Source: Dethiosulfovibrio peptidovorans DSM 11002 (GTDB lineage: Bacteria > Synergistota > Synergistia > Synergistales > Dethiosulfovibrionaceae). Taken from it: a stretch of 64,000 bases of DNA. Where the stretch lies: NCBI RefSeq assembly GCF_000172975.1, contig NZ_ABTR02000001.1, forward strand, positions 1,774,501-1,838,500, in the 5' to 3' direction. The notes beneath the pieces are model-generated. The model worked only from the letters and a program-made list of their open reading frames with translations. It was not told the origin of the DNA and made no database searches. A program made the translations under genes and the position numbers. The number at the start of each line of letters is the position of its first letter. Within the stretch, counting starts at the first letter, position 1. Positions 1 through 64,000 of this stretch are shown one piece after another.

Positions 1-36
1 AGGTGGTTCGATGACAGCGGAGACCTCGCCGGGTGA
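1..36 (+). CDS. possible 3' end of an upstream gene (partial)
   Basis: Frame 1 is open for eleven codons and ends in TGA at 34-36. The tail reads RWFDDSGDLAG. It is followed by a short GC hairpin (AGGG/CCCT) and a T-run near 46-55, which could be a weak terminator. The fragment is too short to assign to a family and could be chance. Confidence 0.3.
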   Translation, partial: RWFDDSGDLAG

Positions 37-141
37 AGGGTGCTCCCTTTTTTTCACCGTTCCTGTAATCGATCGAACGTGATACGATCTTGTCGTTTAT
101 ACTTGTATCGAATCGATACATCCTTTTGAGGAGGTGTTCTT

Positions 142-1743
142 ATGAGGTTGAAGGTCTTGGGTGCTGCTGAAGAGGTTACAGGATCCAGCTATATGCTGGA
201 GGTCGCCGGACATAGGATTCTCATCGACTGCGGACTTCACCAGGGCAGAAACGAGGACGAGAGAAACAGAGAGCCCTTTCACTTCGATCCCCTGTCCTTA
301 GATGTCGTTCTTTTGACCCACGCTCACATCGACCATACCGGAAGGGTCCCTCTTCTGGTCAAACAGGGATTCTCCGGCAAGGTCATGTCAACCTTGCCAA
401 CAGTGGAGCTTACCGAGGTCCTGTGGAGGGATTCTGCCCGTCTGATGAAAGAAGAGGCTGAGTGGAAGACCAAAAAGAACGCCCGTAAGGGGCTCCCAGC
501 AGTGGAACCCCTTTTCGAGGACGAGGACGTCTCCGAGGCGTTGAACCTATTGGCGCCGGTTACCTACGACGACAAGATAGAGCTGTTTCCCGAGGTGTTC
601 GTCAGGTTCAGAGACGCGGGACACATAATGGGAAGTGCCATACTCGAGATATGGGCGACCGAGAAAGATGATACGGTTAAAATCGTCTTCAGCGGAGATC
701 TCGGACCACAGAAAACCGTTATGGAGAGGACCCCAGCTGTTATAACCGGGGCCGACTACGTTGTAATAGAGTCCACCTACGGTGACCGGGAGCATAAGAC
801 GAACGAGGAAAGCCGCGAGGAGTTCCAGACTCTCATGAGACAGATCCTAGCCAAGAAGGCGAAGGTCTTCATTCCCACTTTCGTCGTGGACAGGGCTCAG
901 AGGGTGGCTTACGAACTAATGCTCATTCAGGATCAGGGGCTCGGTAAGGACATTCCCATATACTTCGATTCGCCTATGGGAGTAAAGGCCACGAAGATAT
1001 ACGAGGATCATCTCGATCTCTGTTCCAGCGAGATACAGGAATATCGTCATAAGGGGAACCATCCTTTTTCACCGGAAAGGTTGACCTACGTTTCCTCCGT
1101 CGAGGACTCCCAGGCCATAAACGACGTGGATCACGCCATAGTCCTGGCCGGAAGCGGTATGTGCAACGGTGGCAGAATAGTCCATCATCTGAAACACGGC
1201 ATATGGAACCCTGAAAACCATGTGGTTTTCGTCGGGTATCAGGCGGTGGGGACCTTGGGACGCCGTCTGGTGGAGGGGCAGAAAAAGCTCCGCATCGCAG
1301 GAGAGGACGTTACCGTTAGGGCTCAGCTTCATACCATAAACGGTTTCTCCGCACATGCAGATCGCAGGGATCTCCTCAAGTGGGCGGAGAATTTCTCCGA
1401 AAATTCGCCTACTTTCTTAGTCACTCATGGAGAGCCCAAGTCGGCCAACGCTCTCGCCGATGGCCTGATGGAAAAGGGTCTTCAGGCTATAGTTCCATCG
1501 GTCGACCAAGAGTTCGAACTTAGCCCCAATAAGCATGAAAGGGAGGAGAGGATAGTACTGTCCACTCCTCAGAGAGACGTCTCCTCCTACGTGGAATTGG
1601 GCAGAGCCCTGGATGATATCGCTGCCATAATCGGTCGACTCACCGAGACGGCCTCAAAGATAAACGACATAGACCAGACCCTTCCTATGCTTAAGTCCGT
1701 AAAAATTCTTCTGGAAACGGTCTCTAATAAATCGAAGTGCTGA
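142..1743 (+). CDS. beta-CASP metallo-beta-lactamase RNA-processing exonuclease
   Basis: A 533-residue member of the YSH1/CPSF73-like family (COG1236), predicted to be a zinc-dependent cytoplasmic RNase. The N-terminal metallo-beta-lactamase fold carries the zinc motif THAHIDHTG near residues 59-67. Further metal residues are visible in DAGHIMGS and SGDLG. The beta-CASP insert follows, with the conserved AGSGMCNGGRI and a late HTINGFSAHAD segment. The C-terminal 60 residues are less conserved. The ATG follows a strong GAGGAGG site at 128-134. The next gene starts inside its last codons, so the two are probably cotranscribed. Fold and catalytic motifs are clear; the RNA substrate is inferred from the family. 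Confidence 0.9.
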   Translation: MRLKVLGAAEEVTGSSYMLEVAGHRILIDCGLHQGRNEDERNREPFHFDPLSLDVVLLTHAHIDHTGRVPLLVKQGFSGKVMSTLPTVELTEVLWRDSARLMKEEAEWKTKKNARKGLPAVEPLFEDEDVSEALNLLAPVTYDDKIELFPEVFVRFRDAGHIMGSAILEIWATEKDDTVKIVFSGDLGPQKTVMERTPAVITGADYVVIESTYGDREHKTNEESREEFQTLMRQILAKKAKVFIPTFVVDRAQRVAYELMLIQDQGLGKDIPIYFDSPMGVKATKIYEDHLDLCSSEIQEYRHKGNHPFSPERLTYVSSVEDSQAINDVDHAIVLAGSGMCNGGRIVHHLKHGIWNPENHVVFVGYQAVGTLGRRLVEGQKKLRIAGEDVTVRAQLHTINGFSAHADRRDLLKWAENFSENSPTFLVTHGEPKSANALADGLMEKGLQAIVPSVDQEFELSPNKHEREERIVLSTPQRDVSSYVELGRALDDIAAIIGRLTETASKINDIDQTLPMLKSVKILLETVSNKSKC

Positions 1744-3113
1744 GCTTAAGGTACACTCTTTCCCGTTTCGACCTGACACGCAGCTGGTTTCTCTTCGGAC
1801 TTACTTTATCGGGTCTTACTGCCTTTTTGGTGTTTGGAGCTATTTGGGCCGTCCCCTCTCGTGTAATCCATCCGATAGAGGCGATACCAAAGGTTTCGGA
1901 TCGAATTCCCCATATGGTTTTTGCGGGAGAGGGTGGTTTTTTTTACGACAGCTCGATAGGGAAACTAGGTCTTGATTTTATTTTAGAGATGGACGAGACT
2001 GGATCGATAGGCCATCTTTCCGAGCTTTTTCGATTCTCAGATAGAATGGCCTGTTGTGTTCTCTCTCCGATCGACGATGAGCCCTTCGGCTGTTTTGCCT
2101 TCAGGCTGAATCGGTCTTTCGGCAAGGATTTCGACGAAGAGAAGCTGATGGGCATTGTCGATGAATCGTTCATCGGTGTGACGATGACGCCTTTCTTGGA
2201 GGAGAATCGTAGAGGTCTGATTCTTAAGGGAGAGCAACTCGGTAAGCCATTGTTCTGTTCCTTTTACGAAGGATTATTTATCCTGTCTTCCTCGAGGAAG
2301 GGTTTTAGATCCATGCTGGAGGCCATAGACGGAAGGTTGGAGTCTTTTTACTCGGCCTGGGACGTAGAGCCTTTCTGGCCTGGTCATCTGGAGGTCTCGG
2401 GGGGAGAAGGGGCTTTCAGGTCAGGCAGGGCTTTATCCGTTATGTTTTCTTGGAGATCCGACGATGACGGAGGGATCTTGAGGTGGAGGATCAAAGGAGC
2501 CGAGGATCTTCTTCCGGATTTGGAGCCATTCGAATGGGAGAATCTGCCGGATCTTCCTTTTCCATTGGGAATGGCGGCCGGATCGATTTTGCCCGAGCCG
2601 GTAATAGTGTCTTCCGGAGGAGAGACGACCCTTCTTTCCGCCCCGTTCCCGGGGTTTGTGGTACATTTTTTGGGAAACGACACCGTCGATGGGATCGTTC
2701 GATCCCTGTGGACGGACGTCCTTTCCGACTTTTTGTCTGTGGACGTCTCCGTCGACAGTGGCGGTATCGCCCTGTCTCCTTTTCCCGTGGTGGCAATTAA
2801 CGAAGGAAAAGGAGGAACCCTTGGGCTCTTGGATCCCGATTCTCTTAGATCCTTCGAGTCCTCCGACATGGATGACAGATTGGTCGATCCATGGAGGAAC
2901 AGCGTGGCATGGGGGTATATGAACGGCCCATCTTTCGCACTCTTTATGGAGGGTATGATAAAGTCCGGAAGGATCCTTTTCACCGAGGAGGCAGAGAGCT
3001 CCATCGGTATGGATTCTCTCGTTAATTTGACTAGGTATCTTCGTCCTCTCTGCGATATATCCTTCGTGGTAACTGAGATAGACGAGGGTGTTCTGAGATG
3101 GACGTGTTTTTAA
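1737..3113 (+). CDS. unknown membrane-anchored protein
   Basis: 458 residues starting at GTG 1737, overlapping the preceding nuclease by 7 bp. One hydrophobic segment at about residues 17-39 (FLFGLTLSGLTAFLVFGAIW) looks like a membrane anchor or uncleaved signal. The rest is soluble, rich in Gly, Ser, Asp and aromatic residues, and so probably lies outside the inner membrane. I recognise no catalytic motif. The end overlaps the open frame leading into tyrS. The size and single anchor would fit a periplasmic or envelope protein, but no function can be assigned. Confidence 0.7.
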   Translation: MLSLRYTLSRFDLTRSWFLFGLTLSGLTAFLVFGAIWAVPSRVIHPIEAIPKVSDRIPHMVFAGEGGFFYDSSIGKLGLDFILEMDETGSIGHLSELFRFSDRMACCVLSPIDDEPFGCFAFRLNRSFGKDFDEEKLMGIVDESFIGVTMTPFLEENRRGLILKGEQLGKPLFCSFYEGLFILSSSRKGFRSMLEAIDGRLESFYSAWDVEPFWPGHLEVSGGEGAFRSGRALSVMFSWRSDDDGGILRWRIKGAEDLLPDLEPFEWENLPDLPFPLGMAAGSILPEPVIVSSGGETTLLSAPFPGFVVHFLGNDTVDGIVRSLWTDVLSDFLSVDVSVDSGGIALSPFPVVAINEGKGGTLGLLDPDSLRSFESSDMDDRLVDPWRNSVAWGYMNGPSFALFMEGMIKSGRILFTEEAESSIGMDSLVNLTRYLRPLCDISFVVTEIDEGVLRWTCF

Positions 3114-3142
3114 AAATCAGGTTGTGCTTGGAGGAAGCAAAG

Positions 3143-4423
3143 ATGGCTTTGGATGCGCTTAAGGTTCTTAGGGACAGAGGTTATATAGATTGGTGTAGTC
3201 ACCCGGAGGAGCTTGAGGAGCTCTTCAGAGAGGACAGAGTTACAGCATATGTGGGATTCGACCCTACCGCCGACAGTCTTCACGTAGGGCATCTGATACC
3301 TCTGATGGGGTTGGCCTGGCTTCAGAAGTTAGGCCATCGTCCGGTCGTGCTTGCCGGAGGCGGTACCGGCATGATCGGAGATCCTTCCGGCAAAAGCAAA
3401 GAGCGGAACCTTCTGTCCATAGAGCAGATAAGGAAGAACGTAGAGGCGGTAAAGAAACAGCTCTCTCATTTCGTCAGCTTCGATTCCGGAGATAACTCGG
3501 CTCTTCTGGTCAATAACTACGATTGGTTGAACTCTATGACCTTTCTTGAGTTTCTTAGAGACGTAGGAAAGCATTTCACCGTCAACTACATGGTAGCGAA
3601 AGAGCACGTCAAATCCAGACTAGGAGATCCAGAAAAGAGCATTTCCTTTACCGAGTTTTCCTATACGTTGCTCCAGGCCTACGACTTTTTGCACCTATAC
3701 AGGACCTACGGTTGCAAGCTCCAGATGGGAGGTAACGACCAGCAGGGTAACATAGTATCCGGCATCGACCTGATAAGAAAGACCGACGGTGCTCAGGTAT
3801 ACGGTGGAACCAATCCACTCCTTCTCACGTCGTCTGGAACCAAATTCGGAAAGACAGAGGGCGGAGCGGTGTGGCTCGATCGTGCGAAGACCTCTCCCTA
3901 CCGTTTTTACCAGTTCTGGGTTAACAGCGAGGATCAGGCTGTGGAAAAACTTCTCAAGCTTTTTACTTTTTTATCACTTGAGAAAATATCGGAGATAATG
4001 GAGGAACATTCCGTTTCGCCGGAGAGAAGAGAGGCTCAGAAAATTTTGGCGATGGAGTTGACGTCTCTGGTCCATGGAAAGGATAGAGCCGAGACCGCTC
4101 GCAGGGCAAGCGAGATCCTGTTTGGTGGAGCGTTCGATCCGGTCGAATTGTCGTCGGAGATGATGAAAGTCCTGGCTGCAGAGGTTCCCTATTTTGAGGT
4201 AGGGGATATCTCGAGGCCCTTGATCGACATAATGGTGGACTCTGCGGTTTCCTCCAGCAAGGGAGAAGCCAGACGCCTCATAAAGGGAGGCGGAGTATCC
4301 GTCAACGGAAACAGGATCTCGGATGAACGGATGGAACTCGATGGTTCCTGGCTCCTGCAAGAGGGATATCTTTTTCTAAAGGTCGGTAAAAAGAAGTTCT
4401 TCGTCCTGAAGACGGCGAACTGA
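3143..4423 (+). CDS. tyrS: tyrosyl-tRNA synthetase
   Basis: Charges tRNA-Tyr with tyrosine in the cytoplasm. This 426-residue class I synthetase has the HIGH-type motif HVGH at residues 47-50, the preceding YVGFDPTADSLH strand, the tyrosine-binding region with QMGGNDQQGNI, and the KMSKS-type loop KFGKT. The C-terminal 65 residues form an S4 RNA-binding domain (SSSKGEARRLIKGGGVSVNG). Length is typical of bacterial TyrS. I chose ATG 3143 because a GGAGGAA site lies 6-12 bases upstream. The frame is open back to 3098 inside the previous gene, but that extension has no ribosome site. No T-box leader is visible upstream. Confidence 0.96.
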   Translation: MALDALKVLRDRGYIDWCSHPEELEELFREDRVTAYVGFDPTADSLHVGHLIPLMGLAWLQKLGHRPVVLAGGGTGMIGDPSGKSKERNLLSIEQIRKNVEAVKKQLSHFVSFDSGDNSALLVNNYDWLNSMTFLEFLRDVGKHFTVNYMVAKEHVKSRLGDPEKSISFTEFSYTLLQAYDFLHLYRTYGCKLQMGGNDQQGNIVSGIDLIRKTDGAQVYGGTNPLLLTSSGTKFGKTEGGAVWLDRAKTSPYRFYQFWVNSEDQAVEKLLKLFTFLSLEKISEIMEEHSVSPERREAQKILAMELTSLVHGKDRAETARRASEILFGGAFDPVELSSEMMKVLAAEVPYFEVGDISRPLIDIMVDSAVSSSKGEARRLIKGGGVSVNGNRISDERMELDGSWLLQEGYLFLKVGKKKFFVLKTAN

Positions 4424-4441
4424 AGGAGGAGGCATTTCCTG

Positions 4442-5347
4442 ATGAGATCAAAAGGTTGGGTTTGGTTTTTATCCGGAAAATTACGCCCTTGGGATCTTAT
4501 GTCGCTGGGTTTTACAGCTAGACAGCTGGGGCTGGAGGGTACCAGGCTAACCGTCATATCCGAGTCCGGTTTTTTCCCGGGATCGTTGGTCGAGGTGGTC
4601 TCCTGGAATGGCCAGGACGCTTTAGCGAGGGGGCTGACGTTGCTTTTTAGAGGCAATGCATGGCATCTTTGGGGGAGCCCTCCCCGATGGTGGCCGGTTA
4701 TCTCGACCAGGGCCCTTACTGTCCATTCCTTCAAGGATCCTGAACAGAGATGGAATGGCCATCCCTCCGTATTTTCCGGCATAACCGCCGAAGCCGACCC
4801 GAACTCCTGGAGGCCTGCCTTCGAGAGAGACCTATCGTGGGGGCAGCCGGGGGATAGCCACGGCGACCCCATGGCTCTCGTCGTTTTTCCCTCCTCTATG
4901 TCCAGGCCCGATAGAAGGACGATTGAGGTACTGCAACGAGGCGTAGGACTTCCCGTAGCCAAACTTACAGATCAGGGAGGGGCCTTTCCCGGTGCCTCTG
5001 GAGCTATAGACGATAGAGATGCCGTTAGGTTTTTATCTGGAAGGGGACGGTTGCTAGTCCTGCCGGGAGTAGACCTATCGTCGGCCATATTGGCTGGTTT
5101 CGCCGCTCTTTACGGGGTTCCCACCGTCGCTCCTTGGTCTCCCATACTGGACGATCTGTTGGGTATCGATGGATATATAGCCTTGAGAAAGGACGTCCCC
5201 ATACCGTCTGGGGACGAGCTGGCAGGCGAAAGAGGCAAGACAGCTGCCGTGTCCGCAAGGCATAGGATCAGCCTTCACTTTACCCCGGATGCCTCGGCTC
5301 TTTCCATATCAAATATGTACAAGGCTCTATCGGAGGGAGCCCTTTGA
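4442..5347 (+). CDS. GT-B-like orphan protein next to a lipid acyltransferase
   Basis: 301 residues, not recognised with certainty. The C-terminal third contains a segment (residues about 198-240: GRLLVLPGVDLSSAILAGFA, then YGVPTVAPW) whose spacing resembles the donor-binding end of GT-B glycosyltransferases. The N-terminal half has no familiar motif. There is no signal peptide. A ribosome site (GGAGG) precedes ATG 4442. Its stop overlaps the TTG start of the acyltransferase downstream, so translation is probably coupled. This placement would suit a cell-envelope sugar or lipid role, which is an inference only. Confidence 0.7.
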   Translation: MRSKGWVWFLSGKLRPWDLMSLGFTARQLGLEGTRLTVISESGFFPGSLVEVVSWNGQDALARGLTLLFRGNAWHLWGSPPRWWPVISTRALTVHSFKDPEQRWNGHPSVFSGITAEADPNSWRPAFERDLSWGQPGDSHGDPMALVVFPSSMSRPDRRTIEVLQRGVGLPVAKLTDQGGAFPGASGAIDDRDAVRFLSGRGRLLVLPGVDLSSAILAGFAALYGVPTVAPWSPILDDLLGIDGYIALRKDVPIPSGDELAGERGKTAAVSARHRISLHFTPDASALSISNMYKALSEGAL

Positions 5348-6225
5348 GTATTAGAGTCAGATGTGTAGAGATGTTGGCCCGATGGGTTCGCCCGGGATGG
5401 CGGGCTTGGACTCTCTATTTTTTCCTACGGTGTGTTTTAGGACTGATCTCACCTAGAAAGACGGTGGCCTTGGACAATATGGCAAGGGCCTTTCCCGATA
5501 GAGACGAACAGTGGTGTCGTGAGAACCTGAAGGCGGTTTACGATCACTTCTGTTGGATGGTGGTGGAGTATCTGGCTCTCGTGAATGACCCATCCCAAGC
5601 ATTGACATGGATCGATAAGGTGGAGGGCAAAGACATCCTCGACGATCTTCTCTCGTCCAAGAAAGGTTGCGTCATATTGGCCAGCCACGGAGGCAACTGG
5701 GAACTTCTTTCCGCCTGGTTGTGCCGGAGCGACTACCCTCTCTACGCTGCCGTCAGAGATCCCGATGCCGAGGATCTTGCCGTCCTTATGGAGTCTTACA
5801 GACAAAAAGTGGGGTTGAAGACCCTGAGAAAGGAACGAAAGGGTTTCCGAGAGATGGTTCGTCTACCTATGGTCGGTAACTTCGTGGGGTTGGTCGCCGA
5901 TCAGGACGGAGGACCTACAGGTATACCGGTAAAATTTTTAGGGCGTCCATGTACCATGCCCAAAGGACCTGCCGCCATATCTGTGATGTCCAAGGTCCCG
6001 ATAATTCCGGTTTCCATAGAGAGAATAGCCCCATTTAGACACAAGGTGAGGGTTTATAGTCCTCTCTCTACGTCCGAAACCGTAAAGGGAAAAGAGGATA
6101 AGGTCGTTGCCCTGGCTGCCGAAGTCAATGGGGCCTTGGAGGATATGGTTCGTGCCGTGCCAGGGGAGTGGCTGTGGATGCACCGAAGATGGAAGACCGA
6201 TATGACAGGAAAGAACTCTATTTGA
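5344..6225 (+). CDS. LpxL/HtrB-family lysophospholipid acyltransferase
   Basis: 293 residues. Predicted to transfer an acyl chain to a lipid A precursor or a related envelope lipid at the inner membrane. It shows the family catalytic H-x4-D/E-type motif as ASHGGNWE near residues 113-120, a second block VADQDGGPTGIPVKFLGR, and a PIIPVSIERI strand. The C-terminal WLWMHRRWK is the usual family ending. The N-terminus carries one hydrophobic stretch (TLYFFLRCVLGLI). The TTG start at 5344 overlaps the previous stop, with GGAGGG just upstream. Such an enzyme supports a diderm envelope. Whether the acceptor is true lipid A cannot be told from one gene. Confidence 0.85.
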   Translation: MSIRVRCVEMLARWVRPGWRAWTLYFFLRCVLGLISPRKTVALDNMARAFPDRDEQWCRENLKAVYDHFCWMVVEYLALVNDPSQALTWIDKVEGKDILDDLLSSKKGCVILASHGGNWELLSAWLCRSDYPLYAAVRDPDAEDLAVLMESYRQKVGLKTLRKERKGFREMVRLPMVGNFVGLVADQDGGPTGIPVKFLGRPCTMPKGPAAISVMSKVPIIPVSIERIAPFRHKVRVYSPLSTSETVKGKEDKVVALAAEVNGALEDMVRAVPGEWLWMHRRWKTDMTGKNSI

Positions 6226-6271
6226 ACTGGGCTACTCGAGATGGTATGCTCAGAAAGAGGAGGTGGGCAGA

Positions 6272-7204
6272 ATGATCGTCTATGAGCTCATGACCGACGG
6301 GCATATCGTCAGACTGCCCGATCTAGTATCCATCGGGGATATTCCGAAAGAAGGAGACCCCTTGGTGATATTGCTGATGCCATACAACAGGGCATTGGTG
6401 GGTTTCAGACAGGGAGGAGCCTACGAAAAGTGGCTTTGGGGTAAGCCGGGGGAATATGACGCGTCTTGGAGAGAGAGCTTCTTATACGACGACGTTCCCT
6501 GTCGTTTCGACACGGGAGATACGATAATAACCATAGGTGGAGAGGTCTCCACGAAATTACGGTCCGAACTACTGAGGCAGCTTCCTCCTCCTGGCGACCA
6601 TGGAAACACGATGTCGATTCTCAAGGGGTTTCTCAGTTCGACTTCCCTTTTCGACGAAGAGGATAACTGGGACGATGAGGATCTCCTGCTTTCCTCTCTG
6701 TCCGGGATGGGAGAGTTCAGGTTGCTCTACTGGGGGGTCCGTAAGGCCCTGTCTCTGGGTGACCATTCCATGGTTGGCCGGATAAAAATATGGGCCAGGA
6801 GAGGAATTGACGTCTTTAGGGAAGAACCGGTTTTGCCTAAAATGTGGGTTTCCGTAGGAGAGTTGCCTGGAAACAAGGGAATAGCCGAGCTGGAGGCTCT
6901 TCTCTTCAAACCCGATCAGCTTAAAAGGATGAACGCAGAAAAAAGCGGTTCCGTTGTATTTCGAGGAGACTCGGGGTACCTGGTCCGTTTTGAGGGACAG
7001 CGTCCCTTCGGAGAGATACCGGTCTCGGTCTGGATGTATTTCCCCTTCTATATGTGGGAGGAAATGAAGGATCGGAGGGGGCTAAGGCCCCAGGAAATAG
7101 TGATCCTCTCCTGGGGATATCTGGATGCTCTGGAGGCCACGGAGGACATGGAACGCTACATGCTTCCTGTCTCTCTGGAGGAACCCATAAAGGTAGATGG
7201 CTAA
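6272..7204 (+). CDS. unknown soluble protein
   Basis: 310 residues from ATG 6272, which sits 9 bases after AGAGGAGG. An earlier in-frame GTG at 6263 overlaps that ribosome site and is less likely. No signal peptide, membrane segment or catalytic motif is recognised. A short acidic stretch (DEEDNWDDEDLL, about residues 128-139) interrupts an otherwise mixed alpha/beta-looking sequence. It ends just before a strong bidirectional terminator, so it is probably the last gene of this + strand run. No function is proposed. Confidence 0.7.
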   Translation: MIVYELMTDGHIVRLPDLVSIGDIPKEGDPLVILLMPYNRALVGFRQGGAYEKWLWGKPGEYDASWRESFLYDDVPCRFDTGDTIITIGGEVSTKLRSELLRQLPPPGDHGNTMSILKGFLSSTSLFDEEDNWDDEDLLLSSLSGMGEFRLLYWGVRKALSLGDHSMVGRIKIWARRGIDVFREEPVLPKMWVSVGELPGNKGIAELEALLFKPDQLKRMNAEKSGSVVFRGDSGYLVRFEGQRPFGEIPVSVWMYFPFYMWEEMKDRRGLRPQEIVILSWGYLDALEATEDMERYMLPVSLEEPIKVDG

Positions 7205-7214
7205 GGCCATTTTA

Positions 7215-7250
7215 AAGGGAGGATGGGGTATTGAAAGCCCATCCTCCCTT
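7215..7250. terminator. bidirectional terminator hairpin
   Basis: A perfect 13-bp stem (7215-7227 with 7238-7250) lies between convergent genes ending at 7204 and 7255. The - strand side is followed by TTTAAAAT, the + strand side by a pyrimidine-rich CTTTCT. Confidence 0.85.
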
Positions 7251-7254
7251 CTTT

Positions 7255-7908
7255 CTATCTTGTGCTCCAACGTTTTTCCAGAAGCTGAAGGGCAAAACTG
7301 GTAGAGCTGGTCAGGCATAGGTATATTATTCCAACGGCGATAAACGTCTCAAAAGACGCATAGGTTACGCTTCTGACCTGTTGCCCCGCCATGGTCAGCT
7401 CCGTTATGGCCAAGGTGGAAAGAAGTGACGATTCCTTTATCAAAGTGACAAACTCGTTGCCTATTGCGGGAAGCATGCTTCTTATCGCTTGCGGCAGTAT
7501 TATGTATCTCATGGATTTTAAATAGGAAAGGCCGAGCATCTTGGACGCCTCCCATTGTCCCTTAGGGACGGCCTCTATTCCGCCTCGGACTATCTCTCCT
7601 ACATATCCAGAGGAGTTTATCCCTAGGCCTATTATCCCGGCCACGAAAGCCGGTAAATTTATGCCGAGGGACGGCAATCCGAAATATATTAGAAAAAGCT
7701 GTACCAGAAGAGGAGTGCCCCTTATGACGTATATGTAGGTCGCGGCCAACCCTCTTACCGGAGCGAAGGGGACTACCCTAATGGCGCCGACGATCAAACC
7801 GAAGGCGGATCCCAGAACGACGCTGCAGAGAGATGCCTTTACCGTAAACCAGGCTCCAGCCAGAAGCATAGGGATATAGGGCAATAGTATGGAAAAATCC
7901 AGGGTCAT
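7255..7908 (-). CDS. polar amino acid ABC transporter permease
   Basis: 217 residues of the HisM/GlnP family, an inner membrane subunit of a polar amino acid importer. Several hydrophobic segments are evident. The EAA loop that docks the ATPase reads EASKMLGLSYLKSMRYIILP at about residues 141-160. The conserved YIYVIRGTPLLVQLFLIYFGLP block precedes it. It lies 15 bp downstream of the ATPase gene and shares its operon. The ATG has an AGGAGG site. Substrate cannot be read from the permease; glutamine, cystine, arginine and lysine systems all look alike. Confidence 0.92.
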   Translation of the reverse strand: MTLDFSILLPYIPMLLAGAWFTVKASLCSVVLGSAFGLIVGAIRVVPFAPVRGLAATYIYVIRGTPLLVQLFLIYFGLPSLGINLPAFVAGIIGLGINSSGYVGEIVRGGIEAVPKGQWEASKMLGLSYLKSMRYIILPQAIRSMLPAIGNEFVTLIKESSLLSTLAITELTMAGQQVRSVTYASFETFIAVGIIYLCLTSSTSFALQLLEKRWSTR

Positions 7909-7923
7909 CTGTAATGAGCCTCC

Positions 7924-8679
7924 TTAATCCGAATCCGCTACCTGATGAGCCAGCATTCTGTGAAGGAAGGACTTGGTCCGATCCATCTCGGGTGTCTCCA
8001 GAATCAGCTTTGGTGAACCTTCTTCGACTATGACGCCGTCGGCCATGAAGATAACCCTGTCGGAGACCTCCTTGGCGAAGAGCATCTCGTGGGTGATGAT
8101 CATCATAGTCATTCCGCTTTTTGCCAGCCCAGCCATGACGTCCAGGACCTCTCCCACCAGTTCGGGGTCAAGAGCACTGGTAGGTTCGTCGAATAGCATT
8201 ATCTTGGGCTCCATCGCCAAAGCTCTTGCTATCGCCACTCTTTGTTGCTGACCGCCGGAAAGCTCTCCCGGTCGGGAGTCCCGCTTATCCGCTAGGCCGA
8301 CCCTGTTGAGCAACTCCAAGGCCTTTGTCTTCGCTCTCGTTGTTGGTAGTTTTTTTACCTTGGTAGGGGACAGGATTACGTTATCGAGCACGGACAGATG
8401 AGGAAAGAGGTTGAATTGCTGAAAGATCATGCCTACAAGCTCCGATTGGTCTTCGGTGGAGATACCTCCATGATCGATCCTCCGTCCGTAGAGACGGATC
8501 TCTCCCTCGTTTATATCCTCTAGGCGACAGATGCAACGGGCCAAGGTGCTCTTGCCCGATCCGCTGGGGCCTATTACCGATACTACCTCTCCTTCCGACA
8601 CGTCGATATCGATGCCTCGAAGCACCTGAAGATTCCCAAAAGACTTGTGGAGCCCCTTTATCTGAATGGCAGGATCCAT
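7924..8679 (-). CDS. polar amino acid ABC transporter ATP-binding protein
   Basis: 251-residue cytoplasmic ATPase of the GlnQ/HisP type. Walker A is GPSGSGKST, the Q-loop region is [17 protein letters not shown], the ABC signature LSGGQQQR, Walker [14 protein letters not shown], and the H-loop IITHEM. First gene of a two-gene operon with the permease. The ATG is preceded by CAGGAGG. No periplasmic binding protein gene lies on either side, so the receptor must be encoded elsewhere. The 700 bp upstream hold no other intact gene. Confidence 0.93.
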
Positions 8680-8929
8680 AAAAGTACCTCCTGTTTATAT
8701 TTGCTTGTCTCTTCAACTTGAGAACACTAGGCTGGAATCATATAGGATATCTTGGCTCGTGGCAAGAGGGGAAGGGAGTTTTTATTGTGTGCTTGAATAG
8801 ATATTTCCCAAAATAGATTATCTTCGATTTTTAAAGGAATATGGCTAAAATCAGGGCTCTTTGTCCTGGAGATTTAGGGATCCCGATCCTTCGGAGTTTT
8901 CTCTTAGGATAAGTCGGTGTAAAATCAAG

Positions 8930-9276
8930 GCATGAGGAGAGAGCGAGCTAGTTCCTTCAGCATCTCAGACTCCTCCTTCAGGTCGGAGCATCGTCGGTTG
9001 CGGTGTGCTGAAGGAAAAAATAGAGAAATACGAGGTTCTATAAGCCCGGTAAGGAACGCCTCCTGTGGCGTTGAAAACGAGTAGAATGAGTATCGAGTAC
9101 AGTAAGGGTTGATGCGATTGACAGAAGAAACTCACGACGATGCTCCGGCCGTTATCGTCCATCTGGAGGGGATGAGGCCCATCGAAGAATTGAACACTCC
9201 AAAACCTCATAGGATTTCGAGACCGCTGTCGCCTGGCGGTGAGAGCGTTAGGGAAGGGTTCCCTGTATAAGACCTA
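8930..9276 (+). ncRNA. candidate structured RNA or decayed transposon end
   Basis: There is no intact gene between 8680 and 9376. An 11-bp perfect inverted repeat (8952-8962 with 9006-9016) crosses a 16-bp one with a single G-T wobble (8981-8996 with 9135-9150), which would make a pseudoknot in RNA. Smaller hairpins follow at about 9222-9240 and 9249-9264, then an intrinsic terminator. A TAAAAT at 8920-8925 could be a -10 box. Broken frames show pieces resembling a TnpB tail: a CGVL knuckle, then EKIEKYEVL, then LGTPPVALKTS after a stop. It does not match the conserved cores of RNase P RNA, tmRNA, SRP RNA or 6S RNA. Identity is uncertain. Confidence 0.35.
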
Positions 9277-9277
9277 C

Positions 9278-9313
9278 AAGGAGGGTCCGTAATTGGGCTC
9301 TCCTTCCTTTTTT
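9278..9313 (+). terminator. intrinsic terminator
   Basis: An 11-bp stem with two wobble pairs (9278-9288 with 9295-9305), a 6-nt loop and six T at 9308-9313. It ends the putative RNA at 8930-9276, just before the promoter of the dipeptidase gene. Confidence 0.75.
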
Positions 9314-9317
9314 GTGG

Positions 9318-9326
9318 TGTTATAAT
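9318..9326 (+). promoter_or_regulatory. extended -10 promoter for the M19 dipeptidase gene
   Basis: TGTTATAAT at 9318-9326 is a full extended -10 element. No good -35 is seen at the normal distance. The gene starts about 50 bp downstream. Confidence 0.6.
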
Positions 9327-9376
9327 TTGAGGATGAGATTGAGAGGATCCTCGATCAGGCCACAAGGAGGGATAGA

Positions 9377-10405
9377 ATGAAACAGGAGAGTTGCATCGAT
9401 AGAGCCAGGAAGCTGCATGGTACCGGTCTAGTGGTGGACGCTCACTTCGATCTTCTCAAGGACGTTTTGGACAAGAAAGAGAAGGGGAGAAGAAACGTAA
9501 TAGAGGAGGATCACCTTCCTGCTATGAAGAGAGCCGGTCTCGACCTGGTTGTTTCCTCTATCTTCGTAGAGGATCGTTATGTCCCCGATATGGCTCTCAA
9601 AAGGGCCCTGGATCAGATAGGAGCCCTATACGACGAACTGGACGAGTGCTCGGATTCTTTCTCTCTATGTGTGAATTGGGAAGAGGTAGAAGCTGCCAAG
9701 GCGAAGGGGAGATTGGCGATATTGCTATCTTTCGAGGGAGTCGAGCCTATCTCGAACGATATGGGGCTTCTCCGGATATTTTACGAGCTCGGCGTCCGTG
9801 GAGTGGGACTCGTCTGGAGTAGAAGAAATTACGCCGGAGATGGTTGCTTCTTCTCCCGGAGACGGGAGGGTCGGAAAGGAGGTCTTACCGATTTTGGGGT
9901 AAGGCTTTTGGACGAGGTTTCCCGTCTCGGTATGTTCCTGGACGTTAGCCATCTGAACGACGAAGGATTTCAGGACGTGCTGGAGTTCTACGAAGGGGCG
10001 TTCATCGCCTCTCATTCCAACTGTCGTTCTCTTATGGGGACCATGAGAAATCTGAAGGACGATCAGATTATAGCCCTTGCCGATAGAGGTGGGGTCATGG
10101 GAATGAACAGCTGTAGTACCTTTGTGGCCGAGGAATCTAAGGTAGGACCGGTAGGGGGTTCTCATTTGGCCGACCACGTGGATCACGTAAAAAAACTCGT
10201 AGGTATTGAGCATGTAGGTTTCGGATTCGATTTCTGCGATATGTTTCGTGAGTCTACTGGAAGCCAAAGTTACGACTGCATATCCGGTTACGGTCAGGTA
10301 GTTGAGCTTTCCGCCGAGCTACTGAGCAGAGGATACTCGGACGAAGATGTCTTGTCGGTGATAGGGTTAAATTTCGCCAGGGTGTACAAATCGGCTCTTT
10401 CATGA
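9377..10405 (+). CDS. membrane dipeptidase (peptidase family M19)
   Basis: 342 residues of the renal dipeptidase family, binuclear zinc enzymes that split dipeptides. Metal ligands are visible in the expected order: the N-terminal HxD as VDAHFDLL, the bridging Glu in LSFEGVEP, one His in DVSHLND and another in ASHSNCRSL. A GFGFDF block follows near residue 285. No signal peptide is present, so it is probably cytoplasmic. ATG 9377 follows AAGGAGGG. It appears monocistronic, with its own promoter and a hairpin after the stop. A dipeptidase fits a peptide-fermenting lifestyle. Confidence 0.93.
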   Translation: MKQESCIDRARKLHGTGLVVDAHFDLLKDVLDKKEKGRRNVIEEDHLPAMKRAGLDLVVSSIFVEDRYVPDMALKRALDQIGALYDELDECSDSFSLCVNWEEVEAAKAKGRLAILLSFEGVEPISNDMGLLRIFYELGVRGVGLVWSRRNYAGDGCFFSRRREGRKGGLTDFGVRLLDEVSRLGMFLDVSHLNDEGFQDVLEFYEGAFIASHSNCRSLMGTMRNLKDDQIIALADRGGVMGMNSCSTFVAEESKVGPVGGSHLADHVDHVKKLVGIEHVGFGFDFCDMFRESTGSQSYDCISGYGQVVELSAELLSRGYSDEDVLSVIGLNFARVYKSALS

Positions 10406-10414
10406 GTCGATTTT

Positions 10415-10444
10415 GGAAGGGGATCCTATGTGGGATCCCCTTCC
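10415..10444. terminator. hairpin between convergent genes
   Basis: A perfect 12-bp stem (10415-10426 with 10433-10444) sits between the dipeptidase stop and the phosphohexomutase stop. Neither side has a good T-run, so it may act as a weak terminator or a 3'-end stabiliser. Confidence 0.6.
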
Positions 10445-10454
10445 AACTGGTAGA

Positions 10455-11843
10455 TCAGTAGGTCCACTCGAAGTCGGGCAGTCCCGCGTCAAGCATCCTT
10501 TTCTTCACGTCTTTAGCGATATATTCCAGATCTTCCGGGGTTTTGCCCTCGCATCTGGTAGCCAACACCGGTTGGGTGTTGGATGCCCTTATAAGTCCCC
10601 AACCTTTTCCGTCGGGGTATACGATCCTCAGTCCGTCCACAGTTATGGCCTCGTGCTCTGCGAGGGCTTGGGACGTTATCCGTTCCATAACCTCGAACTT
10701 TCTGTCGTCGGGGCAGTCGACCCTTACCTCCTCGGTGTGATAGTAGACGGGCATGTCGGAGAGCATCTCCGATAGGGTCTGGTCGCTTTTCGAAAGCATC
10801 CTTAGAAGTCTTCCCGCGGCGTAGAAGGAGTCATCGAAGCCGTAGTATTCGTCGGCGAAGAAGATGTGTCCCGAGTATTCTCCGGCGAACAGAGCCCCGA
10901 TCCTCTTCATCTCCGCCTTTATAAGGGAGTGGCCTGCCTTGTAGTAATGAGGGACTCCCCCCAGTCGCCTGACCTCGTCCTCCAGGGCCTGAGAGCATTT
11001 GACCTCTATTATGGCGGTTGATCCTGGGTTTTTCGGGAGGATCTCTCTCCAGTAGAGCGCCATTAGGATGTCTCCCCAGACGATCTCGCCCGAATCGTCA
11101 ACGACCCCTATCCTGTCGGCGTCTCCGTCGAAGCCGAAGCCGACGTCCGCCTTGTTCTCCTTTACCGAGGCGATGAGATCCTGCATATTTGCCCTCTTCT
11201 GAGGATCCGGATGGTGATTGGGGAACGTCCCGTCCGGATCGCAGTAAAGAGGAATTACCTCGCAGCCCAGGCTTTCCAGGAAATCCACTATCCTGAGAGA
11301 TGCCGTTCCATTGGCAGCGTCCGCCACGACCTTGAGCTTTCTCGGCCCCAGTTGGATCTTGGATTTCAGCATCTCAAGATAGTCGGGCCACAGGTCTTCC
11401 ACCGAAACATCTCCTGGTTTGCCTGCCATTTCAAAGTCGTCCTTCTCCACCATCTCGCGGATTTTCTGTATCTCATCTCCGTATATGGTGGATTTTCCCA
11501 AGGCCATCTTGAGACCGTTCATATCCTTGGGGTTATGGCTCCCGGTTATCATTATCGCTCCATCGATATCGTGGTGAAATAGGCTCCAGTACAGCAGAGG
11601 ACTCGTCACGGTACCTACGTCTATAACGTCTATGCCGGTATCGGTGAGCCCTTGGATAACGTCTTGTCTGATCCTCTCGGTGGAGATTCGGACGTCTCCT
11701 CCCACGGACGCCTTGGTTATGCCCTTGCGGCTTAGGTAGGTCCCGTACGATCTCGCTATGGCCAGTACGTTCGGGGAAGATAAGTCAGTTTCAGCCTCTC
11801 CCCTTATATCGTATTCTCTGAATATATTGGAGGGGACGTTCAT
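10455..11843 (-). CDS. phosphomannomutase/phosphoglucomutase
   Basis: 462-residue alpha-D-phosphohexomutase, interconverting hexose 6- and 1-phosphates for cell-surface sugar synthesis. The phosphoserine loop is TGSHNPKD near residues 100-107, the magnesium loop is DGDADR, the sugar-binding loop GEYSGH, and the phosphate-binding loop RASNTQP near the C-terminus. The N-terminal FREYDIRG is typical of the ManB/AlgC branch. Length matches. The start is ATG at 11843 with an AAGGAGTG site. It is transcribed alone, divergent from the AEC carrier. Glucose versus mannose preference cannot be decided from sequence. Confidence 0.93.
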   Translation of the reverse strand: MNVPSNIFREYDIRGEAETDLSSPNVLAIARSYGTYLSRKGITKASVGGDVRISTERIRQDVIQGLTDTGIDVIDVGTVTSPLLYWSLFHHDIDGAIMITGSHNPKDMNGLKMALGKSTIYGDEIQKIREMVEKDDFEMAGKPGDVSVEDLWPDYLEMLKSKIQLGPRKLKVVADAANGTASLRIVDFLESLGCEVIPLYCDPDGTFPNHHPDPQKRANMQDLIASVKENKADVGFGFDGDADRIGVVDDSGEIVWGDILMALYWREILPKNPGSTAIIEVKCSQALEDEVRRLGGVPHYYKAGHSLIKAEMKRIGALFAGEYSGHIFFADEYYGFDDSFYAAGRLLRMLSKSDQTLSEMLSDMPVYYHTEEVRVDCPDDRKFEVMERITSQALAEHEAITVDGLRIVYPDGKGWGLIRASNTQPVLATRCEGKTPEDLEYIAKDVKKRMLDAGLPDFEWTY

Positions 11844-11976
11844 TGGCGATCACTCCTTAAAGATGATTGTCGGTTGTTTCCGTTTCCGTTACAGTATAAT
11901 CCAGGTTTACGTTCTGCGTCGACTTTTGATTTTCCCATTTCATGGGTGGAATTCGTCCCACTTAGGAGTGATATTA

Positions 11977-12906
11977 ATGTTGCATGCTCTGCTTATAGTT
12001 CTTCCTCTAGGTCTCATAATGGCGATCGGATGGATCGTCAAACGGATCGGTCTCGTGACGGATACAGGGGTGGCTGAGATGAATGGCATGTTGTACTGGG
12101 TGTCCATGCCGGCTATCCTATTTAGGTCGACCATAAAGGTGGACCCCGCCCATTTCTCGAACTTCCCCTTCATGTGCGGCGTCTACGGGGTTTTCGTAGT
12201 TTTGCCTTTTATATCTTGGGTTCTGGCTAGGCTCAGAGGACTTCCCAGAGATAGGCTTGCCGTTTCGGTTCTAGTCTCGATAAGGGGCAACAACGTTTTT
12301 ATGGGGCTTCCTGCCGTTACTATAGCTCTGGGCGAACCGGGGCTCGTCAGTTACGGGATTTATCTGGCCCTGTCCCTGGTGGTCTACCAGATGATCTCTA
12401 TTGCGATGGGACAACTCGCTCTATCCGGTGAGTTGTCCATCAAGTCCCTTTTAGATACGGTCCGTAAACTAGCAGGAAATCCCATGCTTGGAGCCTGCGT
12501 TCTAGGAGTGACAGGTGCTTTCCTGGGAATGGGGGAGCTGCCCGGATGGTTGGACCAAACTCTCGGTATACTGGGTAACGTAGGCAGCGGAGTTGCTTTG
12601 ATGGCCTTAGGGGGCTCTCTTCAGATAGAACATATTTTATCCTCCGTCAGGAGGGTTTGGAACGATATCCTGATTCGTCTGTTTCTGTCTCCCCTCATGA
12701 CCTGGGGGGCTTTGACTTTTATGGATGTCGATCCGATGCTGACTAAGACCGCCGTACTGGTGGCGGCCATGCCCGCTGCTGTAAATAATTTTGTCCTGGC
12801 CCAGGGGATGGGGATGGACGGATCTTACGCCGGTGAGGTGATTATAACCACGACGGTCTTTTCCATATTCTCCTTGACTTTATGGATTTCCCTGTTGGGA
12901 GTTTAG
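11977..12906 (+). CDS. AEC family transporter (auxin efflux carrier-like)
   Basis: 309 residues, almost wholly hydrophobic, with about ten membrane segments in two halves, as in the AEC/MdcF family of secondary carriers. Members move organic acids such as malonate or malate, or other small solutes; the substrate here is unknown. The conserved GNNVFMGLP in the first half and AAMPAAVNNFVLA in the second are diagnostic. I take ATG 11977, preceded by TAGGAGTG. The frame is open back to 11758, but that part overlaps the divergent mutase gene and lacks membrane character. Confidence 0.88.
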   Translation: MLHALLIVLPLGLIMAIGWIVKRIGLVTDTGVAEMNGMLYWVSMPAILFRSTIKVDPAHFSNFPFMCGVYGVFVVLPFISWVLARLRGLPRDRLAVSVLVSIRGNNVFMGLPAVTIALGEPGLVSYGIYLALSLVVYQMISIAMGQLALSGELSIKSLLDTVRKLAGNPMLGACVLGVTGAFLGMGELPGWLDQTLGILGNVGSGVALMALGGSLQIEHILSSVRRVWNDILIRLFLSPLMTWGALTFMDVDPMLTKTAVLVAAMPAAVNNFVLAQGMGMDGSYAGEVIITTTVFSIFSLTLWISLLGV

Positions 12907-12996
12907 AGGTTGCCTTTTAGTTACTTTATCGGAGGACGGGGGTGACCCCTCGTGATAAAATAAAATGGGTACGTTTTACCGAGGGGGTGTATTTTT

Positions 12997-14202
12997 TTGG
13001 GTTATGGGGAAACCAAAGATCACGTATTGCTGGTGCTTTCTTTCTCACTGTTTTGTTGCATGATGGGAGTAGGTGTGATAAGTCCCATACTGCCTCTTTA
13101 CGCCGTTCAGATGGGAGCCAGCGGCACATTGCTGGGACTGGTGTTTGGCGCTTTTTCCATGTCGAGGCTTTTCTGCTCCCTCGTCTCCGGGTCAATGGCC
13201 GACAGGCTGGAGAGAAAGACCCTGATTCTCTTCGGGCTCTCTATCTATACCATATCGTCCCTAGCCTATCTTTTCGTTGAATCCGCCTGGCATCTGGTAG
13301 CTATAAGGTTCTTCAACGGTCTCGGGTCGGCGTTCGTGGTTCCCGTCGCCATGTCTATCGGTTCCGACGTGAGCGAAGAAGGGGAAGAAGGGGCTTTTTT
13401 TGGCTCCCTTCAGATGGCCCTTTTCGCTGGGATAGGCGCAGGTCCCCTTATCAGCGGTCTGTTGACCGATTGGTTGGGGGTGCAGGCGCCCTTTCTCGTC
13501 ATGACCGCCATGACCTTGGTGGCCCTTACGGGCATAGCTCTTTGGCTTCCCAAGGGGTTGCCTGTCAGTCCGTCCGGAAAGGGGGGAGATCTCTCCGTCT
13601 ATTCGGCTCTCCTGAAGGACCCGGTCTTGAGAAGGGTCTATGTCTATAGGTTTTCGACCGCTCTCGGGCGCGGTTCAATGTTGATGTTTCTGCCTTTGAT
13701 CGCCACCGAATTGGACCTATCTTTTGTTAAAGTAGGGGTTATACTTTCGACGGTATCGATCGCCACGTCCCTCTTTCAGAAATACACCGGAGGTCTGGCC
13801 GATCGTTTTCCCAAGAACCGTCTTGTTCTGGTGGCTGGGGTTCTCTCCTCCGTGACGTTGTTCTCCATGCCGTTGCTCCGTTCCTTTCCTGCGTTGCTTT
13901 TAGGTGCTTTGGTCTTCGGGATCGGAACCGCCATAGGAGCTCCTTCCATAACATCTCTGGCCGCTATCAGAGGTCGTGATTTCGGGACGGGAAGGGCCAT
14001 GGGTTTTTTCAATATATCCTTTGGGCTGGGCATGATGAGCGGGCCTATTCTGGCCGGATACATAAGGGACGCCGGGATACTTTCGTCTCCGTTCGTTCCT
14101 ATTGGAATCATCCTCTTGACGGCGTCGTCGTTTTTTATCCTAGATCGACCTTTCAGAGCCGTCGGCATCTCTTCCGGAAGAGAGGAATGCGTATCTGGTT
14201 GA
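12997..14202 (+). CDS. major facilitator superfamily transporter
   Basis: 401 residues with about twelve membrane segments. The loop 2-3 signature reads GSMADRLERKTLILFG (residues about 67-82), the MFS motif A. A second, weaker copy, GGLADRFPKNRLVL, starts the second half. The family couples drug or metabolite movement to ion gradients, and the substrate is unknown. The TTG at 12997 sits 9 bases after GAGGGGG. The first ATG in frame comes about 23 codons later and would cut the first helix. It is probably cotranscribed with the aldolase that follows 41 bp later. Confidence 0.9.
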   Translation: MGYGETKDHVLLVLSFSLFCCMMGVGVISPILPLYAVQMGASGTLLGLVFGAFSMSRLFCSLVSGSMADRLERKTLILFGLSIYTISSLAYLFVESAWHLVAIRFFNGLGSAFVVPVAMSIGSDVSEEGEEGAFFGSLQMALFAGIGAGPLISGLLTDWLGVQAPFLVMTAMTLVALTGIALWLPKGLPVSPSGKGGDLSVYSALLKDPVLRRVYVYRFSTALGRGSMLMFLPLIATELDLSFVKVGVILSTVSIATSLFQKYTGGLADRFPKNRLVLVAGVLSSVTLFSMPLLRSFPALLLGALVFGIGTAIGAPSITSLAAIRGRDFGTGRAMGFFNISFGLGMMSGPILAGYIRDAGILSSPFVPIGIILLTASSFFILDRPFRAVGISSGREECVSG

Positions 14203-14243
14203 CGCTTTGGTAACCGTCCAGATTTTTATTAGGAGGTACTCCT

Positions 14244-14930
14244 TTGTTGCTAGAGGAAAAAAGAGAGTTAGTGGTTCGATACGGCAGGATGATTCAGGAG
14301 GAAAAACTCACGACCGGTACGGGGGGAAACCTCAGCGTCCTGGAGCCCTCGTCGGGATTAATGGCGATAAGCCCCTCTGGGATAGGCTACGAGAAGATCG
14401 TTCCGAAAGACGTCGTTATAATGTCCCTGGACGGAGTTTTTCCTGAGGAGGATCACAGAGAGCCCTCCTCCGAATGGCAGCTGCATTCAGCCCTTTATCG
14501 GCATCGGCCCGACGTCGGAGCCATCGTGCACTGTCATTCCGATTACGCCACGGCAGTCTCCTGCCTTGGTATCGATCTGCCTCCCGTAAACTACATGATA
14601 GCGGTAGCAGGGGATAAAGTCCCTCTGACTCCTTTTGCCGTCTACGGGACCTCCGATTTAGCCCAAAGCGTGGTGAATTCCATCGGGGATTCCGACGCGG
14701 CCTTGATGGCCAACCACGGTCAGATCGCTTTGGGAAAAACGATAAAAGCCGCTTTCACCGTAGCACTCAACGTCGAGTACGTGGCGAGACTGTTTATCTT
14801 GGCCAAGGGAGCGGGAGACCCCGTATTGTTGTCGAGGGCGGATATTTTAGAGACCAGGAAGCGTTTTAAATCCTATGGCCAGATAAGAAAAGACCGAGGA
14901 GAGGGTGATCACGATGCCTCTGTGGGGTAG
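14244..14930 (+). CDS. class II aldolase/adducin family protein (fuculose-phosphate aldolase-like)
   Basis: 228 residues of the FucA/AraD fold, zinc enzymes that cleave or epimerise sugar phosphates. GTGGNLS near residue 27 binds the phosphate. The zinc histidines are in HCHSDYAT (residues about 93-100) and ANHGQIALG (about 154-162), and the catalytic Glu is plausibly in SSEWQLH. It starts at TTG 14244 (or 14247) after AGGAGG. Fuculose 1-phosphate cleavage yields lactaldehyde, a precursor of 1,2-propanediol. A link to the diol-using compartment 30 kb away is possible but unsupported by position. Confidence 0.85.
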   Translation: MLLEEKRELVVRYGRMIQEEKLTTGTGGNLSVLEPSSGLMAISPSGIGYEKIVPKDVVIMSLDGVFPEEDHREPSSEWQLHSALYRHRPDVGAIVHCHSDYATAVSCLGIDLPPVNYMIAVAGDKVPLTPFAVYGTSDLAQSVVNSIGDSDAALMANHGQIALGKTIKAAFTVALNVEYVARLFILAKGAGDPVLLSRADILETRKRFKSYGQIRKDRGEGDHDASVG

Positions 14931-15159
14931 ATACCGTATGGATCGTTTTATAAGTTCTCTGCCGACCCCCCTTTATTGGTTGCTTTTGGGGCTGGCGTTA
15001 TTTTTTCTGGTCGGCTGTCTTCTGTCCGTACTGGGTATGCTTTTGCCTCTGCTATTGTTAGGGGCCGTCGTTTGGTTCTTGATGGGCTGTGCCAGGGATC
15101 CCAGGTTTTTAGATGTCGTCAAGGGCAGACGAGGCGGAAAAGGTCCTCGCCGCTTTTAG
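14905..15159 (+). CDS. small membrane protein of unknown function
   Basis: 84 residues from GTG 14905 (ATG 14914 is an alternative), overlapping the end of the aldolase gene by 26 bp. One long hydrophobic stretch, about residues 20-60, could form two close membrane helices. A basic tail follows (KGRRGGKGPRR). No family is recognised. A GAGGAG site precedes it, and the overlap suggests coupled translation. Confidence 0.6.
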   Translation: MITMPLWGRYRMDRFISSLPTPLYWLLLGLALFFLVGCLLSVLGMLLPLLLLGAVVWFLMGCARDPRFLDVVKGRRGGKGPRRF

Positions 15160-15255
15160 GCCTCTCCTGTAGCGCACCGCAGAGGTTTAGAGTAAAATTA
15201 CTCGAGCGCGTTTTTTGCGATGAACATAGGGATTAAGAGAGGAAGTGTCAATCGG

Positions 15256-15726
15256 ATGGAGAATATTCGATACGCACAGATAAACGGAGTGGAGATCAGA
15301 GACATGAAAGACCTTCCAGGTGAGGAGGTCCTTTACAGTGGAAGCCTTTACCTGGACGGAAAGGAGATCGGAGCCATAGAGGAAGATCCTGAGGGAGGCC
15401 CTATATCCTTGGATGTGTTTCCGAGATACGAAGAGGTCCTTAAATCCAGGATCAACGACTACGTCAGAGCCATGGCCTTGGAGGAGGGAGAGATACCCCA
15501 TAGGGACGTGTTTTTCCTCGACCTTATAGATATGCAGATCTTCTACGATATGTATCGCGAAGGATTGGCAGAGGGGTACATGTGCCTGGTAGTCGACGCG
15601 TCCGGTGAGGATCTTGAAATATACAGCGTCCAGTCCGAGGAGGAAGTGGAGAATCTGGTAAGGGAGAAGGACCTCTCGGATTTCGAGGTATATGCATCGC
15701 CTACGGATTTCATAGTCAGCTGTTAA
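15256..15726 (+). CDS. unknown acidic protein
   Basis: 156 residues starting at ATG 15256, chosen for its GAGGAAGTG site. The frame is open back to 15220, where there is no ribosome site. The sequence is strongly acidic, has no membrane segment, and contains no recognised motif. It is followed by an intrinsic terminator. Its neighbours give no hint of function. Confidence 0.65.
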   Translation: MENIRYAQINGVEIRDMKDLPGEEVLYSGSLYLDGKEIGAIEEDPEGGPISLDVFPRYEEVLKSRINDYVRAMALEEGEIPHRDVFFLDLIDMQIFYDMYREGLAEGYMCLVVDASGEDLEIYSVQSEEEVENLVREKDLSDFEVYASPTDFIVSC

Positions 15727-15878
15727 TCTCTGCGAGAGGAGGGAGTTCCCTTCTCTCTTTTTTCGTCTCTAGATATTTTCGATCTTTTGCTGATCTCATC
15801 GTCCCTCAGAAAAAGGAATGGATCGTCTCCTCCGTCGAAATAATCCTCGCTTCGCCAATTCTCGGTCCCGTCTGCCAT
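15723..15878 (-). CDS. small hydrophilic protein of unknown function
   Basis: A 51-codon frame beginning MADGTENWRSEDYFDGGDDP and ending in a basic tail rich in Lys and Arg. The first half is acidic and aromatic, the second half basic. A GGGGGTGA site lies just before the ATG. Against it: its 3' end coincides with a + strand terminator and its stop overlaps the neighbour's stop. It would be transcribed divergently from the cobalamin riboswitch. No family is recognised. Confidence 0.45.
   Translation of the reverse strand: MADGTENWRSEDYFDGGDDPFLFLRDDEISKRSKISRDEKREKGTPSSRRD
15734..15763 (+). terminator. intrinsic terminator
   Basis: A 10-bp stem with one wobble (15734-15743 with 15748-15757), a 4-nt loop and six T at 15758-15763, directly after the stop of the unknown acidic protein gene. 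Confidence 0.75.
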
Positions 15879-15909
15879 AGCGTCACCCCCTTTATTTTCG
15901 ATATACGGC

Positions 15910-15938
15910 TTGCATTTTACTTTCCCCTAGAGTATATT
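15910..15938 (+). promoter_or_regulatory. promoter of the cobalamin uptake operon
   Basis: TTGCAT at 15910-15915 and TATATT at 15933-15938 are separated by exactly 17 bp. Transcription would begin a few bases before the riboswitch. Confidence 0.65.
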
Positions 15939-15944
15939 TCAACG

Positions 15945-16105
15945 TGGAATATAGCAGGGAAGTTCGTTCAGGAAGCCGGTGAAAATCCGGCACAGCCCCG
16001 CTACGGTTAGGATGACGACGGAGACACACCGCCTCTGACTTCGGTCGGAAAGGCGTCTCCTAGGTTGAATCCAAGTCCGGATACTGAACGGAACTACCGT
16101 CGATT
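15945..16105 (+). promoter_or_regulatory. cobalamin riboswitch upstream of btuFCD
   Basis: The element contains the conserved core AGCAGGGAA, then a GCCGGTGAAAATCCGGC hairpin followed by ACAGCCCCGC (15975-16002), and the late AATCCAAGTCCGGA segment near 16067-16080. This is the usual layout of an adenosylcobalamin riboswitch. It is followed by an intrinsic terminator at 16151-16172. Binding of B12 would be expected to shut off the uptake operon. A second copy, on the other strand, controls the cbi/hem operon at about 38.0 kb. Confidence 0.9.
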
Positions 16106-16150
16106 GTATCTCCTCGAGGGCGGAGATGATCGTTTTTTTGTCCAATAAGG

Positions 16151-16172
16151 CGGCCCTTGGGCCGTTTTTTTT
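16151..16172 (+). terminator. riboswitch-associated terminator
   Basis: GC stem CGGCC/GGCCG (16151-16164) followed by eight T at 16165-16172, between the cobalamin riboswitch and btuF. It is the likely expression platform. Confidence 0.8.
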
Positions 16173-16210
16173 ATTTGCCCCCATACTCCGTCTTCAAGGC
16201 GGTTAGTGTA

Positions 16211-16244
16211 GGACAGGAGGCGGCCTTAGGCCGCCTCCTCGTCC
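16211..16244 (+). other. second GC hairpin before btuF, without T-run
   Basis: An 11-bp stem (16215-16225 with 16229-16239) extended by GGAC/GTCC. It ends 25 bp before the btuF start, and no T-run follows. It may be a second control hairpin or an RNA processing site. Confidence 0.5.
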
Positions 16245-16269
16245 TATATCGAATTACTTACTCAGCAAG

Positions 16270-17403
16270 GTGGTGTTCTTGATCTTTATTTTTAATCGAT
16301 CTGTCCGGACTATGTTGGTCTTTTGTCTCTTGTCTTTTCTAAGCGTTTCTTCCTCCTGTGGAATGACGGTGGATTACGCCACCAACCTGAAGGTGGAAAA
16401 TGTCGATGGGTGTTATATGGTGACCGTGGATCGTCCCTACTACGGTGCGACCGAACCGGAGGTCGTCCTGTTGGTGCCGGAGGGAACTAAGCCTTCCGCA
16501 TCGCTGGAAGGAATCTCTAGGATAGATATTCCTCTTAATCGTATCGTCGTGGGAACTACCCCGGCGGTTGCGTGTCTTGATGCGTTGGAGGCGTTGGATC
16601 TGCTTGTGGGGCTGGCGGGAGGCAAGTATGTCTACTCCGATTCGGTCAGAAAGATGGGGCTTCCAGAGGTGGCATCCGACGGAGGTATGTCCAGATCCCT
16701 GGATAGGGAAAGACTGCTGGAGTTGGCCCCCGATGGGTTCATCACCTATCTTTATGGTGACGAGGAGCGTCGGGACGTCGATTTTTTAAGGAATTGTGGC
16801 GTGCCAGTACTGTTCATGGCGGAGTATCTGGAGGACTCTCCTCTGGCCAGAGCGGAGTGGATAAAGTTTATCGGACTTTTGGTCGGCATGGAAGAGCAGG
16901 CCATCGAGATATTCGATAAAGTGGTCCGGAGATATGAAGTGCTGGCGAGTATGGTCGATAAATCCCAAGTCCGGCCGTTGGTCCTTTCGGGAGCTCCTTT
17001 CGGAGGGGTCTGGTACGTTCCCAGGAGGGACAGCTGGCCGTCCATGATGTTCCGGGCGGCCGGGGCGAAATCTCTCTGGAACGATTTAGAGGGAACCGGC
17101 ACTGCTCCGATGGATCTGGAGGCGGTCCTGGTGAGGGCGGAATCCAGCGACATCTGGTTGAACTGCGGTTCCTGGCGGAGCCTTGAGGATGCAGAGAGAT
17201 CGGGACTTCCTATAGAGGCTTTCCCCCCCTTCGAAAAAGGGGAGATCTACAACAATGATCGCAGGGTTACCTCCGAGGGAGGTAACGATTACTATCAGTC
17301 CGGAATAGTAAGACCGGATATGATACTTGCGGATCTCATATCCATAATCCATCCGGAAAAGATGAGGGATCATGAGCTGTTCTACTACCGAAAGCTCCAG
17401 TAG
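16270..17403 (+). CDS. btuF: cobalamin/iron-siderophore ABC transporter substrate-binding protein
   Basis: 377 residues from GTG 16270; ATG 16312 is an alternative start just before the hydrophobic signal. A lipoprotein-type signal with lipobox-like SVSSSC suggests a lipid-anchored periplasmic receptor. The mature part resembles the helical-backbone binding proteins of the BtuF/FhuD type: RIVVGTTPAVACLDALEALD, then a loop of the ELAPDGFIT kind, then a second lobe. B12 specificity is inferred from the riboswitch upstream. The permease gene starts 32 bp before this stop. No strong ribosome site is visible at either start. Confidence 0.85.
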   Translation: MVFLIFIFNRSVRTMLVFCLLSFLSVSSSCGMTVDYATNLKVENVDGCYMVTVDRPYYGATEPEVVLLVPEGTKPSASLEGISRIDIPLNRIVVGTTPAVACLDALEALDLLVGLAGGKYVYSDSVRKMGLPEVASDGGMSRSLDRERLLELAPDGFITYLYGDEERRDVDFLRNCGVPVLFMAEYLEDSPLARAEWIKFIGLLVGMEEQAIEIFDKVVRRYEVLASMVDKSQVRPLVLSGAPFGGVWYVPRRDSWPSMMFRAAGAKSLWNDLEGTGTAPMDLEAVLVRAESSDIWLNCGSWRSLEDAERSGLPIEAFPPFEKGEIYNNDRRVTSEGGNDYYQSGIVRPDMILADLISIIHPEKMRDHELFYYRKLQ

Positions 17404-18400
17404 ATCCCTTCGTATCTTTTTGCCTTGGATACTACTTCCCATGGCACTTATCATCGTGGCTTTGGCTGGTCTCTGTCTGGGGTCCGCATCAATTCCGGTC
17501 TCCTCTATCTGGGCGATTTTCTCCGGCGGAGATGTCTCCGGCAGTTGGAAGACCATAGTCTTGGATCTGAGGTTGCCTAGGGTGGTCTCGGCCATCCTGG
17601 CAGGAGCAGCTCTGTCTTCCTCCGGGTTGATCATGCAGACCCTTTTCGGAAACGGTCTCGCCGGTCCATCGGTCCTAGGGGTTAGTTCCGGCGCCAGCCT
17701 GGGAGCCGCTCTGGCTTTGCTTCTCGCACCTGGAGCCGGGCTGATCTCTCGTTTGGGTCTTCTCGGCTGTTCCTTCGCCGGAGCCTTCATCACGATGATG
17801 CTCGTAGCCTTGATAGGCGAGAGGATAAAGAGAGGCGGCACCTTGCTAATTCTGGGGTTGATGATAGGATACACGGTCAACGCGGTGGTCTCCGTGTTGA
17901 TACAGTGGGCGCCTTCGGAGCGGGTTCACGGATTCGTCTCCTGGAGTTTCGGGACATTTTCCGGCATAGGCTGGGATCGTATTCCCTGGATGGCCTTCTC
18001 CGTGTTCCTGGGGCTGGTCTTGGCCTTCATGGGGAGCAGACTTTGGGATGCCTTCTTGCTGGGAGAGACGTGTGCCGCCACCATAGGGGCAGACGTTCCC
18101 AGGATAAGGAGAAGGATGATACTGATATCGGCTTTGTTGGCCGGAACGGTCACGGCGTTTTGTGGTCCCGTGGCCTTCCTGGGGGTGGCCGTTCCCCATA
18201 TGGCCAGGGGTATCTCCGGTAGCGCCAGACATGGTCGGCTTCTTCCTGTCACCGTTCTGTGCGGTGCCTCTTTGGCGGTCGCCGCCGATCTGCTGTCAAG
18301 ACTTCCAGGCGGAGCGTCGTCTCTTCCTCTGAACTCGGTGACCTCGCTGATAGGTGCGCCTGTGGTGGCCTGGGTGGTCTTTCGGGGTGGAGACCGATGA
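17372..18400 (+). CDS. btuC: FecCD/BtuC family ABC permease
   Basis: 342-residue inner membrane permease of the vitamin B12 and iron-chelate importers, with about ten hydrophobic helices. The family blocks are clear: LRLPRVVSAILAGAALSSSG (residues about 66-85), the GPSVLGVSSGASLGAA stretch, a CGPVAFLGVAVPHMAR loop near residue 270, and LPLNSVTSLIGAPVVAWVVF at the end. The start overlaps btuF and the stop overlaps the ATPase start, so translation is coupled. Substrate is inferred from the riboswitch. Confidence 0.92.
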   Translation: MSCSTTESSSRSLRIFLPWILLPMALIIVALAGLCLGSASIPVSSIWAIFSGGDVSGSWKTIVLDLRLPRVVSAILAGAALSSSGLIMQTLFGNGLAGPSVLGVSSGASLGAALALLLAPGAGLISRLGLLGCSFAGAFITMMLVALIGERIKRGGTLLILGLMIGYTVNAVVSVLIQWAPSERVHGFVSWSFGTFSGIGWDRIPWMAFSVFLGLVLAFMGSRLWDAFLLGETCAATIGADVPRIRRRMILISALLAGTVTAFCGPVAFLGVAVPHMARGISGSARHGRLLPVTVLCGASLAVAADLLSRLPGGASSLPLNSVTSLIGAPVVAWVVFRGGDR

Positions 18401-19377
18401 AAGATCCTATACTTCAATCTATTGGGTTGGCCGTGGGATATAAGGACAGGACAGTCGTATCTGGGATGGATTTTTCCCTCTTTCGAGGAGAGGTCGTCTC
18501 TCTGTTGGGTCCCAACGGATCGGGTAAATCCACGGCCCTGAGGACTCTCCTGGGGCTTCAGCCATCTCTCGACGGTGTCGTTCTGTTGGACGGAGCTCCG
18601 TTGGAGGCCTACTCTCCTTTGAAGAGAGCCAGAATCGTAGGAGCCGCCCTTTCCGACAGACCTAGGCCCTGGGGCATTACCGCGTTGGAGCTGGTGGAAC
18701 AGGGGCGTTTCTCCAGGGAGCGTGACGAAGAGAGATGCGTCAGGGCAATGGAGGATATGGGGGCCATGGAGTTGGCGGGCAGACAGCTGACGGAGCTCAG
18801 TGATGGGGAGCTTCAGAGGGTCCACGTAGCCAGGGCTTTGGCTCAGGATCCGTCACTCCTGATATTGGACGAGCCGACGTCTTTTTTGGACCAGCCCAGA
18901 AGGGTAGAGGTACTTCGGAGACTGAGACGATTGGCTGCGGAGAGGGATATCTCTGTGTTGCTCTCGCTTCATGACCTGGATCTGGCTCTTTCCCAGTCGG
19001 ACAGATGTATCTTGATAGTCGACGGAGTAATATCGGTGGGATCTCCGGAGGATCTGGTCTTGCGAGGAGCCTTCGGAGATGCATACGGCCAGCCTAGGGA
19101 CTGGGATCCTCTGGAAAGGCCGGAGCCCGACTATCCCGATACCTCCATAACGGTAGAGCTTAGTTGTCCGGACCATCTCTCATATTGGGTCCTCCGAGGA
19201 CTCAGACGAGGTGGTTTTGCCTTGGGATCTTCCAGCTGTCGTCTTATCGTGTCGGTCGATGACGGAGATATCCTGTTTCGTGTCGATAACGAAGGGACGG
19301 TCTCCGAGCATGGAAGGCTGGACTCGGTGATAGACGTTCTGTCCGGCGATAGGGAAAGTTCGCGATGTCCTCGATAG
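18397..19377 (+). CDS. btuD: cobalamin ABC transporter ATP-binding protein with C-terminal extension
   Basis: 326 residues from ATG 18397, overlapping the btuC stop (ATGA). Walker A is GPNGSGKST, the signature region is LSDGELQRVHVARAL, Walker B LLILDEPTSFLD, and the switch His is in LSLHDLDLAL. The signature has LSDGE in place of LSGGE, a substitution seen in related BtuD/FecE proteins. After the usual end at about residue 240, some 85 extra residues follow (from about YPDTSITVELSC). They resemble a small regulatory domain but match nothing I recognise. It shares the B12 riboswitch operon. Confidence 0.9.
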   Translation: MKDPILQSIGLAVGYKDRTVVSGMDFSLFRGEVVSLLGPNGSGKSTALRTLLGLQPSLDGVVLLDGAPLEAYSPLKRARIVGAALSDRPRPWGITALELVEQGRFSRERDEERCVRAMEDMGAMELAGRQLTELSDGELQRVHVARALAQDPSLLILDEPTSFLDQPRRVEVLRRLRRLAAERDISVLLSLHDLDLALSQSDRCILIVDGVISVGSPEDLVLRGAFGDAYGQPRDWDPLERPEPDYPDTSITVELSCPDHLSYWVLRGLRRGGFALGSSSCRLIVSVDDGDILFRVDNEGTVSEHGRLDSVIDVLSGDRESSRCPR

Positions 19378-19958
19378 AGACATTAGATGCCGTCCTTTCC
19401 CGTAGCGAAGTGGAGGATGCTCTGTCTAGGTGGCACTTGGAGGAGCCGGATTCCATGGATGATCGACTTCACAGACTTTACCGATTGGCCAAACCCGTTC
19501 TGGCCTGGGCCCATCTGTCTCCGGAATTGGTGGAAAGACGGGGCGGATGGGGGCCCGGCGTATCGTCGCTTATGGTAGGGGCCGGAACGGTCGGAGATGG
19601 ACTTTCCCGGATAGCTGAAGAGGAGGGAGCTTTTTCCGCGGCCATGACGATAGCTTTATTGGGAAAGGGGCAGGAGCGATTTTTCGAGATAGTCCGATCC
19701 GAGGGCGAGGGAAAGGGACTCCCTGTAGGGGCTTTTCACACTCCAGGATCCGCCGGGGATATGGACCTATCGGTGAACCTGGATCTGGGAAAGGGATTGC
19801 CCCTGGAGAAACTGGGAACGTCGGTCCTTCCTGACGGACAGCTGAGCCCGTCCTATTCCTGGATTGGGGTAGTCCCCATCGGAGAGGGAACCGATAGGGT
19901 CACCTTTCTATGCCGAGGTTGCCCATTTCATGAAAGATGTCCTCTAAGAAGGGAATGA
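19365..19958 (+). CDS. MetH-activation-domain-like protein with cysteine-rich tail
   Basis: 197 residues, overlapping btuD by 13 bp. The middle and C-terminal parts follow the pattern of the SAM-binding reactivation domain of B12-dependent methionine synthase: a GTVGDGLSRI helix near residue 74, HTPGSAGDMDL near 126-136, and TSVLPDGQLSPSYSWIGVVPIG near 152-173. The ending, CRGCPFHERCP, has three cysteines spaced like a metal or cluster site. No cobalamin-binding or methyltransferase domain is attached. As the last gene of a B12-regulated uptake operon, it may bind or reactivate a corrinoid. That role is inferred. Confidence 0.6.
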   Translation: MSSIETLDAVLSRSEVEDALSRWHLEEPDSMDDRLHRLYRLAKPVLAWAHLSPELVERRGGWGPGVSSLMVGAGTVGDGLSRIAEEEGAFSAAMTIALLGKGQERFFEIVRSEGEGKGLPVGAFHTPGSAGDMDLSVNLDLGKGLPLEKLGTSVLPDGQLSPSYSWIGVVPIGEGTDRVTFLCRGCPFHERCPLRRE

Positions 19959-19968
19959 TTTTTCACCG

Positions 19969-19997
19969 TTGACGTGTGCTCCTGCGGCGTATATAAT
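19969..19997 (+). promoter_or_regulatory. consensus promoter upstream of the SAM riboswitch
   Basis: TTGACG (19969-19974), a 17-bp spacer, and TATAAT (19992-19997). This is one of the best sigma-70 promoters in the window. Transcription would start near 20004, just before the riboswitch. Confidence 0.85.
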
Positions 19998-20019
19998 GCA
20001 CATCATTAACCTAAAAATA

Positions 20020-20128
20020 GATCGAACCATCCAGAGCGGCGGAGGGACTGGCCCTACGAAGCCGCGGCAACCTTCGCTATAGCGAGACGGTGCCAAATCC
20101 AGCAGGAATTCCTGGCAGATGGTCGAGG
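20020..20128 (+). promoter_or_regulatory. SAM-I riboswitch (S-box)
   Basis: The conserved core is present in order: CCAGAGCGGCGGAGGGACTG, then GCCC, GCCGCGGCAACC, a variable hairpin, GGTGCCAAATCC and the closing CAGATGGTCG that pairs with CGAACCATC at the 5' end. The strand and the distance to metQ fit control of methionine uptake. A 14-bp terminator at 20145-20187 follows as expression platform. Confidence 0.95.
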
Positions 20129-20144
20129 CTTTTATCGCTTTTTA

Positions 20145-20187
20145 TGGATGCCTCTTCCTCTAAGCCGGAAGAGGTATCCATTTTTTT
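20145..20187 (+). terminator. SAM riboswitch terminator
   Basis: 14-bp stem with one wobble (20145-20158 with 20167-20180), then seven T at 20181-20187. It would end transcription when SAM is bound. Confidence 0.88.
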
Positions 20188-20205
20188 AGAGAGGAGAACC
20201 CGCCT

Positions 20206-20289
20206 ATGAGACTCAGCGATTCCAACATGATGATGTGCGATATGATGTGCTGTCTCTGCGGGGCTCCTGAGGGAGAATACGGCGGCTAA
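20206..20289 (+). CDS. 27-residue Met/Cys-rich leader peptide
   Basis: A short frame with a good ribosome site (AGAGAGGAGAA) starts at ATG 20206. Of its 27 residues six are Met and four are Cys, concentrated in NMMMCDMMCCLCGAP. It begins MRLSDS and ends GEYGG. The stop codon lies inside the next terminator stem (20283-20308). Sulfur amino acid codons placed before a terminator, in a methionine uptake operon, suggest a translated leader that senses Met- or Cys-tRNA charging. A metal-binding mini-protein is the alternative. Coding is inferred from composition and ribosome site only. Confidence 0.6.
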   Translation: MRLSDSNMMMCDMMCCLCGAPEGEYGG

Positions 20290-20308
20290 TCGATCGTAGC
20301 CGTTTTTT
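20283..20308 (+). terminator. terminator overlapping the leader-peptide stop codon
   Basis: Stem CGGCTA/TAGCCG (20283-20288 with 20297-20302), loop ATCGATCG, then six T at 20303-20308. The 5' arm contains the last codons and the start of the stop of the 27-codon frame, so a ribosome terminating there would block the hairpin. Confidence 0.7.
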
Positions 20309-20311
20309 CTT

Positions 20312-20346
20312 ACCGGGATCTCCGTATGAGAGATCCCGGTTTTTTT
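20312..20346 (+). terminator. third terminator before metQ
   Basis: Perfect 11-bp stem (20312-20322 with 20330-20340) followed by six T at 20341-20346. It lies about 80 bp before metQ. With the two upstream it makes three intrinsic terminators in about 200 bp. Confidence 0.85.
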
Positions 20347-20424
20347 ATTTTTGAAGGGAGGGGTAGAGAGTTTCATCGTTTTTTGATTCGGAAAGACCAA
20401 GACAAATCCACAGGAGGTTCTGAG

Positions 20425-21222
20425 ATGAAAAAATATATCGCTTATCTGTTCGTTTTTCTGTTCTCTCTGTTCGTGGCGTCCGGTTCCAACGCCGAGGATC
20501 TCTCGGTCCTGAAGGTCGGCGCTACCGCCGGACCTCACGCCGAGATACTGGAGTTTCTGAAGGATCGTTTGAAGGATCGTGGTATCGATCTCCAGGTCTA
20601 TAGCTTTAACGATTATATAACCCCCAATGCTGCCCTGGACCAGGGAGACCTGGATGCCAACTCCTATCAGCACGGGCTTTTCATGGATACCCAGAACCAA
20701 GACAGAGGGTATAGTCTGGTATCCGTTGCAAAGACGGTGGTCTGTCCTATGGGATTCTACTCCAAAAAGATAGACGACGTGGATGATCTGAGGAAAGGGG
20801 CCAAGGTCTCGGTTCCCAACGATCCGGCCAACGTAGGGAGAGCTTTGGCTTTGCTGGAGGAAAAGGGTTTTATAAAGCTCGCCGACGGAGTGGGCTACAG
20901 GGCTTCCGTGCTGGACGTGGTGGAAAATCCTAAGGGGATTAAATTCGTAGAGATAGAGGCCCCTCAGCTTCCCAGGGTCCTGGACGACGTGGATATGGGA
21001 GCTGTCAACGTCAATTACGCAGTGGAGGCGGGATTATCGCCCCTGGAGGATGCCATTCTTCTCGAGGATCCCGAGACCTCTCCTTTCGCCAATATCATAG
21101 CTGCCAGGGAGGATAACAGGGACGATCGGAGGATCGAACTTTTGATAGAGGTCTATCACAGCGATGAGACCAGAAAGTTCATTCTCGATCGATTTAAGGG
21201 TTCCTTCGTGCCGGCCTGGTAG
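20425..21222 (+). CDS. metQ: D-methionine ABC transporter substrate-binding protein
   Basis: 265-residue NlpA/MetQ-family receptor that delivers methionine to MetNI at the inner membrane. It has a Sec signal (KKYIAYLFVFLFSLFVASG) with no lipobox Cys, so it is probably soluble in the periplasm. Family blocks are LKVGATAGPHAEILEF, FNDYITPNAALDQGDLDANS, the substrate stretch SVPNDPANVGRALALLE, and NVNYAVEAGL. ATG 20425 follows AGGAGG; the open frame back to 20326 lies within the leader terminator. The SAM riboswitch and methionine-type ATPase downstream support the assignment. Confidence 0.93.
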   Translation: MKKYIAYLFVFLFSLFVASGSNAEDLSVLKVGATAGPHAEILEFLKDRLKDRGIDLQVYSFNDYITPNAALDQGDLDANSYQHGLFMDTQNQDRGYSLVSVAKTVVCPMGFYSKKIDDVDDLRKGAKVSVPNDPANVGRALALLEEKGFIKLADGVGYRASVLDVVENPKGIKFVEIEAPQLPRVLDDVDMGAVNVNYAVEAGLSPLEDAILLEDPETSPFANIIAAREDNRDDRRIELLIEVYHSDETRKFILDRFKGSFVPAW

Positions 21223-21233
21223 AGGCGTGAGAG

Positions 21234-22295
21234 ATGACCATACTTCTGGAAAAAGTCGGCAAGGTCTTCGAAGCTGACGGATCGTCTCTGAAGGCTCTGG
21301 ACGGGGTGGATCTTCACGTTCCTAGGGGCTCCATTTTCGGAATAATAGGCCAGAGCGGAGCGGGAAAGAGTACCCTGGTTCGCTGCATAAATCTGCTGGA
21401 GCGCCCTACGTCAGGCAGGGTGACGGTGGGAGGCGTGGAGTTGACCTCTCTGGGGGAAAGCGATCTTCGGGAGGCGAGAAAGAAGATAGGCATGATCTTT
21501 CAGTCCTTCAACCTCCTGTCGAATCGAACTATATTCGGCAACGTGGCTCTGCCTTTGGAGTTGGACGGATGGAGTAAGGGCGATATAGAGGTCAGAGTGG
21601 AGGAGCTGCTTGATCTGGTCGGACTGGCGGACAAGAGAGATCAATATCCCTCTCAGCTGTCGGGAGGGCAGAAACAGAGGGTCGGTATCGCCAGGGCCCT
21701 GGCCAACCGCCCCGATGTGCTCTTGTCTGACGAGGCTACATCTGCCCTGGATCCCATGATGACCAAGTCGGTGCTCGCCTTGCTCAGGGAGATCAACGAA
21801 AAGCTCGGTCTAACCATCGTCCTCATCACCCACGAGATGAACGTGGTGAAGGAGGTCTGCTCCCACGTTGCGGTCATAGAGGGAGGACGGATCGTGGAGA
21901 GGGGAACGGTTCTCGATGTTTTTACCTCTCCGAAGAAAGGTGCCACCAAGGAGATGTTACGAGAGGTCGTGGGGGTGGAGCTTCCGGAGAGTTTCGCCGG
22001 ATTGGACTTCCTGGAGGACGATCCCGCAGGGGGAGAACCGGTCGTACAGCTTCAGTTCTTCGGCTCATCCGCGGCGGAACCGGTCATCTCCGGAATGCTC
22101 CGTCGTTTCGACGTGGACGTGAATATCTTGGTCGCCAGGATAGACCATATACAGTCGGTTCCCTACGGAACTCTGGTGCTTCATCTATCGGGGGAGGAAC
22201 GGGAGAGAGACTCCGCTCTGGACTATCTTAACGCCCTGGATCTCAAAGTGGAGGTGATCGGCCATGTGGGCTCAGCTGTCGCGAGTGCTGTTTAA
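21234..22295 (+). CDS. metN: methionine ABC transporter ATP-binding protein
   Basis: 353 residues. The first 240 form the ATPase: Walker A GQSGAGKST, signature LSGGQKQR, Walker B VLLSDEATSALDP, and ITHEM. The C-terminal 100 residues form the NIL regulatory domain that in E. coli MetN binds methionine and inhibits transport. DEATSALDP, with Ala in place of Pro, is typical of MetN. It lies 11 bp after metQ and overlaps metI by 32 bp. Confidence 0.95.
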   Translation: MTILLEKVGKVFEADGSSLKALDGVDLHVPRGSIFGIIGQSGAGKSTLVRCINLLERPTSGRVTVGGVELTSLGESDLREARKKIGMIFQSFNLLSNRTIFGNVALPLELDGWSKGDIEVRVEELLDLVGLADKRDQYPSQLSGGQKQRVGIARALANRPDVLLSDEATSALDPMMTKSVLALLREINEKLGLTIVLITHEMNVVKEVCSHVAVIEGGRIVERGTVLDVFTSPKKGATKEMLREVVGVELPESFAGLDFLEDDPAGGEPVVQLQFFGSSAAEPVISGMLRRFDVDVNILVARIDHIQSVPYGTLVLHLSGEERERDSALDYLNALDLKVEVIGHVGSAVASAV

Positions 22296-22917
22296 CTCTT
22301 TTCTTGAGACTCTCTATATGGTGGGAATGTCCTCGACCATTTCCTTTATCTGCGGAATACCGTTAGGGGTGTTCCTCCACGTCACCGCCAAGGGTGAGAT
22401 ACTGGAGCGACCGAAGGTCAACGGGGTTCTTTCGGCTGTGGTGAACGCAGCCAGGTCCACTCCGTTCATCATATTGATGGTACTTCTCATACCGGTTACC
22501 AGGATGATAGTTGGTACATCCATAGGCATAAACGCCGCCGTAGTCCCCCTGGCGGTGGCGGCTATCCCCTTCGTGGGGCGGATAGTGGAGGGGGCGTTGA
22601 AAGAGGTCGACAGAGGAGTGGTGGAGGCTGCCCAGTCGATGGGGGCCACTCCCCGTCAGATAATAGGCAAAGTGCTACTGCCAGAGGCTCTGCCGGCCAT
22701 TATATCGGGACTTACCCTGGCGGTTATAAACCTGATCGGATATTCGGCCATGGCTGGGGCGGTAGGAGGGGGAGGTCTGGGAGATCTGGCGATACGCTAC
22801 GGATATCAGAGGTTTCGGATGGATATAATGTTCGCCACGGTGGTCATACTGATAGCCATGGTCCAGTTATGTCAGGCCCTGGGAGATCGTATGGCCGGAA
22901 AGGCCAGAAAGTCTTGA
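22264..22917 (+). CDS. metI: methionine ABC transporter permease
   Basis: 217 residues with five hydrophobic helices, as in MetI. The EAA loop reads EAAQSMGATPRQIIGKVLLP at about residues 120-139, with NAARSTPFIILMVLLIPVTR before it and GYSAMAGAVGGGGLGDLA after it. It ends the metQNI operon. No clear terminator follows before the next gene. Confidence 0.95.
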   Translation: MWAQLSRVLFNSFLETLYMVGMSSTISFICGIPLGVFLHVTAKGEILERPKVNGVLSAVVNAARSTPFIILMVLLIPVTRMIVGTSIGINAAVVPLAVAAIPFVGRIVEGALKEVDRGVVEAAQSMGATPRQIIGKVLLPEALPAIISGLTLAVINLIGYSAMAGAVGGGGLGDLAIRYGYQRFRMDIMFATVVILIAMVQLCQALGDRMAGKARKS

Positions 22918-22986
22918 ATTAAAACTCCTCTGGGTGGATAATGACACGGTGAAAGTTCGTCCATTCTAAGAAAGGGAGAGGGTTTT

Positions 22987-23364
22987 ATGGCTAAACTTCC
23001 GAAGAACGTTTGCGAGGCCTGGGACGACAGGGACGGTGCGATCGTACTGTCTACCGTAGACGGAGAGGGAGTTCCGAACTCCATCTATGCCACCTGCGTG
23101 AGCCGCTTCGACGACGAGACACTGGTCGTCGCGGATAACTATTTTGACAAGACCAGAAAGAACATCTCCAAAGGCGGAAAAGGATCTCTGCTTTTCATAA
23201 CCAAAGCGGGCAAGTCCTTTCAGGTCAAGGGCAAGATCGAGTATCACGACAACGGTCCGATCTTCGACGATATGAAGACCTGGAATCCCGAAAAACATCC
23301 GGGACACGCCGCGGCGGCCTTGAAGGTGGAGGAGGTCTACTCGGGGGCGGAGAAGCTCCTTTAG
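22987..23364 (+). CDS. pyridoxamine 5'-phosphate oxidase-like flavin protein
   Basis: 125 residues of the split-barrel FMN-binding superfamily. The N-terminal strand AIVLSTVDGEGVPNSIYATC and the DNYFDKTRKNISKGGKGSLL region (typical FMN phosphate contacts) are visible, followed by a FQVKGKIEYH strand. It is too short for a true PdxH and is likely a small redox protein of unknown substrate. ATG 22987 follows AAAGGGAGAGGG. It ends just before a long palindromic repeat. Confidence 0.8.
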   Translation: MAKLPKNVCEAWDDRDGAIVLSTVDGEGVPNSIYATCVSRFDDETLVVADNYFDKTRKNISKGGKGSLLFITKAGKSFQVKGKIEYHDNGPIFDDMKTWNPEKHPGHAAAALKVEEVYSGAEKLL

Positions 23365-23367
23365 GGC

Positions 23368-23609
23368 ATCTCTAAAAACGCTATCCCTCGGAGAGGTCGT
23401 TTCGGCTCCGCCCTGTCTCGCCCGAACGTATTCCCGACCTGCCTGTTTCGCACGACCGCCTCGGAGGGCACGTCCTGTGCCCCCTCGGCTTGGGGCGACG
23501 TCCTGTCGCCCCATTCGTACTACACGACGACAGGTCGGAAATACGGGCTCGAACGGGCTTCGCCGAAACGACCTCTCCGAGGAAACTCGGACGCGAGTTT
23601 TTAGAGGTG
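23368..23609. repeat. long imperfect palindrome with twin hairpins (MITE-like)
   Basis: The arms CATCTCTAAAAAC (23368) and GTTTTTAGAGGTG (23597-23609) are near-perfect inverted repeats. Inward, CTCGGAGAGGTCGTTTCGGC pairs perfectly with GCCGAAACGACCTCTCCGAG, and CGTATTCCCGACCTG matches CAGGTCGGAAATACG with one change. At the centre sit two hairpins with the same GTCCT loop: GGGCAC/GTGCCC and GGGGCGAC/GTCGCCCC. There is no reading frame of substance. The form suits a non-autonomous mobile element or a dispersed structured repeat. Only one copy was seen in the window. Confidence 0.7.
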
Positions 23610-23615
23610 TTCTGT

Positions 23616-23651
23616 AGTAAAAGCGATCGGCCCGGGCCGATCGCTTTTACT
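23616..23651. terminator. perfect 36-bp palindromic terminator
   Basis: The two 18-base arms (23616-23633 and 23634-23651) are exactly complementary. They end in AAAA/TTTT, so either strand has a T-rich 3' side. It closes the long cbi/hem/tonB operon on the - strand. Confidence 0.85.
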
Positions 23652-24481
23652 CATTTCGTGAGCTTGAACAGGACGGGAATCCTGACCTTGGCGGAGAGGT
23701 CGGAGGAAAAACGCCAATCCCTCAGGGCTTTAAGAGCGGCCTTGTCTAACCTTGGAGCTCCGGAGCTTTTCTCTATTCTGGTATCGATCACCCTGCCTTT
23801 TTTTACCGAAAGCAAGACCGTGACGGTACCCTGTTCCTTTCTCTTCCTGGATATGAGGGGGTATTCCGGTATCTCTCTGTGTTTTACGGTCACGTCATGT
23901 TCCGACAGTATCTCCCCTCTGGATGAAGCGGCCGGTTTTTTAGCTTCTCCATCTCCTTTATGGGGTCCTTCTTTCTGAGACGTCCCTTCTTTCTGACCCT
24001 TGCCGGGAGGAGCTTGCCCCGCGGATTTTGTAGTTTTCTCGTCCTCTTTTTGAGGAGGTAGGGAGACTTTCTTCTCGGGGCCGTCTTTTTTTTCCTCTAT
24101 CTTCGGCTTTTCTGTCTTTTCCCTTCGTGGTTTGGCTACAGGTGTTTTTTTTACGACCGGTTTCGTCTTTTCGACGGTTTTTTGAGGTTTTTCTGGAGTC
24201 TTTATCTTTGAGTCTTCTTTTGTGTGTGGGGGGTCCACTTCCTTGGATGTAGTTGGTTTTAAAGGGGCAGCTTTTTCCGCCTTGGGTCTTTCCGTAGGAA
24301 TCTCGGCCATGGCGCTCCCGCCGTCTTCTCCCACGGCCGACTCGGTTTTCGACCGTGTCCTGACCAATTTTACCGATATGGTTCCTATGGAGTCGCTTTC
24401 CTTCGGAGCCCACGGTATAAGAAATAGCAGCCCTGCATGGAGGATCAGACTAGCCGCGATAGTGACGATCCATCTTTTCAC
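23651..24481 (-). CDS. tonB: TonB family energy transducer
   Basis: 276 residues. The protein spans the periplasm and transmits proton-motive force to outer membrane receptors. The N-terminal anchor (IVTIAASLILHAGLLFLIPW) is followed by a 150-residue Lys/Pro/Glu-rich linker. The C-terminal TonB domain contains YPLISRKRKEQGTVTVLLSV and LDKAALKALRDWRF. The start overlaps the exbD stop (ATGA). It is the last gene of the cbi-hem operon, so B12 or heme uptake is the likely use. The terminator abuts its stop. Confidence 0.92.
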   Translation of the reverse strand: MKRWIVTIAASLILHAGLLFLIPWAPKESDSIGTISVKLVRTRSKTESAVGEDGGSAMAEIPTERPKAEKAAPLKPTTSKEVDPPHTKEDSKIKTPEKPQKTVEKTKPVVKKTPVAKPRREKTEKPKIEEKKDGPEKKVSLPPQKEDEKTTKSAGQAPPGKGQKEGTSQKEGPHKGDGEAKKPAASSRGEILSEHDVTVKHREIPEYPLISRKRKEQGTVTVLLSVKKGRVIDTRIEKSSGAPRLDKAALKALRDWRFSSDLSAKVRIPVLFKLTK

Positions 24482-24858
24482 GGTTCGGTTCCCTTGAGAC
24501 CGAGCCCTATGGTGGTTATGCCGTTTTCTCTCATCCTGTCGAGGAGGGTCGCAACGTCTCCGTAGGGTATCGAACGGTCGGCGGTGAGTATCAGGGATCT
24601 CCCGGCGGCGATCGCTTCCTTGGCCATGATTATCAGATCGTCTTTTTCGACGGGAGTGTCGTCCCAGTAGATGGTTCCGTCGTGAGAGATGGTGACGGTT
24701 ATTCCCTGTTCCTCCGGCGGGTTTCCCCTCCCGTCCGGGAGGTCCACCGGAATCTGGCCTTGAACGAAGGACGCTGTCAAAACGAAGAATATGATGAGTA
24801 TGAAGAGGACGTCTATAAGAGGGGTTAGCTCAACGTCCGCCTGTGGACGACGTTTCAC
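24478..24858 (-). CDS. exbD: ExbD-type biopolymer transport protein
   Basis: 126 residues with the family's N-terminal cytoplasmic end, one membrane helix carrying the proton-conducting Asp in ELTPLIDVLFILIIFFVLT (residues about 10-28), and a small periplasmic domain containing DGTIYWDDTPV. It forms the motor with ExbB and energises TonB. It overlaps both neighbours by 4 bp. Confidence 0.93.
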   Translation of the reverse strand: MKRRPQADVELTPLIDVLFILIIFFVLTASFVQGQIPVDLPDGRGNPPEEQGITVTISHDGTIYWDDTPVEKDDLIIMAKEAIAAGRSLILTADRSIPYGDVATLLDRMRENGITTIGLGLKGTEP

Positions 24859-25472
24859 GGTCTCATCATCTTTTCCCTGAGGATAAAGTCTGCCCCTCTG
24901 GAGAGGGTTTCCTCGATATCGTCAACCTTGGAGCTAAGGAGCGAGTGGCACAGAACCGCCGGAACAGCCACAGCCAGCCCGGCCACCGTGGTTAGCAGGG
25001 CCTTCCATATTCCACCGGCCAGGGCCACCATGGGGGCCTGATCTGTCTCGGGGAGGGATTGGAAGATATCCACCATGCCTAGGACCGTCCCCAGAAGCCC
25101 GAGTAGGGGAGCTATTCTGGCGACGGCGGAGAGGATGGACAGCCCCTTGCTCCATCTGAAGACCTCTCTCCTTATCTGGCCGTCCAGCAGCATCTTGAGC
25201 GAGTCTCCGTCGGTCTTCCAATGGTTGACACCAGCCAGGAAAAGCCGTCTCAGAGAGGTGTCCTTTTCCCGGAGGAGCGACGTGGCTCCCGCCGGATCTC
25301 CCTCGTAAAGTCGCTCGCATAGGGCCTGTTCGACCTTTTCCGGATTCTCCCAGGAGTTCATGAAAAAGAAGGCTCTTTCCAATACCACGGCTAAGCCTAT
25401 CACCGAAAGTCCGGCTATGCACCAGACCACCGGTCCGCCTAGATTCAGAAAGCTCAGGATCGACTCAGCCAT
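24855..25472 (-). CDS. exbB: ExbB/TolQ/MotA-type proton channel protein
   Basis: 205 residues with three membrane segments: GGPVVWCIAGLSVIGLAVVL near residue 12, APLLGLLGTVLGMVDIF near 118, and ALLTTVAGLAVAVPAVL near 156. The last two carry the family's conserved glycines and threonines. Its start lies inside the last codons of hemB (19-bp overlap), tying this transport motor to tetrapyrrole synthesis. Confidence 0.93.
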   Translation of the reverse strand: MAESILSFLNLGGPVVWCIAGLSVIGLAVVLERAFFFMNSWENPEKVEQALCERLYEGDPAGATSLLREKDTSLRRLFLAGVNHWKTDGDSLKMLLDGQIRREVFRWSKGLSILSAVARIAPLLGLLGTVLGMVDIFQSLPETDQAPMVALAGGIWKALLTTVAGLAVAVPAVLCHSLLSSKVDDIEETLSRGADFILREKMMRP

Positions 25473-26452
25473 CGTGCCACCTCCACCGCTCCGTAGGTTA
25501 TTACAATGTCCGCTCCGGACCGCCTAAGCGCCATGTGGGCCTCCAGCATGGATTTCTTCCAGTCCAGCGCCCCTGCCTCGGAGGCATGTCGCAGCATCAT
25601 GTATTCTCCACTTACCATATAGGCAGCCATGGGGAGCAGAGAGTTTTTTCTTATCTCGGATATCATGTCCATGTAGAGCAGAGAGGGCTTTACCATCAGT
25701 ATATCCGCCCCTTCCTCCTCGTCTTGAAGGGCCTCTCTGATGGCCTCTCTGCCGTTTGCGGGATCCATCTGATAGCCGGAGCGGTCGCCTTTGCCGGGAG
25801 CACTGTGTGCGGCCTCCCTGAAGGGGCCGTAGAAGGCGGAGTGGAACTTGGCCGAGTATCCCATTATGGACGTTTCGGTGAAACCAGTTTCGTCCAGGGC
25901 GTTTCTGATGGCTCCTACCTGCCCGTCCATCATGGCCGACGGGGCTACCATATGAGCTCCGCTTCTGGCGTGACTGACGGCGGTCTCGGCCAGCCTGCGG
26001 AGGGTGGCGTCGTTGTCCACCGATCCATCTTCCCTCAATATGCCGCAGTGGCCGTGGTCGGTGTACTGGCAGAGACATACGTCTGTTGCTACGAGAATAG
26101 AGTCCCCGTATCGTTTCAACATGTCTGAGACGGCTCTCTGGACCGGAGCCTCTCCGTCGCTGGCTGATGTCCCCCTGGGGTCCTTTTCTTCCGGTATTCC
26201 GAAGAGAAGGAACCTCTTTATGCCCGCCTCCATCGCTGGTTCCACTACCTCGCAGAGTCTGTCGACGCTGATATGGTCGACGCCTTGGAGAGACGATATG
26301 GGGGTCTTTACCCCCTTCCCCTCGACGACGAAGAGGGGAAGCATCATGTGTTCAGGTCTCAGGATGGTCTCGCGGACGGAGTCGGCAAGCGCCCCGTTGC
26401 CTCTCAGTCTTCTTAGCCTGTTGTGGGGATAGCCGCATCTGATCTCCTTCAA
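25454..26452 (-). CDS. hemB: delta-aminolevulinic acid dehydratase (porphobilinogen synthase)
   Basis: 332 residues. Condenses two 5-aminolevulinates to porphobilinogen in the cytoplasm. The zinc-site cysteines are in DVCLCQYTDHGHCG (residues about 123-136), and the Schiff-base lysines are in MGYSAKFHSAFYGPF and MVKPSLLYMD. The sequence therefore looks zinc- rather than magnesium-dependent. It follows hemL by one base. Confidence 0.96.
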   Translation of the reverse strand: MKEIRCGYPHNRLRRLRGNGALADSVRETILRPEHMMLPLFVVEGKGVKTPISSLQGVDHISVDRLCEVVEPAMEAGIKRFLLFGIPEEKDPRGTSASDGEAPVQRAVSDMLKRYGDSILVATDVCLCQYTDHGHCGILREDGSVDNDATLRRLAETAVSHARSGAHMVAPSAMMDGQVGAIRNALDETGFTETSIMGYSAKFHSAFYGPFREAAHSAPGKGDRSGYQMDPANGREAIREALQDEEEGADILMVKPSLLYMDMISEIRKNSLLPMAAYMVSGEYMMLRHASEAGALDWKKSMLEAHMALRRSGADIVITYGAVEVARWLSRS

Positions 26453-26453
26453 T

Positions 26454-27746
26454 TTACAGTCCTCTTTTCTTCATCTCGGCGAAGACCTCTTCCACCGCTT
26501 TTACCGTGGAAGTCACGTCCTCTTCCGTGTGGGAGGAGGATACCATTATGGTCTCGTAGGCGGAGGGGGCGAAGTAATGCCCTCTGCTTAGCATTCCCGA
26601 GAAGAACGCCGGGTAAAGGTCCACCCTTCCGGCCTTGACTTCATCCAGGTTTTTAGGCACGTTCTCGGAGAAGAACATGCCCACCAGCCCTCCCAATCTG
26701 GTGGTGCTCATTGGGAAACCCCATTTTCTTCCGCCGTCTCTAAGTCCTATCTCGAGAGATTCCGCCGCTTTTTCAAGCGCCTCGTAGGTTCCCTCCCTGG
26801 ACAATTCCTCCAGCGTCGCCAAGCCTGCCGCCATGGCCAGAGGATTGCCGGACAGGGTTCCCGCCTGGTAGATATCTCCTACAGGGGAGAGGCGGTCCAT
26901 AATGTCGGACCTGCCTCCGAAGGCTCCCACCGGAAGTCCTCCTCCTATTACCTTTCCAAGACATGTTAGGTCCGGGACGACGTTCTCGACCTGTTGGGCC
27001 CCTCCCATTGAGTTGCGGAATCCGGTTATGACCTCGTCGAATATCAGAAGGGATCCGTGTGTTTCTGTGAGCTTCCTTAAACCGTCCAGGAAACCGGGAA
27101 CAGGGGGGACCAGCCCCATGTTCCCCGCCCATGGTTCCACTATGACGGCGGCTATGGTGGATCCCTCCGACTCGAACAGTGCCTCCGCTTTGTCCAGGTT
27201 GTTGAAGGGGAGCACCAACGTGTCTTTTGCGGTTCCCTCGGTTATCCCAGGACTGGTCGGAACGCCGAAGGTCAAGGCCCCGCTACCTGCAGCCACCAGG
27301 AGAGAGTCGCTGTGGCCGTGGTAACACCCGTCGAATTTAACGATCCTGTCTCTGCCGGTGCAACCTCGGGCCAGCCTAAGGGCCGACATGGTAGCCTCTG
27401 TTCCGGAGCTTACGAAACGGACTTTCTCCATGGAGGGGAATACCGATTTCACCGCCATCGCCAGCATTACTTCCTGTACGCAGGGGGCTCCGAAAGAAGT
27501 GGATTTTTCAGCGGCGCTCTTTACCGCCTCTACCACCAAGGGGTGGGAGTGACCGAGTATGAGAGGTCCCCAGCTGCATACGTAATCGGTGTAGCGGTTC
27601 CCCTCCAGGTCATAGACCGACGATCCCTCGCCTCTGACCAGAAACAGAGGCTCCCCGCCGACGGCCTTCCAAGCCCTGACCGGGCTGTTGACCCCACCGA
27701 CCAGGTGTTTGCAGGCGGTGTTGAACATTTCTTCGTTGGTCATCAC
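26454..27746 (-). CDS. hemL: glutamate-1-semialdehyde 2,1-aminomutase
   Basis: 430-residue PLP enzyme that converts glutamate-1-semialdehyde to 5-aminolevulinate. The PLP lysine lies in CLGKVIGGGLPVGAFGG, the cofactor-ring Asp in LIFDEVITGFR, and the FVSSGTEATMSALRLAR block binds phosphate. With hemA it gives the C5 route to ALA. It starts 4 bp after the stop of the cobA-hemD fusion. Confidence 0.96.
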   Translation of the reverse strand: MMTNEEMFNTACKHLVGGVNSPVRAWKAVGGEPLFLVRGEGSSVYDLEGNRYTDYVCSWGPLILGHSHPLVVEAVKSAAEKSTSFGAPCVQEVMLAMAVKSVFPSMEKVRFVSSGTEATMSALRLARGCTGRDRIVKFDGCYHGHSDSLLVAAGSGALTFGVPTSPGITEGTAKDTLVLPFNNLDKAEALFESEGSTIAAVIVEPWAGNMGLVPPVPGFLDGLRKLTETHGSLLIFDEVITGFRNSMGGAQQVENVVPDLTCLGKVIGGGLPVGAFGGRSDIMDRLSPVGDIYQAGTLSGNPLAMAAGLATLEELSREGTYEALEKAAESLEIGLRDGGRKWGFPMSTTRLGGLVGMFFSENVPKNLDEVKAGRVDLYPAFFSGMLSRGHYFAPSAYETIMVSSSHTEEDVTSTVKAVEEVFAEMKKRGL

Positions 27747-27749
27747 AAG

Positions 27750-29207
27750 TCATCCCTTTCGTCTTTGCAAGGAGGTCAGGCATTCTATCAGTCCCTCTAT
27801 GGAGGGATCGCCCATGACCTCCGGTTCCATGGATAGAGTCTCCCGGATTGCTTCGGCGCAGTGCGCCCCCCAGGCCACAGGGATTATTCCCTCACTAGAT
27901 CTTCCGAACCTGGCTGCCCAGGCCTCTACCATGGCGGCGCTTCCGAATACGACGCAGTCCAACCCCGATTCATCCCAGCAAAGAGGATAGATATCCTCTC
28001 CCGGGAGCTCGGCTCTCTCCATCCTGTAGGCCGAGGATGTGAGCACCGTCGCCCCAACCCTGCGAGCCGCCTGGACCGGCAGATCGGAGGCCCTCTCGTT
28101 TCGGAAGAAGAGGATCGACTGACCGTATGAGACGTGTTTTTCTACCGTGTCGGCCAAGCCCTCGGAGGTAGGGATCTCTGCCTCCAGGTCCGGATGAATC
28201 CCGATGTCGTAAAGGGCCTTGGAGGTCCCCGGCCCGATGGATATTATTCTGCCGCCTATCTTTCTGAGGTCCGTGACCTCAGAAAGCAGTGAAACTCCTC
28301 GAGGGCTTGTGAGGACCAACCAGTTGGAGTTCCCGATAGCTTCTTCATTCCAGTTTTTTTCTAATTTTCTGAGATTCACCAGGGGGAGACTGTAACAGTC
28401 CGCCCCGAGGTTTTCCAGGATCCTGGCCGTTTTCCAGGATTCCGGTGCGGGGCGTACTATGCCTATCTGGAGTCCCTTAAGCGGTCCTGAAGCCGGGGTC
28501 AGTCCAAGAGCGGAAGATTCTCCTACCGCTATGACCGTTGGACTTCGTAGCCCCATGTTCCTCATGTCGTCCAATCGGAAATCGGACCTCTCCTGGCGTC
28601 CCCATCCTCCCCAGCGGATGGCGGAACAGCTTCTGTCGCCGGGTTCTCCTTCTTTCATAAGCTTTTCGGCTATACTGTCCGCTCTGGAGGCTCCCATGTA
28701 TATGACTCTGGTTCCTCCTGCCTCGGCCATCCTTTGCCAGAGACGGTCGTCCTCTTCTGCAAGGTCCTTCCTCCTGTGTCCGGTGACCAAGGTCGCGGTC
28801 TCCGCCACCCCCCTGTGGGTCAAGGGAACGCCCGCAGCCCCCAGGCCGGATACTGCGGCTGTGACCCCCGGCACGTAGCTCCAGGGGATGCCCTCTTTCT
28901 GGAGGGCCAATGCCTCCTCTCCGCCTCTCCCGAATACGAAGGGGTCTCCTCCCTTGAGCCTTACGACTCTGTCCGAGATTCGTCCCAGCTCTACCAGCAG
29001 TCGACAGATATCGTCCTGAGACGTCGAGTGGCTGTCCTTTCTCTTCCCTACGTAGTGGAAGCTACATGTCTTCGGTGCAAGCTGGAGCAGGTCGGGATGT
29101 ATCAGCCTGTCGTAGACCAGGTGTTCCGCCAGAGAGATCCTCTCTCTGGCCTCTTCCGTGATCCATCTAGGACCACCGCATCCCGCTCCGGTCAGGTAGA
29201 CGGTCAT
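27750..29207 (-). CDS. cobA-hemD: fused uroporphyrinogen-III C-methyltransferase and uroporphyrinogen-III synthase
   Basis: 485 residues in two enzymes. The N-terminal 240 are a SAM-dependent CobA/SUMT domain: VYLTGAGCGGPRWITEEA, VVRLKGGDPFVFGRGGEE, and the PGVTAAVSGLGAAGVPLTHRG block. The C-terminal 235 are HemD-like, beginning LKGLQIGIVRPAPESWKTAR, and include VLTSPRGV and the conserved-type GPGTSKALYDIGI. It closes the tetrapyrrole ring and then makes precorrin-2. I start at ATG 29207, overlapping the sirC-hemC stop. The frame is open to 29546, but that part is inside the previous gene. Confidence 0.93.
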   Translation of the reverse strand: MTVYLTGAGCGGPRWITEEARERISLAEHLVYDRLIHPDLLQLAPKTCSFHYVGKRKDSHSTSQDDICRLLVELGRISDRVVRLKGGDPFVFGRGGEEALALQKEGIPWSYVPGVTAAVSGLGAAGVPLTHRGVAETATLVTGHRRKDLAEEDDRLWQRMAEAGGTRVIYMGASRADSIAEKLMKEGEPGDRSCSAIRWGGWGRQERSDFRLDDMRNMGLRSPTVIAVGESSALGLTPASGPLKGLQIGIVRPAPESWKTARILENLGADCYSLPLVNLRKLEKNWNEEAIGNSNWLVLTSPRGVSLLSEVTDLRKIGGRIISIGPGTSKALYDIGIHPDLEAEIPTSEGLADTVEKHVSYGQSILFFRNERASDLPVQAARRVGATVLTSSAYRMERAELPGEDIYPLCWDESGLDCVVFGSAAMVEAWAARFGRSSEGIIPVAWGAHCAEAIRETLSMEPEVMGDPSIEGLIECLTSLQRRKG

Positions 29208-30568
29208 GGTTTTTCCTCCAACATGGAAATGGCTTCGGTGGATGCCTTTATGGATAGGGCAACGTCTCTGCCCAGGTCTCGGGCGTCGTCGTCGGAGCGC
29301 ACGGCCAGCGAGCCTTCGAAATCGATGTGTCTTCCGTCGTAAGAGAGGGTCTGAGCTCTCAATCTCAATTCGCCGCCGACCCATTCGGAGAGAGCGGCGA
29401 AAGGAACGTGACAGCCTACCTGTAGGGATTCCAGCAGCTCTCTCTCCGCAAGGGCCATCAGCCAGGTCGGACGATGGTTTATCGCCCGGAACTCCTCGGC
29501 CAGTCTCGAACCGCTTCGTGCCTCGACGGCGATTATACCTTGACATGGGGCGGGGAGAAACGGGAGGGTCGTCGCCCCCTCCGGCGATATCCCGAGTCTG
29601 TCGAGCCCTGCCTTGGCCAGTACTATGGCGTCTGCGTCTCCCGACTGGAGTTTCGCCAGCCTGGTGTTGACGTTGCCCCTTATGAGGGTGTAGTCGAGGT
29701 CCGGTCTGGTGATCGCAAGCTGCGCTTTTCTCCTTAGACTGGAGGTCCCTACCACGGCCCCTGCCGGGAGTCCCTCAAGCCCCCCTTTATGGTTGGAGAC
29801 GATTACGTCCGAGGTCGATGCTCTGGGAAGTACCGCCACCAGTTCCAGTCCATCTGGCAGAACGGAGGGAACGTCCTTTAGGCTGTGAATTGCTCCGTCT
29901 CCCTTGCCCTCCATGATCGCTTCCTCCAGGCATTTGACGAACGCTCCGTTTCCTCCGAAAGCGGATAGATGACAGTCCTGTTTTTCGTCGCCGCAGGTCG
30001 ACATGGTCTTTATCTCCACCGGCAGTCCCTTTTTAGCCAGGGCCCTGGCGGCCTCCATGGTTTGAGCTCTGGCGAGGGCGCTCTTGCGGCTGAAAAGTAT
30101 AGGTCTCTCCCTGTCGGACTCCATCCAACTCTGTATGTTCATCCGCAGATCCGCCGATGCCGACGGCGACTTGCCGAAACTGCCTACTCCTACGAGATTG
30201 GTCTCGGTACGGAACTGAGCCGCCAGAGACCAGTCTCCCAGTTCGCCTGCACCACAGCAGTCGACCAGACATCGCGCCTTCGATGCCGTGGGAAGGATCT
30301 TTTCCGTGTCCTCCTTGGCAAGGGCGATCACCGCCAGCCTATGGGATAGGAAATCATCCGCCGTTACCTCCCGGGCGTGCCACTTTATCAGCCCCTTGGA
30401 GGCCAGGCTCTGAAGCCCGGACGTTGCGGTCGGGGATATCAATGTGACAGGAAAGTCGGCGCTCAGTATGGTTCTTACCTTTCTCTCCCCGACGCAGCCG
30501 CCTCCTACGACCAGGATAGGTCCCACTCTGGAGTCCAACGATACCATCAGTGAAAATCTACGGTTCAC
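29204..30568 (-). CDS. sirC-hemC: fused precorrin-2 dehydrogenase and hydroxymethylbilane synthase
   Basis: 454 residues from GTG 30568, which follows GGAGGAGG and overlaps the hemA stop (GTGA). Residues 1-145 are a Rossmann domain of the SirC/Met8 N-terminal type, with ILVVGGGCVGERKVRTILSA and LAVIALAKEDTEKI. The rest is HemC: ILFSRKSALARAQT, HSLKDVPSVLP, GTSSLRRKAQL, RGNVNTRLAKL, and the dipyrromethane-cofactor Cys in LQVGCHVPFAAL. HemC polymerises four porphobilinogens; the SirC part would oxidise precorrin-2 to sirohydrochlorin. One polypeptide thus joins steps on either side of uroporphyrinogen III. Confidence 0.9.
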   Translation of the reverse strand: MNRRFSLMVSLDSRVGPILVVGGGCVGERKVRTILSADFPVTLISPTATSGLQSLASKGLIKWHAREVTADDFLSHRLAVIALAKEDTEKILPTASKARCLVDCCGAGELGDWSLAAQFRTETNLVGVGSFGKSPSASADLRMNIQSWMESDRERPILFSRKSALARAQTMEAARALAKKGLPVEIKTMSTCGDEKQDCHLSAFGGNGAFVKCLEEAIMEGKGDGAIHSLKDVPSVLPDGLELVAVLPRASTSDVIVSNHKGGLEGLPAGAVVGTSSLRRKAQLAITRPDLDYTLIRGNVNTRLAKLQSGDADAIVLAKAGLDRLGISPEGATTLPFLPAPCQGIIAVEARSGSRLAEEFRAINHRPTWLMALAERELLESLQVGCHVPFAALSEWVGGELRLRAQTLSYDGRHIDFEGSLAVRSDDDARDLGRDVALSIKASTEAISMLEEKP

Positions 30569-31689
30569 GATCTTTCCTCCTCCGAGAGGGCTCTCCATAT
30601 CCTGGACGAATGAGGGCTGTTCATCTCCAGGACCGGGGACAATATGCCCTTAGCGACGCTCCAGGCCATCTGTCTTAGGATTTCCTCGGAGGCACCGGTT
30701 TTTTGAGCGGTCCGAGCGGCCCTTTCATCGACTATATGGCCCACCCTCATCATGGCCAGCCGACGGTAGGTATCGGTCCTGACGGTTGTCAGATCCGCCC
30801 ACAGAGCCTGAGCAGCCTCGTCCGTCTCCTCCTCCAGTTTGCCGAGATGTCGACGGTAGTCGTCCAGAATCTCCAGGGTCCGGTCTTTAAGTTCGTCCAC
30901 CGAGATCCTCTTGAGTCCCGGAACCTCTACCTGAGGGATCGCTCCCATGTCGATTATCCAGGGACGGTTTCCCCCCGCTATCTCGGATAGCAGCGGTTCT
31001 GGGGAGGATGTAGCGAATATCAACACGTCCGAGGTCTCGGTCAGATCCTTCCATCTCTCCCAGGGTATCCAGTCGGCTCCGGCCTCCTCCGCCAGGGATC
31101 TTCCAGTTTTTTCAGTTCTGTTCGATACGGAGAAGGGAAGTCCCATCGCCTTTAGCACCTTCGCCGTCTCGGTTCCCATGTCGCCGGCTCCTATCAGGGC
31201 TATCCTGGGGGAGGGCCAGGCCGGATGGTCCTTGATGGCTTGGCCCATAAGCCAGGGTATGGACGGAGCCCTTCCAGGATGATACTCGGTTCTGAGTATC
31301 CCAGCCAGGTTGAAGGATCTCTGAAATAGCCTGTTCAGTATCCTCCCGCAAAGGGGAGAATATCTATCGTATTCCTTCTTGACCTGGGATACCACGAAAG
31401 ACTCCCCGCATGCCATGCTCTCCAATCCGAGAAGGACCCTCAGGAGATGTTCCACCACGTCCTTACCCGTCAATATATCGGCGCAGGAGGGAATGGAGTC
31501 CGAAGGGAGCTCACTGCCTTCCGATATAATCCCGTAGAGTTCGGTCCTGTTGCAGGTGTGGATGGGGAGCAGCTCCGAGAGCGGCCCTCCGTCCAACATT
31601 AAGCGCAGGGTCTTTTCGTCCTCCCAGAGTCCAGCTCTGTCGGCCAATTTGCTGTTTTCGTAGTTGACGGAGAGACAGATGAGCCTCAT
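30565..31689 (-). CDS. hemA: glutamyl-tRNA reductase
   Basis: 374 residues. Reduces glutamyl-tRNA to glutamate-1-semialdehyde, the first step of C5 tetrapyrrole synthesis. The catalytic Cys is in HTCNRTELYG (near residue 46), and GLESMACGESFVVSQVKKEY follows. The NADPH domain has ALIGAGDMGTETAKVL, and a helical dimerisation tail ends the protein. It is somewhat shorter than typical (about 410-450), mainly in the tail. It overlaps cbiL and sirC-hemC by 4 bp each. Confidence 0.95.
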   Translation of the reverse strand: MRLICLSVNYENSKLADRAGLWEDEKTLRLMLDGGPLSELLPIHTCNRTELYGIISEGSELPSDSIPSCADILTGKDVVEHLLRVLLGLESMACGESFVVSQVKKEYDRYSPLCGRILNRLFQRSFNLAGILRTEYHPGRAPSIPWLMGQAIKDHPAWPSPRIALIGAGDMGTETAKVLKAMGLPFSVSNRTEKTGRSLAEEAGADWIPWERWKDLTETSDVLIFATSSPEPLLSEIAGGNRPWIIDMGAIPQVEVPGLKRISVDELKDRTLEILDDYRRHLGKLEEETDEAAQALWADLTTVRTDTYRRLAMMRVGHIVDERAARTAQKTGASEEILRQMAWSVAKGILSPVLEMNSPHSSRIWRALSEEERS

Positions 31690-32402
31690 AGAGAGGTCGC
31701 CTCGGATCCCTTCCGTCTCAGCAGAAGGATCGAAAGGTAGTTCTCACATGGAGACAGGGCGTCCTGTCCTATCGATATCTCCTCTTCAGGAAGTCCTGCC
31801 TTGACTATTCGGACCATCTCGTCCCATGGTCCGGTGGATCCCACCAGTCGTTGTAGTTCCTCTCCCAGCGCCGAAGGTTTGTAGATGGCGGCGCAGTCGG
31901 TATGTCTGAGGCTTTCCTGGAGATCGGAGAATGAGGCCGTTCCGGGAAGTATCGACAGCCTTTCTTCTCCCATGGCGAGAAAACGACTTGTCCTCGACGC
32001 CGCCAGAGCGTGGGCGGATATTCCCGGTATAAGCTTAAGTTTCATGTCAGGATCCAGCTTTTTCCACTGTTCGTACAGCCAAGCCACGGTCGCGTAGAGG
32101 GTCGAATCGCCTATAACCGGAAGGACCACGGTCTCGGCTTTTTCCCACAGTGGCCTTATCTCCTCAAGTTGGGTCAGTATGGTCTCGTCTCTCTCGTCCT
32201 CTCGTCCCTTCATGGGGAAGACCAAAGAAACCCAGTCGCGGTCCACATGTCCCTTCACTATTCCGCCGGCTACGCTGTTTCCTCCCTCTTTCGATAGAGG
32301 GAGGAGGGCCAGGTCCGCCTTTTCTATGGCCTTTATAGCTCCTAGGGTCACTAGATCGGGATCCCCCGGTCCGACTCCTATCCCAATAAGAGTTCTTGTC
32401 AT
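31686..32402 (-). CDS. cbiL: (cobalt-)precorrin-2 C20-methyltransferase
   Basis: 238-residue SAM-dependent corrin methyltransferase. The N-terminal GIGVGPGDPDLVTLGAIKAI and the VLPVIGDSTLYATVAWL block, together with the PGISAHALAA loop, mark the CobI/CbiL branch. It acts early in cobalt-corrin ring assembly in the cytoplasm. ATGA overlaps join it to the cbiG-cbiH fusion before it and hemA after it. Confidence 0.92.
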   Translation of the reverse strand: MTRTLIGIGVGPGDPDLVTLGAIKAIEKADLALLPLSKEGGNSVAGGIVKGHVDRDWVSLVFPMKGREDERDETILTQLEEIRPLWEKAETVVLPVIGDSTLYATVAWLYEQWKKLDPDMKLKLIPGISAHALAASRTSRFLAMGEERLSILPGTASFSDLQESLRHTDCAAIYKPSALGEELQRLVGSTGPWDEMVRIVKAGLPEEEISIGQDALSPCENYLSILLLRRKGSEATSL

Positions 32403-34105
32403 GTTCTTTTCTTCCTTTCAAAGTGGTACCCTCTCGTATCCACCAGACAGCCTTTCCTGGCGACGGTGTCCTCGCCGGGAAGAAGAAGCAGCGTTCTCAT
32501 GTCTATATCGGAGGACGTCAGCTCGGATAGGTCCATCACTTTTCTGGACTCTCCGGGCCGTCCTACGTCCCTCATTAGCCACACGGTTTGCCCGTCTCTG
32601 GTCGAGTAGGCCTTCTTCACTCCCTCGAGTTTTACGTCCAGATCCCTTCTGACCGGGTTGTAAAGGGCAACGGTGAGCCCCGTGGATGCCGCTCCAGACA
32701 GGGCTCTTTCTATAGACTCCCAGGGCTGTAGATAGTCGGACAAAGAGAGCATTATAAGTCCGTTGGAGTAGGGGGCTCCTGCGGAGGCTCCGGCGAGCTG
32801 GGCGGCGGATAATCCCGGTATAACCTCGACCGGCAGTTCCTCCGCCATGTTTCTGGCCAACCCTGCCATGCCGAAAAGAATGGGATCCCCCCCCGATACG
32901 AGGGATACCCGAAACCCCTTCTTGGCCAGGGCCATGGCCGACGCCACTCTGGCCTCCTCTTCTCCCATGCCGTATCTTTCCACTTTCTTCCTCTTCAGCC
33001 ATTCCTCCGGTAGCTGGTCGACGTAGAGTCGGTAGCCTACCACGGCGTCCGAGTCGTCTATCGCTTCCTTAGCCTGAAACGTCATGTACTTTCGATCCCC
33101 CGGACCGGTCCCCACGACGTAGAGTTTTCCCTCGATCCTGGCCGGACGGTGCCCCAGTGCCACAGTGGTCCCTCGCTCGGCCGATCTTGGGCCTATAAGT
33201 CTTCCCGCCGAGGCAGCGCAGGGTTCAGCGACTCCGGGCAGATCGAAGTGGGCTGTGGCGGCGGAGGCGGAGAAATTACCATCGATCGATCTAATCTCCT
33301 CGTCCTCCAACTTAGTCAAAGGTACTCCAAGTTCCTCCGACAAGGAGAGGAGCCCCTTTTCTCTCGATTTGACCGTCGAGGTTCTTATCTCGCCTAAGGA
33401 ATAGATGGAATATCCCTGTTTGGAGAGGTGACGTAGCAGAGTCTCCTTCAGGATCTGTCTGTCCACTCCTTTTCTGCAGCCCATACCGGCCACCAGCGAC
33501 GGAGGTATCAGCTGTACCTGGTGGGATCCGAGGGAAAGAGCTCGGGGCGACACCAGTACGTCCGCCTCGTCGGGGGTTTCGCAGGGGAGGTATCCCTCCG
33601 GGAACGGAGGAGTTTCCTCGTTTTCGTCGACCCAGAAAAGCAATTTCCGCCCGTCCAGAAGGGCTCCGTTCGTCTGGACCAGGGCCTTTCTGCCTTCGAG
33701 TTTCCATCCCCATCGAGAGCAGAGCAGATCCGGAGCGGCGACGTTCATCCTGTCCGTGGATGTCGTGGATACGAGATGGGCTCCCAGATCCGACGCCAGG
33801 GAGCGGGCCAGGTCCGACCCCCCTCCAAGGTGGGCTCCGGTTAGTGGCAGGACCAGCTCTCCGTCCTCCGTGACCACTATCACCGCAGGATCCGCCTCTT
33901 TATCCCTGAGCAACGGGGCAGTAACCCTGGCGGCCACTCCGGTGGATCCTATCATCACCACGGCGTCCGATCGATGCCAGATTTCGGACAGAGATGCTTT
34001 CAGCTCGTCTCTCCTGGGAGTTATAAGTTTACCGTTCAGAGCTTCGGCGCATCTTTTCCCCACCGATTTCCCCCTAGCAGAGATCGCGAAGACCGCTATA
34101 TTCAA
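32399..34105 (-). CDS. cbiGH: fused CbiG and CbiH (cobalt-precorrin-5A hydrolase / precorrin-3B C17-methyltransferase)
   Basis: 568 residues from TTG 34105, overlapping the cbiF stop. Residues 1-330 are CbiG: VVMIGSTGVAARVTAPLLRD, LVLPLTGAHLGGGSDLAR, and the C-terminal GCRKGVD module. From about residue 335 it is CbiH: LYVVGTGPGDRKYMTFQAKE, VSLVSGGDPILFGMAG, and PGLSAAQLAGASAGAPY. CbiH carries out ring contraction and CbiG opens the lactone. These are consecutive anaerobic-pathway steps, so the fusion may help channel intermediates. Confidence 0.93.
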   Translation of the reverse strand: MNIAVFAISARGKSVGKRCAEALNGKLITPRRDELKASLSEIWHRSDAVVMIGSTGVAARVTAPLLRDKEADPAVIVVTEDGELVLPLTGAHLGGGSDLARSLASDLGAHLVSTTSTDRMNVAAPDLLCSRWGWKLEGRKALVQTNGALLDGRKLLFWVDENEETPPFPEGYLPCETPDEADVLVSPRALSLGSHQVQLIPPSLVAGMGCRKGVDRQILKETLLRHLSKQGYSIYSLGEIRTSTVKSREKGLLSLSEELGVPLTKLEDEEIRSIDGNFSASAATAHFDLPGVAEPCAASAGRLIGPRSAERGTTVALGHRPARIEGKLYVVGTGPGDRKYMTFQAKEAIDDSDAVVGYRLYVDQLPEEWLKRKKVERYGMGEEEARVASAMALAKKGFRVSLVSGGDPILFGMAGLARNMAEELPVEVIPGLSAAQLAGASAGAPYSNGLIMLSLSDYLQPWESIERALSGAASTGLTVALYNPVRRDLDVKLEGVKKAYSTRDGQTVWLMRDVGRPGESRKVMDLSELTSSDIDMRTLLLLPGEDTVARKGCLVDTRGYHFERKKRT

Positions 34106-34875
34106 AGGGAACCCTCCCTGAATCGGTGAGAAAAGCCGCTGTTGTAGAGCAGGCTGGAGGCTTCTCCTGGGTCTAGGCATTTGCCTACAACTATGAGAGC
34201 CTGATGGTCTATTCCCCTTTCTCTCATAGCCTCGGCAAGCCCGGAGAGGTCGGAGCGAACGATGGTCTCGTCGTCCCAGGAGGCTCGGTAGACGCAGGCG
34301 GCGGGGGTTTTAGGATCGAGCCCCCCCTCTATCAGTTCGTCGGTAGCTTCCTTCACTTGCCCGGCCGTGAGAAAGAGCACTATGGTCGAGCCGTGAGCCG
34401 CCAGTTTATCCAGCGACTCTCTCTCTGGAACTGGGGTCCTTCCTCCCCGTCTGGTGCATATCAGGGTCTGGGTCTCTCCCGGAACTGTGTACTGGATGCC
34501 CAAAGCGGCGGCAGTCGCCTGTAGGCTGCTTACTCCAGGTACGAATCGAACTTCGATCCCTCGTTCCTCCAACAGCCTTTTCTGTTCCGCCACAGCTCCG
34601 TAAAGGCTGGGGTCTCCGGTATGGAGTCGAACCACCGAAGATCCGGTCTCCGCGGAGGCGGCCATGGCTGACACCTGTTCCTCCAACGACATGAAGGCCG
34701 AGTCCATGATTGTGCAGTCGTCCCTGCATATCTCCAATATCTCCGGGTTTACCAGGCTGCCGGCGTACACGACCAGATCCGCGGTCTTTAGAAGCTCGCT
34801 TCCCCTTACCGTTATTAGGTCCGGTGCGCCAGGTCCGGCCCCGACGAAGTTCACCGTTTTAGCTTTCTCTATCAT
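34102..34875 (-). CDS. cbiF: cobalt-precorrin-4 C11-methyltransferase
   Basis: 257 residues from ATG 34875 (ATGA with cbiT). SAM-binding signatures are FVGAGPGAPDLITVRGSELL, VVRLHTGDPSLYGAVAEQ, and PGVSSLQATAAALG. The order and sequence fit CbiF/CobM. It acts after CbiH and before CbiG. The frame extends to 34902 with no ribosome site of its own. Confidence 0.93.
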   Translation of the reverse strand: MIEKAKTVNFVGAGPGAPDLITVRGSELLKTADLVVYAGSLVNPEILEICRDDCTIMDSAFMSLEEQVSAMAASAETGSSVVRLHTGDPSLYGAVAEQKRLLEERGIEVRFVPGVSSLQATAAALGIQYTVPGETQTLICTRRGGRTPVPERESLDKLAAHGSTIVLFLTAGQVKEATDELIEGGLDPKTPAACVYRASWDDETIVRSDLSGLAEAMRERGIDHQALIVVGKCLDPGEASSLLYNSGFSHRFREGSL

Positions 34876-35459
34876 AAGCAGTTCCCCTTCCGATCTCCCC
34901 ACACTATGAAGGCGGGGTTCCAGGCTTTAAGCATCCATCCCGCCTTGGTCCTCCGTCCCTCCGAGGGGGCCAGTTGCCACATGGAGGGCTCTATCGACAG
35001 GGACTCCAGGGCCGTTAGGGCTTCGTTCGCCGTAGAGAGCATGTTGGCCGTGATGATTATTCTTCCGTTCTCTTTGAGTTTAGATAGACCGGCTCGGATT
35101 ATGGAAGTAAGCCGCCCTCCGTGTCCTCCTATCGTCAGGCCGTCCAAGGGGGGGAGGGAGGAAAGATCCTCCGGCGCTTTTCCACAGATCAAAGTCACCC
35201 TGTCCGTCAAGCCCATTTTAGACAGGTTCCTGGACGCCAGATAGAGAGCCTCCTTCGATGGGTCCAGAGAGAAGATCTTTCCCGGTCCCACCTGTCTCGC
35301 CAGCTCCGCCGTTATGCCTCCGCTTCCGGTTCCCACCTCTCCCAGGACGGATCCGTGGAGGGGCTGCAACAGAGATGTTACGATCGCCCTTATCGGGGCT
35401 TTGGTCAGAGGTATCGACGGCTCTCTGATGAAGGAGTCGTCCGTAAGAGGGCCTCTCAT
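34872..35459 (-). CDS. cbiT: cobalt-precorrin-6B C15-methyltransferase (decarboxylating)
   Basis: 195 residues with a seven-strand methyltransferase fold. The SAM loop is GEVGTGSGGITAELAR near residues 45-60, with the typical MRGPLTDDSFIREPSIPLTK opening. It pairs with CbiE, encoded immediately upstream with a 4-bp overlap, to methylate C5 and C15 and decarboxylate. Confidence 0.92.
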   Translation of the reverse strand: MRGPLTDDSFIREPSIPLTKAPIRAIVTSLLQPLHGSVLGEVGTGSGGITAELARQVGPGKIFSLDPSKEALYLASRNLSKMGLTDRVTLICGKAPEDLSSLPPLDGLTIGGHGGRLTSIIRAGLSKLKENGRIIITANMLSTANEALTALESLSIEPSMWQLAPSEGRRTKAGWMLKAWNPAFIVWGDRKGNCL

Positions 35460-36094
35460 GACAGCGGCTCCAGAAGGACCAGGGTCAGAGAGGGCCAGGA
35501 AGATCGATCCTCTTCGGACAGATCTGATAGGTTTGTCGATTCGACCCTTTCGTCGTCGGTCCCCAGGTTCGACATGGTCCAGCACTTTCTATCCGATGCC
35601 CCTATTTTTAGAAGTTTCGAGGCAACCTCCATCGGGTTGTTGAGCCCGCCGGTCAGGATAGCTATCGGGCCGGTCTCTTTTTGCAGCCCGTTCAAGGAAT
35701 CCAGAGGTCTTCCGTGGACGCTTACGAAGGTTCCTTCCTGCCAGGATATTCCCAGTCTGGAGAAGGCCAGGGAGATCGAGCTCAGTCCCGGTATGATCTC
35801 GTATTGATCTTCCGGAAGGGATGCGGCCAGGGAGCTGCCCAGACTGAAGAAGCAGGGATCTCCGGAGACCAGGACGGCCAATCTCTCGTTTCGACCTCTC
35901 TTCGAGATGATTTCAAGCGCCTCCGACGGAGATCCCGACAGGGTCACCGTTTTCTTGTCCGCCATGTCGGAGAACATCTTCAGAACTCTCGGGGATCCCA
36001 GGAGGGTGTCGGAGCCCTCTATTGCCTTTAGGGCTATAGGAAGGAGGTAGTTCCTGGATCCAGGCCCCACCCCTACGATGTGAATTTTTTCCAT
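35456..36094 (-). CDS. cbiE: cobalt-precorrin-7 C5-methyltransferase
   Basis: 212 residues. The N-terminal IHIVGVGPGSRNYLLPIALK, LAVLVSGDPCFFSLGSSLAA and PGLSSISLAFSRLGISWQ are CobL/CbiE hallmarks. Its start lies 22 bp inside the cbiD gene. It works with CbiT; in many bacteria the two are fused, but here they are separate overlapping genes. Confidence 0.92.
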   Translation of the reverse strand: MEKIHIVGVGPGSRNYLLPIALKAIEGSDTLLGSPRVLKMFSDMADKKTVTLSGSPSEALEIISKRGRNERLAVLVSGDPCFFSLGSSLAASLPEDQYEIIPGLSSISLAFSRLGISWQEGTFVSVHGRPLDSLNGLQKETGPIAILTGGLNNPMEVASKLLKIGASDRKCWTMSNLGTDDERVESTNLSDLSEEDRSSWPSLTLVLLEPLS

Positions 36095-37206
36095 GATTTC
36101 CCCTCCATGACGTCTTCAGGCCAGGTGGACAGGATCGTTCCCTCCAGGTCGGTTAGGGCCGTGGCTATCTCCATCTCTCCCTTGAGGAACTCTGTCAGCC
36201 GTTCCTGAGATCGTCTGGATATGTGGCTGAATGTTTCCTCAAGACCCTCTCGGATTATTATGGGAACCGCCGCCTCGGCCAGTTTGAGGTCCAATATCTC
36301 TCGAATCACAGATTGAGATGCTCCAGAGGCTCCGGCCCATGCCGCTACGGTTTCCAGTCTTCCGTCTCCCGATTTGTAGTTAGTGTCGAATATACCCGCG
36401 GCCAGCTTGGTAAGCTTGCCGATATGTCCCACGATGAGGGTCTTCTTTATCCCCTCGGCAATACATCGTTCAAGCGTGTAGCCCACCTTGTCTCCGGTCT
36501 TGACGATCTTCTCCGCCGGGATATCGAATCTCTCTTTCAGGAGTTTTTCCCCGATATACCCGAGAGGAAGGAACAGGGGGCCTTTTGCGACCTCTTCGGC
36601 TGCCACCTTGACGTAGACGTCGATGGACGCCTCCCAGGCCGCGGTCGACTTGGGTTCCACTATGCCGGTGGTGCCTATAACGGAGATTCCTCCCTGGATC
36701 CCCAGCCTGGGGTTCCAGGTCTTTTTCGCCAGCTCCTCGCCGTCCGGAATGGAAACCTCCACTTCCAGTCCCTTGCCGTTAGGCGTCAGAGCGGAGAGGT
36801 CCCGTAGGATCATCTTCCTGGGAGTGGGGTTTATGGCGGGCTCTCCAGGAGGAATAGGTAGGCCTTTTTTGGTGACTTTGCCGACGCCCTTGCCCCCTAT
36901 GACCGTCACGCCCGGGAGGTCCGATATTCTCACGGTGCAGCAGAATCTGTGCCCGTCCGTAACGTCAGGGTCGTCTCCGGACCTCTTGATCACGCAGCAG
37001 GAGGCCCACCCTTTTCCTATCGCAGCGTCCTCCACCGGGACCTCCAACTCCATCCCGTTTGGCAGTTCCACCGTCACGGTGTCCGTCGTCTCTCCAGTCA
37101 CGGCCATGTAGGTGGCCGCCTTGGCCGCGGCCTGAACCGACGTGCCAGAGGTGAATCCTCTTCTGAGCCCTCCGACGGATCCCAGAGATTCGAATCGGGC
37201 CGTCAT
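36073..37206 (-). CDS. cbiD: cobalt-precorrin-5B C1-methyltransferase
   Basis: 377 residues with the diagnostic N-terminus GLRRGFTSGTSVQAAAKAAT and the central GGISVIGTTGIVEPKS. CbiD is specific to the oxygen-independent route, so its presence supports anaerobic corrin synthesis. It overlaps cbiC by 4 bp and cbiE by 22 bp. Confidence 0.95.
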   Translation of the reverse strand: MTARFESLGSVGGLRRGFTSGTSVQAAAKAATYMAVTGETTDTVTVELPNGMELEVPVEDAAIGKGWASCCVIKRSGDDPDVTDGHRFCCTVRISDLPGVTVIGGKGVGKVTKKGLPIPPGEPAINPTPRKMILRDLSALTPNGKGLEVEVSIPDGEELAKKTWNPRLGIQGGISVIGTTGIVEPKSTAAWEASIDVYVKVAAEEVAKGPLFLPLGYIGEKLLKERFDIPAEKIVKTGDKVGYTLERCIAEGIKKTLIVGHIGKLTKLAAGIFDTNYKSGDGRLETVAAWAGASGASQSVIREILDLKLAEAAVPIIIREGLEETFSHISRRSQERLTEFLKGEMEIATALTDLEGTILSTWPEDVMEGKSWKKFTS

Positions 37207-37835
37207 GGTCTGAGGGCCAGTTTTATAAGGGCGTTCACTATCGCAGCTGCGACGGGGCTTCCTCCCTTGGGCCCCGGGGCGGTTATGGACGGATAATCGA
37301 GCTCTATCAGTTCCTGATGGGACTCGGCGGCTCCGACGAACCCTATGGGCATTCCGATTACCAGAGCGGGGCTGGCCTCCTTCGCCTTTATCCTGTCTAT
37401 GATCTCGAAGAGGGCGGTAGGGGCGTTGCCTATGGCGACGATGGCTCCTTCCATGTGGGGAAGTGCCTTCCTCATGGCCATCTGGGACCTGGTGGCATTC
37501 TCAGTGTTTCTGGCCATCTCGGCCACTTCGGGATCGTTCAGGAAGGTCAGCACCCTGCCGCCCATGCTCTCCAAGCCGTCTTTTCTTATTCCGGCCCGGA
37601 CCATCTCGACATCGGTTATAACCGGCGCTCCCGACCGGAGGGCGGATAACCCCGATTTTATTGCCCCTGCGTGTATGTACAGGCTCATGCCGAAATCCAC
37701 GTCGGCCGTGGCGTGGGCCACCCTGGTGACGATGGCCAGCTCCTCTTTCGTTCCGTAGAAAGGGCCCATTTTTTCCTGGAGTATCCTGAAGCTCTTTGCC
37801 TCTATGTCGGCGGGAGCCATGAATCTCTGAGTCAT
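37203..37835 (-). CDS. cbiC: cobalt-precorrin-8 methylmutase
   Basis: 210 residues. Moves the C11 methyl to C12 to form cobyrinate. Conserved blocks include VTRVAHATADVDFG with the catalytic-type His, VITDVEMVRAGI, and GMPIGFVGAAESHQELIE near the end. It is the first gene of the long operon, 20 bp after the riboswitch terminator, with an AGGAGGAAAA site before the ATG. Confidence 0.95.
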   Translation of the reverse strand: MTQRFMAPADIEAKSFRILQEKMGPFYGTKEELAIVTRVAHATADVDFGMSLYIHAGAIKSGLSALRSGAPVITDVEMVRAGIRKDGLESMGGRVLTFLNDPEVAEMARNTENATRSQMAMRKALPHMEGAIVAIGNAPTALFEIIDRIKAKEASPALVIGMPIGFVGAAESHQELIELDYPSITAPGPKGGSPVAAAIVNALIKLALRP

Positions 37836-37855
37836 GTTTTTCCTCCTAATCTAAT

Positions 37856-37883
37856 AAAGGCAGACCCTCGAGGGTCTGCCTTT
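37856..37883 (-). terminator. riboswitch-controlled terminator before cbiC
   Basis: A perfect 28-bp palindrome, AAAGGCAGACCCTC with its complement. On the - strand it is followed by TTTATTAG. It lies between the cobalamin riboswitch and cbiC. Confidence 0.8.
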
Positions 37884-37889
37884 TACCGG

Positions 37890-38030
37890 TCCGAACCTCG
37901 CGGAGCTTTCTGCCTTCGTCTTCTTCTCGCGATCTGGCTCCCCCCTGCGGAGGCAGGAGGATACAGTGGCGGGTCCGCGCCGGATTTTCACCGGACTTTC
38001 CGAAAAGAGACGTCTACGTGTCTGTCTGAA
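37890..38030 (-). promoter_or_regulatory. cobalamin riboswitch controlling the cbi-hem-tonB operon
   Basis: Read on the - strand, the element has GTCCGGTGAAAATCCGG, then CGCGGACCCGCCACTG (37965-37998 on the + scale), and the late GAGCCAGATCGC near 37926-37940. These are core adenosylcobalamin riboswitch features. The terminator at 37856-37883 is the likely expression platform. With B12 bound, the whole operon to tonB should be reduced unless internal promoters exist. Confidence 0.92.
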
Positions 38031-38031
38031 A

Positions 38032-38059
38032 ATGATAGGGCTTCGGCCCGGTTTGTCAA
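38032..38059 (-). promoter_or_regulatory. promoter of the cbi-hem-tonB operon
   Basis: On the - strand TTGACA (38054-38059), a 16-bp spacer, and TATCAT (38032-38037). It sits just upstream of the riboswitch and just after the cbiA stop. Confidence 0.75.
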
Positions 38060-38064
38060 ATGTC

Positions 38065-39447
38065 CTATGCCCTTTTTTCTTGCCATCTTAGAGCGGTCTC
38101 AAGAAAACTCTCTGGGACCGTCCTGTCGCTTCCGAAATGGATGTGGAGGTAGCTCGCCAGTACGTTGTTTTTCGCCAAGCCCTCCTCTGTCGTCCTGTCT
38201 CCCTTGGAAAGCCTCAGGGCTATGGGAGCGTCGTCGGGGCCATCGTAGGACGACCAGTGAAACACGTGACCGCGGATTCTTTTGCCCTTTGGACCCAGCA
38301 ATGTGTCCATCAGGGTCTCCCCATCGCAGTATCCCAGGGCCCTGAGCCTCTTCCCCATGGACATTCGGCCGGGAAAGACTCCCGCCATGGAGTGGACCTT
38401 GCCCTCAGGGGTCTCTATGGCCTCCACCAGATACATCAGACCTCCGCACTCGGCGAGGATGGGCATTCCCTCCTCGGCCTTCTTCTTTACGTCCTCTCTC
38501 ATGGACAGGTTCGTCTCCAGAGCCGGAGCGAAGAGCTCCGGGAAGCCTCCCCCTATGTAAAGAGCCGATGCTTCTGGAGGTATCTTTTCATCGTCTATCG
38601 GGCTGAAAGGCACTAGATTCGCTCCCATGTGAGTCAGTATATCCAGGTTGTCCTGATAGTAGAAATGGAAGGCCTTGTCCATGGCCACGGCTACATCGAT
38701 CCTCTCGGGAACGGAGGGGTAGGGGAACAGTTCGGATCTGTGGCATGGGAAGGGACGGGCTTTTCGGGCCAGAGACAGCAGGGCGTCTAAGTCCACGTTA
38801 TTCTCCACTAGCCCTGCCAGATGCTCCAGATAGGAGGAAAAATCATCTCTCTCCCATGCTGGGACGAGTCCTAGATGTCTCTCTGGAAGATCCAGGGCCT
38901 CGTCTCTAGGGAGATATCCCAGTACCTTCACCTCCGTGGTCGATTCTACCGCCTCTTTTACCATTTCGAAATGTCTCGGACTGCCTATTCTGTTGAAAAT
39001 GACTCCCTCTACTGAGACAGAGGGGTCGAAAGACGCGAAGCCTCGAACGACCGCAGCTGCGCTTCTGGCCATGGACCTGGCGTCCACAACCAGGACAACG
39101 GGAGTCTCGCTTAATCTGGCCAGACTTGCTGCGCTTCCCCTGTCGTCCACTCCCGTTGCTCCGTCGAAAAGTCCCATCACGCCCTCGATGATGGATATCT
39201 CCGATCCCTCCGATCCACGGTGGAAAAGCTCCAGCAAAGGGTCTTTCTCCAAAAGCATGGAGTCCAGGTTTCTGCACGGTCTTCCTGATGCCGCCGAGTG
39301 GAATCCCGGGTCGATATAATCCGGACCGGTCTTGAAGGTCTGAACCGACATCTCCCTAGCCTTGAGGGCCGCGGCGATTCCCATGACTATCGTTGTCTTG
39401 CCTGTCCCGCTGTGAGTTCCGGCGATGACTATCCTCGGGGTTGTCAT
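38065..39447 (-). CDS. cbiA: cobyrinate a,c-diamide synthase
   Basis: 460 residues. ATP-dependent amidation of the a and c side chains of cobyrinate using glutamine. The N-terminal dethiobiotin-synthetase-like domain has IAGTHSGTGKTTIVMGIAAA. The C-terminal class I amidotransferase has the nucleophile Cys in ILAECGGLMYLVE and an AGVFPGRM loop. It follows cobO with a 4-bp overlap. It lies upstream of the second riboswitch, so it is outside that unit. Confidence 0.95.
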   Translation of the reverse strand: MTTPRIVIAGTHSGTGKTTIVMGIAAALKAREMSVQTFKTGPDYIDPGFHSAASGRPCRNLDSMLLEKDPLLELFHRGSEGSEISIIEGVMGLFDGATGVDDRGSAASLARLSETPVVLVVDARSMARSAAAVVRGFASFDPSVSVEGVIFNRIGSPRHFEMVKEAVESTTEVKVLGYLPRDEALDLPERHLGLVPAWERDDFSSYLEHLAGLVENNVDLDALLSLARKARPFPCHRSELFPYPSVPERIDVAVAMDKAFHFYYQDNLDILTHMGANLVPFSPIDDEKIPPEASALYIGGGFPELFAPALETNLSMREDVKKKAEEGMPILAECGGLMYLVEAIETPEGKVHSMAGVFPGRMSMGKRLRALGYCDGETLMDTLLGPKGKRIRGHVFHWSSYDGPDDAPIALRLSKGDRTTEEGLAKNNVLASYLHIHFGSDRTVPESFLETALRWQEKRA

Positions 39448-39959
39448 CTCTCTATGCCTTCTCTTGCCTGTACTCCCAGGCGATAATGGTGTTTTATATC
39501 CACCATCTCGGTTACTACGTCGGCCCTGTCGATTATGGCCTGGGTCGCCCCTCTTCCCGTCATGACGAGCTCCACCGACTCCGGTTTCGACTTCATGAGG
39601 TCCAGCAGCTCCGACTCCTCTAGCAGGCCGGAAGACATCGCTACCAGTATCTCGTCGGCTATAACCAGATCGTAGCCGTCGTCGATAGCTTTTTTCAGTC
39701 GTGTCAGCCCCTCTTTTGCCGCCTCCCTGTCTCGCTCCGTCATGGGTGACCCTACATTTCTCTCTATGCCGTAGGTTTCGGTGAGGACCTTGGACGAGAT
39801 TTCTCGAAGGATCCTTATCTCGCCGGAGCGATCGCTCTTCAGAAATTGACCGACGTAGACGGAATATCCCGCCCCGAGGGCCCTTAGAGCCTGTCCTACG
39901 GCGGCGGTAGTCTTGCCCTTTCCGTCGCCGGTGTTTACCGATAGATACCCTTTTTTCAT
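39444..39959 (-). CDS. cobO: cob(I)yrinic acid a,c-diamide adenosyltransferase (CobA/CobO/BtuR type)
   Basis: 171 residues. Adds the 5'-deoxyadenosyl group to cobalt. The P-loop is VNTGDGKGKTTAAVGQALRA at residues 8-27, with DLVIADEILVAM and LVMTGRGATQAIIDRAD later. It starts a two-gene unit with cbiA, divergent from the kinase gene; only 65 bp separate the two starts. The window also encodes PduO, an unrelated enzyme with the same reaction. Confidence 0.95.
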   Translation of the reverse strand: MKKGYLSVNTGDGKGKTTAAVGQALRALGAGYSVYVGQFLKSDRSGEIRILREISSKVLTETYGIERNVGSPMTERDREAAKEGLTRLKKAIDDGYDLVIADEILVAMSSGLLEESELLDLMKSKPESVELVMTGRGATQAIIDRADVVTEMVDIKHHYRLGVQAREGIER

Positions 39960-40024
39960 GGTATATGGCTCCTTTCGTTTTTTCTCTTCCTCGTTTACAC
40001 TTCCTTTTGGGAGGTGAGATTATC

Positions 40025-41251
40025 GTGGAAGAATTGGAGTACGGTTCTCTGGAGTGGTGGCATCAGACCGTCAATATAGGAGTCCTACAGGAGATCCTGG
40101 ATAGATTCGCCCAGATATTGAACTGTGGTGCGGTTCTCACTACGGCCTTGGGAGTTCCGATAACCACCCCCAGCAATTTTACAAGGTTTTGCCGTCTCAT
40201 GCGGTCCACCGAGGAAGGTCGGAGACTGTGTTGGGAGAGCGATGCCGCCGGTGGAAGGGCTGGGCTGGAACAGGGAAAGGTAAGAATATATCGCTGTCAT
40301 GCGGGATTGATAGATATGGCTCTCCCAGTGGTAATAGAGGGTCGTCTGGCCGGGGTGGTGCTTTGCGGTCAGGTAAAGCTTAGACACTATACCCGTCAGG
40401 AGGTGGAGGAGCTCGCCGGAGTCGGTTGGCAGAATCTCTCCAACCGGGACGAACTGGTGGACCTGTTCATGGAAGCTCCGGTTGTCCCCAGGGAGGTCAT
40501 AGACCAGGGAGGAGAGCTTATAAAGCTGGTCTCGTCCCACGTCGTGGAGCTATGCGAGCGCCGTTTGGCGGAGAAGAAGTTACTCGTAAAGGACCTGGTC
40601 CTCATGAGGGAGAAATGCGATAAGCAGTCTCTCGAGAGAAACCTGAAGATCAGTCAGATAAAGGCTCTCAGACATCAATTGAACCCCCACTTCATGTTCA
40701 ATACCCTCAACGCCATAGTTCGCCTCGCCATGTTCGAGGATGCGCCTGAGACGGAGTCCTTGGCCTACAGATTTTCCCAGTATCTGAGATATGTCTTGAG
40801 AAGACAGTCCAGAGAGGAGCTGGTTCCCCTTGCCGGAGAGGTGGAGTGCGTCGAACATTTTCTCTCTATAAACAAGATAAGGTTCAGCGACCGGTTCGAC
40901 TTCGATCTCCACGTCGGTCCCGGAACCAGGGACGTGAGGGTACCCTTCATGATATTGCAGCCTCTGGTCGAGAACGCCATAGTGCACGGAGTGGAACCCT
41001 CGACTGACCGATGCCACCTTTCCGTCGAGGCCTCCATAGAAGAAGGTTCCCTTGTGGTCACCGTTTCCGACGACGGAGTAGGATTCGATTGTTCCAATTT
41101 CTCACCCGGAGTCGGGGTGTCGAACGTCATGGAAAGGTTGGATCTTCACTATGGGAAAGATGGATGTCTCCGTTGGTCCTCCTGTCCCGGTGATGGAAGT
41201 AGATTCGAGGTTACCATGCCTTTGAGACGAGGGGAGGAGATGACGGGATGA
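40025..41251 (+). CDS. PocR-domain sensor histidine kinase (LytS-type)
   Basis: 408 residues from GTG 40025, 8 bases after GGGAGGTGAG. Residues about 15-170 are a PocR-type sensory domain (LQEILDRFAQILNCGAVLTT, then CxxL and CHAGLIDMALPV), known from the Salmonella propanediol regulator. A coiled linker follows, then a HisK_5-type phosphoacceptor, LRHQLNPHFMFNTLNAIVRL, and a GHKL ATPase with LVENAIVHGVE and DDGVGF. No membrane segment is seen, so it probably senses a cytoplasmic ligand such as a diol. It overlaps the regulator gene by 4 bp. Confidence 0.9.
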   Translation: MEELEYGSLEWWHQTVNIGVLQEILDRFAQILNCGAVLTTALGVPITTPSNFTRFCRLMRSTEEGRRLCWESDAAGGRAGLEQGKVRIYRCHAGLIDMALPVVIEGRLAGVVLCGQVKLRHYTRQEVEELAGVGWQNLSNRDELVDLFMEAPVVPREVIDQGGELIKLVSSHVVELCERRLAEKKLLVKDLVLMREKCDKQSLERNLKISQIKALRHQLNPHFMFNTLNAIVRLAMFEDAPETESLAYRFSQYLRYVLRRQSREELVPLAGEVECVEHFLSINKIRFSDRFDFDLHVGPGTRDVRVPFMILQPLVENAIVHGVEPSTDRCHLSVEASIEEGSLVVTVSDDGVGFDCSNFSPGVGVSNVMERLDLHYGKDGCLRWSSCPGDGSRFEVTMPLRRGEEMTG

Positions 41252-42816
41252 CGGGAGATATCTTCAAGGTCCTGGTGGTGGAGGACGAGCCTCTTGAACG
41301 GAAGGCTCTGTCGATTCTCCTGGAGAGGATGAAGGACCCTCTCGAGATAAAATCGGTCGGAACCGCCCCCGAGTTCGAGGAACTCTGCGGGGCCTGGGAT
41401 CCCGATGTCGTCCTTCTCGACATACACATACCGGGAGGGGACGGTTTAAGCTCTCTCAAAAGGCTCAAGGAAGACGGTTTTCTAGGGGACGTCGTGTTGA
41501 TCACGGCTTACGACGTGTTTCAATACGCCCAGAACGCCATGGGACTGGGGGTCAAGTCCTTTTTGGTAAAACCCGTCACGGGGGAGCGTCTCCAGGAAGA
41601 GCTCGACAGGGTCTTGCGGGACGTCAGGGAAAGACGGCTCAGAACTCTGGAGATAGATCAGCTTAAGACCTTCATAAAGAACAACAGAGGCTCATTGGCC
41701 CTTAGGATGATACAGGATCTGCTTCGTTCCGGTCAGGTAAGCGAGGGAATGATGGACGTCATGGCCAGCCTAAGATTGCCCCCTTCCAGACCATGTCACC
41801 TTTTCGGGGTGATCTCCGTGGCGAGCGAGAGAGGGCTTGGAACCGACTCGCTCTTCCTGTGGGACGATTTCGACAAGGCTCTGGGAGAGGAGGTAGTGAC
41901 GGTCCCGTGGGACGGGTCTCTGTCCTTTTTTCTGGTGACCTTCGAGGAGGCGTTGTCGGACGTCGACCGTTGGCTTTCCCGTTTCCTTGAGGTAATACTT
42001 AGAAACGACGCAATGGCGAACGTGGCTTACGGAGGACTTATAGACCGACTGGAATCGATCCCCTCCGCCGTTACCAGGTTGGAAGAGGCCCTCGAAGAGA
42101 GTTTGCTGGAAGGGATGGGGAGGGCCGTCATGGTGGAGAACAGCGTGGACGACCCTCCTACGCCGGATTACGATTTCGATCTGGAGACTGTGCAGCAGCA
42201 GTCTGTGGAGGCTTTTCTGAACAATAGACCGGATCTTCTCTCTTCCGTCAAGGAAAGCTTGGATGTGTTGATAAGCAACTCGTCCCCTTCGGATCTCAAC
42301 ATGGTCAAGTTCATGGTGACAGGTCTTTTAGGACAGGTATGTCATGTCTTGCTTCGGCTGAAATGTGATGCCGGAGCGGTGGCTGGATGGAGCAGGCGGC
42401 AGATGCTTAATCTCATATCGATACAGACTCCCATGGCTCTTACCAAAGCTCTTCCGGAGGCCTTCGATCAGGCCTGGACAGTGAGGGAATCCGCCAGCGA
42501 TCCTACGGTCATAATGGTTCAGCAGGCGTTACACTATATAGAGGCCAACTACGACGACGTTACCCTTGAGAGGGTGGCCGACGCAGTACACGTCAGTCCC
42601 AGTTATCTGAGCAGGACCTTCAGACGGGTTCTTGGGGATCGTTTCGTCGACAAGGTAAAATCGGTGAGGATGGATCGAGCCAAAGCCCTCTTATCCGACG
42701 GAGTCTCCGTCAGAGACGTGGCCATCTCGGTGGGGTACGGCAACATCGCCTATTTCAGCACCATCTTTAAGCAGTCGACCGGGTGTAGCCCCAGCGATTA
42801 CAGGAAAAAAAACTGA
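41248..42816 (+). CDS. response regulator with AraC-type DNA-binding domain (YesN-like)
   Basis: 522 residues. The receiver domain at 1-125 shows the acidic pair VVEDEP, the phospho-Asp in VVLLDIHIPG, the Thr in VLITAYD, and the Lys in FLVKPVTG. A middle region of about 270 residues has no motif I recognise. The last 100 residues form two AraC-type helix-turn-helix units: LERVADAVHVSPSYLSRTFR and VAISVGYGNIAYFSTIFKQ. Partner of the kinase just upstream and the likely activator of the microcompartment operon that begins 230 bp downstream. Confidence 0.92.
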   Translation: MTGDIFKVLVVEDEPLERKALSILLERMKDPLEIKSVGTAPEFEELCGAWDPDVVLLDIHIPGGDGLSSLKRLKEDGFLGDVVLITAYDVFQYAQNAMGLGVKSFLVKPVTGERLQEELDRVLRDVRERRLRTLEIDQLKTFIKNNRGSLALRMIQDLLRSGQVSEGMMDVMASLRLPPSRPCHLFGVISVASERGLGTDSLFLWDDFDKALGEEVVTVPWDGSLSFFLVTFEEALSDVDRWLSRFLEVILRNDAMANVAYGGLIDRLESIPSAVTRLEEALEESLLEGMGRAVMVENSVDDPPTPDYDFDLETVQQQSVEAFLNNRPDLLSSVKESLDVLISNSSPSDLNMVKFMVTGLLGQVCHVLLRLKCDAGAVAGWSRRQMLNLISIQTPMALTKALPEAFDQAWTVRESASDPTVIMVQQALHYIEANYDDVTLERVADAVHVSPSYLSRTFRRVLGDRFVDKVKSVRMDRAKALLSDGVSVRDVAISVGYGNIAYFSTIFKQSTGCSPSDYRKKN

Positions 42817-42831
42817 AGAGCAAACGATCTA

Positions 42832-42870
42832 CGAAAGCGCCGCCCTCAGAGGCGGCGCTTTCGTTTTTTT
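42832..42870 (+). terminator. intrinsic terminator after the two-component genes
   Basis: Perfect 13-bp stem (42832-42844 with 42851-42863), 6-nt loop, then seven T at 42864-42870. It separates regulatory genes from the microcompartment operon. Confidence 0.9.
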
Positions 42871-43043
42871 GATTACTTGTCGTCGCTTCAGAGAGACGAA
42901 GTTTTTTCATCCCTCGTTCAGCTTCATCTTGTGGCGCTATCGGTCAAAAACTCCGCCCTCTCTTTGAATGCTTTCAACTTCTCCCTCCTATAACATCATA
43001 TGGACGATTAGTTTCCGCGAGTGTTCAGGAAGGAGGATGCCCA
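42871..43043 (+). promoter_or_regulatory. promoter region of the microcompartment operon
   Basis: No gene lies in these 173 bp. A possible promoter is TTGAAT (42964-42969) and TATAAC (42989-42994) with a long 19-bp spacer, which would suit a promoter needing an activator. AraC-type sites would be expected just upstream, but I cannot define a convincing repeat. An AGGAAGGAGG site precedes the first gene. Confidence 0.45.
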
Positions 43044-43391
43044 GTGTCCGAATCGGGCAAGTTACCCCGTTCCATTCAAGAGTTCGTGCCGGGAAAACAG
43101 ATCACTTTGGCTCACGTGGTCAGGAATCCCAGATCCAATCTCTGCGAACGCATAGGAGTCGACAGAGGAGGAGCCCTGGGATTGATGACCATAACTCCAG
43201 GGGAGGGCTCCATCATAGCGGCAGATGTCGCGTCGAAAGCGGCGGTCGTCGAGGTCGAGTTCGTGGACAGGTTCACCGGTTGCGTGATGATATCCGGTGA
43301 GATATCTGCGGTCGAGAGCGCCCTATCCAGTGCCGTATCGGTCCTCAGGGACGCCTTGGGATTTACTCCCGCCGAGGTCACGAGGACATGA
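43044..43391 (+). CDS. pduU: circularly permuted BMC shell protein (PduU/EutS family)
   Basis: 115 residues from GTG 43044. In this family a short N-terminal strand precedes a permuted BMC domain. Here IQEFVPGKQITLAHVVRNPR leads into GALGLMTITPGEGSIIAADV and VEVEFVDRFTGCVMISGEISA. It would form hexameric shell tiles. It is the first gene of the operon, and its stop overlaps the pduV start (ATGA). Confidence 0.92.
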   Translation: MSESGKLPRSIQEFVPGKQITLAHVVRNPRSNLCERIGVDRGGALGLMTITPGEGSIIAADVASKAAVVEVEFVDRFTGCVMISGEISAVESALSSAVSVLRDALGFTPAEVTRT

Positions 43392-43876
43392 GTCGACCAT
43401 GGCGGGTTATGGTCATCGGTTCCGTCGATTCCGGCAAGACCACCCTTTTGGGAGTCCTTTCCGATAAGGCGGTTAGGACGGTAAAGACCGAGTCCATCGA
43501 TTTTTGCGGCGATTTCGTTGACACGCCCGGGGAGTTTCTGGACATCCCTCTACATTACAACTCCCTGATATCCACATCCTCCAAGGCATCGGTCGTGCTG
43601 TTGTTGGTGGATCCCACCAGGAATTGTCCCCCTCCTCCGACGTTTTCGAGCGTGATATGCGCCCCGATCGTGGGAGTTGTCACCAAGTCCGATCTGGCGT
43701 CTTCGGAGCAGATCGAGAGGGCGAAGAAGTCGCTTCGTCGAAGCGGAGTGAGGGAGAGCTGTGTCATCTCCTCCGTCACAGGGGAGGGATTGGAGTTTTT
43801 GAAGTCCACGATGGAAAGGTATCGACCGACCTCTTATGAGGACGGAAAGCTAAAACAGGAGGTGTCATCGGAATGA
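43388..43876 (+). CDS. pduV: EutP/PduV-family GTPase
   Basis: 162-residue Ras-like small P-loop protein. Walker A is [12 protein letters not shown] at residues 8-19, the G3-type motif DTPGEFLD near 45-52, and TKSD (G4-type, NKxD variant) near 98-101. Family members associate with microcompartments, and PduV is reported to localise to the shell in Salmonella. It overlaps pduU and pduA by 4 bp. Confidence 0.88.
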
Positions 43877-44154
43877 ATGCAGAAGCGTTGGGCATGGTCG
43901 AGACCAGAGGATTGGTAGGAGTTATAGAGGCTGCCGATGCCATGGTCAAGGCGGCTAACGTCCGTCTCGCCGGATACGAAAAGATAGGGTCGGGCTACGT
44001 GACCGTTATGGTGAGAGGCGACGTCGGGGCCGTCAAGGCTGCCGTCGACGCCGGAGCCGCGGCGGCCAAGCGGGTCGGAGAGGTCGTCTCCATTCACGTG
44101 ATTCCCAGGCCTCATTCGGATACCGAGAGGATCCTGCCCAAGATAGAGGGCTAG
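43873..44154 (+). CDS. pduA: BMC-H shell protein (PduA-like)
   Basis: 93 residues, a single BMC domain and little else: [40 protein letters not shown], and [14 protein letters not shown]. It forms the main hexameric tiles, with a central pore for diol passage. A close paralogue is encoded at 51036-51341. Confidence 0.95.
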
Positions 44155-44184
44155 CGATAACTGACTGATAGGAGGAGCAAAGGG

Positions 44185-45006
44185 ATGGAACAGGATGTAA
44201 TGAAGAAGGTTATGGACGAGGTTATGAAAAGGCTTGGAGAGGGTGCCGCTCCTGCCGCCGCTCCCGCTCAGGAGAGCAAGGCAGTCGAGGAGAGTTGCGG
44301 TTCGTTCTGCTCTCCCTCCGTTGGGGTCACCGAGTTCGTCGGTCTTGCCAGAGGACACACCATCGGTCTGGTTATCGCAAATGTCGAGAGCTCCCTTCAT
44401 GAAAAGCTCGGGATCGATCCCAAGTACAGGTCCATCGGAATCATCTCCGATCGCATCGGGGCCGGACCTCAGATAATGGCGGCCGACGAGGCCGTAAAGG
44501 CCACCAACACCGAGATCGTCGCTCTCGAACTATGCAGGGACACCGAGGGAGGGGCCGGACACGGATGCCTGATCCTTTTCGGGGCGGAGGACGTATCGGA
44601 CGCCCGTAGGGCCGTCGAGGTCGCCCTGAAAGACCTGGATCGCACTTTCGGCGACGTCTACGGATGTGCGGCCGGTCACCTCGAGTTTCAGTATACCGCC
44701 AGGGCCAGCGACGCTCTCAACAAGGCGTTCGGAGCCCCTGTCGGAAGGGCCTTCGGTCTCATAGTCGGAGCTCCTGCCGGAATCGGCTTTGTGATGAGCG
44801 ACACCGCTCTCAAGGCTGCCGAGGTAGAGCTTCTGGCCTACAGTTCTCCCGGCCAGGGCACCTGCTGGACCAACGAGTGTATCATCGCATTCACCGGGGA
44901 CTCCGGTGCCGTCCGTCAGGCGATCATAGCCGCCAGAGAGATGGGACAGAAACTTCTCGGGGCTTTCGGAGAGGCACCTGCGACCGACACCACTCCCTAC
45001 ATTTAA
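44185..45006 (+). CDS. pduB: BMC-T shell protein PduB
   Basis: 273 residues with tandem BMC domains forming trimeric tiles. The N-terminal 20 residues (MEQDVMKKVMDEVMKRLGEG) make an amphipathic helix, followed by an Ala/Pro linker. In Salmonella the corresponding PduB N-terminus links the enzyme core to the shell. Domain one starts at VTEFVGLARGHTIGLVIANV and domain two at GRAFGLIVGAPAGIGFVM. It has a GGAGG site and lies 31 bp after pduA. Confidence 0.94.
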   Translation: MEQDVMKKVMDEVMKRLGEGAAPAAAPAQESKAVEESCGSFCSPSVGVTEFVGLARGHTIGLVIANVESSLHEKLGIDPKYRSIGIISDRIGAGPQIMAADEAVKATNTEIVALELCRDTEGGAGHGCLILFGAEDVSDARRAVEVALKDLDRTFGDVYGCAAGHLEFQYTARASDALNKAFGAPVGRAFGLIVGAPAGIGFVMSDTALKAAEVELLAYSSPGQGTCWTNECIIAFTGDSGAVRQAIIAAREMGQKLLGAFGEAPATDTTPYI

Positions 45007-45036
45007 TGTCGGTCTTTAGCTACGGAGGTGACAGCG

Positions 45037-46707
45037 ATGGCAGATAAAAGAAGCAAGAGATTCGAGATCCTGGAGAACCGCCCGGTTCATCAGGACGGAT
45101 TCATCGGAGAGTGGGTAGACGTCGGCCTCATAGCCATGGATAGTCCCAACGACCCCAAGCCCTCGGTGGTGGTAAGGGACGGTCTGATAGTCGAGATGGA
45201 CGGACGTCCCCGTAAGGAATTCGACATGATAGAGCAGTTCGTGGCGGACTATTGCATAGATCGGTCCGTCGCCCAGGAGGCCATGTCCAAGTCCTCTCTG
45301 GAGCTGGCCAGGATGTTGGTGGATATATCGGTCTCTGCCAAGGAGGTCCGCAGGGTTTTCTCAGGACTTACCCCTGCGAAGATGGCCGACGTTATCGGTC
45401 AGATGAACATCGTCGAGATAATGATGGCAATGCAGAAGATGAGGGCTCGTCAGACTCCGGGCAACCAGGCCCATATCACCAGTGCTACGGACAACCCCAT
45501 CATGCTCTGTGCCGACGCGGCGGAGGGAGCCCTGAGAGGGTTCATGGAGGAGGAGACCACCGTGGCGGTAGCACGCTATGCGGCTCTCAACGCTATTTCC
45601 CTTCTGGTCGGATCCCAGACAGGACGTCCCGGCGTTCTAACACAGGACGCTCTGGAAGAGGCCTTCGAGCTCCAGATCGGAATGCAGGGACTGACCAGCT
45701 ATGCCGAGACCGTCTCGGTCTACGGTACGGAGAGCGTCTTCGTGGACGGAGACGACACCCCATGGTCCAAGGCCTTCCTAGCCTCCGCCTACGCCAGTCG
45801 AGGAATAAAGATGCGATTCACCAGCGGAACTGGTAGCGAGGTCCAGATGGGTGCGGCAGAGGGACGGAGCATGCTTTATCTGGAGGCCCGGTGCATCATG
45901 GTCACCAAAGGTGCCGGCGTTCAGGGACTTCAGAACGGATCGATATCCTGTATCGGGGTTCCCGGAGCCGTTCCCAGCGGTCTTAGGGCCGTGGCGGGAG
46001 AGAACCTCATAACCATGATATACGGTCTCGAGGTCGCTTCCGGAAACGACCAGACCTTCTCCCATTCGGACATGCGTCGTACCGCTAGGACAATTCCTCA
46101 GATGTTCTCCGGTGCGGATTTCATCTTCTCCGGGTATTCGGGCGTTCCCAACAAGGACAATATGTTCGCCGGCTCCAATTGGGACATAGAGGACGTCGAC
46201 GACTATCTTACCCTTCAGAGAGACTTCCGTGTCGATGGAGGACTCATCCCCGTAACGGAGGACGAGGTCGTGGCCTGCCGTAACAAGGCGGCCAGAGCCC
46301 TTCAGGCGGTTTACGACGAGCTGGGATTCCCTGCCATCTCGGACGAGGAAATCGAGGCGGCCACCTACGGTCACTCCAGTTCGGACATGCCCCCCAGAAA
46401 CATCCCCGAGGACCTCAAGGCAGCAGAGAGGGTCATGACCGAGATGATCAACGGTATCGACATCATAAAGGCCCTTTCCAAGAGAGGATTCCGAGAGGAA
46501 GCCGAGGCCCTGGTCAGGATGATGAAACAACACGTCTCAGGAGACTATCTCCAGACCTCGGCCTGGGTCGATAGGGAAGGCGGGGTCTGGAGTGCCGTAA
46601 ACGACCCGAACTCCTACCAGGGACCCGGCACGGGATATTCCATGTCGGAGGAGCGTTGGAACCAGCTTAAGAACGTGCCCTGGGCCATAAAGGCCGAGGA
46701 CGTTTAA
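45037..46707 (+). CDS. pduC: B12-dependent diol dehydratase large subunit
   Basis: 556 residues from ATG 45037 (GGAGGTGA site). Radical enzyme converting 1,2-propanediol to propionaldehyde, or glycerol to 3-hydroxypropionaldehyde. Conserved active-site stretches include ITSATDNPIMLCADAAEG, FTSGTGSEVQMGAAEGRSML and NGSISCIGVPGAVPSGLRAV. The family closely resembles glycerol dehydratase DhaB1, so substrate is uncertain. The compartment context favours 1,2-propanediol. The next gene, pduD, starts 14 bp on. Confidence 0.95.
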   Translation: MADKRSKRFEILENRPVHQDGFIGEWVDVGLIAMDSPNDPKPSVVVRDGLIVEMDGRPRKEFDMIEQFVADYCIDRSVAQEAMSKSSLELARMLVDISVSAKEVRRVFSGLTPAKMADVIGQMNIVEIMMAMQKMRARQTPGNQAHITSATDNPIMLCADAAEGALRGFMEEETTVAVARYAALNAISLLVGSQTGRPGVLTQDALEEAFELQIGMQGLTSYAETVSVYGTESVFVDGDDTPWSKAFLASAYASRGIKMRFTSGTGSEVQMGAAEGRSMLYLEARCIMVTKGAGVQGLQNGSISCIGVPGAVPSGLRAVAGENLITMIYGLEVASGNDQTFSHSDMRRTARTIPQMFSGADFIFSGYSGVPNKDNMFAGSNWDIEDVDDYLTLQRDFRVDGGLIPVTEDEVVACRNKAARALQAVYDELGFPAISDEEIEAATYGHSSSDMPPRNIPEDLKAAERVMTEMINGIDIIKALSKRGFREEAEALVRMMKQHVSGDYLQTSAWVDREGGVWSAVNDPNSYQGPGTGYSMSEERWNQLKNVPWAIKAEDV

Positions 46708-46721
46708 GGAGGGACTTGGGA

Positions 46722-47393
46722 ATGATAAACGAAGAATTGGTCCGTAAAGTCATAGCCGAGGTCCTGCAGGAGGTCGCTGCCTCGGAGAACGTGGAGTCTG
46801 CCTCCGTCACGGCAAGACCGTCCGCTCCCGCCGTAAAGGCCGAAATCTCCATGGAGATGACCGAAAAAGAGAGGGCTACCCGTGGCACAGATGCCAGAGA
46901 GGTTGTAGTGGCCATACCTCCCGCATTCGGAACCGAATTCGACGCCACCATCGTGGATGTCTCCCTGGCAGACGTGCTCCGTCAGGTCTTTGCCGGAATA
47001 GAGGAGCAGGGCCTTTCCTGGAGACTCGTCAGGGTCTATCACACCGCAGACGTGGCGTTCATCGCCCATCAGGCGGCGAAACTCTCCGGGTCGGGAGTCG
47101 GTATAGGGATCATATCCAGAGGTACGACCGTCATACATCAGAGAGACCTGGCCCCTCTCAACAACCTGGAGCTGTTCCCTCAGTCTCCCCTATTGGATCT
47201 GGAGACCTTCAGAGCCATAGGCAGAAACGCCGGCATGTACGCCAAGGGAGAGCAGCCGGTGCCGGTGGCTACTAAAAACGATCCTATGGCCAGGCCTAAA
47301 TTCCAGGGAATAGCCGCATTGCTGCACAACAAGGAAGTCAAGGCACTGGATCGCTCCAAGTCTCCCATGGAGCTTCAGGTCCGGTTCAGGTAG
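46722..47393 (+). CDS. pduD: diol dehydratase medium subunit
   Basis: 223 residues from ATG 46722. The first 18 residues, INEELVRKVIAEVLQEVA, form an amphipathic helix followed by an Ala/Ser/Pro-rich linker. This is the form of peptide that targets the enzyme into the compartment. The catalytic part contains VVVAIPPAFGTEFDATIVDV, GVGIGIISRGTTVIHQRDLA and LELFPQSPLL, typical of PduD/DhaB2. It helps bind adenosylcobalamin. Confidence 0.95.
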   Translation: MINEELVRKVIAEVLQEVAASENVESASVTARPSAPAVKAEISMEMTEKERATRGTDAREVVVAIPPAFGTEFDATIVDVSLADVLRQVFAGIEEQGLSWRLVRVYHTADVAFIAHQAAKLSGSGVGIGIISRGTTVIHQRDLAPLNNLELFPQSPLLDLETFRAIGRNAGMYAKGEQPVPVATKNDPMARPKFQGIAALLHNKEVKALDRSKSPMELQVRFR

Positions 47394-47399
47394 GGAGGG

Positions 47400-47945
47400 A
47401 TGACAGTGGAGATCAACGAGAAGCTTATAGCCGAGATGGTCCGTCAGGTCCTACAGAGTGGAGGAAACCAGGAAAAAGGGGCGTCTAATTCGCCTCAGGA
47501 AACTTCCGTAAAAGACCGAAAGGTATTGTCCAAGAACGATTACCCTTTAGCGGTTAAAAGGCCGGAGCTTTTGGTCGGGCCCAGAGGCAAGGGGTTCGAC
47601 GAGCTGACCTTGTCCAATATAGAGAGCGGAAATGTGGCCTTCGAGGACTTCAAAATAACCCCCGATGCCCTGGAATATCAGGCTCAGATAGCCGAGGACG
47701 ACGGATGCCATCAGATAGCCGTCAATCTTCGCAGGGCCGCGGAGCTAACCAAGGTCCCAGATTCCAGGGTGTTGGAGATATACAACGCCATGAGACCCCA
47801 TAGATCCACGAAGTCCGATCTTTTGGGAATAGCCGACGAGCTGGAGAAGAACTACGGTGCTATGGTATGTGCCGAGCTTCTTCGGGAGACCGCCGACGTA
47901 TACGAACGCAGAAAGCTTCTCAAAGGCGATCTGCCTACCGGATAG
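47400..47945 (+). CDS. pduE: diol dehydratase small subunit
   Basis: 181 residues. The N-terminal INEKLIAEMVRQVLQSG is a second targeting-like helix. The conserved part has NDYPLAVKRPELLVGPRGKG and RAAELTKVPDSRVLEIYNAM, the PduE/DhaB3 pattern. It completes the (alpha-beta-gamma)2 enzyme. It lies 6 bp after pduD, with a TAGGGAGGG site. Confidence 0.95.
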   Translation: MTVEINEKLIAEMVRQVLQSGGNQEKGASNSPQETSVKDRKVLSKNDYPLAVKRPELLVGPRGKGFDELTLSNIESGNVAFEDFKITPDALEYQAQIAEDDGCHQIAVNLRRAAELTKVPDSRVLEIYNAMRPHRSTKSDLLGIADELEKNYGAMVCAELLRETADVYERRKLLKGDLPTG

Positions 47946-47954
47946 AGGTAGATC

Positions 47955-49787
47955 ATGGCGATCGTCGCTGGTATCGATATAGGGAACTCCACGACCGAGG
48001 TCGCCTTGGCGGAGGTGTCGTCGGGGGACGGTAAGACCTTCCTAGCCTCCGCTCTGCATCCGACTACGGGACTCAAGGGAACGGTCCAGAATCTGAGAGG
48101 CATAAGGTTGGCCTTGGGCAAGGCCATTGAAGCCGCTGGTTGGGATAGAGGGGATTTTGGCAAGGTAGACCTGATTCGACTTAACGAGGCGGCTCCGGTC
48201 ATAGGGGACGTCGCCATGGAGACGGTCACTGAGACTGTCATCACCGAGTCCACCATGATAGGTCATAACCCCTCGACTCCTGGAGGTCTCGGAATAGGCG
48301 TAGGGGTGACTGTGGCCTACGATGATCTGCGGAACCAGGCTAGGGACGAGTCCGTAGTAGTAGTCATTCCGGGCTCCATCGATTTCGAGGCCGCAGCTGG
48401 GGCTGTCAACGAGGCTATCGATAGAGGCGTAAATGTCAAGGCTCTGATATGTCAGAACGACGACGGAGTGTTGATATCCAACAGGCTGAGTCGGCCTCTC
48501 CCTATAGTGGACGAGGTCTCTGCAATAGACAAGATTCCTCTCGGCATGGACAGTTGCGTGGAGGTAGCCGGTCCCGGGAGGGTAATAGAGGTGCTTGCCA
48601 ACCCCTACGATGTGGCCACCATCTTCGGTTTGTCTCCCGAAGAGACCAAACAGATAGTTCCTGTGACCAGAGCCTTGGTGGGAAATCGATCCGCGGTGGT
48701 CATAAGGACTCCCATGGGAGAGGTGAAGGAAAGGTCTATCCCTGCCGGAGAGATATCCATAGATTCGCCTAACGGCAGAAAAAACGTGGACGTCGAGGCC
48801 GGGGCTGAGGCCATAATGAACCTCCTATCTGTCTGTCACCCTATTACGGATATCTTCGGTCAGCCCGGCACCAACGTCGGAGGGATGATGGAGAGGGTCC
48901 GTACCACTATGGCGAAGTTGACCGGGCTGTCGATAGCAGAGATCCACATACAGGATCTCCTGGCCGTCGATACCATGGTCCCTCAAAAGGTCGTAGGAGG
49001 TCTGGCCGGAGAATTTTCCCAGGAGAACGGGGTGGCTCTGGCTGTCATGGTTAAGACCGCCAAGCTTCCGATGCAGGCGGTCGCGGAGGCTGTATCGGAG
49101 GACATAGGGATAAAGGTCGAGATAGGCGGGGTAGAGGCCGACATGGCCATCAGAGGCGCCTTGACGACCCCCGGAACCGATCGCCCTATCGCCATCCTCG
49201 ATCTCGGAGCCGGCAGTTCCGACGCCTCTTTCATGAAGTACGACGGATCGGTCGAGCTGATTCATCTGGCAGGCGCGGGAAACATGGTCAACACCGTCAT
49301 ATGCAGTGAGTTGGGGATCGAAGATCCCGAGCTGGCCGAGTCGATAAAGAGATATCCGCTGTGCAAGGTGGAAAGCGCCTATCACGTCAGGCAGGAGGAC
49401 GGCACGGTCCGCTTTTTCGATAGACCTCTTGCTCCGGACCTTTTCGGGAGAGTCGCTCTGGCTATATCGGACGATATCCTACAGCCCATTCCCCTAAGAG
49501 TCTCCATGGAAAAGGTTCGGATGGTCAGGAGAAAGGCCAAGAAAGAGGTCTTCGTGACCAATGCCTTGAGGGCGTTGGAGCATGTGGCTCCCGCCGGGAA
49601 CGTAAGGATGATAGATCACGTGGTCCTGGTGGGTGGGTCGGCCAAGGATTTCGAGATCCCCACCATGGTAACCGATGCCCTGGCCAGATATGGGGTGGTC
49701 TCAGGCAGAGGTAACGTTCGAGGTTCGGAAGGTCCGAGAAACGCCGTCGCCACCGGACTGGTCCTCTCATACAGAGGTACGTCATGA
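47955..49787 (+). CDS. pduG: diol dehydratase reactivase large subunit
   Basis: 610 residues, the usual PduG/DhaF length. An actin-like ATPase that removes damaged cobalamin from the dehydratase. Recognised blocks are AGIDIGNSTTEVALAEV (phosphate 1), the swivelling mid region, DLGAGSSDASFM (phosphate 2) and VVLVGGSAKDFEIP. The stop overlaps the pduH start by 4 bp. Confidence 0.96.
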   Translation: MAIVAGIDIGNSTTEVALAEVSSGDGKTFLASALHPTTGLKGTVQNLRGIRLALGKAIEAAGWDRGDFGKVDLIRLNEAAPVIGDVAMETVTETVITESTMIGHNPSTPGGLGIGVGVTVAYDDLRNQARDESVVVVIPGSIDFEAAAGAVNEAIDRGVNVKALICQNDDGVLISNRLSRPLPIVDEVSAIDKIPLGMDSCVEVAGPGRVIEVLANPYDVATIFGLSPEETKQIVPVTRALVGNRSAVVIRTPMGEVKERSIPAGEISIDSPNGRKNVDVEAGAEAIMNLLSVCHPITDIFGQPGTNVGGMMERVRTTMAKLTGLSIAEIHIQDLLAVDTMVPQKVVGGLAGEFSQENGVALAVMVKTAKLPMQAVAEAVSEDIGIKVEIGGVEADMAIRGALTTPGTDRPIAILDLGAGSSDASFMKYDGSVELIHLAGAGNMVNTVICSELGIEDPELAESIKRYPLCKVESAYHVRQEDGTVRFFDRPLAPDLFGRVALAISDDILQPIPLRVSMEKVRMVRRKAKKEVFVTNALRALEHVAPAGNVRMIDHVVLVGGSAKDFEIPTMVTDALARYGVVSGRGNVRGSEGPRNAVATGLVLSYRGTS

Positions 49788-50254
49788 CGTCCTGTTTGAG
49801 GATAGATGAGGACGACAGGCCCGCGATCCACCTTTACGTGTCTCCCGAGACGGAGGAATCCGCCGTTTCTCTGGTGGCGGCCGGAGCGGAAGAGGAGGGA
49901 ATACCCCTCCGTTGGATCTTCGGAAAGGGATCGGCCTCGGATCTGGCCAAAGAGGGCAGTCTGTCTTCTCCTCTTCAGGTTGGGGCGGGGCTGGATTCTC
50001 AGGGAGTAGCGGTGACCTTCGCAACCTACAGAGAGCGAAGAGCTTATCTGGAGGAGAGTTTCGAGGAGTTCGATAGGTCGCTGCTCCTCCGATGGCTGGG
50101 ACAGGCCGCGGCCAGATTCGTGAAAAAAGAGCCTCTGCCGGAGTGGAGATGCAGGTCGAACCGGGAATCGAACCGATCCGGCGAGGATGGAATCGAAGCC
50201 ATTGTGGCTCAGGTATTGAAGAGCCTTAAGAGGACGGAGGCGATGCACCGATGA
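49784..50254 (+). CDS. pduH: diol dehydratase reactivase small subunit
   Basis: 156 residues. The partner of PduG, resembling the beta subunit fold of the dehydratase: PAIHLYVSPETEESAVSLVA near residue 14, then QVGAGLDSQGVAVTFATYR. It swaps with the dehydratase medium subunit during cofactor release. It has ATGA overlaps at both ends. Confidence 0.9.
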   Translation: MTSCLRIDEDDRPAIHLYVSPETEESAVSLVAAGAEEEGIPLRWIFGKGSASDLAKEGSLSSPLQVGAGLDSQGVAVTFATYRERRAYLEESFEEFDRSLLLRWLGQAAARFVKKEPLPEWRCRSNRESNRSGEDGIEAIVAQVLKSLKRTEAMHR

Positions 50255-51012
50255 ACGAACCTAGAACGGCTATGGGGTTTATCGAAACCGTCGGTCTCGT
50301 TGCGGCCATCGCTGCGGCCGACGAGGCCCTTAAGAGCGCCAACGTGAAATTGATCGGCAGAGAGAATTCCAGAGGAGACGGCATGGTCACGGTGAAGATC
50401 GCCGGAGACGTCGGAGCGGTCAAGGCGGCCATATCGGCGGCGAAGGCTGCGGTAAAGCCCTTTGGAACTGTCGTGTCCGCTCAGGTAATCCCTCGTCCTG
50501 CTGTCGGGTTCGGACCGGTGATGGTCTATAACGACGATACCGAATCGGCGGCGGACTGGCTCTTTGAGGTGGCTCCCGATGAAACTACCGGTAAGGTCGT
50601 GACTGTCAATGGAACTCCCTCGATAGGGGAAAAAGACCGATGGGAGGCGGACATGGAAAAGGCCTCTCAAAGAAAGACGAAAGGACGCAGAAAGGCGAGT
50701 AGTCGTAAAAAATCTAGCTCCTCTAAAGAAGGGGCATCCAAGGAACCCCAACAGGGTAAACCCGGTGGAAGAAGGCGCAGGAAAACCTCTTCCAACAAAG
50801 GAACGGTGAAGACCGACGTCCCCGATTCAATCGAAAATGAAATGGAAGAAAATAAGGCCGAGATAAAAAAGGTTGAGGAACCGCCAAAGAAGCAGGCTAA
50901 TTCCGATTCTGAGAAGAACTCCAAGACGGAAGTCGGTAAGTCTAGTAAGACGGAGAACGAGAAAATTCAGGATAAAACATCCGACGACGCCTCCGGGCCC
51001 GTCGAAGGATAA
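50251..51012 (+). CDS. pduK: BMC-H shell protein with long charged tail (PduK-like)
   Basis: 253 residues. Residues 1-92 are a BMC domain: [48 protein letters not shown]. The other 160 residues are predicted disordered. They start with a short acidic link, then a very basic block (about 125-180, runs such as GRRRRKTSS and SRKKSSSS), then a Lys/Glu-rich end. Salmonella PduK also has a C-terminal extension, but this one lacks cysteines. EutK, by comparison, has a nucleic-acid-binding tail. Position between pduH and pduJ supports the PduK assignment. Confidence 0.8.
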
Positions 51013-51035
51013 GTTCGAGAACGGGAGGAATCGTT

Positions 51036-51341
51036 ATGGGACAGGAAGCATTGGGATTGATCGAGACTAGAGGGCTCGTAGCAGCTATAGAGGGAGCGGA
51101 CGCGATGGTCAAGGCAGCCAACGTCGCACTAATAGGCCAGAGGCTCAGCGGAGCCGGATTGGTGACCGTAATGGTACGAGGCGATGTAGGGGCGGTAAAA
51201 GCTGCGGTAGATGCCGGTTGCGCCGCGGCTAGCAGAGTCGGAGAAGTCGTCTCCACTCACGTGATTCCCAGGCCTCACATGGATACGGAGAAGATCCTTC
51301 CAGCCGGAGGAGTAGATACCCTCTCCGCATCGAACGACTAG
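51036..51341 (+). CDS. pduJ: BMC-H shell protein (PduJ/PduA-like)
   Basis: 101 residues, one BMC domain: [40 protein letters not shown], and [15 protein letters not shown]. It is close to the PduA protein at 43873-44154, and which should be called PduA or PduJ is a matter of position. An abundant shell tile. Confidence 0.92.
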
Positions 51342-51354
51342 GCGGTGATGTGCG

Positions 51355-52008
51355 ATGGCGATTTCGAGAGAGCTGGTGGACAAAATAGTGAGCGAGATCC
51401 TCCAGAGCTTGCCCGAGTCGCGTGTCGAGCATGATCCGGCTCTCGTAGTGGCCGGGGTCAGCAATCGCCACGTTCATCTTTCCAGGAAAGACGGCGATAG
51501 GCTTTTCGGTTCCGGTCATGAGCTTACTCCCATCAAGGATCTACGTCAGCCCGGACAGTTCGCCTGCAAGGAAACGGTTACCTTGGCCACAGCAGGAGGG
51601 GTTTTGGAATCGGTGCGTGTCCTTGGCCCCTACCGTAAGGCTACTCAGGTGGAGATCTCCGCGTCCGACGCCAGGCGGCTCAGGATCAAGGCTCCCTTGG
51701 TAAAAAGCGGATCCGACCTTCCCTGTGATCCCGTCACGCTAATTGGACCCGCCGGTTCCATGACGGTAGAAGTCGGGGTGGGCATAGCCTGGAGACATCT
51801 GCATCTCACTCCTCCCAGGGCGGCGGAACTATCCCTGAAGGATGGGCAGGAAGTGTCTGTGGAGGTGCCGGGAGACAGAGGGATCGTTTTCAACCGCGTC
51901 TGGGTGAGGGTCAGCGATTCTATGGAGGTAGAGTTTCACGTGGACGTGGACGAAGCTAATTCCTGCGGCCTTTCCACCGGCGATATGGTCAGGGTACTCG
52001 GATCATGA
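51355..52008 (+). CDS. pduL: phosphate propanoyltransferase PduL
   Basis: 217 residues. Converts propionyl-CoA to propionyl phosphate inside the compartment and recycles CoA. It has the PduL fold signatures GVSNRHVHLSRKD and VGIAWRHLHLTPPRA, whose His residues bind the two metals. The N-terminal ISRELVDKIVSEILQSL is a targeting-like amphipathic helix. The 3' end overlaps eutJ by 4 bp. No propionate kinase (PduW) follows in the window. Confidence 0.95.
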   Translation: MAISRELVDKIVSEILQSLPESRVEHDPALVVAGVSNRHVHLSRKDGDRLFGSGHELTPIKDLRQPGQFACKETVTLATAGGVLESVRVLGPYRKATQVEISASDARRLRIKAPLVKSGSDLPCDPVTLIGPAGSMTVEVGVGIAWRHLHLTPPRAAELSLKDGQEVSVEVPGDRGIVFNRVWVRVSDSMEVEFHVDVDEANSCGLSTGDMVRVLGS

Positions 52009-52856
52009 CCTCTTGGCTTACCCCCGAACTCTCTCTTTGCGGACAGGTCTTTCGAGAAGGGACGGCAGAAGGAGAAACCCCCGGGAATATCTGTCTCGGC
52101 TTCGATCTGGGAACCACCAATATGGTACTGGTGGCCTTGGACGAGGAGGGCTTTCCGATAGGAGCGGTTATGGAGCCCTCTAAAGCCTCCGTCAGAGACG
52201 GAGTCGTGGTCGATTATCTCGAGGCGATCAGAGGAATGAAGGTCTGTCTCGACCGGCTTTCGAGGGGGATCCCCATCGACGAATCCATTGCGGTGGGAGC
52301 CGCCGCTTACCCTCCTGGGATATCCTCTAAAACCGCCAAGGTCTGTGCCAACGTGGTGGAAGCTTTGGGATTCGAGTGTGGAGGGCTGTACGAGGAGCCC
52401 TCCGCCGCGGCAGAGGCGTTGGGCATGGCCGACGGTGTGATCGTCGACATAGGCGGAGGATCTACAGGCATGTCCGTCGTGAGGGATGAAAAAGTGATAT
52501 TCTCCTCCGACGAACCTACTGGGGGTACCCATATGACACTTGTTCTGGCTGGAGCCTTGGGCGTCGATTTCGACAGGGCAGAGGAGGAAAAGAGAAAAAA
52601 CAGGAATAGATATGCCCCTCTTTTGAAACCCGTACTCGAGAAGATGGCGACCATAGTCAGGGACGAACTGGAGGGATGTCCCGAGTCGGATGGACTTCCG
52701 GTAGTCCTGGTAGGGGGGGGAGCCGACATCGTCGGAGTGGAGGGCGTGATGGAATCGATAATAGGCCGTCCCGTATCCATGGCCCCCGAAAGTCTTTTGG
52801 TTACGCCGCTGGGGATCGCCCGTTCTCTCTGGAGGGACCGTTATGGATCTAAATAA
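52005..52856 (+). CDS. eutJ: EutJ-family actin/Hsp70-like ATPase
   Basis: 283 residues. The actin-type nucleotide site is visible: phosphate 1 as CLGFDLGTTNMVLVALDEEG (residues about 31-50), phosphate 2 as VIVDIGGGSTGMSVV, and the adenosine motif as VVLVGGGADIVGVE. EutJ is thought to be a chaperone in ethanolamine compartments; its task is not established. Classical Salmonella pdu lacks it. It overlaps PduL by 4 bp and the PduM-like gene by 14 bp. Confidence 0.88.
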   Translation: MTSWLTPELSLCGQVFREGTAEGETPGNICLGFDLGTTNMVLVALDEEGFPIGAVMEPSKASVRDGVVVDYLEAIRGMKVCLDRLSRGIPIDESIAVGAAAYPPGISSKTAKVCANVVEALGFECGGLYEEPSAAAEALGMADGVIVDIGGGSTGMSVVRDEKVIFSSDEPTGGTHMTLVLAGALGVDFDRAEEEKRKNRNRYAPLLKPVLEKMATIVRDELEGCPESDGLPVVLVGGGADIVGVEGVMESIIGRPVSMAPESLLVTPLGIARSLWRDRYGSK

Positions 52857-53487
52857 AACGGTTGACATGGTACTGAAGAAGCTGTCGATTCCCAGAATAG
52901 GGGTCCTGTGGCATTCCAGATCCCGCTGGGAGGGCGATCGTGGCTTTGTGGACTGGGTCCATTATGTCGATGGAGGCCCGGGCCCTGCCGATCCCTGGTA
53001 CGACCTGAATTCAATGGACAGACCGGAAAACGAGGGGTATTCCCTCGACGGCCTAATGGTCCTATCAGCTCCACCCTCTCTTTTGAGGGAGTTGGTGACC
53101 TTTCCCGAGACCTCCGGTGGGAGACTCATAGCCGGATGTCTGGGAAGAAATCTGCCGGTGGTGCTGGATGTCACCTCTCTCAGGGGATGGAGCGCCTGGC
53201 AGGGCCCAATGGGAGAGAGACTGGCGAGGGCCATGTCAGATTTGACTTTTTTGGGATGTTCTCTCGTCGGCTGGGGAGCCGACTCGGTGAAAGACTCCGG
53301 TCTTACGGATAAAAGGGACGAGGGAGTAGCCCTGTCAGATCCCGGCTGGTACAGCTGGTCCGAGATAGCTTCGTCGGTGAGGCCTGGAGCGGTTTTGCAT
53401 TTGGGGAGTGGCGTAAAACTTACCGATCAGGCCAAGGATAGGCTGTCCGCCATAGGCGTGACCCTGGAGGTGAGCCGACGTTGTTGA
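52843..53487 (+). CDS. pduM: PduM-like microcompartment assembly protein
   Basis: 214 residues. Assignment rests mainly on position (between PduL/EutJ and PduN) and on general resemblance, as PduM is poorly conserved. The N-terminal DLNKTVDMVLKKLSI looks like a short amphipathic helix. The rest has VLDVTSLRGWSAWQGPMGER and other Trp-rich stretches. There is no catalytic motif. In Salmonella PduM is needed for proper compartment assembly. Confidence 0.55.
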   Translation: MDLNKTVDMVLKKLSIPRIGVLWHSRSRWEGDRGFVDWVHYVDGGPGPADPWYDLNSMDRPENEGYSLDGLMVLSAPPSLLRELVTFPETSGGRLIAGCLGRNLPVVLDVTSLRGWSAWQGPMGERLARAMSDLTFLGCSLVGWGADSVKDSGLTDKRDEGVALSDPGWYSWSEIASSVRPGAVLHLGSGVKLTDQAKDRLSAIGVTLEVSRRC

Positions 53488-53783
53488 GCTACGAGCTTAT
53501 AGTCAAGCCGTCAGATACGGCCAAGAGGATGATGTTAAGACGGGTCCCGTCCAGCGAGAAAAAAAGGATAGAGACGGCTCGCTGGGGCGCTGTACTGCTT
53601 TTACAGGGACAGGTCGCCGAGCTTGTCGCCGCGGTGGACGACGGGGTTAAAAGGGCCTCCGTTGAAGCCGTGGAGATCCTGGGTAACTGTCCGCAACACA
53701 TACAGACCGTCGCCCTTATCGGAGGGGTCTCCGAGTGTCGTGCGTCCCTTGACGGACTGAAGGAAGGGGGACGACTGAAATGA
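53481..53783 (+). CDS. divergent, circularly permuted BMC-domain protein
   Basis: 100 residues from TTG 53481 (or 53484), after GGAGGTGAG. Residues 35-97 follow the BMC pattern: WGAVLLLQGQVAELVAAVDD matches [19 protein letters not shown], and VALIGGVSECRASLDGLKEG matches [19 protein letters not shown]. The strand that normally ends BMC-H proteins ([14 protein letters not shown]) appears instead at the N-terminus as YELIVKPSDTAKRMM. It is not a close PduU/EutS relative because the preceding beta-barrel strand is missing. It overlaps the PduM-like gene by 7 bp and pduN by 4 bp. Confidence 0.65.
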   Translation: MLSYELIVKPSDTAKRMMLRRVPSSEKKRIETARWGAVLLLQGQVAELVAAVDDGVKRASVEAVEILGNCPQHIQTVALIGGVSECRASLDGLKEGGRLK

Positions 53784-54082
53784 AATTGGGCAGGGTCGTA
53801 GGCAACGTGGTAGCTACCAGAAAAGACGATCGACTTATCGGACATAAACTTCTGATAGTTCGTCTCCTCTCCCCCAAGGGGGACGGCGATCTAGGCCCTT
53901 CTGTCAAGGGAGAAAACTTTATTATAGCGGTCGATATGGTTGGTGCCGGCATAGGAGAGGACGTAATAGTCTGTTCCGGTAGCTCTGCTGCTAAATCCTC
54001 CGGTGTTCCGGATGCTCCTATCGACGGCGCTATAGTCGGTATCGTCGATTCTGCCGACGTGGACCCAAGAGAGGTCGGTTAG
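53780..54082 (+). CDS. pduN: BMC-P pentameric vertex protein
   Basis: 100 residues of the EutN/CcmL family that caps the shell vertices: KLGRVVGNVVATRKDDRLIG, LLIVRLLSPKGD, FIIAVDMVGAGIGEDVIVCS, and PIDGAIVGIVD. A single copy in the operon. The PduO start follows after 4 bp. Confidence 0.94.
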   Translation: MKLGRVVGNVVATRKDDRLIGHKLLIVRLLSPKGDGDLGPSVKGENFIIAVDMVGAGIGEDVIVCSGSSAAKSSGVPDAPIDGAIVGIVDSADVDPREVG

Positions 54083-54086
54083 GCAG

Positions 54087-55055
54087 ATGACCAGACTCTA
54101 CACTGGAGGAGGGGACGGAGGCACTACGTCGTTATTGGACGGGACCAGGGTTCAAAAAGACGACCCCCGAATCGATCTCAACGGGACCCTCGACGAAGCT
54201 CAGGCAGCTATAGGAATGGCCAGGAGCATGGCTCCCGGGAGGTTTTTATCCGATATGGAGGAGCTGGAACACACCCTTTTCCTCCTGATGGCCTACGTGG
54301 CTCGAGGGGACAGGGACATATCGTCGCCACCGGCCGATCTGTTTGAGAAAAAGATAGACGGACTCGAGAGCCTTTGCCCTCATGATAGATCTTTCGTCAG
54401 GCCGGGAAAGTCCCCTTCCGGTGCAGCGCTTCATCTGGCCCGCACCATAGCCAGAAGGGCGGAGAGAGAGGCTCTACCGTTGCTTCGTCGTCATCTGATA
54501 GACGAGGACTCGTACAGGCTGATAAACCGCCTGTCGGATTACATCTTTGCTTTGGCCGTGGCATGCGACGAGGAATCGGTGGTCGAAGAGATCACCCGAA
54601 AGGTAATAAAGGAGCTGATAAAGATGCCTTGCAAAGATGGTGAAGATCGCCTCTCCCTTAAGACGGCTCTTGATCTCGTGTCAGCCGCGGAGGATAGGGC
54701 GTCGCAGATTTCGGTCCCTATGGCTATCACCGTCTCGGACGAAAAGGGTCCTTTGGTCTTCCATAGAATGGACGGAGTTTTGCCGGTCAGTATAGGACTA
54801 AGCGGTAAAAAGGCCAAGACCTCCCTGGAACTCCGTAAAACCACATCCGAGGTCTACGATCTGGTCCAGCCGGGAGCTCCGCTGTACGGACTTCAGTCCG
54901 ATCCCGATCTGTGTTGTTTCGGCGGAGGCATCCCTTTGACGGATAAAGAGGGCAGAGTCGTAGGAGCCGTAGGAGTCAGCGGTGGATCCGTGGAAGAGGA
55001 TGTCGAGGTAGCGGAGGCTGTGGTATCCCTTTGGAAAGAAAAGGAGGTTCGATGA
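54087..55055 (+). CDS. pduO: PduO-type ATP:cob(I)alamin adenosyltransferase with GlcG/HbpS-like domain
   Basis: 322 residues. The N-terminal 180 are the trimeric adenosyltransferase: TRLYTGGGDGGTTSLLDGTR, IDLNGTLDEAQAAIG, and RTIARRAEREA with RLINRLSDYIFALA. The C-terminal 140 are a GlcG/HbpS-like domain (VPMAITVSDEKGPLVFHRMD, GVSGGSVEEDVEVAEA) shown to bind heme in some PduO proteins. It regenerates adenosylcobalamin for the dehydratase. Confidence 0.95.
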   Translation: MTRLYTGGGDGGTTSLLDGTRVQKDDPRIDLNGTLDEAQAAIGMARSMAPGRFLSDMEELEHTLFLLMAYVARGDRDISSPPADLFEKKIDGLESLCPHDRSFVRPGKSPSGAALHLARTIARRAEREALPLLRRHLIDEDSYRLINRLSDYIFALAVACDEESVVEEITRKVIKELIKMPCKDGEDRLSLKTALDLVSAAEDRASQISVPMAITVSDEKGPLVFHRMDGVLPVSIGLSGKKAKTSLELRKTTSEVYDLVQPGAPLYGLQSDPDLCCFGGGIPLTDKEGRVVGAVGVSGGSVEEDVEVAEAVVSLWKEKEVR

Positions 55056-56458
55056 AGCCGATGGATGAGAAAATGCTTCATGAACTCGTCTCTGCCGTAG
55101 TGAAGAGGATATCCTTCGAGGATGTCGTCAAGGACGGTGGATTCTCTCCGGCCTTCGAGAAAGTAGACGATGCCGTCGAGATTTCCGTGAAGGCGCAGAG
55201 AAAGTGGCAGTTCGAATATTCACTGGACAAGAAGAAATTAATCATAGATTCTCTCAAGGCGGATCTTCTCCCTCAGGTGGAGGAATTTTCGTCTCTGGCC
55301 TTGAAGGATACGGGCATGGGGAACCTGAAGGACAAGATAATGAAGAACCGTCTCGCCATAGAGAAGACCCCCGGCCCCGAGTTCATCCGTACCTCCTGCA
55401 CCACCGGGGACGAAGGTCTGGTGCTGGAGGAGCACGCTCCATTCGGTGTGATCGCTTCGATAACTCCGTCCACCAATCCGACCGCCTCGGTCATAAATAA
55501 CACGATCTGTATGCTCTCCGCCGGGAACAGCGTCGTGTTCGCCCCGCATCCTGGAGCTGCCGAGAGCAGCATCGATATGGTCCAGCGAGTACACGACTCC
55601 TTGATCTCCCACGGCGCTCCCGAGGGCATAATCACGGTGTTATCCCGCATCAGCATGAAGAACGTCGGAGCCCTCATGTCCCATCCTGCGGTTCGTCTGG
55701 TATCGGCTACGGGAGGTCCCGGCGTAGTCAACGCAGCCCTCTCCTCAGGAAAGCCCGCCGTAGGAGCCGGCCCGGGGAATCCTCCGGTGGTGGTGGACGA
55801 GACCGCTCACGTTGAACAAGCGGGCAAGGATATAGTGGCGGGGTGTTCCTTCGACAACAATCTTCCCTGTACATCCGAGAAGGCCCTGATAGTGGTCAAC
55901 TGCGTCGCCGATCAGCTTAAGAGAAAGATGCTGGAGGAAGGTGCCTTCGAGCTGAAGGACCCGGCGAAGATAGAGGCTCTTAAAGAGGCGGCCCTCAACG
56001 AAAAACGAACCGATCCCAACAAAAAGTTCGTAGGCAAAGACGCGGTGTGGATCTTGGAAAAAATCGGCATAAAGGCGCCTGGGAACGTCAGACTCATCCT
56101 CGTAGAATGCGAGCTGGACGATCCCATAATCCAGGTCGAGATGCTGATGCCCGTCCTCGGGATGGTGAGAGTTCCCGATTTCGATGCGGCTCTCGAGGCT
56201 GCTATAAAAACGGAGCACGGTTTCAGGCATTCTGCCCTGATCCACAGCACCAACGTCGATCATATGAGCGTTATGGCCAAGGTCATGGAGACTACCATGT
56301 TCACTAAGAACGGTCCTTCCTTCTCTACTTTGGGCTTCGGCGGCGAGTGTCCCACTGCATTCACCATAGCAACCACCACCGGGCAGGGACCGACCACCCC
56401 CCTTTCGTTCTGTAGACTGCGCAGGTGTAACCTCCACGGTTCGTTTAGGATCGTCTGA
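55052..56458 (+). CDS. pduP: CoA-acylating propionaldehyde dehydrogenase
   Basis: 468 residues from ATG 55052 (ATGA overlap with pduO, AAGGAGG site). Oxidises propionaldehyde to propionyl-CoA with NAD+. The N-terminal MDEKMLHELVSAVVKRIS is a targeting-like helix. ITPSTNPTASVINNTICML binds NAD, and the catalytic Cys sits in FDNNLPCTSEKAL near residue 275. It ends with a GFGGECPTAFTIATTTGQGP stretch like other PduP/EutE enzymes. Confidence 0.95.
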   Translation: MKPMDEKMLHELVSAVVKRISFEDVVKDGGFSPAFEKVDDAVEISVKAQRKWQFEYSLDKKKLIIDSLKADLLPQVEEFSSLALKDTGMGNLKDKIMKNRLAIEKTPGPEFIRTSCTTGDEGLVLEEHAPFGVIASITPSTNPTASVINNTICMLSAGNSVVFAPHPGAAESSIDMVQRVHDSLISHGAPEGIITVLSRISMKNVGALMSHPAVRLVSATGGPGVVNAALSSGKPAVGAGPGNPPVVVDETAHVEQAGKDIVAGCSFDNNLPCTSEKALIVVNCVADQLKRKMLEEGAFELKDPAKIEALKEAALNEKRTDPNKKFVGKDAVWILEKIGIKAPGNVRLILVECELDDPIIQVEMLMPVLGMVRVPDFDAALEAAIKTEHGFRHSALIHSTNVDHMSVMAKVMETTMFTKNGPSFSTLGFGGECPTAFTIATTTGQGPTTPLSFCRLRRCNLHGSFRIV

Positions 56459-56473
56459 TCGGATGTGTCTCGA

Positions 56474-57802
56474 ATGACTGCCCCCAATCTACTGGATAAG
56501 ATCCTGGCGGCAGGGGTTGTGGGAGCCGGAGGTGCCGGTTTCCCCACCCACGTCAAGCTCTCAGCCGACGGCGTACATACGTATCTGATAAACGGAGCGG
56601 AATGCGAGCCGCTATTGAGAAACAATATGGCCCTATTCGACGAAAAAACGCCTTTTCTCGTCGAAACCGCCCATAAGATCGGATCCATTCTTGGCGCCGA
56701 AAGGGTTACCTTCTGCGTGAAGAGAAAGCATGTCTTCCAGATAGACAAACTCAGGCTGGCCGGGGCCGATGTTTTCGAGATGGACGATTATTATCCGGCA
56801 GGCGACGAGATAATCATGATTCAGGAGGCCACTGGATTGACAGTTCCAGAAGGAGGCCTTCCTCTTCAGGTCGGAGTGGTGGTCAACAACGTGGAGACCC
56901 TGTACAACCTGGGGCGAGCCGTGGAAGACTCTCCTGTCACCAGGACTTGGGTTACCGTCGGAGGTGCCGTCGCCAACCCCGGGGTCTGGTCGGTTCCGAT
57001 AGGAACTATAGCGTCGGAGCTTGTTGCCCTGGCCGGTGGGGAGACCATCTCGAATCCGGTCTACGTGGACGGGGGACCTATGACGGGAACCTACAGAAAG
57101 TCGGCGAAATTCCCTCTAGGCAAGAGGTCCAACGGGATACTGGTCGTCCCATCCGACTCGGCATTGGTCCGCTACGAGACCATGCCGGTGGAGACCATGG
57201 TCCGTCAGGCTCGGTACGCTTGTTGCCAATGTACCCAATGCACCATGGTTTGTTCCAGAAACCTTATAGGTTACGAGCTTGAACCTCACAAGGTGATGAG
57301 AGCCATGGCTTATCCGGAGCAGAGGACCCCGGAGATACTGAAAATGGCTATGCTCTGTTCCGATTGCAATCTGTGTAGCGGCCTCCATGGTTGTCCTATG
57401 CAGTTGAGTCCCAGAAGGATCAATCAATTGCTGAAGGCCTCTTTCAGGGAGAAAAAGGTCAACTTCTCCTTCGACAAAGCCCTGGATGGACCGGACGAGA
57501 ACAGACCGTATCGACTGCTACCGAGCAAGCGGCTGGTAAGGCGTATAGGACTTGCCAGATGGGATGTAGATTGTCCCTTTATGGGCGAATACGCTCCTCT
57601 CCGTGTGGATATAGCGATGGGGCAGCATATAGGGGCTCCCTGTATCCCGATCGTCCAGGTAGGACAGGCGGTATCGGAGGGGCAGACCATCGGCGTCGTG
57701 CCGGAAGGAGGAGCGTTAGGGGCGCCGGTTCATTCGTCGGTTAACGGATCTGTGGAATCGGTTAGCGATAGCTCGGTGGTCATAAAAGCCAGGAGGGGGT
57801 GA
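56474..57802 (+). CDS. pduS: PduS cobalamin reductase (RnfC-like flavoprotein with Fe-S clusters)
   Basis: 442 residues from ATG 56474 (GTG 56465 is possible; neither has a strong ribosome site). It has the RnfC-like GAGGAGFPTHVKL near residue 17, a SLBB region, two [4Fe-4S] ligand sets CCQCTQCTMVCSRN and CSDCNLCSGLHGCP, and a C-terminal GAPVHSSVNGSV. In Salmonella PduS reduces cob(II)alamin and contacts PduT. It overlaps pduT by 4 bp. Confidence 0.94.
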   Translation: MTAPNLLDKILAAGVVGAGGAGFPTHVKLSADGVHTYLINGAECEPLLRNNMALFDEKTPFLVETAHKIGSILGAERVTFCVKRKHVFQIDKLRLAGADVFEMDDYYPAGDEIIMIQEATGLTVPEGGLPLQVGVVVNNVETLYNLGRAVEDSPVTRTWVTVGGAVANPGVWSVPIGTIASELVALAGGETISNPVYVDGGPMTGTYRKSAKFPLGKRSNGILVVPSDSALVRYETMPVETMVRQARYACCQCTQCTMVCSRNLIGYELEPHKVMRAMAYPEQRTPEILKMAMLCSDCNLCSGLHGCPMQLSPRRINQLLKASFREKKVNFSFDKALDGPDENRPYRLLPSKRLVRRIGLARWDVDCPFMGEYAPLRVDIAMGQHIGAPCIPIVQVGQAVSEGQTIGVVPEGGALGAPVHSSVNGSVESVSDSSVVIKARRG

Positions 57803-58359
57803 TGGGGTTGGTTTTCCGTGCCATTGGGGCCATCGAATTGATAAGCGTGGCGAAGGGGTTTTTGGTGGCTGACGGTATGGTCAAATCGGCGGACGTTAAG
57901 CTTCTGGCCGCCAGAACATTATGTCCTGGAAAGTTTATCGTCATAGTCGCCGGGCAGGTCGGGGCGGTCTCGAGTTCATTGGAGATGGGGCTGTCGATCG
58001 GAGGCGAGGCAGTTTCCGATTTCACGTCCATACCGAACGTCCATCCTGCCGTATTTCCAGCTCTTATGTGTTCTACCGAGTTGGATACGATGAAAGATCT
58101 AGGCGTGGTGGAGACCATGTCCGCCACTTCGGCGATAGAGGCCGCCGATGCCGCAGCCAAGGCGTCCAAGGTCAGCTTGATAGAGATAAGGATCGGTCAG
58201 GGAATGGGAGCCAAGGCTTTTCTGTCCTTTTCAGGGGAGATCTCCGACGTCCGTTCCGCCTTGAAATCAGCCAGATCCGTTGTGGAGGACAGAGGACTCT
58301 TGGTAGATGCGGTCGTCATAAGCGCCCCTGACAGGCAGTTGAAAGACGCTATAAGGTAA
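57799..58359 (+). CDS. pduT: BMC-T shell protein PduT
   Basis: 186 residues with two BMC domains. The segment RTLCPGKF places a Cys (residue 42) where Salmonella PduT has the Cys38 that holds a [4Fe-4S] cluster in the trimer pore. The second domain begins DLGVVETMSATSAIEAADAA. It probably conducts electrons across the shell with PduS. It is the last clear gene of the operon. Confidence 0.93.
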   Translation: MMGLVFRAIGAIELISVAKGFLVADGMVKSADVKLLAARTLCPGKFIVIVAGQVGAVSSSLEMGLSIGGEAVSDFTSIPNVHPAVFPALMCSTELDTMKDLGVVETMSATSAIEAADAAAKASKVSLIEIRIGQGMGAKAFLSFSGEISDVRSALKSARSVVEDRGLLVDAVVISAPDRQLKDAIR

Positions 58360-58414
58360 GATTTTTATCCCTTCTACGATATGTAAAAAAAGACGATATA
58401 GGGAGGTTAGACCG

Positions 58415-58528
58415 TGGAGAATCTGTTCGGACTGGGGCTATCCCTGGATTCCTATAGTTGGTCCCTTCATAGGAGCAGGGCTTTCCTATGCGATAGTCAA
58501 GGCCATAGGGGTAGCTTTCGTAGGATAG
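58415..58528 (+). pseudogene. remnant resembling the C-terminus of a MIP (aquaporin/diol facilitator)
   Basis: Frame 2 reads YPWIPIVGPFIGAGLSYAIV and continues through KAIGVAFVG to a stop at 58526-58528. The P-x-V/I-GP-x-IGA pattern resembles the last helix of GlpF/PduF channels. A GTG at 58414 with a GGGAGG site starts a different frame (MENLFGLG); one base removed near 58437 would join the two. I read it as an internally deleted, frameshifted facilitator gene. The rest of 58360-58610 shows no gene. A small functional peptide is possible. Confidence 0.4.
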
Positions 58529-58567
58529 GATGTCTGACAGCCCTGGATATCGGGTTATAGTATATTG

Positions 58568-58573
58568 TATAAT
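58568..58573 (+). promoter_or_regulatory. -10 box for the glycerol dehydrogenase gene
   Basis: TATAAT at 58568-58573, 38 bp before the GTG start, in an AT-rich stretch. No good -35 is evident. Confidence 0.45.
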
Positions 58574-58610
58574 TAGATTGATCGAAAGATAACGAGAGGA
58601 GGTAATTTAA

Positions 58611-59714
58611 GTGCAGAAAATACTTATCGCTCCCGGTAGGTACGTCCAGGGAGCCGGCGCTTGCTCGCAGTCCGGTGCTCAGGTGGCAAAGCTTGGAAAG
58701 AAGGCTTTGGTCATAGGGGGCAAGAGAGGACTAGGGGCAGTCGAGAAGACCATGAAGGAGAGTTTCGAGGCCAGCGGAGTGGCCTTCGTCAAGGAGTCCT
58801 TCGGTGGAGAGTGTTGTTTCAAGGAAATCGACAGGGTAGCTTCCGTAGCCAAGGATAAAGGTGCCGATTTCATCGTCAGCGTGGGAGGCGGCAAGGCCCA
58901 CGATACGGGTAAGATGGCCGCTTTCAAGCTGGGTATCCCGGTGGTTGTGGTTCCCACCATAGCGGCTACCGATGCTCCATGCAGCGCTCTCTCCGTGGTA
59001 TATTCCGAGGAAGGTGTCTTCGAGAGTTATGAGTTTCCACCCAGTCCCGATATGGTCATAGTGGATACGGAGATAGTGGCTAAGGCTCCGACCCGTCTTT
59101 TAGTCTCCGGGATGGGTGATGCTCTGGCCACGTGGTTCGAGGCCGAGGCCTGTTACAAGACCAGAGCTTCTAATATGCCAGGAGGAGCCGCTACGGAGGC
59201 GGCCATGGCCCTGGCTAGGCTCTGTTACGATCAGCTTCTTGAGTATGGCTACGAGGCCAAGTTGGCTTGTGACGCCGATGTCGTGACCCCGGCCTTGGAA
59301 CGAATCGTTGAGGCCAATACCCTGCTTTCCGGTATGGGGTTCGAAAGCGGGGGGCTGGCGGCGGCTCACGCCATCCATAACGGAATGACTGCGATAGAGG
59401 AGATGCACCAGATGTATCACGGAGAGAAGGTCGCCTTCGGAACCCTCACTCAGCTGGTCCTTCAGGATTCCCCCAAAGAGATTATGGAGGATGTGCTGGA
59501 TTTCTGCTCCTCCGTAGGGCTCCCGATCACTCTGGCCCAGCTTGGCTTGAAGGACCCCACTCCCGAAAAGATAATGGCGGCTGCCGAGATGGCTACTGCC
59601 GAAGGGGAGACGATACACAACCAACCCTGCAAGGTTACCGCATCCGATGTCGCTAACGCCATGATGGCTGCCGACGCCCTTGGACGCAGCTGGCTTGCCC
59701 TGGATAAATCCTGA
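58611..59714 (+). CDS. gldA: glycerol dehydrogenase family (iron/zinc-dependent alcohol dehydrogenase)
   Basis: 367 residues from GTG 58611 (GAGGAGG site). NAD-linked oxidation of glycerol or 1,2-propanediol, or the reverse. Family blocks are APGRYVQGAGACSQ, VSVGGGKAHDTGKMAA, PTIAATDAPCSALSVVYS, the metal His in GLAAAHAIHNGM, and YHGEKVAFGTL. It is GldA-like rather than PduQ-like. It has its own promoter and lies 250 bp after pduT, ending in a strong terminator. Confidence 0.93.
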   Translation: MQKILIAPGRYVQGAGACSQSGAQVAKLGKKALVIGGKRGLGAVEKTMKESFEASGVAFVKESFGGECCFKEIDRVASVAKDKGADFIVSVGGGKAHDTGKMAAFKLGIPVVVVPTIAATDAPCSALSVVYSEEGVFESYEFPPSPDMVIVDTEIVAKAPTRLLVSGMGDALATWFEAEACYKTRASNMPGGAATEAAMALARLCYDQLLEYGYEAKLACDADVVTPALERIVEANTLLSGMGFESGGLAAAHAIHNGMTAIEEMHQMYHGEKVAFGTLTQLVLQDSPKEIMEDVLDFCSSVGLPITLAQLGLKDPTPEKIMAAAEMATAEGETIHNQPCKVTASDVANAMMAADALGRSWLALDKS

Positions 59715-59753
59715 CCCCAACCCCCTCGGGGTACGACCACATATCCTGATATG

Positions 59754-59786
59754 GAAGACGGGCAGCGTTTTTCGCTGCCCGTCTTC
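59754..59786. terminator. bidirectional terminator
   Basis: Perfect 14-bp stem (59754-59767 with 59773-59786) between gldA and the convergent treT gene. The loop is TTTTT. Confidence 0.82.
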
Positions 59787-61007
59787 TCAGTCGGATAAAG
59801 TGTATTTGCATCGGAACGAGAGAAACAGGTCCAGGTAGTCCTCTAGATATCTCGTCATGAGGAAGTTATTTCTGACCTTTTCCCTGCCTTTTTCGCCCAT
59901 GGACTTTCTGAGTTTTTCGTCTCTCAGGAGTTTGATTATCCTGTCGGCGGCCTGATCGACCGTGTCTACCAGATAGCCGTTGACCCCGTCGTCTATCTGG
60001 TGTTTTATGCCACCTACGTTGCCGCCTATCACGGGAGTTCCCTTCCACATGGCTTCGGTGACGGTAAGTCCGAATCCCTCCCTCAGGGATTTCTGGACCA
60101 CGACGGCCGCCCTGCTCTGTACGGCGTTGACTAGGGCGGTGTCCTCGACGCTCAGCAGGACTATCCTATCGTCTTTATGGTCCAGAAGGGAGGTGTAGAG
60201 TTCCATACCCTCAGGGTCGTCCGTGGCGGTGTTGCCCAAAAGGACCAAGGTCGCACCTTCCTCTTTTCGTACTTTCTCGAAGGCCTTTATGACCCCTTGG
60301 GGATCCTTCCATCGATCGAACCTGGATACCTGTGCCACTATAGGGAGATCTCTAGGTATCCCATAGTGGTCCAGTCTCTCGTCGATCTCCTCCTCCGTCA
60401 TAACCCGGTTTTTTATGGAAAAAGGGTCTATGGCTGGCTTTATGAACCTTAGAGGAATTTTTAGCTCCTGTCGATACTCGGGAAGAGATACCACCGCTCC
60501 GTCGTATTTTTCTATGGTCGGTCTGAGATACTTCCACAGTTCACCATTGGGGTGGGACAGATCGACATGGCAGACCCATATCCAGGGACCTCTCTTTCTG
60601 TAATGATTTATGAGAGGTAGAGGTTGAGGGTCGTGGACTACCACGAAATCGTGTTCCAGGTGCATTCGGACCGAGTTTTGCTCCACGACCGACTCGTAGA
60701 TCTCGTCTTTCCTGTCGCTTAGGTTGATCTCCGCACCCTGGAGGGCATTATGCATCTTTTTGGTTACCCCGAAGAAGTCCGGAGATCCTACTATAACTCG
60801 CCATCCCGTCTCTATCCCGGCGTTGTTCATCAGGACGGTCATGGCGTTCAGCAGCTCCGCCACCCCTCCGCCATAGTATGTGGAGTTTATGTGAACGACT
60901 TTTCTTCCGCGAAGTTTCTCCGCTTTCGCCGCTATCCGTTCCGTAGCCTCCGATCCGATGTACGGTTCGTAGTCCTCTATGGATGGTAAATTAGGATATA
61001 TTTTCAT
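59787..61007 (-). CDS. treT: trehalose synthase, GT4 family (TreT-type)
   Basis: 406 residues from ATG 61007, after CAAGGAGG. The family joins a nucleoside-diphosphate glucose to free glucose, or does the reverse. Signatures include VHINSTYYGGGVAELLNAMT, FVVVHDPQPLPLI, WVCHVDLSHPN, VSRFDRWKDPQGVI, and the donor-site QKSLREGFGLTVTEAMWKGT. The frame is open to 61223 inside otsA, but with no ribosome site there. Reaction direction is not known from sequence. Confidence 0.88.
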   Translation of the reverse strand: MKIYPNLPSIEDYEPYIGSEATERIAAKAEKLRGRKVVHINSTYYGGGVAELLNAMTVLMNNAGIETGWRVIVGSPDFFGVTKKMHNALQGAEINLSDRKDEIYESVVEQNSVRMHLEHDFVVVHDPQPLPLINHYRKRGPWIWVCHVDLSHPNGELWKYLRPTIEKYDGAVVSLPEYRQELKIPLRFIKPAIDPFSIKNRVMTEEEIDERLDHYGIPRDLPIVAQVSRFDRWKDPQGVIKAFEKVRKEEGATLVLLGNTATDDPEGMELYTSLLDHKDDRIVLLSVEDTALVNAVQSRAAVVVQKSLREGFGLTVTEAMWKGTPVIGGNVGGIKHQIDDGVNGYLVDTVDQAADRIIKLLRDEKLRKSMGEKGREKVRNNFLMTRYLEDYLDLFLSFRCKYTLSD

Positions 61008-61029
61008 TTTTTGCCTCCTTGGTCTTATG

Positions 61030-62526
61030 TCAATTGCGTTGCTGGATTCCGGTGATAGAGGGAAGTTCCCTGTAGGGCCAGTCTTCCAGTCCCGTGCCGT
61101 AGGATGCCTTGAGGATTTTATCGGTCCACCAGAATATGTCCTGCCTCTTGACGATCCTTCTGAGCTTGGACATCCTGTGTCTCTTTTCGTTTTCGTCCAT
61201 GGAAAAGACCTTTTCCATGGCATCGGCGGTCTGCTCGTCGCTGTAGGGATTTATCAAGAGGGCACCGTCCTTGAACTGTCTTGCGGCTCCTGCGAATTCG
61301 CTGAGGATCACGGTTCCCCGGTTGTCCCAGTGGGAGGCGCAATACTCCTTGCACACCAGGTTCATCCCGTCCTGGACGGAGGTCACCACTATGGCGTCGG
61401 AAGCGGAGTAGAGGGAGACAAGGTCGTTCCTCTCCATAGGACGATAGCGGTATACGACGGGAGTCCAGTCGAGGGTAGCGAACTCTCCGTTTATCCGGCT
61501 GACCAGGAGTTCTATTTCGGTCTTAAGCTCTTTGTATTCGAGGATCTCCTCTCTGCTTGGTATCACTATCTGATACAGAACGACCTTTCCCCTGAGGGAA
61601 GGGGTCCTGCGCAACATCAACTCGAAAGCCCTGAGCTTGTTGGGCAAACCTTTTGTGTAGTCGAGCCGGTCCACTCCCAAGAATAGAAAACGGTTTCCCA
61701 GCTCTTCCTTAATGTGTTCCATCCTCTCCACCGACTCGGGTCCTTTCGACATATCGGAGAACTCCCTGAAGTCTATCCCGATCGGGAGGGCTCCTGCCAG
61801 AACCCTTTTACCCATGGAGTGGAGCTCCACTATTCGACCATGACCTCTCTGTCTGGTGCTGCGGTCCAACTGGCGTAGACATTCGGAGAAGTGCCTTCTA
61901 TCCCTGGGAGTCTGAAAACCTATCAATTTATAGGACATCATCGCCGAGAGAATTTCCTCTCTCCAGGGAAGTTTGAAGAATATGTCCGGCGAGGGAAAAG
62001 GTATATGGAGAAAAAATCCCATCGACCGGTTAAGTCGCAGCCGGGACAGCCTCTCTCCGAGAGGGATCAGTTGATAGTCGTGGATCCAGATGAAGTCGTT
62101 AGGCGCGGTGTGTTTGGCGAGGACCTTGGCGAATTTGTCGTTGACCGATATGAAGGATCGGTAGAATCTGTTTTCGAAGCAGCATCTACTCTGTAGCCCA
62201 TGGAACAGCGGCCATAATATGGCGTTGGAAAACCCGTAATAGTGGCTGTCTACGTCTTTCTCGGACAGAATCACCGGGGTGAGACGGAATCCCCATTCCT
62301 CGGATAGGGGGCCTAGCAGGTTTCTTATAGCTCCCAGAGGGGCCGGTTCCCTGTTTCCGGGCCATCCGACCCAGAGTCCTCCACGATGCCTCAGCAACGG
62401 GCTCAGAGCGGTAACCAACCCTCCCGAACCGGGTTTGCCCTCCCAGACTCCCTCGGAGTGGTTGAGTTTTACCGGGAGTCTGTTGGAGACTACTACCAAT
62501 CGGCGATTTTTTCCCTCTATATCCAT
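61030..62526 (-). CDS. otsA: alpha,alpha-trehalose-phosphate synthase
   Basis: 498-residue GT20 enzyme that makes trehalose 6-phosphate from UDP-glucose and glucose 6-phosphate. Conserved stretches are VVSNRLPV, PGSGGLVTAL, IWIHDYQLIPL, FFLHIPFPSPDIF, GVDRLDYTKGLPNKLRAFE, and DGMNLVCKEY. It follows otsB by 6 bp. Confidence 0.95.
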   Translation of the reverse strand: MDIEGKNRRLVVVSNRLPVKLNHSEGVWEGKPGSGGLVTALSPLLRHRGGLWVGWPGNREPAPLGAIRNLLGPLSEEWGFRLTPVILSEKDVDSHYYGFSNAILWPLFHGLQSRCCFENRFYRSFISVNDKFAKVLAKHTAPNDFIWIHDYQLIPLGERLSRLRLNRSMGFFLHIPFPSPDIFFKLPWREEILSAMMSYKLIGFQTPRDRRHFSECLRQLDRSTRQRGHGRIVELHSMGKRVLAGALPIGIDFREFSDMSKGPESVERMEHIKEELGNRFLFLGVDRLDYTKGLPNKLRAFELMLRRTPSLRGKVVLYQIVIPSREEILEYKELKTEIELLVSRINGEFATLDWTPVVYRYRPMERNDLVSLYSASDAIVVTSVQDGMNLVCKEYCASHWDNRGTVILSEFAGAARQFKDGALLINPYSDEQTADAMEKVFSMDENEKRHRMSKLRRIVKRQDIFWWTDKILKASYGTGLEDWPYRELPSITGIQQRN

Positions 62527-62532
62527 TGCAGG

Positions 62533-63255
62533 TCACCTCCTGTAACCTTTGAGCTTTTTCTCCAGAGTCTTGAAAAAGGCCAGGACTTCCTCCGGCGGAT
62601 GGAGGCGGATAGCCGCTTCTGTGTCTTTCTCTTTGTCGGAGACCAGTATGGGAAGTCCTCTCCCCGACAGGGAGCGAAAAGCGTCCTCGTCGGTTTTATC
62701 GTCTCCCAAGTAGCACGCCGGTCTGTGGGGAAATTTGTTTAGTATCGATGACACGGCGTTTCCCTTATCCTTACCTCTCTGCTTGGCTTCGAATCCTCCG
62801 TCGAAACGGTCTATGATCCAGCGATCGATGGGGAGAGCCTTTCTCCACAGGGAGACCACTTCCATGGCTTTATCCCGCGATTTTTCGTCGATATTTCGCA
62901 GGTGAATGGCGATGGCCGTGGTCTTTTTCTCCACGGCTTTCGCTGGTAGTCCCTTAGTCAGCCTCTCCAGTTTGTCCAGGGTTTCCGAGTCCGGGGATAT
63001 CAACGTTCGTCTCTCTCCGTTTGAGGAAAGATGGACGGATCCGTGCTCTCCGTATATATCTATAGGACGTTGTATGGAGAGGAGTTTCTTCACCTCTTCG
63101 GGGTCCCTTCCGGTGATTACGACTACCGGACAGGCAAGGGTCTCCAGAGTCTCCACCACTCCCGGCCAGGGCTCTGCCCTGTCTCTGTCGGATACGAAAG
63201 GGGCTAGAGTGCCGTCGTAATCGGTCATCACCAGGCAATTTCGGGTTATATTCAT
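62533..63255 (-). CDS. otsB: trehalose-6-phosphate phosphatase
   Basis: 240-residue HAD phosphatase. Motif I is MTDYDGTLAPF with the nucleophile Asp, motif II VVVITGR, and motif IV YLGDDKTDEDAF. It releases trehalose from the OtsA product. First gene of the otsB-otsA-treT unit. Confidence 0.94.
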   Translation of the reverse strand: MNITRNCLVMTDYDGTLAPFVSDRDRAEPWPGVVETLETLACPVVVITGRDPEEVKKLLSIQRPIDIYGEHGSVHLSSNGERRTLISPDSETLDKLERLTKGLPAKAVEKKTTAIAIHLRNIDEKSRDKAMEVVSLWRKALPIDRWIIDRFDGGFEAKQRGKDKGNAVSSILNKFPHRPACYLGDDKTDEDAFRSLSGRGLPILVSDKEKDTEAAIRLHPPEEVLAFFKTLEKKLKGYRR

Positions 63256-63422
63256 GGATAAGTAGAAGTTTTCGAGATGATCGGGGCTTTTTTTCAGTTG
63301 GCATCCTTCCTTTCATGTACAATCTCATGTGTATTGCCTATAAGGGTGAAGGTCGAAACGTGTTTAATTATATATCGTTTTGGGATTTTATGCAATTCAT
63401 GCGCAACTCGTGAGGTGAGATC

Positions 63423-63959
63423 ATGGATCTATCGGGACTTCACAGACTGTGTCGTCGAGACAAAAGGGGAGACTACGTTCTGGATAGGGTAAAGGCGGCG
63501 GAGGAGCTAGGCTCCCTGCCTGGGCGTCTTTCCCTGGAGGGGCTTTTGGAGAGGATGAGAGGCTGGTGTCTCTCCATGGGCATCAAGAGAGACGGCGATA
63601 GTTTTTCATTCAACGACGTTCACGAAGGCCTGCCTTTCTCCGGATCTGCGACCCGTTTTCAGGACGAGCTCAGCGTTCTTCTGGTCGTCCCCGGGAGAGG
63701 TCGTCAGAGATACCGTATTCCCGGTCTTTGGGGGGATTATCGTTGGTCCGTCTGTTATCAGGAACCGCTGTTGGCCGAGTGGAGAAGCTACCCCAGCGGC
63801 GAGAGATGGTGGGGAGCGGTGGGACGGGACTCTTGCGACGAGACCGAAGCCAGAGAGAGGTTTCGCTGGCTTTCCAGCCGTAGGCAGATCCATCGGGCCC
63901 GGTTGATTCACGACGGCAAAATAGTGGATGAGTATGTCTCCACAAAAGGACAAAGGTGA
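63423..63959 (+). CDS. unknown protein
   Basis: 178 residues, rich in Arg and Trp, with no membrane segment and no motif I recognise. ATG 63423 follows a GAGGTGAG site. It is divergent from otsB across 167 bp that show no other clear feature. A further gene starts 24 bp after its stop, so it may begin an operon. Confidence 0.65.
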   Translation: MDLSGLHRLCRRDKRGDYVLDRVKAAEELGSLPGRLSLEGLLERMRGWCLSMGIKRDGDSFSFNDVHEGLPFSGSATRFQDELSVLLVVPGRGRQRYRIPGLWGDYRWSVCYQEPLLAEWRSYPSGERWWGAVGRDSCDETEARERFRWLSSRRQIHRARLIHDGKIVDEYVSTKGQR

Positions 63960-63983
63960 AACTTTACTTCTAGAGGTGATTTT

Positions 63984-64000
63984 ATGAAGGCCAAGACCCT
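63984..64000 (+). CDS. start of a gene cut by the window edge
   Basis: ATG at 63984 with a GAGGTGA site 6 bases upstream. Only MKAKT can be read before the window ends. Confidence 0.5.

Follow-up and report, generated by a model that had tools for sequence, protein, structure and literature searches.

The subject of this analysis is a leader region upstream of a methionine uptake operon in Dethiosulfovibrio peptidovorans DSM 11002, and the window referred to throughout is the 64,000-nucleotide stretch of its genome that was analysed. The features of the locus are collected in Table 1. Downstream of a near-consensus promoter, the leader includes a SAM-I (S-box) aptamer, a first terminator, a 27-codon frame rich in methionine and cysteine codons, a stop-codon hairpin and a last terminator, followed by metQ, metN and metI. 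A preliminary description had listed the promoter, the S-box, terminators 1 and 3, the frame with its good ribosome site and metQ after the leader, and all of these are indeed present. It missed the pairing of 20257-20271 with 20313-20326, the antiterminator of the interpretation offered here.

Table 1. Elements of the metQNI leader and operon, numbered from the first nucleotide of the window
Feature	Position	Strand	Basis
Sigma-70-type promoter	19969..19997	+	TTGACG-N17-TATAAT; 11 of 12 consensus matches
SAM-I (S-box) aptamer, first sensor	20024..20125	+	RF00162, 90.5 bits, E 2.9e-20
Terminator 1, SAM-I expression platform	20144..20187	+	15-bp stem 20144-20181, then T7; -25.9 kcal/mol
Segment 1, Shine-Dalgarno region of the leader frame	20192..20203	+	can pair with segment 2 (20258-20268) in the fold predicted with the ribosome at the stop; partner-swap test, 57 leaders
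Leader peptide frame, MRLSDSNMMMCDMMCCLCGAPEGEYGG and stop	20206..20289	+	27 codons; open frame; family conserved across the phylum
Sensor codons MMMCDMMCCLC, 5 Met and 4 Cys	20227..20259	+	sequence; Met/Cys run conserved
Segment 2 (A), antiterminator 5' strand	20257..20271	+	13 predicted bp with 20313-20326, ribosome on Met codons
Stop-codon hairpin B:B' (terminator 2 of the preliminary description)	20281..20304	+	-10.0 kcal/mol; enclosed in the antiterminator; pairing partner-specific across leaders
Segment 3 (C), terminator 5' arm and antiterminator 3' strand	20312..20323	+	A:C pairing tests
Segment 4 (D), 3' arm and U-run of terminator 3	20328..20346	+	C:D covariation
metQ, methionine ABC transporter substrate-binding protein	20425..21222	+	TIGR00363 above cut-off
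metN, ATP-binding protein	21234..22295	+	TIGR02314 best match, 439 bits, under its 499.7 cut-off
metI, permease	22264..22917	+	NF008049 above cut-off

The aptamer belongs to the SAM-I class by its match to the covariance model (gathering score 44.4 bits), by the terminator that follows it and by the methionine-pathway genes downstream, and it is predicted to bind SAM. An Rfam search of 20190-20350 returned no element at gathering threshold. Upstream of the frame lies AGAGAGGAGA, and the encoded 27-residue peptide contains 6 Met and 4 Cys. Terminator 3, which would serve as the terminator of the attenuator described below, consists of a stem at 20312-20340 and a T-run (-19.8 kcal/mol). The metQ frame is open upstream (20326-20424) as far as an ATG in the loop of this terminator; that ATG is probably fortuitous because metQ is preceded by a ribosome site of its own, ahead of the start at 20425. 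Elsewhere in the window there is a Cobalamin riboswitch at 15969-16086 (+), with an apparent metal/cobalamin-type ABC uptake operon downstream, and a TwoAYGGAY RNA motif at 23413-23565 (-) that barely exceeds its gathering score (43.9 versus 43).

A scan for terminators found 4 sites versus 1.9 +/- 1.6 in shuffled sequences, which is by itself weak evidence for the arrangement; it is the comparison with other genomes, rather than the scan, that indicates an arrangement beyond chance. In two very close genomes the leader is 97-98% identical, and these are little informative. Two genomes from other families of the order (G018 and G035) have a SAM-I aptamer, then a frame such as MTQRFTKRFTNGMMCTMMMCDDGGSPPGRTGGC, then metQ, and a third (G017, likewise from another family) has the frame MTTRQATMMMCAMMMCGNGGSPPGRTGGC before metX. 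A scan with a DNA pattern limited to Met and Cys codons covered 188 genomes from the phylum, which genome structure and gene content suggest is probably Synergistota; 56 of them gave a match, and a reversed-pattern control gave 3 matches. Many of the matches are unrelated ordinary genes, and nearly all of those in short frames before met genes include a GS[SP]PGxxG tail. A leader profile built from 11 peptides then found further homologues; since the profile search favours the tail, conservation of the tail is partly ascertained.

All told, the pattern and profile searches identified about 55 homologous frames in about 44 of the 188 genomes, distributed over 6 families, with the consensus ...MMMCxMMMC..GS[SP]PGxxG directly followed by the stop codon. 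The conserved Met/Cys-rich frame that the preliminary interpretation would predict in related met leaders therefore exists, before metQ, metN, metX, metY and metA; cystathionine-synthase-like genes, a few transporters and others complete the set of downstream genes. A Shine-Dalgarno sequence precedes the start in 52 of 55 leaders, as compared with 6.1% of all ATGs, and the distance from stop codon to terminator stem in the 55 leaders is 15-29 nt. A chance origin of the frame is ruled out by this phylum-wide conservation.

The window-type metQ with its double leader is found in only 3 of the 7 genomes of the genus; transfer of the unit together with its operon, or its loss elsewhere in the genus, may account for this. 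When MetQ was used to look for relatives in a collection of named genomes, the loci obtained were all distant (in alphaproteobacteria, actinobacteria and one Bacillota genome), and their upstream regions, scanned quickly, revealed no comparable leader; blastn with the leader against plasmids likewise gave no match. Two other kinds of short frame came to light in the phylum. One genome has, at G067:C1:517018 and 529969 (L080 and L081), a Met-rich leader ending in GGMMMCMGMMMRMCTMDAVR and a stop, with no GSxPG tail, in one case before metN; this is possibly an independent methionine attenuator. Met/Cys-rich short frames with ribosome sites also precede a related putative membrane protein at G084:C21 (L060) and G097:C1 (L065).

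Riboswitch and frame occur both together and apart. A SAM-I aptamer lies upstream of the attenuator at 10 loci in 5 genera (G000, which is the window's own genome, G001, G005, G018, G035, G053, G057, G071 with two loci, and G185), and a terminator separates aptamer and frame in all 7 stacked loci that were searched. The attenuator occurs alone in G017, G026, G034 and G052, genomes in which no SAM-I element was detected, and in other genera metK and metY have SAM-I only. Within the window's genome, a second metQ (G000:C1:1236416-1237373; L003, L258) and metK (G000:C1:1201751; L002) have SAM-I and no attenuator frame, and these two loci are natural controls for the stacked leader.

The attenuator is built from the same parts in each leader: the Shine-Dalgarno region (segment 1) can pair with the GSxPG codons (segment 2), segment 2 with the 5' arm of the terminator (segment 3), and segment 3 with the 3' arm (segment 4). 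In the window, segment 2 overlaps G-A-P codons that stand in the place of the GSxPG motif. The terminator helix C:D is paired in 93.4% of cells across 55 aligned leaders, with covariation of 0.535 versus 0.261 in shuffled alignments. In the largest group of leaders (alignment A3), a 9-bp A:C helix is paired in 95.6% of cells, as compared with 42-64% when the strands are slid, and three pairs are changed on both sides where 0.6 would be expected. Complementary examples include GGATCTTCG with CGAAGGTCC (G154), GGATCCTCG with CGAGGATCC (G126) and GGGTCCTC with GAGGACCC (G124). Over the 55-row alignment A:C is weaker (76.7% paired), as a one-column offset between the families blurs the signal.

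This problem does not arise in an alignment-free test in which the partners of 57 leaders were exchanged 3000 times, within families only. Own A:C partners gave a duplex energy of -15.40 versus -14.07 for swapped partners, and none of the 3000 swaps was as good. The same was true of the stop-codon hairpin B:B' (0 of 3000), and for the Shine-Dalgarno:A helix 36 of 3000 swaps matched the natural pairing. Wrong-partner controls had no such effect (A:D, 2929 of 3000; B:C, 2077 of 3000), and a pairing of segment 2 with the 3' arm D is accordingly unsupported. The partner-swap tests thus support 1:2, 2:3 and the stop-codon hairpin, even within families. Sequence and comparison together document the aptamer, the frame, the terminators, the alternative helices and their conservation.

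How the position of a ribosome might select among these helices was approached by folding each leader as transcribed up to, but not including, the terminator's 3' arm. The footprint of a ribosome was placed either on the middle Met codon or at the stop. With the ribosome on the middle Met codon, the antiterminator A:C has a median of 8.2 bp and reaches at least 4 bp in 49 of 55 leaders; when segment 2 alone is shuffled, the median falls to 0.28 bp. With the ribosome at the stop, the median antiterminator is 0.13 bp, and 19 of 55 leaders still retain at least 4 bp of it; its place is taken by the Shine-Dalgarno:A helix, with a median of 6.5 bp. The window leader behaves in the same way, its antiterminator going from 9.2 bp in the stalled state to 0.9 bp with the ribosome at the stop. 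In the stalled fold, 13 bp join 20257-20271 to 20313-20326 with the stop-codon hairpin inside; with the ribosome at the stop, 20192-20203 is paired with 20258-20268. The G017 and G052 metQ leaders are among the few that lack the antiterminator in the stalled fold. In these models, the dependence on ribosome position follows the logic of the classical trp-type attenuator.

Attenuators in general rely on folding during transcription. At equilibrium the full-length window leader forms the terminator in every ribosome state, and the model therefore relies on the kinetics of co-transcriptional folding. With no ribosome present, the antiterminator is again the favoured structure of the truncated window leader (9.0 bp), which leaves the default state ambiguous. 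The locus has the parts of a ribosome-mediated attenuator, namely a frame with ribosome site, start and stop, sensor codons that match the pathway, a terminator after the stop and, as a prediction, an antiterminator that excludes the terminator and depends on the ribosome.

Taken together, the comparative and folding data make it very probable that two switches stand in series before metQNI, a SAM-I riboswitch and then a ribosome-mediated attenuator that reads methionine, or methionine and cysteine. This two-layer switch had been suggested in the preliminary description, and the conserved frames, the partner-specific antiterminator and the 10 loci with SAM-I upstream now lend it support. We infer the stalling, the direction of the response and the series logic as follows. 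When SAM is abundant, the riboswitch would end transcription at terminator 1. RNA polymerase that passes this point would enter the attenuator, where the 27-codon frame would be translated. If charged methionyl-tRNA (and probably also cysteinyl-tRNA) were scarce, the ribosome would stall on the MMMCDMMCC codons, segment 2 would pair with the 5' arm of terminator 3, no terminator would form and metQNI would be transcribed. If methionine were plentiful, a ribosome at the stop would open the stop-codon hairpin and destabilise the 2:3 helix, so that segment 2 would return to the Shine-Dalgarno region and terminator 3 would form. Full expression of the operon would thus require low levels of both SAM and charged Met-tRNA.

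The stop-codon hairpin is what the preliminary description had called terminator 2. The hairpin does exist, but it is weak and is better read as a conserved stop-codon hairpin; as the terminator of the attenuator it is rejected, being weak and, in relatives, usually a stop-codon hairpin without a U-run. In the window's genus B:B' is followed by T6, a U-run that is only occasional in relatives, and there some termination at the hairpin could occur, weakly, exactly while the ribosome is stalled, which would oppose the model.

Averaged over 55 leaders, a sensor segment of 14 codons contains 4.3 Met and 1.8 Cys codons. At least three Met codons are found in 50 of the 55 and at least two Cys codons in 36. 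Methionine is the main sensing candidate, since its codons are more numerous and more constant, and cysteine may be a second input or a modulator. The earlier suggestion of Met or Cys sensing is thereby narrowed, with Met as the constant part and Cys as secondary. The attenuator could instead sense mainly cysteine, or sulfur amino acids generally, and this reading draws on the at least one Cys codon in 52 of 55 sensors, on two leaders that keep the tail and have fewer Met codons, one of them with one Cys codon and the other with three, upstream of a sulfonate/taurine-type ABC permease (G119:C6, L189, and G119:C180, L207), and on one G121 leader before a cystine/amino-acid-type binding protein. 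We consider it unlikely: Met codons outnumber Cys codons and vary less, one Cys is missing in G052 and in MMMCMMMR variants, and most targets are genes of methionine synthesis or uptake.

The alternative of the preliminary description, in which the product of the frame is a free-standing metal-binding mini-protein made from between terminators, has in its favour the high Met and Cys content and the good ribosome-binding site. It is now most improbable, as the sensor ranges across homologues from 1 to 7 Met and from 0 to 4 Cys, the frame is placed immediately ahead of a terminator and in most cases ahead of methionine genes, frame codons pair partner-specifically with terminator arms, branched-chain-type leaders (see below) share the tail and not the Met/Cys run, and the peptide has no Pfam or NCBIfam match. 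Another reading would have an ordinary SAM-I leader in which the frame and terminators 2 and 3 play no sensing role. That is the usual arrangement, and the one seen at metK and the second metQ of the same genome; yet the frame-plus-terminator unit stands by itself before met genes in genomes such as the four named above, and the antiterminator pairing is both conserved and partner-specific, leaving this reading very improbable.

Branched-chain-type leaders, in which the GSxPG-type tail is kept together with Ile/Leu/Val runs, precede ilvN/ilvB (G043) and ilvC (G018), and this is the expected pattern if sensor codons are swapped while the switching part stays. The window's own genome has one such leader, MVGRSFNISIVVMIVVLIIGCGSPPGAVVVM and a stop, with tail and terminator (L259; G000:C1:1231095-1231145, minus strand); a 56-residue frame follows it, with no recognised ilv gene directly downstream.

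Within GSxPG, mean entropy at codon positions 1, 2 and 3 is 0.36, 0.25 and 1.15 bits, and the low variation at the first two positions supports translation of the tail. The tail peptide itself may matter, as judged from these positions, where the excess is partly ascertained by the profile search. A more tentative and rather improbable extension is that GS[SP]PGxxG, besides providing the antiterminator strand, acts as a nascent-peptide element, delaying the ribosome close to the stop and thereby ensuring termination under plentiful amino acid, the phylum-wide module being joined to Met, Met/Cys or branched-chain sensors. The codon-position pattern favours this idea, because compensated changes would be acceptable at all three positions if RNA pairing were the sole constraint.

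If the model is right, the attenuator would define a modular regulon that is widespread in a phylum whose gene regulation has been little studied. Stacking it under SAM-I would separate two pools, methionine for protein synthesis and SAM for methylation, which SAM-I alone could not tell apart. The occurrence of SAM-I only, attenuator only or both before related genes such as metY and metQ is a natural experiment in the replacement and combination of RNA sensors.

Riboswitches, T-boxes and protein repressors are the textbook regulators of methionine operons, and classical leader-peptide attenuators occur at the trp, his, ilv, leu, thr and phe operons of Proteobacteria. A full-text literature search, with most subscription journals outside its reach, returned no description of methionine attenuators in the window's phylum, and an earlier report is possible. 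Leader-peptide attenuators are also described at trp and ilv in Actinobacteria (PMC1262725) and at his in some Bacilli (PMC2965389, PMC9413887). Like the classical systems, the window leader has a short translated frame, codons for the product amino acid, 1:2, 2:3 and 3:4 helices and an intrinsic terminator; it differs in its methionine (with cysteine) specificity, its phylum, the conserved GS[SP]PG codons that constitute segment 2 and the placement of such leaders, in some cases, after a SAM-I riboswitch. In Actinobacteria, no conserved RNA regulatory structures were reported for met operons, and the cysteine leader peptides of Mycobacterium have no terminators (PMC1262725).

Translation-based attenuation with methionine codons is nearly undescribed, the one proposed case being metL of Streptomyces lividans, a Met-dependent leader peptide MSTTSDRTPATEATTTPGARCMCRRMCAF before metNIQ (PMC8079986). 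This leader and the tandem sensors of mgtA and mgtCBR appear to be the closest precedents. According to the accessible text of that report, metL shares with the window leader mixed Met and Cys codons, whereas it has a leaderless start and no typical intrinsic terminator (termination is called unclear), comes from one genome with no conserved antiterminator shown, and is described with no mention of a riboswitch in front. In Salmonella, mgtCBR combines a Pro-codon frame with ATP sensing and mgtA a Pro-codon frame with a Mg2+-responding element (PMC3641672), so that two signals likewise act on one leader; the signals, mechanism and genes are different, and the window would place two intrinsic terminators in series with inputs from one pathway (SAM and Met-tRNA). 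The Bacillus clausii metE leader, with tandem SAM and B12 riboswitches (discussed in PMC3641672), resembles the window in being a methionine leader with a SAM riboswitch in series with an independent termination switch, and differs in that its second sensor is a B12 riboswitch rather than a translated frame. The window would thus add to these systems a methionine (Met/Cys) ribosome-mediated attenuator, conserved across a phylum and here in series with SAM-I.
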